From IMG/VR virus record IMGVR_UViG_3300036760_000087, positions 1-21,082 of that record: DNA of 21,082 bases. One strand, 5' to 3'. Of the stretch, positions 1 through 21,082 are shown in pieces. The notes beneath the pieces are model-generated. The model was not told where the DNA came from. It made no database searches and was given only the letters and a program-made list of their open reading frames with translations. The stretch comes from a virus. Both the position numbers and the translations under genes were made by a program. The number at the start of each line of letters is the position of its first letter. Position 1 is the first letter of the stretch.

Positions 1-2
1 TC

Positions 3-299
3 GAAGCCGAAGCAAGGCTTAGGGTGGGGCGGTTGGATGCAGAGAAGGATAGGCTAGCAGCCGTGCTGGACTCGCAAATCCGAGCAGAGTTTGCTAGACT
101 AGGCGACAAGGCGACCGAGGCAAAGGTTAGCCACGCCATAACAGTGAACGAAGAATACCAAGCTGTTGTTCAAGCTCTGCTACAAGCCGAGAAGGATGCA
201 GCGACTCTTCGCTGGTCCATGACCGCGTTGACACACAAAAGCGAGTGCTTGCGTGCGTTGGCATACAGAGAAAATCAATCAATGAAAGCAGACAGATAA
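3..299 (+). CDS. C-terminal part of a small helical phage protein (truncated by window start)
   Basis: The reading frame is open from the first bases of the window to a TAA at 297-299. A GTG at 24 could be a start, but the frame continues upstream with charged residues (EAEARLR), so the gene most likely begins outside the window. The visible part is about 98 residues, rich in Ala, Glu, Lys and Arg with heptad-like spacing, and is predicted by eye to be almost wholly alpha-helical. A segment reading KATEAKVSHAITVNEEYQ resembles small helical proteins that I recall beside single-strand-binding and recombination genes in other phages; that family has no assigned activity. It sits 13 bases before the ssDNA-binding protein gene, so a recombination or replication accessory role is a guess from context only. 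Confidence 0.6.
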   Translation, partial: EAEARLRVGRLDAEKDRLAAVLDSQIRAEFARLGDKATEAKVSHAITVNEEYQAVVQALLQAEKDAATLRWSMTALTHKSECLRALAYRENQSMKADR

Positions 300-312
300 A
301 AGGAATCATGAA

Positions 313-1161
313 ATGGGTCTAATAGAATTCAAACGAAACGATGAAGCACTAGACAGGGCACGAGCGCGCGATGTTGCCGGTGCGAATCAAGGTGCATTTG
401 CTCTCACCCTCAAGTCAGGTCGCACTACGCTCCGCGTAATGCCCGCTTGGAGCGAGAAGGGTGTGTGGTTACAAGAGATCGTAGAGCACTTCATCAACGG
501 CAAGAACCGGTCCTTCCCTTGCGTAGCAGAGTCGGCGGGTCGCTGCCCTATCTGTGAGCATGGCGCTAGCTTGGCAGCTCAAGGACTAGAGGATCAGGCG
601 AAGAGCTTCAAGGCTTCGACTAAGTTTCTCACCAACGTCCTAGTGCTCAATGACCCGAATGGCAAGTTGTCCATCAAGGACGGTGTCAAGGTTATGAAGC
701 TACCGTCAACCGTCAAGACGGCATTGCTTGATCTAGACACGGACAAGGGCGGAGGCTATGGCGATATCGTCAGCTTCCATCATGGCATGAACGTCAACGT
801 GGATCGCACAGGACTCGGCCTTACTACCAAGTACGTCGTGAAGGTAGTGCCTCAACGCACTAGCATCATCGAGACGATTCAGGCAGAGGGCCTAAACCTA
901 GAGTCGTTTCAGCTACATGCACTCGATGCCTTCGTACCGGCGAAGACATACGAGGATATCGTTGCTGAGTTCGGCGCTCTAATGTCAGACTCGCCAGCGC
1001 CGACAGCGGCTCCGGTAAGTCAGCCAGCAACCATAAAGCCCGCAACATCAGGGGCATTTACAACGGTCTCGGCCACGCCGACAGTGCGGGGCTTTAAGGT
1101 AGCAGTACCAAAGGTCAACGTGACTCTCGCTCCCCCAACCTTTCCACCTAAGGGTAACTAA
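313..1161 (+). CDS. gp32-like single-stranded DNA-binding protein
   Basis: The 282-residue protein should coat ssDNA during phage replication and recombination. The key evidence is a zinc-site pattern matching T4 gp32: H59, C70, C78 and C81 (FPC...CPIC), inside a basic/aromatic N-terminal half that fits an OB-fold core (residues about 25-215). The N-terminus is basic (FKRNDEALDRARAR), as in the cooperativity segment of gp32. From about residue 227 it becomes a Pro/Ala/Thr-rich low-complexity tail. Unlike gp32 and bacterial SSB it does not end in an acidic tip; the last residues are PPTFPPKGN. The ATG at 313 has an AAAGGA-type ribosome site about eight bases upstream; the ATG at 308 is in another frame. 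It lies upstream of RecA and SbcCD homologues, consistent with a recombination module. The family call is firm; details of DNA binding are inferred. Confidence 0.85.
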   Translation: MGLIEFKRNDEALDRARARDVAGANQGAFALTLKSGRTTLRVMPAWSEKGVWLQEIVEHFINGKNRSFPCVAESAGRCPICEHGASLAAQGLEDQAKSFKASTKFLTNVLVLNDPNGKLSIKDGVKVMKLPSTVKTALLDLDTDKGGGYGDIVSFHHGMNVNVDRTGLGLTTKYVVKVVPQRTSIIETIQAEGLNLESFQLHALDAFVPAKTYEDIVAEFGALMSDSPAPTAAPVSQPATIKPATSGAFTTVSATPTVRGFKVAVPKVNVTLAPPTFPPKGN

Positions 1162-1163
1162 CA

Positions 1164-1445
1164 ATGGCGTCTTTCAAGAAATACACAGATAACGAGAAGC
1201 AGCAAATGGCTGCCGAGTATGTTAGCGGTGTGGTACTAAAGGATTTGGCCGCTCGATTTGCGGTCAGCATCCCAACTATGGCGAAGTATGTTAGAGCAGG
1301 AGGCGGTGCCGTGCGCAAGCCTGGAACCATCGGACCGGTGCGCCCACCGGTAGCAGTTGAGCCGGGACAACAGGCCATCGCCGTACCAGTAGCAACCGAA
1401 CCAGTAGTCGCGCAAACGCTGCGTGTGCTACTTTCGATGGAGTAA
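1164..1445 (+). CDS. Small helix-turn-helix protein with Pro/Val/Ala-rich tail
   Basis: The protein has 93 residues. Residues 8-45 form a likely helix-turn-helix of the kind found in transposase and resolvase DNA-binding domains (YVSGVVLKDLAARFAVSIPTM): an Ala-rich positioning helix, a Gly/Val turn and a recognition helix ending in KYVR. Residues 50-85 are Pro/Val/Ala-rich and probably unstructured. There is no catalytic domain, so it is not a full transposase or recombinase. It starts two bases after the SSB stop codon, with an AAGGG sequence about 11 bases upstream. It could be a small DNA-binding regulator or an accessory factor of the recombination module. I do not recognise a specific family. 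Confidence 0.7.
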   Translation: MASFKKYTDNEKQQMAAEYVSGVVLKDLAARFAVSIPTMAKYVRAGGGAVRKPGTIGPVRPPVAVEPGQQAIAVPVATEPVVAQTLRVLLSME

Positions 1446-1447
1446 AC

Positions 1448-1537
1448 ATGTTAGTAATAGTGGGTGGTATAATCGGCGGGCTTCTAGCCGCACTAGTCTT
1501 TATGATACTAGTAGATGGGCCTCGGCTGCGGCGATAG
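1448..1537 (+). CDS. 29-residue single-span membrane peptide (first of three in tandem)
   Basis: ATG at 1448, TAG at 1535-1537. The product begins MLVIVGGIIGGLLAALVFMI, one hydrophobic helix with GG/GxxG helix-packing motifs, and ends in a short polar tail (LVDGPRLRR) whose basic end would be cytoplasmic by the positive-inside rule. A GGAG sits at 1438-1441, six bases before the ATG, which supports translation. It starts two bases after the HTH gene stop. Function is unknown. Two similar hydrophobic micro-ORFs follow directly, and others occur at 11575 and 12634. Confidence 0.6.
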   Translation: MLVIVGGIIGGLLAALVFMILVDGPRLRR

Positions 1538-1538
1538 T

Positions 1539-1613
1539 ATGTCAGTGTTCATAACAATAATCGTAGTGTTTCTAGTCACAACAGCCTTGTTAGATATTGC
1601 TAATGACCGATAA
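1539..1613 (+). CDS. 24-residue single-span membrane peptide (second of three)
   Basis: ATG at 1539, TAA at 1611-1613. The product begins MSVFITIIVVFLVTTALLDI and ends ANDR: one hydrophobic helix followed by a short polar tail. It begins one base after the previous stop and overlaps the next micro-ORF by 11 bases, so reading may depend on translational coupling. I see no good Shine-Dalgarno site of its own. Support comes from composition and from tight packing with its two neighbours. Function is unknown. Confidence 0.5.
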   Translation: MSVFITIIVVFLVTTALLDIANDR

Positions 1614-1698
1614 CGTTATAACATACCTCATAGTAAATGCAGTAGTCATAATATTTATAGGCGCGCTACTCTTTATGGCGGTTGTCGATGGCAACTAA
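1603..1698 (+). CDS. 31-residue single-span membrane peptide (third of three)
   Basis: ATG at 1603, TAA at 1696-1698. After MTDNVITY comes a hydrophobic helix (LIVNAVVIIFIGALLFMAVV) ending in DGN. The Asp-Gly just after the helix is shared with the micro-ORF at 1448 (LVDGP) and the candidate at 12634 (AFDGD). The 3' end overlaps the chosen recA start by 11 bases, so the four ORFs from 1448 to 2791 may be translationally coupled. Function is unknown. Confidence 0.55.
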   Translation: MTDNVITYLIVNAVVIIFIGALLFMAVVDGN

Positions 1699-2791
1699 AG
1701 AAGAGTCCAATAGCATCCTAGATGCTTTGAATAAGGCAAAGGTCGGGGGGGAGGACGGTGCCGGGAACTCAGGTTACGGCACCGATCTTACCCTTGCATC
1801 GCATGTCAAGTTCGGGATACCATCTAGAATCCCTCAGCTAGACTTATCTATGGGTCGCCCAGGTTACCCGGCAGGCCGTGTCATTGAGCTATTCGGTCTG
1901 CCGGCCAGCGGTAAGACTACAGCAGCCTACCACGCCCTGGCTCAATGCCAGAAAATGGGCGGGCTAGCGGTGCTAATAGACACGGAGGCTACGTTCGACC
2001 CTGCGCGCGCAGCCCAATGCGGCATCGAACCTAGTCGCCTCATGGTAACAGAAGCTAATGACATCGAAGAGATCTTTGAGAAGATCGAAGTCATGTTAGA
2101 GGCTTACGGTAAGGACGAGACGTTAATGGCGAATCCTATCGCTATCTGCGTGGACTCTGTTACAGCCGTTGAGACTCGTTACAATGCCGCGCGCGGCATG
2201 GAGCTAGAGGTTCGCGTAGGCGAGGATGCTAGAGCTATTCGCCGGGGGCTGCGCAAGGTAAACAAGAAGATCGCCAACTTAAATGCTTGTCTATTCTTCA
2301 TCAACCATTCTACGGCGTTAATTGGTAAGTCATTTGGCAAGCAGTCAGATAGCGCTGGCGGTAACGCCATCAAGTTCTTTGCAAGCGTGCGAGTGGAGTT
2401 TGCCTACGTAGGGAACATTACCGAGGGCAAGACGCCAGACGAGAAGATCCGGCGTGGTCAGGTAGTTAACCTGACCCTAATCAAGAACAAAGTCGAGAAG
2501 ACCCACGCCCCTACAGCTAAGGTAGAGCTTACAGAGAACGGCTTTGATATCTACGAGGGTTTGTTCGAGGCTTTCCAGACCATCGGGGCCTTAGAGCGGG
2601 TGAACAACACCAACTGGCATTTCTTGCCTACCAAAACAACGTTGGCCAAGAAAGAATGGCGAGCGTTGCTAGACGGGTACACGAACAAGGAAGGCGTCGT
2701 GTTAGGACTGGACGGCTTCTACAAGTACTTCCTTAGACTAGCGAGCAATGACAAGTTCATCACGGCTTACGGGGCGTCACTGGATTCTTGA
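1688..2791 (+). CDS. RecA/UvsX-family recombinase
   Basis: This 367-residue ATPase should form filaments on ssDNA and catalyse strand exchange. Numbered from the ATG at 1688: Walker A GLPASGKT at 70-77, catalytic Glu E100 in LIDTE, Walker B AICVD with D156, and a loop-2 region FINHSTALIG...SDSAGGNAIKFFASVR that parallels RecA FINQ...TTGGNALKFYASVR. H207 occupies the position of E. coli RecA Gln194, the residue thought to couple ATP state to DNA binding. The N-terminal 60 residues are short and Gly-rich, and the C-terminal domain differs from bacterial RecA. A TTG six bases upstream in frame (1682) is possible, but the ATG with GGCGG at 1677-1681 is better. It lies between the SSB gene and the sbcD/sbcC pair, a typical phage recombination order. 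Confidence 0.92.
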   Translation: MATKEESNSILDALNKAKVGGEDGAGNSGYGTDLTLASHVKFGIPSRIPQLDLSMGRPGYPAGRVIELFGLPASGKTTAAYHALAQCQKMGGLAVLIDTEATFDPARAAQCGIEPSRLMVTEANDIEEIFEKIEVMLEAYGKDETLMANPIAICVDSVTAVETRYNAARGMELEVRVGEDARAIRRGLRKVNKKIANLNACLFFINHSTALIGKSFGKQSDSAGGNAIKFFASVRVEFAYVGNITEGKTPDEKIRRGQVVNLTLIKNKVEKTHAPTAKVELTENGFDIYEGLFEAFQTIGALERVNNTNWHFLPTKTTLAKKEWRALLDGYTNKEGVVLGLDGFYKYFLRLASNDKFITAYGASLDS

Positions 2792-2814
2792 AGCGTAGGA
2801 TATGGGGTTAAGAA

Positions 2815-3912
2815 ATGACCAAACACTTTGTAGTCTTCTCCGACCTACACCTACACCCATGGGCTTACGGTTCTCGTATAGTCAAAGGAAGGAACTCTCG
2901 CCTTGAACAACAGAAAGAAGTCGTCCAGGAGATCGCGAACTACTGCCAAGAACGGGAGATCCCCGAAGTCGTCTTCACAGGCGACCTTTTTCACACCTCT
3001 ACGGTCGCCGCAGAAACCAGTCAAGCGGCTTATGAAGCCTTTGGAGCGTTCCAAGACAGCAAAGTCGCGCTCTCGATCCTTGTCGGGAACCACGACCAAA
3101 GTAGTCGAACAGGAGAGCTTCATTCTCTCTCCTTCTTCAATGAATTCGGGCAAGTTTACGACGCTGGGGCTATTGCTTTCGAAGCACTACGCGGCAGATT
3201 TAACCAGACAATTGCAGGCATGCCAGCCTATTTTTTTCCGTACACCGACGACGAAGCAATCCTCCGAGCCTACCTTGACACAGCCCGAAACGAACGATGT
3301 TTCCTTTTCCTTCATCAAGGAGTAGGCGGTGTCGAAGTCAACTCCAAAGGATTTACCCTCAATGAAATCCTTACTCCTTCTATGGTGCCTAGCAACTGTG
3401 CTATGGCTTTCACTGGCCACTATCATTCTTTTAAGCCAGTCAGCAACAATCTCATCATTCCTGGGTCCACTGTTCAACTAAATTTCGGCGACGAGGGGGA
3501 AGCCCGAGGCTGGCTAGACGTAACCGTAGACGGCGAGCAGGTTACAGAGATCAATTTCATAGAGTCCAAGGCTTCCAAGTTCATAACCCTACATGAAGAG
3601 GATTTTGATTCCAATGGCGAAAACAACCCCCTACCGAACTTGGCTGGCAACTATATCCGGGTACTCTCTTCGGGCGCTTATGGCCCAGAGGAGTTGTCAA
3701 ATATGGTTCTCCAATTCGGTGCGGTCTCATGTGAAGTCAAACCTATCTACAAAGAGAATCCGGTCCACAAAACCACAGTAGCGGTCGCCTCTTTGAATGA
3801 GATAGTCTATTCGTTCGCCAATGCAAAAGAGAAGGCTGGCATCATCTCTAACCACGATAAGGAAGTTGGCGAAGCGTTGCTGAAAGGCAACTACCAAGTG
3901 CCCCAAATATGA
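2815..3912 (+). CDS. sbcD: SbcD/gp47-like nuclease subunit (Mre11 family metallophosphoesterase)
   Basis: The 365-residue protein is the predicted nuclease subunit that, with the ATPase encoded next, processes DNA ends, as T4 gp47/gp46 and bacterial SbcCD do. The full set of calcineurin-like metal motifs is present in order: D10-x-H12 (FSDLHLH), GDLFH with D57, GNHD 91-94, H167 (FLFLHQG) and GHYH 201-204. The C-terminal about 130 residues would be the capping and partner-binding region. ATG 2815 follows a GGGG run by seven bases. Its TGA overlaps the sbcC ATG (ATGA at 3909-3912), indicating coupled synthesis of the two subunits. Its 5' two thirds has few CTAG tetramers compared with its neighbours. 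Confidence 0.92.
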   Translation: MTKHFVVFSDLHLHPWAYGSRIVKGRNSRLEQQKEVVQEIANYCQEREIPEVVFTGDLFHTSTVAAETSQAAYEAFGAFQDSKVALSILVGNHDQSSRTGELHSLSFFNEFGQVYDAGAIAFEALRGRFNQTIAGMPAYFFPYTDDEAILRAYLDTARNERCFLFLHQGVGGVEVNSKGFTLNEILTPSMVPSNCAMAFTGHYHSFKPVSNNLIIPGSTVQLNFGDEGEARGWLDVTVDGEQVTEINFIESKASKFITLHEEDFDSNGENNPLPNLAGNYIRVLSSGAYGPEELSNMVLQFGAVSCEVKPIYKENPVHKTTVAVASLNEIVYSFANAKEKAGIISNHDKEVGEALLKGNYQVPQI

Positions 3913-5756
3913 GACTACTAAATTTTAAGGCGCAAAACCTATTCTCGCTCGGCGAGGTAGAACTTAACCTAGACAAGCGTGGCTTGCTTCTAGTAACAGG
4001 TCATTCTAATGACGAAGGCGGAGCAAATGGATCAGGAAAATCAAGCTTGTCATCCAAAGGGATCGTGTGGACGTTGTACGGAAGTACCGCCGCAGGAGAC
4101 AAAGCCGATGCAGTCATCAACCGCTTTGCCAACGAGGGGGATACGTGCAGCGGGACTCTGGACGTGGAATCTAGTAATGGCGGCAAGTTTCGCATTATTC
4201 GGAGCCGTCGTCCTAACAGACTCACTGTTATTGATCTGGCTACGGGGACAGACATTTCTTGCAAGACTGAGAAAGACTCTCAGGAACTTATTAACGGCAT
4301 CCTCGGACGTACCAGAGAAACCTTCTTGCAGACGGACTTCTTTGGACAGGGGAAGGCCGCGAACTTCCTCGACCTCACACCGAAAGCGCAAGTCGAACTC
4401 CTCGAAACCATCCTCCCCTTTGAAGCCCTAAACAAGCTAGCTGAGGACGCGAAGAGCTTCTTGACGAAGCTTAAGGTTGTACAGTCCAGCGTAGAGCGTA
4501 AGGTAGCTGAGCACAACGGCGAGATGTTAGAAGCCCAGCGCCAAGAGCGCGAGCTATCGGCCAACATTGACCAGTGGGAAGGCAAGCACGAAGCTTCTAT
4601 AGTCTCCCTAACAGAAGAGGTCGCCAAGCTTGAGGCCAACGACCCTATCCTCGCCAAGATAGACGAACTTAAAAAACTGGTGGTAGCGCTACCTACTAAG
4701 AATGAGACCGACATGCTGGTGGTAGGAACCAACACTACCATAGGCATACTAGTAGATCAACGGGACGCCCACCTTAAAGCTATAGGCGAGTGGCGGGTGG
4801 TGGCAGGCCGCAAGCTAGTCGAGCCAGTAGACAATGCGTGCCCTACCTGCAAGCAGAACATGCCCCAGAAACAGTTCGACGCTCTGCTAGGCAAGCATAG
4901 ACACGACAGTATGGACATTGTTCACGCCGAGAAGACCGTTAAAAAGTATACCGAAGTCCTAGGCCAACTAGAGCAGGCTATTCGAGAAGCCCAGGCACAG
5001 CAGGTTTTGGCTTCTGAAAACATTAGGAAGCTCAATCAGATAGACCTAGAGATTGCCCAGCTAGAGGCTACACGAAACAACAACAACTTAGCTATACTTA
5101 GACAGAAGCTTGAGAGTGTTCGGCTAGAAGTAAATCCTTACGAGCACTTGTACAACAATAATGCGTCAACGCTAAAGGGAGTAATGGGTTCACTAGGGCA
5201 CCACAAAGCTAGGTTAGCCGAGATTGATAATGACCGAAAGGCTTTGGAGTTCTGGCAGACGGCCTTCAACAAAGAGCTTAAGAACGAATTTCTGGATCAG
5301 GTTTGCCCCTTTATCGAAGCAAAAACGAACCTACATCTTGGGGGTATAGGCAATGGCCAAATCAAAGTTAAGGTATCAACCAGTAAAACCCTCAAGTCTA
5401 ATGACAGCCGTTCAGAGTTCACTGTTTCCGTGGCCTCCGCTACAGGGGGAGCGAGCTATGATGCCCTTTCTGGCGGCGAAAAGCAGATCGTCAATTTTAG
5501 TTTTGGACTTGCCCTGGCAGACCTAGCAGCGGTGCAGGTAGATGGCCCCTCATACTTCATGGTCCTAGATGAACCCTTTGTATGCCTAGATGCTAGAAAT
5601 TCTGAATTCCTCATCGGCTACCTCGGGAGCTACCTTGCTGGTAAGAAAGAAACAATCCTACTGATCTCGAATGAGGAAACTCTTAAGGCTCTTGTACCAA
5701 ATAAGATTCAAGTAACAAAAGAAAACGGCGTGTCAAGGATAGATGAAGATGCTTAA
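3909..5756 (+). CDS. sbcC: SbcC/gp46-like ATPase (Rad50 family)
   Basis: The 615-residue SMC-like ATPase is the predicted partner of the SbcD-like nuclease. The Walker A motif ends in GANGSGKSS (residues 38-46), preceded by a phage-style NDEGG insertion. A coiled coil runs from about 180 to 445, interrupted by a zinc hook CPTC at 311-314. The ABC signature LSGGEKQ lies at 520-526 and the Walker B segment YFMVLDEP at 549-556. The coiled coil is much shorter than in E. coli SbcC (about 1050 residues in total), matching T4 gp46-sized proteins. The start overlaps the sbcD stop. Leucine codon choice shifts near 4435: CTC/CTT dominate upstream and CTA returns downstream, possibly a recombination junction. 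Confidence 0.92.
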   Translation: MRLLNFKAQNLFSLGEVELNLDKRGLLLVTGHSNDEGGANGSGKSSLSSKGIVWTLYGSTAAGDKADAVINRFANEGDTCSGTLDVESSNGGKFRIIRSRRPNRLTVIDLATGTDISCKTEKDSQELINGILGRTRETFLQTDFFGQGKAANFLDLTPKAQVELLETILPFEALNKLAEDAKSFLTKLKVVQSSVERKVAEHNGEMLEAQRQERELSANIDQWEGKHEASIVSLTEEVAKLEANDPILAKIDELKKLVVALPTKNETDMLVVGTNTTIGILVDQRDAHLKAIGEWRVVAGRKLVEPVDNACPTCKQNMPQKQFDALLGKHRHDSMDIVHAEKTVKKYTEVLGQLEQAIREAQAQQVLASENIRKLNQIDLEIAQLEATRNNNNLAILRQKLESVRLEVNPYEHLYNNNASTLKGVMGSLGHHKARLAEIDNDRKALEFWQTAFNKELKNEFLDQVCPFIEAKTNLHLGGIGNGQIKVKVSTSKTLKSNDSRSEFTVSVASATGGASYDALSGGEKQIVNFSFGLALADLAAVQVDGPSYFMVLDEPFVCLDARNSEFLIGYLGSYLAGKKETILLISNEETLKALVPNKIQVTKENGVSRIDEDA

Positions 5757-6426
5757 TACCCAGCTCAAAGAAAACACCGAACAACTACTATTGCAGCACG
5801 AGTACGGTATAGACGTTAAGGGTCGCGTAGTGTACCTAATAGGGGAGTTTGGCGGCGAATGCGATGTAATAAAGATGACCTTGACCAACCTGCGGTTCCT
5901 AGCTAGCCCTATTCATTTTCCTGAAACCTACCTTGAGCCGATAACACTGGTCATTGATAGCCCTGGCGGTGAGGACATTGCAATGTTCCACCTTTATGAC
6001 TTCATTACAACCAGCAAGACCCCTATCTATACGGTTGGCCAAGGCGAAGTGTGCTCAGCCGCAGCTCTCATACTAGTAGCAGGAGAGAAGGGTCACCGAT
6101 CGGCTACCCCTAACTGCCTTTTTATGGTGCATAAAGGTAAGTCAGGGCTTGGCGGCGATGATGATGAAGTGGAAGCACAAGCAGCCCTACAAGCCCTCAT
6201 GAGTGACAGGTATTGGAAACTGCTACAAAGGCATACTGAACTTACAGCGGCACAATGGTTTAGTAAGAGCAAACATAAAGGCGAACTCTGGATTAACGCC
6301 GATACCATGATGGAATTTGGAGTAATAGATTCTATTGTGCCGACGACAAAAGAATGGCCAGTTCTATCAACGAAAAAGATTCGCACTAAAGTTAAAGAAA
6401 TCGAGGCAGAAGAAGACGATGAATAA
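5743..6426 (+). CDS. ClpP-like serine protease
   Basis: The 227-residue ClpP/crotonase-fold protein has the ClpP landmarks: IDSPGG at 71-76 (oxyanion region), the nucleophile S105 in GEVCSAAALILVAG, and H130 in FMVHKG. By alignment with E. coli ClpP (DRFLSAPEAVEYGLVD), the catalytic Asp position falls in ELWINADTMMEFGVID and is Glu (E181). The protein ends in an acidic tail (EIEAEEDDE). No Clp ATPase or head gene is in the window; the flanking genes are recombination genes, so a capsid-maturation role is not suggested by context. It starts inside the end of sbcC (14-base overlap). ATG 5743 has an AAGGA only three bases away, so the in-frame ATG at 5749, nine bases from it, may be the true start. 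Protease fold is likely; activity is uncertain. Confidence 0.8.
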   Translation: MKMLNTQLKENTEQLLLQHEYGIDVKGRVVYLIGEFGGECDVIKMTLTNLRFLASPIHFPETYLEPITLVIDSPGGEDIAMFHLYDFITTSKTPIYTVGQGEVCSAAALILVAGEKGHRSATPNCLFMVHKGKSGLGGDDDEVEAQAALQALMSDRYWKLLQRHTELTAAQWFSKSKHKGELWINADTMMEFGVIDSIVPTTKEWPVLSTKKIRTKVKEIEAEEDDE

Positions 6427-6991
6427 TCTAGATTTCTCTGGACATTTGTTCTACGCTTCCCTGTTCCTAGGTATGCTCCTGCTACAAGCTAAGGACTATC
6501 GAGGCTGGGCGTTGCGCTTCATAGGCGAGGCAGGTTGGATAGGCATAGGGTTCATTATAGGATATAGTTCCATCATTCTCTGGGGCTTTGCCTTTATGGC
6601 CGTAGACGTGCTAGGCTACTCTACGTGGCGGAAGGAACAGAAAATTCAAGCCATGAAATGGCGTGAAGATACTGAATACTTATGGGATGATTGTGACGAT
6701 ACTGAATACTTCTGGGGTGATTGTGACGGTAAAATTCACGTACCGGGGTGTCGTCACTTTAAGCCTATTGAAGATGGAACCTGTATCACGGGTCTAGATG
6801 AGGTTATTGTTTATGACCCGTTAAAGAGTATTGTTAAAAAGGAAAAGAAAAATGTTAGGAAAAACGCCAAAGCCAAAGCGAAAAGGAATCCGCCCGTCAA
6901 GCTCGAAAGCGAAAGGTCGCGAGTGGCAAAAACAAATCGCAAAACTCCTAACCGAAAAGTTCGAGCTGGAGGAAGGCGACCTCGTAAGTAG
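6419..6991 (+). CDS. Two-helix membrane protein with duplicated acidic motif and basic tail
   Basis: The protein has 190 residues from ATG 6419, which overlaps the protease stop by eight bases. Residues 8-23 and 38-62 are hydrophobic and likely span the membrane. Next comes a perfectly adjacent ten-residue duplication, DTEYLWDDCD (84-93) and DTEYFWGDCD (94-103), encoded by a 30-base tandem repeat. Further Cys/His residues (C111, H113, C122) follow and might bind a metal with C92 and C102. From residue 139 the tail is extremely basic. Residues 145-190 are encoded by DNA that also encodes the nuclease start in another frame. I do not recognise the family. A start further upstream at 6335 is in frame but would lie deep in the protease gene and has no support. 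Confidence 0.65.
   Translation: MNNLDFSGHLFYASLFLGMLLLQAKDYRGWALRFIGEAGWIGIGFIIGYSSIILWGFAFMAVDVLGYSTWRKEQKIQAMKWREDTEYLWDDCDDTEYFWGDCDGKIHVPGCRHFKPIEDGTCITGLDEVIVYDPLKSIVKKEKKNVRKNAKAKAKRNPPVKLESERSRVAKTNRKTPNRKVRAGGRRPRK
6668..6727 (+). repeat. 30-bp tandem duplication inside the membrane-protein gene
   Basis: Two head-to-tail 30-base copies (6668-6697 and 6698-6727), each beginning GATACTGAATACTT and ending GATTGTGAC, differ at only a few positions. The unit is a multiple of three, so the frame is kept and ten residues are doubled. The near identity suggests a recent duplication by slippage or unequal recombination. Confidence 0.9.
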
Positions 6992-7403
6992 ACCGATGGG
7001 TTCGGGTGGTGCAGATATCATGGCTAGCCCGGCAGCGAAGCGAGCGTTCCCTGTTACCGTGGAAGCAAAAAAAACGGCGGCTGATCCAGGTCGAAAGGCT
7101 ATGAAACAGGCACAATATAACGCCGTCAAGGGAACGATCGGAGCAGTGGTATGGCAGACGACAGGCGAAGGTGGTTCCAAAGGAGAGATACGCTTCGACC
7201 TCGGGGAGTTCATAGACTGGTTCAAGAAGTTCTACGCACACGAGCGTATGCTATTAGACACTTGTAGTCGCTGCTTTGGGGGAGGCACGGTCGTCAAATA
7301 CGATGGCGAAGATGAGTACGGGCGCATTAAACATATTGATGTTACGTGTGATAAGTGCAAAGGTTCCGGTAAAACAAAGGACTCCGATAATGGCAAAAGA
7401 TAA
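6852..7403 (+). CDS. PD-(D/E)XK nuclease (resolvase/RecB-like) with CxxCxGxG zinc tail
   Basis: The protein has 183 residues from ATG 6852, which has AAAGGA at 6838-6843, eight bases upstream; this is better supported than the in-frame TTG at 6831. The core follows the restriction-fold pattern: GREWQKQIAKLL (E24), then SRPMGSGGADIM (D55), then VTVEAKK (E71, K73). It resembles phage nucleases related to archaeal Holliday-junction resolvases (fold-level inference). Residues 138-173 add two DnaJ-like knuckles, CSRCFGGG (C138, C141) and CDKCKGSG (C166, C169), probably one zinc site, useful for DNA or protein binding. It overlaps the membrane-protein gene by 140 bases in a different frame and the phosphoesterase gene by 14 bases. 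Likely substrates are branched recombination intermediates, consistent with SSB, RecA and SbcCD homologues upstream. Confidence 0.75.
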   Translation: MLGKTPKPKRKGIRPSSSKAKGREWQKQIAKLLTEKFELEEGDLVSRPMGSGGADIMASPAAKRAFPVTVEAKKTAADPGRKAMKQAQYNAVKGTIGAVVWQTTGEGGSKGEIRFDLGEFIDWFKKFYAHERMLLDTCSRCFGGGTVVKYDGEDEYGRIKHIDVTCDKCKGSGKTKDSDNGKR

Positions 7404-8196
7404 GAAAGCAACTGGAAGTAACCTTGTAATTATAGTTCCAGATACTCATTTTCCTAATGAAAATAAAGAAGCAGTTGCCATCGTTAAAAGGGCAATTGCT
7501 GCCCTCCGGCCTTCTAGAACTGTATTTCTAGGGGATCTTATAGACTGTGGGGCTTTCTCTGCTCATACAGCTAAGTCCATTAAGGAACTTCGACAATCTA
7601 ACTTCTTTGAAGAGGAAATTAAACCTGCTAATCAATTCATTGATATAGCTCAAAAATATACGAAAGGGGATACAATTTTCGTTGAAGGTAATCATGAATG
7701 GCGTGTAGAGAGGTTCTGTATAGACCACGGCTTTGGAGCACAAGCTATTTACGAGGCAATCAGTCCTCAATATCAGTTGTCAAAAGGACGAAGTGATTTT
7801 AGATATATACCTTATATACAAAATGCTGACCCTGGGTTTTCTTATTATGAGATTACGAAAAATTTGATTGCGGTTCATGGTTGGTCATTCGCAGCAGCAG
7901 CAGCTAGAGTGCATTTACAAAAAGCAAGGTCGCGATCGGTAGTATTCGGACACACACATCGACAACAATCAGAAGCAAGTCGAGATCCATTCACTAAAGA
8001 GCGTGTAGTAGCGTTTAGTGTTGGGTGTCTGTCGGAAATTCAACCTGTTTATATGCACGCACCGAATGATTGGATTTTAGGTTTCGGATTGGTATATATT
8101 AGCAAAAGCAATCCGCGAGATTGGACAGAATATTCCTTGACGATACAGAATGGTAGAGTAATACTCCCAGATGGGAAAGAAATAAATGGCGACTAG
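7390..8196 (+). CDS. Calcineurin-like metallophosphoesterase
   Basis: This 268-residue protein has the complete dinuclear metal motif set: PDTH (D18, H20), GDLID (D49), GNHEWR (N101, H102, with Glu in place of the usual Asp of GNHD), H163 in AVHGW, and GHTH 187-190. The substrate cannot be read from the sequence; small phage members act on phosphoproteins, nucleotides or DNA ends. It is separate in kind from the SbcD homologue, having no capping domain and no SbcC partner. ATG 7390 is preceded by AAAGGA at 7376-7381 and overlaps the nuclease stop by 14 bases. The gene is AT-richer than its neighbours (21 G+C in 7441-7500, against 38 in 9541-9600) and resembles the following homing-endonuclease gene in composition, so it may have arrived separately from the core. 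Confidence 0.85.
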   Translation: MAKDKKATGSNLVIIVPDTHFPNENKEAVAIVKRAIAALRPSRTVFLGDLIDCGAFSAHTAKSIKELRQSNFFEEEIKPANQFIDIAQKYTKGDTIFVEGNHEWRVERFCIDHGFGAQAIYEAISPQYQLSKGRSDFRYIPYIQNADPGFSYYEITKNLIAVHGWSFAAAAARVHLQKARSRSVVFGHTHRQQSEASRDPFTKERVVAFSVGCLSEIQPVYMHAPNDWILGFGLVYISKSNPRDWTEYSLTIQNGRVILPDGKEINGD

Positions 8197-8824
8197 TTGG
8201 AATCGAAAGAACCGTATAGGAGAGACCTACGGCCGCTTAACGGTGGTGTCTTTGGCCGAAGTGAAAAATAACAGAACCTATTGGTATTGTCGCTGTTCTT
8301 GTGGGCAGCAAAAGGCAGTGGCCGGCCAGAATTTACAACGAGGAGATACCAAATCTTGTGGTTGCTTAGCTTTAGAAATAAGAACTAAACATGGACTTAG
8401 TTCGCACCCTATGAAGATCAGATGGTCAGCAATGAATGATCGCTGCTTTAAACCCTCAAATGTTCGCTGGAACAGTTATGGGGGTAGAGGGATTACAGTC
8501 TGTGATAGGTGGAGCAGATATAGACCAAACGGGTTAAAGAATTTCATAAATGATATGTATTCCACCTTTAAAGAAGGGTTAGAATTGGATAGAATAGATG
8601 TAAATGGAAACTATGAGCCTTCTAATTGTAGGTGGGCTACATCTTCTGAAAACGCTAAAAATAGACAAAACAAAGCAACTAAGCAAAGTAAATTTCCTGG
8701 TGTTCACTGGGATAAGCAGAGCAATAAATGGACTTCTAAACTTGATTTAGGTAGATTTACTTCTGAAGTACAAGCTCATGAAATCTATTCCAAACTAAAA
8801 GACTACCTAAAAAGCATTACGTAA
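8186..8824 (+). CDS. HNH homing endonuclease with N-terminal Cys cluster and AP2-like C-terminus
   Basis: The 212-residue protein has three parts. Residues 14-61 form a Cys-rich segment (YGRLTVVS, CRCSCG with C35, C37 and C39, and SCGCL with C58 and C60), common at the N-terminus of phage HNH/AP2 endonucleases. Residues 78-160 hold the nuclease core, with LELDRIDVNGNYEPSNCRWAT (D135, D138, N147) as the HNH-type signature. Residues 169-206 (FPGVHWDKQSNKW...GRFTS...A) match an AP2-type DNA-binding unit. These are normally free-standing homing endonucleases that spread a phage allele by cutting recipient genomes. The ATG at 8186 overlaps the phosphoesterase stop by 11 bases. The gene is AT-rich and, beyond its first bases, lacks CTAG tetramers, unlike the core genes, consistent with lateral acquisition. 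Confidence 0.85.
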   Translation: MATSWNRKNRIGETYGRLTVVSLAEVKNNRTYWYCRCSCGQQKAVAGQNLQRGDTKSCGCLALEIRTKHGLSSHPMKIRWSAMNDRCFKPSNVRWNSYGGRGITVCDRWSRYRPNGLKNFINDMYSTFKEGLELDRIDVNGNYEPSNCRWATSSENAKNRQNKATKQSKFPGVHWDKQSNKWTSKLDLGRFTSEVQAHEIYSKLKDYLKSIT

Positions 8825-8825
8825 C

Positions 8826-9116
8826 ATGATCTCTCCTTTTGTATCTGTGTCCGCGCTTCGGGAATATATCATAGCTAACGGTTGTGACCCTGGCGGGACT
8901 CTTCTTGAAGGCTCGGTCTGGGAAGAATCCGACCTTTGTGAGTTGTGCCAACAGGCAATAGGTAACGAACCCTACGTCGTCCTAGAGCCACCCCCCGGAA
9001 TAATTGTCCGGAGAAAGTTCCACGGGCCTTGCCTTATTCAGCATCTAAAAGCTAATATAGAGAACCCGCAGGATGAAATCTCAGCTTACATAAATAGAAA
9101 GATTGTATCATCATGA
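8826..9116 (+). CDS. Small putative zinc-binding protein
   Basis: The 96-residue protein contains C38-x2-C41 (LCELC) and, 25 residues later, H66-x2-C69-x3-H73 (FHGPCLIQH), a plausible four-ligand zinc site of treble-clef or LIM-like type. No catalytic motif is visible. It starts one base after the endonuclease stop, and its TGA overlaps the reductase ATG (ATGA at 9113-9116), so it is probably translated together with the reductase. Its composition resembles the core genes. A link to reductase function is only positional. Confidence 0.65.
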   Translation: MISPFVSVSALREYIIANGCDPGGTLLEGSVWEESDLCELCQQAIGNEPYVVLEPPPGIIVRRKFHGPCLIQHLKANIENPQDEISAYINRKIVSS

Positions 9117-11119
9117 TCTATAACGAAACCGAATTCCGACTGACGGATAACTTCATCGCTAAGTACAAGGGCAAGCAACCTCAATGGGGACCCCTCGGCT
9201 TTTTTACATATAAGCGCTCTTATGCCCGAGACAAAGGCAACGGGCGCACGGAGGAGTTTTGGGAGACGTGCCAACGAGTAGTCGAGGGAACCTTCCTCAT
9301 ACAGAAGCTTCATTGCAAGAAAAACAACCTTACGTGGGACGAAAGGCGCGCTCAGCAAAGTGCGCAAGAAATGTACAGGCGAATGTTCGAGTTCAAGTTT
9401 CTCCCTCCGGGCCGAGGCTTATGGGCAATGGGTACGGCCTTCGTGCTAGAAAAGTCTTCCGCACCTTTGTACAACTGCGGATTCATCTCAACAAAGGATC
9501 TGGCTTCTGAGTTCAGCTTCCCTTTCGTGTGGCTCATGGACATGAGTCTCATGGGCGTCGGCGTCGGCTTCGACACGCTAGGGGCAGCCGAAGGGCTATA
9601 CCTTAAAAAGCCTCGTCGAACCAAGGATACGCATTCGGTAGAGGACAGTCGCGAAGGCTGGATAGAGGCGTTTAAGCGAGTGCTCGATGCCTTCACCGGG
9701 TCCAATACGCTGCCCGAGCAGTTCGACTACACTAACATACGACCGGCTGGAAGCCCCATCAAGACGTTCGGCGGCATTGCCCCTGGCTCTGACCCGCTCC
9801 GCCATTTATTGGAGCGCACAGAGGCTTATATGCAGGCGTATGTTAACGAGGACAAGGCTGTAGACAGTACTCTCATAGTGGATCTAATGAACTTTGCCGG
9901 GGCCTGTGTGGTGGCTGGGGGCACCCGACGTACCGCCGAGATAGCGTTCGGCAGCCCTACAGATCAAGAGTTTTTAAGTCTCAAGAGTCCTGAGAAAGTA
10001 GCCGATCCGGCGTTCGCCAGGTGGGCCTCAAACAACAGCGTGCAAGTTAAGGTAGGGGATGACTATACCAAGTTGGCTGAACAAGCAATGGTTAATGGAG
10101 AGCCTGGTTACATGTGGCTTGATAATGCTCGTTACTATGGTCGGCTCAAAGACCCTCGTAATGAGCATGATCGCAACGTCATGGGTACTAACCCTTGTGG
10201 CGAGATCACCCTCAACCATGCTGAACTCTGCAATATCGTGGAAACTTTCCCGAGCAACCATAGTAACTTGGACGACTACCTACGTACTCTTAAGTATGCT
10301 TTCCTCTATTGTAAGACTGTTACACTCTTAAGTACCCATTGCAATCTGACGAATCAGGTTCAAATGAAGAACCGACGCATAGGAGTTAGCCAAAGTGGCA
10401 TCGTTGAAAGTATCAATGCTATTGGTCTACGAGAGCATCTGCGCTGGTGCGACAAGGGTTATTCGGACCTTAAGACCTGGGATCAGGTGTATTCTGATTG
10501 GCTCTGCGTGCGTAAATCTATTAAGCTTACAACCGTTAAACCAAGCGGAACTGTTTCCCTGCTACCAGGGAAGACACCGGGTATACATTACCCTCATAGT
10601 GAATATTACATTCGCCGGATTCGTGTTTCCAAAAACTCAGATTTGGGACTGGTCATGCGAGACGCCGGTTATAACGTGGTCCCCGACATTTATGAACAAG
10701 GACATACACTTGTCGTTGAATTTCCCGTACATGAACCTAACTTCCGAAAGCGTAAAGATGATGTATCTCTGTGGGAACAACTCGAACTTGCTCGACTTAT
10801 GCAAAGTGAATGGGCCGACAACAGTGTCAGTATTACGGTTACTGTAAAACCGGAAGAAGGTAAAGATTTGGCTCGCGCCCTAGAAATGTTTGAGACTTCG
10901 CTTAAGTCTGTGTCCTTCTTGCCGCTCAAGGATCACAAGTACGAGCAAGCTCCATACGAAGAGATCACAGCCGAGCAATTCGGTGAGATAAGTAAGGGAC
11001 TAAAGAAGCCAAAGTTCAAAACCTTTGAATCTAAAGAAGCAACATTCTGCGATGCCGAAGGTGCTTGCGAATGGAGACCGCCGAGTAACATAGATGGGCA
11101 GACCACTAACGAACCCTGA
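9113..11119 (+). CDS. Adenosylcobalamin-dependent (class II) ribonucleoside-triphosphate reductase
   Basis: This 668-residue enzyme reduces ribonucleotides to deoxyribonucleotides using a B12-derived radical. It follows the monomeric Lactobacillus leichmannii RTPR pattern. C122 in YNCGF and C373 in ELCN match the reducible Cys pair. NPCGE gives the thiyl-radical C362 and acidic E364, with the same 11-residue spacing from radical Cys to second redox Cys. VKPSGTVS is the conserved phosphate-binding region near residue 480. The C-terminal electron-shuttle pair is C646 and C652 (FCDAEGAC). No small radical subunit or activase gene is nearby, as expected for class II. The start overlaps the upstream zinc-protein gene. 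The 3' end overlaps a homing-endonuclease gene by 26 bases, but the catalytic tail is intact. Confidence 0.93.
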   Translation: MIYNETEFRLTDNFIAKYKGKQPQWGPLGFFTYKRSYARDKGNGRTEEFWETCQRVVEGTFLIQKLHCKKNNLTWDERRAQQSAQEMYRRMFEFKFLPPGRGLWAMGTAFVLEKSSAPLYNCGFISTKDLASEFSFPFVWLMDMSLMGVGVGFDTLGAAEGLYLKKPRRTKDTHSVEDSREGWIEAFKRVLDAFTGSNTLPEQFDYTNIRPAGSPIKTFGGIAPGSDPLRHLLERTEAYMQAYVNEDKAVDSTLIVDLMNFAGACVVAGGTRRTAEIAFGSPTDQEFLSLKSPEKVADPAFARWASNNSVQVKVGDDYTKLAEQAMVNGEPGYMWLDNARYYGRLKDPRNEHDRNVMGTNPCGEITLNHAELCNIVETFPSNHSNLDDYLRTLKYAFLYCKTVTLLSTHCNLTNQVQMKNRRIGVSQSGIVESINAIGLREHLRWCDKGYSDLKTWDQVYSDWLCVRKSIKLTTVKPSGTVSLLPGKTPGIHYPHSEYYIRRIRVSKNSDLGLVMRDAGYNVVPDIYEQGHTLVVEFPVHEPNFRKRKDDVSLWEQLELARLMQSEWADNSVSITVTVKPEEGKDLARALEMFETSLKSVSFLPLKDHKYEQAPYEEITAEQFGEISKGLKKPKFKTFESKEATFCDAEGACEWRPPSNIDGQTTNEP

Positions 11120-11540
11120 AGATCGTTTTCTCAATCTGGTCCATGAAACCCCTGACGGGTGCTGGAACTGGCTGGGAGCGGTGCATCCTAAATCGGGACA
11201 TGCCAGGTTTCGGTTACCAAATAAGACAGTTTATGCTTATCGTTGGTTTTGGGAACATATCATTGGCCCTATTCCTGTTGATAAACAAATCTGTCATACG
11301 TGTGATAACCCTAAATGTGTGAGACTTATGCACATGTATCTTGGTACCCCGAAGAGCAACTCCGATGACAAGTTTGATAGGAACCGACAAAGGTTCTTAC
11401 AAGGAGATGAACACCCATCAACTAAAGTGCAAGAGACAGAAGTAGAGACCATACGAAGGCTCTATAAGGAAAAAGTTCCTGTCAAGACCATTGCGCAACA
11501 GTTTGGGGTTCACATTATGACTATTTATAGGAAACTATGA
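11094..11540 (+). CDS. HNH_3-type homing endonuclease with C-terminal HTH
   Basis: The 148-residue protein begins with GCWNWLGA...GHARFRL...AYRWFWEHIIGPIP (22-61), the usual HNH_3 lead-in. The nuclease core is C67-H68-x-C70-DNPKC75-VRLMH80, followed by YLGTPKSNSDDKFDR. The central residue is Arg where the consensus CVNPxHL has Asn. Residues 107-148 (STKVQETEVETIRRLY...IAQQFGVHIMTIYRKL) are a helix-turn-helix for site recognition. The gene overlaps the reductase 3' end by 26 bases, a typical placement beside a conserved reductase target. No CTAG occurs in it, and its composition is AT-rich compared with the reductase. The ATG at 11094 lacks a clear Shine-Dalgarno site. Confidence 0.85.
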   Translation: MGRPLTNPEDRFLNLVHETPDGCWNWLGAVHPKSGHARFRLPNKTVYAYRWFWEHIIGPIPVDKQICHTCDNPKCVRLMHMYLGTPKSNSDDKFDRNRQRFLQGDEHPSTKVQETEVETIRRLYKEKVPVKTIAQQFGVHIMTIYRKL

Positions 11541-11563
11541 TAGGTATGTCTTATGAAACTACT

Positions 11564-11568
11564 GGAGG
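11564..11568 (+). promoter_or_regulatory. Strong Shine-Dalgarno site GGAGG
   Basis: A perfect GGAGG six bases upstream of the ATG at 11575. It selects that start over the upstream ATGs at 11546 and 11553, whose ORFs are only 11 and 10 codons long. Through the ATGA overlap it may also drive the gene at 11652. Confidence 0.6.
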
Positions 11569-11574
11569 CTTATT

Positions 11575-11655
11575 ATGCTGATTGACGCGATTGCAGTTAT
11601 TTTTTTGTGCTATTTTGGGTATCGGTACTTTGTATTGTTAGGAATTATTAAATGA
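11575..11655 (+). CDS. 26-residue single-span membrane peptide
   Basis: ATG 11575, TGA 11653-11655. The product begins MLIDAIAVIFLCYFGYRYFV and ends LLGIIK, mostly hydrophobic with two central aromatic/basic residues. The strongest ribosome site in this part of the window, GGAGG at 11564-11568, lies six bases before the ATG, which argues for real translation. The stop overlaps the next gene's ATG (ATGA at 11652-11655). Function is unknown. Confidence 0.6.
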   Translation: MLIDAIAVIFLCYFGYRYFVLLGIIK

Positions 11656-11990
11656 AAATACCAAGACAAGTTTATCAACTTTGGATTTGTGGGCACGTAT
11701 TGTCAGAAAACACTTCATTGCAACTACTTCTCAAGTTTGCTAAGGAACAAATACAAGAAGAAGCATGGGACATTTCTGAAAGGGACTACAGAAAAGTTAT
11801 TCTAATTAGAACAGAAACTATGGAATTCAATTTTGAAGCCTATATGAAAGGCACAGGACTTAAGAGGGGTAAGACAGAAATGAAGTGTAAAAACTGTAAA
11901 GGTAGCGGGGTTTACAAAATTCCGGGGAAAGGTGGAACTATTTTAATTGTAGAATGTGGAGACTGTAATGGGTCAGGTAAAAAGAAATGA
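11652..11990 (+). CDS. Small protein with C-terminal CxxCxGxG zinc knuckles
   Basis: The 112-residue protein has an unrecognised, AT-rich-coded N-terminal 75 residues ([15 protein letters not shown]...), followed by two DnaJ-type repeats: CKNCKGSG (C79, C82) and CGDCNGSG (C102, C105), which should bind one zinc ion. The same kind of tail ends the PD-(D/E)XK nuclease at 6852. Its ATG overlaps the micro-ORF stop and its TGA overlaps the thyX ATG, so it is coupled on both sides. The sequence lies in the CTAG-free, AT-rich block that begins with the HNH gene and may have come in with it. Function is unknown. Confidence 0.65.
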
Positions 11991-12643
11991 ACGTCAAACT
12001 AATTTCCATAACTCGATCCATGATAGGCGAAGTACAGGAAGCTAGTACTGCTGAGCCTCTAATCGTGTACATCGCTAGGGTCAGCAACCCTTCTAACCAA
12101 GCCAACATGCTGACCGGCACGAAGCTAATCAGCTATCTCATTGAGAACAGGCATTGGTCCCCGTTCGAGATGGTGCATATGACCGTAGAAATAAAGACCA
12201 GCCGGGCCATCGCTCAGCAGATCCTACGACACCGCAGCTTTTCCTTTCAAGAGTTCAGCCAGCGCTACGCAGTAGCCACAGAGAATGAGATCTACCCGGC
12301 CCGCCGACAGGACGTTAAGAATCGCCAGAATAGCATCGATGACATGGATGACGCTACGAAGTTCTGGTTCGACGCAGCGCAGGGCGCAGTAGATAAGGTC
12401 TCTTCGGAGTATTACAAAGAGGCTCTTGCCAAGGGCATTGCCAAAGAGCAGGCCCGCTTCCTCCTCCCCCTGTCCACCTCTACCACGCTTTACATGAGTG
12501 GTTCAGTGCGCTCGTGGATACACTACATACAGTTGAGAGCGGACGTGGCTACCCAGCTTGAGCATCGAGAGATAGCTGAGGGGGTCAAGGCCATCTTTGC
12601 AGAGCAGTTCCCAGCTACAAGCGAGGCGCTAGGTTGGAAGTAA
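11987..12643 (+). CDS. thyX: Flavin-dependent thymidylate synthase ThyX
   Basis: The 218-residue enzyme methylates dUMP to dTMP with methylenetetrahydrofolate, FAD and NADPH, needing no separate dihydrofolate reductase. The diagnostic ThyX motif RHR-x7-S is present at R81-H82-R83...S91 ([14 protein letters not shown]). Other family landmarks are [10 protein letters not shown] (57-66, with H65), YPARRQ, and the substrate-binding end [16 protein letters not shown] followed by [10 protein letters not shown]. Length is usual for the family. The ATG overlaps the previous stop (ATGA at 11987-11990). It lies between two homing-endonuclease genes, a common setting for thymidylate synthases in phages. 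With the class II reductase it would supply DNA precursors. Confidence 0.95.
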
Positions 12644-12705
12644 TAATCTTCATAGTCTTCATCCTCATACTGAGTGGGGCTTTCGACGGGGATATACGTA
12701 AATGA
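12634..12705 (+). CDS. Candidate 23-residue membrane peptide (TTG start)
   Basis: TTG 12634, TGA 12703-12705. Translation gives a start residue then [20 protein letters not shown] and a basic RK end: one hydrophobic helix followed by a DG-containing polar tail, like the peptides at 1448 and 1603. GAGG at 12623-12626 lies seven bases upstream. It overlaps the thyX end by ten bases and shares ATGA with the LAGLIDADG gene. It would fill the only gap between those two genes. The non-ATG start makes this tentative. Confidence 0.4.
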
Positions 12706-13100
12706 ACATAAAGCGTGAGGATATAGCATGGCTGGCTGGTATTATCGAAGGAGAAGGGTCCATTACTGGCGTGTCTGAAAACCTTAAGAAACATCAGCGC
12801 AAAACATATCGTGTAGTTGTTGAGATGGTTGACGAAGACATCATCAGGAGATGCCAGACTATCTTCGGTTACGGTCAAATTAGAAAAGTCAATCCACGAG
12901 GGCTGGGTAAGCAAATTCGCTACGTTTGGGACGTAAGCAATAGATCGAAAGTATACTCGTTAATATCTATGATTTATCCTTGGCTCGGGACGCGGAGAAA
13001 AACACGAGCTAAGGAAGCATTGCTCAATCTGCCACCTACGTCGTACCCTAAAGGAATCAAAAGACCACGATGCAAGAACCCTACAAACGAAATTGGCTAA
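12702..13100 (+). CDS. LAGLIDADG-type homing endonuclease (single motif)
   Basis: The 132-residue protein has one signature WLAGIIEGEGSI at 10-21, where E18 is the catalytic acidic residue. The rest fits the single-domain fold: a beta strand (YRVVVEMVDEDIIRRCQTIFG), then IRYVWDVSNRSKVYSLISMIYPWLGTRRKTRAKEAL. One motif implies action as a homodimer. It is free-standing, directly downstream of thyX, and contains no CTAG, like the other two endonuclease genes. The C-terminal 31 bases overlap the next gene in another frame. Start and stop are both supported by overlaps, with ATGA at the 5' side. Confidence 0.85.
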   Translation: MNIKREDIAWLAGIIEGEGSITGVSENLKKHQRKTYRVVVEMVDEDIIRRCQTIFGYGQIRKVNPRGLGKQIRYVWDVSNRSKVYSLISMIYPWLGTRRKTRAKEALLNLPPTSYPKGIKRPRCKNPTNEIG

Positions 13101-13525
13101 CGAAAGTAGATATATACCGTAGACCTGGAGAGTTGTATCTTACTCGTTACGTTATCTTTAGGTGTAAATGGTTTAGTTGGTATATTCATCAGTTCCATAT
13201 TTCAGATTATACTACACCGCACGATCACCCTTGGTGGTGGCTGGCAATGCCTTTGAAGTTAGGATACATGGAACACTTTCCAGACGGTACAGTCGTAGAA
13301 CGAAAACCCTTCCATCCGGCAGTTAGAGCGCCTAGAGATTTTCACTGGGTTGAATTAAAGTCTGGGACCGAGGGAAAAGTTTGGACATTGTTTTTAACTG
13401 GTCCTAGAGTTAGAGAGTGGGGCTTCCTAACTAAGATGGGCTGGATACAGCACGAGAACTATCAATTGATTTTAGACGCTGATGCTAAACATAAAGCACA
13501 GTATATTAGGGACGAAGGGCTATGA
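13070..13525 (+). CDS. Cupin-like phage protein of unknown function
   Basis: The 151-residue protein has a likely double-stranded beta-helix: IHQFHISDYTTPHDHPWWW gives H51-x-H53, then GYMEHF with E68, and a second motif RAPRDFHWVEL with H92, a usual metal-ligand arrangement for cupins. TLFLTGPRVREWGFL (107-120) is a conserved-looking end that I recall in cupin-like proteins of other phages. No substrate can be proposed. The ATG at 13070 overlaps the LAGLIDADG gene by 31 bases with only a distant AAAGGA, so the start is less certain than the stop, which overlaps the next ATG (13522-13525). Confidence 0.65.
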   Translation: MQEPYKRNWLTKVDIYRRPGELYLTRYVIFRCKWFSWYIHQFHISDYTTPHDHPWWWLAMPLKLGYMEHFPDGTVVERKPFHPAVRAPRDFHWVELKSGTEGKVWTLFLTGPRVREWGFLTKMGWIQHENYQLILDADAKHKAQYIRDEGL

Positions 13526-14598
13526 AACAAGGCTTAACTTTCGACGACGTGGCACTAGTGCCTGTTTTTAATAACGTGGAGTCCAGGACGGAGCCCTGCA
13601 CTGTGACTAATCTAACGCCAAACATTAAGATGGACGTTCCGATCTTAGCCTCCAACATGGACTCGGTAATAGGGCCGGACCTGGCTAAAGTACTAGTGGG
13701 CGCAGGAAGCGTGCCAATCTTCCATCGCTTCACAACCTTTGAACAGAAGGTGGCGTGGATAAAAGCGTTCCCTAGTTCCTTCCTATCCTGCGGCATTAGA
13801 GTCGGAGACGTTATTGAGCTAGAGAAACTGTTAGAGGAGACCCAACTAGTTGGGGTGTGTTTCGACATAGCTCACGGCCACGACATGAGGCTCATTAGCA
13901 CCATCGCAACTCTTAAAAACAAGTACCCAGAGCTAGAGATCATAGCTGGAAATGTTTGCACTGCTGATGCTTATAGGGATCTTGTGTTTGCTGGTGCCAC
14001 GGCTGTCAAAGTCGGCATCGGTCCAGGGGCGGCTTGCACGACTAGAAAGGTTACGGGCTTCGGGGTTCCCCAATTTACAGCTATCCAAGAGATTGCGGCC
14101 ATCAAGAAAAAACTCCTTGTACCTATCATTGCTGACGGAGGAATCCGAGGCTCCGCAGATATAGTAAAGGCGCTGGCTGCCGGCGCCGACTCGGTTATGC
14201 TCGGCAAGCTGTTCGCCTTAACCAATGAAAGTGCGGCGCCTAAACGAGGAATACCAGGCTTACCAGGCTTACCAGGCTTACCAGGCAGCGTACAGCTAAT
14301 CCCAAAAAGGGAACTGTATCGCTGGAATGGCCCTTATGAGGCCAAGTATCGAGGGCAGGCCAGCGCTGACTTCCAAGAAGACTACTTCGGAGCTACCAAG
14401 GATGGTACGGTCCCTGAGGGCGAAGCTTTCTGGGCTAGCGTATCCGGTCCGGCCATAGACTTGATTCAAAGGCTAATGGCCGGGTTGCGCAGTGGGATGA
14501 CCTATGGTGGTGCTCGCACCATCGGAGAGTTGCAACGGAAGGCCGAGTTCATCCAAGTGACCGGCAACTATGAAGCCGAGTCCAGTCCGCGCCCATGA
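13522..14598 (+). CDS. IMP dehydrogenase / GMP reductase family enzyme without CBS domains
   Basis: The 358-residue TIM-barrel protein begins with the family start LTFDDVALVP and has ASNMDSV (43-49), KVGIGPGAACTTRKVTGFGVPQ with catalytic C172, IIADGGIRGSADIVKALAAGADSVMLG (202-228), and GLRSGMTYGGARTIGEL near the end. No CBS pair is inserted after the second strand, so it is GMP-reductase-sized. TTRKVTG leans to GMP reductase and the VTG...ESSPRP ending to IMP dehydrogenase; the reaction (IMP to XMP, or GMP to IMP) is not settled. Residues 243-255 read GIPGLPGLPGLPG, a collagen-like repeat in the loop just after the phosphate-binding segment and before the mobile flap YRG. It would adjust the phage guanine nucleotide supply. 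The start overlaps the cupin gene (ATGA). Confidence 0.88.
   Translation: MKQGLTFDDVALVPVFNNVESRTEPCTVTNLTPNIKMDVPILASNMDSVIGPDLAKVLVGAGSVPIFHRFTTFEQKVAWIKAFPSSFLSCGIRVGDVIELEKLLEETQLVGVCFDIAHGHDMRLISTIATLKNKYPELEIIAGNVCTADAYRDLVFAGATAVKVGIGPGAACTTRKVTGFGVPQFTAIQEIAAIKKKLLVPIIADGGIRGSADIVKALAAGADSVMLGKLFALTNESAAPKRGIPGLPGLPGLPGSVQLIPKRELYRWNGPYEAKYRGQASADFQEDYFGATKDGTVPEGEAFWASVSGPAIDLIQRLMAGLRSGMTYGGARTIGELQRKAEFIQVTGNYEAESSPRP
14251..14286 (+). repeat. 9-bp tandem repeat (four units) within the IMPDH/GMPR gene
   Basis: The unit TTACCAGGC is repeated three times exactly (14260-14286) after one copy with A as first base (14251-14259). Each unit encodes Leu-Pro-Gly (Ile-Pro-Gly in the first). 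Being a multiple of three it can change copy number without breaking the frame. Confidence 0.95.
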
Positions 14599-14708
14599 AA
14601 TGTAAACACCGAAACGCATTAGTGCCAGCTATTAAACCTAAATGGTACGGTAAATATTGGGTGGAAGGTTGGAATTGTATGCGGTGTGGTAGATTTAAGA
14701 AATTTTAG
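14595..14708 (+). CDS. 37-residue putative zinc-ribbon peptide
   Basis: ATG 14595 overlaps the TGA of the IMPDH/GMPR gene; the stop is TAG 14706-14708. The product starts MKCKH (C3, H5) and has a CMRCGR knuckle (C28, C31) near the end, rich in Lys, Arg and Trp: a small basic zinc-binding candidate. It ends 16 bases before the MazG-like ATG. It fills the only gap here and keeps the stop/start coupling pattern, but it is short and unrecognised. Confidence 0.55.
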   Translation: MKCKHRNALVPAIKPKWYGKYWVEGWNCMRCGRFKKF

Positions 14709-14724
14709 CTATACTGAAGGCACT

Positions 14725-15141
14725 ATGAAACCAAGCGAAGCAGTCCACGAATTCCATTCCAAGTTCAGTATCCCAAAGGCTCACCCGTCGGACGTTAAAT
14801 CTGTAGCTTTCAGGATGTGCTTGATCCGTGAAGAATTTGATGAAGTGCTCGAAGCCGCAGGGTTCGTGTTGACAGGCTTCGCCTGTGACAGCCCTAACTT
14901 TGAAGTCCTGGACGGAAGCGACTGCAATAAGGAGCACCTCTTAAAAGAGCTAGCCGATCTAACTTATGTTATTTACGGCACGGCCGAGGCATTCGGGTGG
15001 GATCTAGACGAGGCTATCAAACGGGTTCACGCGAGCAACATGACGAAACTGGGCGTGGACGGTAAGCCTATGTATCGTGGAGACGGAAAGGTAATGAAGG
15101 GCCCAAATTATAAGGAACCATATTTAGGAGATTTAGTATGA
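14725..15141 (+). CDS. MazG-like nucleoside triphosphate pyrophosphohydrolase
   Basis: The 138-residue all-alpha pyrophosphohydrolase should hydrolyse NTPs or dNTPs to monophosphate and pyrophosphate. The metal-binding pattern is REEFDE (E36, E37, E40) followed by KELADLTYVIYGTAEAFG (E75, D78). The ending EAIKRVHASNMTKLG-DGKPMYRGDGKVMKGPNYKEP is characteristic of the phosphoribosyl-ATP pyrophosphohydrolase-like branch common in phages. ATG 14725 is preceded by GAAGG four bases upstream; the in-frame GTG at 14686 would overlap the zinc peptide and add an unconserved start. It sits with IMPDH/GMPR and DUF3310 genes, suggesting nucleotide-pool control. Confidence 0.85.
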   Translation: MKPSEAVHEFHSKFSIPKAHPSDVKSVAFRMCLIREEFDEVLEAAGFVLTGFACDSPNFEVLDGSDCNKEHLLKELADLTYVIYGTAEAFGWDLDEAIKRVHASNMTKLGVDGKPMYRGDGKVMKGPNYKEPYLGDLV

Positions 15142-15710
15142 AGGTAGCATTTATGGGAGAGCTAGAGAGTGCAATCGCTGAATGGGTGTCGAAGAACGGC
15201 CCTACCGATCGTGCCTGTGTAGGTACAAAATTCGCGCCGTTTTGGGACCACGATAGGTCCGGCGGTGTCCAAAATGCTGTTGATAATCTGATAAAACAGG
15301 GCGTCTTGATAATGGATGACGGCCGTCTTAGTTTCAAAGACATTGAAGACGATGAAAGCGAGACTGGAGCCCCCTCTAAGGAGGCGGTGACTCCGCTCAG
15401 TGTGCTAGAAAACTGGATAGGAAGCAAGGCCACAGCCGAGTTTATGCAGACGCTAGCCACGCCAAAAGAAGACGATGTAAGCGCGGACGTGTTTCAGAAC
15501 CCTGCTGTTCATAGTCCGCCCCACTATACTCGCGGAGGCATTGAGACCATTGACTTCATTGAAGCTAAGGGCCTGAACTTCCACCTAGGCAACGTCGTAA
15601 AGTATGTCTCCCGCGCTGGCTTCAAGCAAGACGCTGTGATTCAGGACCTAGAGAAGTCCCTCTGGTACTTGACCCGCGAAATAAATAGACTCAAGAAACA
15701 GGAAGTCTAA
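15138..15710 (+). CDS. DUF3310 protein (T7 gp1.7-like) with N-terminal winged-helix-like region
   Basis: The 190-residue protein has DUF3310 at residues 125-187: SPPHYTRGGIETIDFIEAKG, NVVKYVSRAG and DLEKSLWYLTREINRLK. T7 gp1.7, the studied relative, is a nucleotide kinase for dGMP/dTMP; the same role here is inference. Residues 7-66 (ESAIAEWVSKNGP...GGVQNAVDNLIKQGVLIMDDGRLSF) look like a winged helix, joined by an acidic linker (DIEDDESE). The TAGGAG at 15125-15130, seven bases before ATG 15138, is among the best ribosome sites in the window, and the start also overlaps the previous stop. The end overlaps the large glycosyltransferase start by one base (TAATG). Confidence 0.8.
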   Translation: MKVAFMGELESAIAEWVSKNGPTDRACVGTKFAPFWDHDRSGGVQNAVDNLIKQGVLIMDDGRLSFKDIEDDESETGAPSKEAVTPLSVLENWIGSKATAEFMQTLATPKEDDVSADVFQNPAVHSPPHYTRGGIETIDFIEAKGLNFHLGNVVKYVSRAGFKQDAVIQDLEKSLWYLTREINRLKKQEV

Positions 15711-18700
15711 TGGCATTTCGTGGCAAAGAATGGCAGCCTCCTATAATGGAGGAGGTTGGGAGTTTCATCAAAGATCGTATGTCTTTGACGGAACTCTCCA
15801 TGGACTCCTTGAAAGAGGTAATGTCGTATGCTCAGTTCGAGGCTCTTACAACCGGCGCTGAGGCTGCGCTGCAAGGCGATCTAAACGAAGGCGTTGAAAA
15901 CCTTCGTCTGGTTAACAATACATATTACCATAATATGAAACAGTTTGCCGCTACTGTCGGCAAGGCCGAGACCGTTAATATAGTTCTGCCTGTATATAAT
16001 TCCCTACATTTGGTCAGAGAGTGCATAGCTGCGGTGGTTAAAGAGACCCACTGGCCATACCATCTTACGATCGTGGATGATGCCAGTGATAAGCACACCA
16101 ATGATGAGTTAGCAAAGATAGTAGCTAAGTATCCGGAAACTATGACGCTTCTGACTAACAGAAAGAACAGAGGTTTCTCGGCTACGGTCAATCGCGGTGT
16201 CAAATTCTATGAGGCACAGAGCAGATACACTTGCTACCTCAACTCAGACGTGCTAGTTACCCCTTACTGGTTAACGAAGCTGGTCATGGCGCTAGTCTCA
16301 AATCCCCGTAACAAGATCGTCAACCCTACTACAAACAACACAGCCGTTATCAATGTTAACATGAGCCCCGGCTACAATTATCAGGCCATGAACACGATCC
16401 TGGAACAAACTAGCACTCGTCGCTATCCGGAGATCATGCCGACCGGCTTTTGCTTCTTGTTCGCCAACAGCCTCATCAAACAGATAGGCTATCTAGACGA
16501 GGCGTATCAGAACTTTGGTGAGGAGACCGACTTCTGGATGCGCACGATTACATGGAGCGACGGTAAGACCTTCGATCGCTGGCGCGCAGTCCTCGCAGAT
16601 GACACCTACGTCTTCCACCAGAGAGGTGCAAGCTACGCCACGCTAGGGGAGGAGCAGCACCTGAACTTTCGGAAGATGGCCAGTGGCCGTTTCCGACAAA
16701 CGTGGCCGTCTTGGGGTTTGTGGAACGAAGCTATCGGCACGAAGTCTATTGACCGCCTACGAAAGTCACACAGCACTAGAGAACTCAATAGCCTTAACGT
16801 TCAGGCTATTAAGCCTTCGGTATGTTTCGTCACTCATAGCACCGAAGCTTGTGGCGGAATGCACTACATCGCCGACATTGTCAATCAGATCAACGCTCTC
16901 GGAGGAGATGCCAGAGTAGTACAAATCCTTCGTGAAGGTAAGCCTGCCGGGGAGGCAGCCGGAGAGCTGCGCTCTGCCCCTATCGTCTTTGCGACCCTTG
17001 AGACCTTTCTCTTGAAGTTTGCCAGCTCCGTCTTTGAAAGCGGAGTTGTCATAGCGGCAACTTCAGAACTCGCGCCGCATGTAGCAGCCTTGTGCGCAAA
17101 CAACCCGAAGCTGACACCTGTGCTACACGTTCAATCTTACGAGCCTGCGCTTGTGCCCGAGCCAGAAGAGTCAAAGAGGTTGGAAGAGAACTTCAACAAG
17201 ATACCGACTGTCATCAGCAGCTCTTCGTGGATCACAGAAGAGCTTAAGTCTCTGCCACAATTCGCCGGTAATATCGTAGACACCATCAACCCTGGTGTTG
17301 ACAGAGATATCTTCTACGAGGGGGATCGCACACTAGGCGACGATCGTCCTACAGTAATGCTCAATATCAATGCACAATATCCGTTCAAAGGTGCAGAACG
17401 CGGTCTACTTTTTGCTCAGACTCTCCTCGCGCTAGCCCATAAGAACAACAAAGAACTTAGAATATTAGCATTGAATGTTAAAGAAATTACTGGCGCTCCT
17501 GCCATACTTTGTCAAGGGCAGCTTCCTCGCACGAGGGTCGCGAGATTGCTAGCTACAGAGGTAGATCTTTTCGTAGACCCTGCTTTGAACCACTCTTACG
17601 GTATGCCAATGCTAGAGGCTATAGCTTGTGGGGTGCCGGTACTAGGCTGGGATAACCGTGGTATTAGAGAGTATCTACCTAAGGGTTACATGGAAAGTGA
17701 TGTCATTGTTCCTAATACTGTCACGCCCCAAAAACTAGCTGAGCTAGCTTACAAAGTTCTGTTCGCGGATGGAGCCCTAGCTAAACTAGCAGCTCGACAA
17801 ACCAAAATTGCAATGATCGATGCACACGACAGAAAGGTAAGCGTAGATAGGTTTATAGACTGCTTGCAATCGACCTTTAGCTCCAGGTCAGAACGTAAGA
17901 AGATTGTAGTTGTCACTCCTCACTTGCGAAAGCATGGCGGTCCAACGACCATTCTTACGATAGCCAATGAGCTAGCTAAGCAGGGGCACGATGTTTCAAT
18001 TGCGTCTGTATACTCGGACTTGAATCCGGAGGTTGTCAAGTTTACTGATTTGCCGATCATACTACTTAACCAAGACCCGACAAAGATTCCGCCTTGCGAC
18101 CTACTGATAACCAACTCAGATAACCCACTCAATCCTAGCTTCTCGCAGACGTGTCCCCAAGCCAAGAAAACAATAATGCTAAAATTGAGCCACAACCCTC
18201 GCTTCAAAGCTCTAGAAGAGGCTGGCTTGAACTGCAAGTGGGATGCCGTCGTGACTAGCAGCCAGTGGCTTGCAGACGCGTGCAAGACACCTACTATAGG
18301 CTGGAACTACCCTTCCGTGGAGGCGACGCGCATAGGTTGGTTCCATTATAACTTCGAGACTATGCGCCGGAACCCTAAGCGCAAAAAGATCCGAACACTT
18401 AGTGCAGTTGACCCTGTTGTAATAACGACGCTCATCCACGGGCATATTAGCAAAGGCTCGGCCGACGCCGGCAACGTCTTTGCCGCTATAAAGAAGGTGC
18501 ACGGTGACAAGGTTAAGATGTACGGTGTCGGGGAAATACGCCCTGCCGAAGTAAAGCTGTCTATCCCTGGTATGGAGTATGTTTATCATCCTTCTCGCGA
18601 TGAGATGGCTGAGCTAATGTTCAAGACCGATATTTGGCTAAGTTGCAGTCACGGAGAAGGACTCGGGCGCATGGCGCTGGAGGCTATGACGGGTCTCGCA

Positions 18701-18925
18701 GCTTGTGTCCTCACTGATACCGGGGCCGAGTATGTAGTTGATGGTACGAACGCATTGGTTGCGCCAGTCGGGGATCTAAACGGCTTAGCAAACCACATCA
18801 ACACGTTACTTCTAGACCATCAGTTGCGTCGCGACATCGCGCAGGCAGGGTTTCAAACCGCAAAGGTTATGTCAGAACCAGGCGATCTGATAGAGAAACT
18901 TGAAGAAGTAATTGCCAATGTCTAA
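15710..18925 (+). CDS. Three-module glycosyltransferase (GT-A + GT-B + GT-B)
   Basis: This 1071-residue protein carries three sugar-transfer modules. Residues 1-85 have no recognised domain. Residues 88-340 are a GT2-type GT-A fold: IVLPVYN, IVDDASD (D123, D124), NRGFSATVNRG, the metal-site motif NSD 178-180, and FGEETDFWMR (269-278). Residues 370-720 are a GT4-like GT-B fold: VCFVTHSTEACGGMHYIADI, NPGVD, and HSYGMPMLEAIACGVPVLG, with E636 present but His628 where the first Glu of E-x7-E would be. Residues 731-1068 are a second GT-B: VVVTPHLRKHGGPTTILTIANELAKQGH and HGEGLGRMALEAMTG with both E983 and E991. No signal peptide or membrane segment is visible, so it acts in the cytoplasm. AGGA at 15700-15703 supports the start. 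It may build or transfer a glycan; donors and acceptor are unknown. Confidence 0.85.
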   Translation: MAFRGKEWQPPIMEEVGSFIKDRMSLTELSMDSLKEVMSYAQFEALTTGAEAALQGDLNEGVENLRLVNNTYYHNMKQFAATVGKAETVNIVLPVYNSLHLVRECIAAVVKETHWPYHLTIVDDASDKHTNDELAKIVAKYPETMTLLTNRKNRGFSATVNRGVKFYEAQSRYTCYLNSDVLVTPYWLTKLVMALVSNPRNKIVNPTTNNTAVINVNMSPGYNYQAMNTILEQTSTRRYPEIMPTGFCFLFANSLIKQIGYLDEAYQNFGEETDFWMRTITWSDGKTFDRWRAVLADDTYVFHQRGASYATLGEEQHLNFRKMASGRFRQTWPSWGLWNEAIGTKSIDRLRKSHSTRELNSLNVQAIKPSVCFVTHSTEACGGMHYIADIVNQINALGGDARVVQILREGKPAGEAAGELRSAPIVFATLETFLLKFASSVFESGVVIAATSELAPHVAALCANNPKLTPVLHVQSYEPALVPEPEESKRLEENFNKIPTVISSSSWITEELKSLPQFAGNIVDTINPGVDRDIFYEGDRTLGDDRPTVMLNINAQYPFKGAERGLLFAQTLLALAHKNNKELRILALNVKEITGAPAILCQGQLPRTRVARLLATEVDLFVDPALNHSYGMPMLEAIACGVPVLGWDNRGIREYLPKGYMESDVIVPNTVTPQKLAELAYKVLFADGALAKLAARQTKIAMIDAHDRKVSVDRFIDCLQSTFSSRSERKKIVVVTPHLRKHGGPTTILTIANELAKQGHDVSIASVYSDLNPEVVKFTDLPIILLNQDPTKIPPCDLLITNSDNPLNPSFSQTCPQAKKTIMLKLSHNPRFKALEEAGLNCKWDAVVTSSQWLADACKTPTIGWNYPSVEATRIGWFHYNFETMRRNPKRKKIRTLSAVDPVVITTLIHGHISKGSADAGNVFAAIKKVHGDKVKMYGVGEIRPAEVKLSIPGMEYVYHPSRDEMAELMFKTDIWLSCSHGEGLGRMALEAMTGLAACVLTDTGAEYVVDGTNALVAPVGDLNGLANHINTLLLDHQLRRDIAQAGFQTAKVMSEPGDLIEKLEEVIANV

Positions 18926-19673
18926 ATTCAGCGAGGGAATAGCAATTTGTACCTATAACCGAGGCGATCAATTAGCCAAGGTTATCCAGGCTGTGTTAGA
19001 CACGAAGCCAGAAGAGGCTCGCGTAGTAGTATGCGACGACGGTAGCACAGATAATACTATGGAAGTGATGGGCAGATTCCCAGAGATTACCTTTCTTCGA
19101 GGCCCTAACAAGGGAGTAGGTGCTAATAAAAATCGCGCCGTGTATGCGTTACGCAATTATGACTTCATAACAATTCTTGAAGACGATCTTGTACCTATTG
19201 AAAGCGGCTGGTTTGAGATATATCGAGAGTTCTGTCTACACACGAATATCCACCACTTCTGTCGAGTTCAAGACAATTTTGTTGACGAAGTTGTGCCAGA
19301 CTTTGCGGTGTGGTGCCAGGATCGACTCAACATGACGCCTATTTACGGGCCACACCCTCGCGGGGATCTTACTTTCATTTCTAACATGACCGTTCGTAAA
19401 GTCGGTGCTTTTCACCCTGACTTTGTCGGTGTCGGCCACGCACACGGACAATGGAGCGATAGAGTTGTTACGGCCGGGCTAGTGCAGCACCCTAACAAAT
19501 GGGTCGATATCAAAGAAGCAGTCGCGAAGTTCATACAGATGGGAGATACCGCAGGGGGTCGATGGAATGCTAACCCAGTTGAGATTCAGAATCAAATAAA
19601 GAAAAACTCTAACTTGCGGAAGCTTCTAAGCGAGACCGAAACTAGACTTTATATTGAGCCGTTCCTACCGTGA
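18918..19673 (+). CDS. GT2-family glycosyltransferase
   Basis: The 251-residue GT-A enzyme begins with IAICTYNR, followed by VVVCDDGSTD (D40, D41) for nucleotide-sugar binding, NKGVGANKNRAVYAL, and ITILEDDLVP (EDD 88-90) as the metal-binding DxD equivalent. Later features include ISNMTVRKVGAFHPDFVGVGHAHGQWSDR, probably the acceptor and catalytic-base region. ATG 18918 overlaps the large glycosyltransferase stop by eight bases; a TTG six bases upstream is possible. The following gene starts on its stop codon (GTGA). It is soluble and presumably adds one sugar in the same pathway as its neighbours. Confidence 0.88.
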   Translation: MSKFSEGIAICTYNRGDQLAKVIQAVLDTKPEEARVVVCDDGSTDNTMEVMGRFPEITFLRGPNKGVGANKNRAVYALRNYDFITILEDDLVPIESGWFEIYREFCLHTNIHHFCRVQDNFVDEVVPDFAVWCQDRLNMTPIYGPHPRGDLTFISNMTVRKVGAFHPDFVGVGHAHGQWSDRVVTAGLVQHPNKWVDIKEAVAKFIQMGDTAGGRWNANPVEIQNQIKKNSNLRKLLSETETRLYIEPFLP

Positions 19674-20623
19674 AAATAGCACTTAGTTATAGAGTGGACT
19701 CGTATCCTGTAGGTGACACGACCCTGTCGGCTAAACAACTCGGCCGACTTGTTAGTGTCCCCGTTGAGACTTATTGTCAATCCGTTAGTAGGGCTTTCAA
19801 TAAGCTGGGGCACGAAACTACTAACGTGTACGGGTTAAATACAAAGTGGCGCCCTCAGGACTTCGACCTTTATATAGAACTAGACAATGGCCGCGATGGC
19901 AAAGGGCAATTAGGCTTTGGGCAACAGCTAAATCGTAGCGACATCCAACTCGATATACCCACGGCAGTTTGGTTCATTGACTCGCACGGGCAGCCAGATC
20001 TTCACAAAGCACTATCGGTTCATTACGATCATGTCTTCTTTGCTGTATGGGACAAGCGAGAACTATTCGCTGGCCATTCGTCGGCCCATTGGTGCCCTAA
20101 CGCCACGGACCCAGAGTTCTTCTTCCCTAAGGTAGTAGGCGAACCTGAATTTGACTTTGGCTTCTTTGGCTCTAAAACAGGGCTGGAACGTTCTGACCCT
20201 ATGGTTGAGATTTGCAAGAAACGCGGTTGGGCCTATGATGTTCGACAGGTAGGAGGCGGCTCAGGTAAACACAAGTGGCCTCGCACTTCCGACGCTATGA
20301 ACAACTGTCGCACTCTATTTAACCACGGACAAAAGCACGACGGACCTAACCTAAGAGTCGTGGAATCTATGGCCGTAGGCCGCCCGTTGATTACAGATAG
20401 CGACCCGCGAAGCGGGATGGACCGCCTGTTCACACCTGGGGAGCACTACCTGGGGTACACAGCGTACTCGTATCTTGGTCTAGAAGAGAAGATGGAATTC
20501 GCTATGGCCCACCAGGGTTGGTGCCATAGTATGGCTATGACTGCTCAGAAATTGGTACTAGAGAAGCACCTAGTAAAGCACCGCGTCGAGCAAATGATTG
20601 CGGTTTTTAATGCAACTGTATAA
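19670..20623 (+). CDS. CgeB-like GT-B glycosyltransferase
   Basis: The 317-residue protein starts at a GTG that overlaps the previous stop (GTGA). The N-terminal half is not strongly conserved (DLYIELDNGR, PTAVWFIDSHG at 97-107). The C-terminal half has the nucleotide-sugar binding pattern of the CgeB/GT1_2 group: FDFGFFGS (161-168), FNHGQKHDGPNLRVVESMAVGRPLITD with E232, and a following LFTPGEHYLGY. No membrane segment is visible. The family is used for sugar transfer to varied acceptors, and members are known in phages. Context in a run of four glycosyltransferase genes supports the call. Confidence 0.8.
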   Translation: MKIALSYRVDSYPVGDTTLSAKQLGRLVSVPVETYCQSVSRAFNKLGHETTNVYGLNTKWRPQDFDLYIELDNGRDGKGQLGFGQQLNRSDIQLDIPTAVWFIDSHGQPDLHKALSVHYDHVFFAVWDKRELFAGHSSAHWCPNATDPEFFFPKVVGEPEFDFGFFGSKTGLERSDPMVEICKKRGWAYDVRQVGGGSGKHKWPRTSDAMNNCRTLFNHGQKHDGPNLRVVESMAVGRPLITDSDPRSGMDRLFTPGEHYLGYTAYSYLGLEEKMEFAMAHQGWCHSMAMTAQKLVLEKHLVKHRVEQMIAVFNATV

Positions 20624-21082
20624 CCTAACCCCGGTGATACTAGTTTGCAATGACGAGTATTGGCTCCCATATTCCTTGGAGTCTTTAGCTGGCCATTTCA
20701 ATAGATTTGTAATTTACGACGTTGGCTCGACCGATAGGACCAAAGATATCATCGACTGGTTTGCCCAGAAGGAAAAGAAGCGCGCCGACTTGTTCATTCG
20801 CTACCTGCCGTTCGTACCCCCGGTAGTTCAGGGGGCTTTCCGTAACAGCATGATTGCAGAAGCCGAGTCGGAGTGGTACTTCATTGTAGATGCTGACGAG
20901 GTCTACAAGCCAGAAGCCTTGCGGAACATCGTTAGATCCGTCAATGACCGCACCAACGAGAAGCCCTATGGAGTAGTCCGAAGGTTAGAGGTAGTCGAAG
21001 GACTAACAGAAGCTTACGGCACGACAGAGTTCTTACCCCATCACCGCGTCTACCATCGCACTATGTATTGGAAGGGTACTCA
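20610..21082 (+). CDS. GT2-family glycosyltransferase (truncated by window end)
   Basis: The frame is open from ATG 20610 to the end of the window, giving 157 residues without a stop. It has the GT-A landmarks: TPVILVCNDEYWLPYSLES, then VIYDVGSTDRTKDII (D37, D42; the usual DDGS is DVGS), then WYFIVDADEVYKPEAL with the metal-binding D94-x-D96. The ATG overlaps the previous gene by 14 bases; GTG 20634 is an alternative start. The C-terminal part lies outside the window, so length and any extra domain are unknown. Confidence 0.85.
   Translation, partial: MQLYNLTPVILVCNDEYWLPYSLESLAGHFNRFVIYDVGSTDRTKDIIDWFAQKEKKRADLFIRYLPFVPPVVQGAFRNSMIAEAESEWYFIVDADEVYKPEALRNIVRSVNDRTNEKPYGVVRRLEVVEGLTEAYGTTEFLPHHRVYHRTMYWKGT

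Follow-up and report, generated by a model that had tools for sequence, protein, structure and literature searches.

A conserved three-module glycosyltransferase fusion in an uncultured tailed-phage lineage: a candidate builder of a virion glycan core

The PBCV-1 protein A111/114R carries three glycosyltransferase domains and is found in all chloroviruses (PMC7826918). This 860-residue protein of a eukaryotic algal virus has domains assigned as galactosyl-, xylosyl-, and fucosyltransferase, and its acceptor is the N-glycan of the major capsid protein. A111/114R is thought to place three of the five conserved core sugars of that glycan, and further variable sugars lie outside the core (PMC7826918). 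Among tailed phages, mycobacteriophages encode glycosyltransferases that modify their capsid and tail tube proteins (PMC12363180); virion glycosylation is described for Che8, Corndog, and Myrna (Freeman et al. 2023, as cited in PMC12363180, PMC11256854, and PMC12619734). In bacteria, the chondroitin polymerase K4CP (2z86) and the A. pleuropneumoniae serotype 3 capsule multienzyme (8qoy) hold several catalytic modules per chain and make surface polysaccharides.

The window analysed here is an entire IMG/VR record of 21,082 bases. Its fusion protein (P0001) is encoded on the plus strand by one uninterrupted frame (15710..18925; 1071 residues), which opens at the ATG at 15710, overlapping the stop of the preceding gene, and closes at the TAA at 18923-18925. 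The original prediction, made from the sequence alone, had given exactly this frame and length, and its four motifs (IVDDASD, NSD, LEAIACGVP, and E983-x7-E991) lie where it placed them. Its division into a GT-A and two GT-B units gains support from Pfam, profiles, and structure models, with two refinements: the first 83 residues belong to no glycosyltransferase module, and the E-x7-E motif of the second module is degenerate.

The protein comprises four parts, all on the plus strand: a helical leader without known domain (residues 1-83; 15710..15958); module 1, a GT2-like GT-A unit (about 84-366; 15959..16807); module 2, a GT4-like GT-B unit (about 367-724; 16808..17881); and module 3, a second GT4-like GT-B unit (about 728-1071; 17891..18922). 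The leader helices are modelled largely at low pLDDT, and the leader is poorly conserved except for W8 and a short N-terminal motif. Pfam places a GT2 domain (PF00535, E 1.2e-18) at residues 91-259, with 68 bits against a cut-off of 23.3, and finds two Glycos_transf_1/Glyco_trans_1_4 stretches at about 1e-20 to 1e-21. With E-values of 1e-18 to 1e-21, the module assignment is not due to chance. Profile comparison with the PDB matched module 1 to chondroitin synthase (1e-18, the nearest being K4CP) and module 3 to the GT4 structures 5i45, BshA, PglA, TarM, and Gtf1 (best 2e-16). Module 2 matched GT4-type enzymes at 1e-6, the weakest of the three against solved glycosyltransferases. An hhalign probability of 96.9 relates modules 2 and 3 to each other; module 1 shows no relation to either.

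Each module also carries recognizable motifs. In module 1 these are D123-D124 (within IVDDASD), N178-x-D180 (NSD, 178-180), G-E271-E272-T-D274, and H303; in module 2, GG at 382-383, K560, and H628-x7-E636 (E636 lying within LEAIACGVP); and in module 3, GG at 743-744, K915, and E983-x7-E991. Module 1 is classed as GT2-like by its Pfam score, its DD, DxD-like, and acidic catalytic motifs, and its GT-A fold; module 2 as GT4-like by fold and profile match; and module 3 by fold, profile match, and a complete E-x7-E.

Structure prediction, which had been proposed as the check on these modules, bore them out. The AlphaFold2 model of the whole fusion (20-sequence alignment; pLDDT 74.9) contains two clear GT-B folds, with module 2 mostly at pLDDT 80-94 and showing GT-B secondary structure. 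Residues 1-366, modelled from a deeper, 42-sequence alignment (pLDDT 81.4), gave a GT-A fold whose best Foldseek matches are GT-A enzymes, at E-values down to 1e-12. Polypeptide GalNAc-transferases head that list, but they are a lead only, given about 16% identity and the general resemblance among GT-A folds.

Searches of viral contigs with the fusion returned 23 loci and then 52; the final three in the longer list match other glycosyltransferases, partially and marginally. A further relative is a 119,592-base contig that was binned with a Deltaproteobacteria MAG and is a phage by gene content. The comparison set holds 44 full-length fusions including that of the window (42 distinct; 37 at 90% identity), with GC of about 36-60%, lengths of 1014-1120 residues (two probable inteins set aside), and pairwise identity of 45% at the median and 35% at the minimum. 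All 44 contain the same three modules. None of the relatives has them on separate genes, and the shorter family matches sit at contig ends. Nine residues are invariant in the set: D123, D124, N178, D180, E271, and H303 of module 1; E636 of module 2; and E983 and E991 of module 3. Among isolated phages, megablast of the region gave no match and tblastn with the fusion as query returned just two, at 10-11% coverage; thus no cultured relative was found. The region 15710-18925 encodes one polypeptide with three glycosyltransferase-like modules, whose catalytic residues are conserved.

One module, most likely module 2, could be catalytically dead and act as a scaffold or acceptor-binding domain, which would make the protein bifunctional. 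Module 2 is the least conserved of the three, its match to solved glycosyltransferases is the weakest, and it lacks a complete E-x7-E: His628 occupies the first position in 43 of the 44 sequences. Against this, neither the second Glu (E636) nor the GG loop varies, position 560 always holds Lys or Arg, and some GT4-like enzymes tolerate variation at the first Glu. We therefore consider a dead module unlikely; this judgement concerns catalysis and is separate from the choice of acceptor.

Three further glycosyltransferase genes follow on the plus strand, as predicted: GT2a, of the GT2 family (18918..19673, with ATG at 18918 and the ORF tool start at 18912; PF00535 2.4e-15, phrog_2456 7.7e-24); GTB, a GT-B enzyme with a GTG start (19670..20623; PF13524 Glyco_trans_1_2, 2.6e-15); and GT2b, again GT2-family (20610..21082, with ATG at 20610 and the ORF tool start at 20598; PF00535 1.3e-10), which the contig end cuts and which is complete, at about 250 residues, in relatives. 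Immediately upstream of the fusion and in the same operon is a DUF3310 gene (15138..15710, plus strand; PF11753 7.7e-17). The gene order is conserved: SSB, RecA/UvsX-like, SbcD, SbcC, ClpP-like protease, RNR, ThyX, other nucleotide genes, fusion, GT2a, GTB, and GT2b. The nucleotide operon ahead of the cassette includes RNR, ThyX, MazG, an IMPDH-like gene, and a dCMP deaminase or dNMP kinase. In relatives, the cassette runs head-on into an opposite-strand block that begins with a gene termed c15 and contains tail-like, internal virion protein, and major head protein (MCP) genes. The cassette is thus co-directional with the replication and nucleotide-metabolism operon, not with the virion genes. 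In several relatives (L025, L011, L062-L067) a peptide deformylase gene lies between GT2a and GTB. PADLOC gave no matches.

Because loci found with the fusion are biased toward having it, a second search used c15, so that loci were not chosen for the fusion; some proved to be records already in the fusion searches. Of its 30 loci, 25 have the fusion within the stretch and one (L107) further along the contig, and four end earlier. All 26 informative loci carry fusion, GT2a, GTB, and GT2b in that order, so the cassette belongs to the core genes of an uncultured lineage of tailed phages whose contigs reach about 120 kb. The lineage is coherent, since the capsid protein is 71-80% identical among four members of differing GC content; its gene lies outside the window and is found at L032:5207-6412 in the relative G002. 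The four-gene cassette is strictly linked to this one lineage and its virion genes. Two candidates from the same neighbourhood were dropped: c15 as a receptor-binding fibre, because it is about 1100-1500 residues long, helical-looking by eye, and has a weak tape-measure match in one relative; and the small ORFs c12 and c16, which follow the fusion, as acceptor peptides, because they are missing from the window's clade.

Relatives, synteny, structure models, and profile matches together support a dedicated multi-gene phage glycan pathway, as originally proposed. By analogy, its nearest functional precedent appears to be A111/114R. Both are viral proteins with three glycosyltransferase domains, conserved across their virus group, although the likeness is one of domain make-up and the chlorovirus protein differs in length, host, and assigned domains as noted above. 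Like the mycobacteriophages, these are tailed phages with their own glycosyltransferase genes, but the Che8 proteins gp108-110 are separate proteins, unlike the fusion. Comparison with gp108-110, a demonstrated system, gave no significant blastp match and no match of the GT2a, GTB, and GT2b HMMs, so a direct link between the cassette and the Che8 system was rejected. GT2a is the only cassette member with mycobacteriophage homologues, which are weak (24-29% identity) and include gp108 of Fancypants, also a Cheoctovirus. The bacterial synthases have a different module composition; Foldseek with the whole fusion chain ranks 8qoy first, at a low TM-score (0.25).

That phage glycosyltransferases are usually single-domain, a premise of the original prediction, holds only in part. 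Three-glycosyltransferase viral proteins were already known from A111/114R (PMC7826918), and Foldseek in BFVD retrieved long glycosyltransferase-annotated proteins of giant viruses and uncultured Caudovirales (A0A5K0UAG6, A0A0N9QZQ5, A0A6J5T3W3), some possibly multi-domain, at 8-17% identity over the best 50 matches. These are likened by length and annotation; a conserved GT-A + GT-B + GT-B cassette is known here only for the fusion. The literature searched, of incomplete coverage, contained no description of a phage three-glycosyltransferase fusion.

What might the cassette do? Fold, conserved residues, and operon structure suggest that the fusion is a soluble trifunctional glycosyltransferase whose GT-A and two GT-B modules would each add one sugar, in sequence, to give an oligosaccharide core. 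Of the two modes first proposed, the natural one is stepwise assembly on a single acceptor; processive synthesis finds no evidence in its favour. GT2a, GTB, and GT2b would then extend or branch the core. The acceptor would most likely be a phage structural protein, for example of capsid or tail, that receives its sugars in the cytoplasm of the infected cell, yielding a glycan-coated virion. A virion protein is favoured by four observations: the cassette is core, present in 26 of 26 informative loci as virion assembly would require; it is linked to virion genes; tailoring enzymes vary in the head region of some relatives; and none of the four cassette glycosyltransferases has a transmembrane segment. 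Three points count against it: the cassette is co-directional with the nucleotide operon, which would also fit a DNA target; its enzymes show no detectable homology to the Che8 proteins; and EX7E in module 2 is missing its first Glu. Weighing these, we give about an even chance to cytoplasmic glycosylation of a virion protein, in which the fusion would, in the manner of A111/114R, supply three sugars of a conserved oligosaccharide core. Activity of the enzymes, their donor sugars, the sequence of transfer, and the virion acceptor are here deduced from metagenome sequence and models of uncultured phages. If the virion is the target, the cassette would be a lineage-wide core glycosylation machine, suggesting an essential rather than accessory glycan coat, and the three-in-one enzyme a compact oligosaccharide assembler.

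The tailoring enzymes lie in a second, variable glycan locus. On the 119.6-kb contig (JAJFLM010000335.1; L030:7276-15627), a cluster directly after TerL encodes a sulfotransferase, a nucleotide-diphospho-sugar transferase, FkbM and Methyltransf_24 methyltransferases, a rhamnosyltransferase, GT17, GT2, and TOD1-like proteins. In G001, G010, G011, and G012 such a cluster directly follows TerL, and in G013 one adjoins the capsid gene; the sets in G010 through G013 are homologous to that of the 119.6-kb contig, yet different. Five of the other longer phage records contain NDP-sugar epimerase genes. The variable cluster is seen in some of the longer genomes; many shorter records are fragments that cannot be judged. 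Some relatives might thus tailor the core with methyl groups, sulfate, and extra sugars. We tentatively suggest, as a possibility somewhat short of even, that the lineage coats its virions with a heteroglycan: a constant core made by the fusion and its three partners and, in some members, rapidly exchanged methylated and sulfated outer parts. If true, this would be a phage counterpart of the core-plus-variable surface glycans of bacteria and chloroviruses, and a constant core with variable tailoring would imply that the chemistry of the virion surface is under selection.

The original prediction named virion proteins, DNA bases, and host surface glycans as possible targets; virion glycosylation is now favoured, and the other two are weakened. 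Glycosylation of phage DNA bases against restriction would require that a base first be hydroxylated or hydroxymethylated, and the oligosaccharide then be built upon it. The position of the cassette, after and co-directional with the nucleotide-metabolism operon, agrees with such a target, and DNA glycosyltransferases of viruses, with diverse glycans, have been reported (Pyle 2024, as cited in PMC12619734). The thymidylate synthase is ThyX, however, which argues weakly against it. Known dUMP and dCMP hydroxymethylases belong to the ThyA family; a member occurs in one of 15 virus records, and may be a plain thymidylate synthase. Tet_JBP was found in none of 16 records, most of them fragments, in a search without positive control. 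Sulfotransferases, FkbM-type methyltransferases, and epimerases better fit a protein or surface glycan, and a DNA target seems improbable.

Remodelling of host surface glycans during infection, for superinfection exclusion or receptor masking in the manner of O-antigen-converting phages, is equally improbable. Bacterial surface polysaccharides are usually made by GT2 and GT4 enzymes, and the module profiles match TarM, PglA, and WaaG. Yet two hallmarks of Gtr-type or lipid-linked surface synthesis are missing: the cassette proteins lack membrane segments, as noted, and PF02397, the lipid-carrier initiating transferase, occurs in no virus record searched. Presence in every informative member and linkage to virion genes are also unlike a lysogenic-conversion module. 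Last, an artefact of assembly or sequencing that fused separate genes, which a single metagenome contig and a length unusual for a phage glycosyltransferase might have suggested, can be dismissed, because the 44 full-length one-frame sequences, which come from many different assemblies and include one on a MAG contig, keep the modules together and none is split.

Other features of these genomes merit mention. In the window, an IMPDH/GMP-reductase-like gene (13522-14598), below the NCBIfam equivalog cut-offs, lies near a MazG-like gene, and a short gene (13070-13525) matches the PHROG 'cysteine dioxygenase' at 2e-30 and no Pfam family. The 119.6-kb relative encodes, on the minus strand, a family A DNA polymerase with an N-terminal uracil-DNA-glycosylase domain (L027:16448-19063). 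Finally, two fusion genes (L045:3943-8343 and L070:6807-11153) contain an in-frame insertion of about 390 residues at the GT-A motif GEE|(T/S)D. Both insertions have Hint-like ends with Met in place of Cys at position 1, and that of L045, on which the match was tested, resembles LAGLIDADG homing endonucleases (PF14528, 1e-8). The insertion is probably a non-canonical intein, perhaps of class 3.
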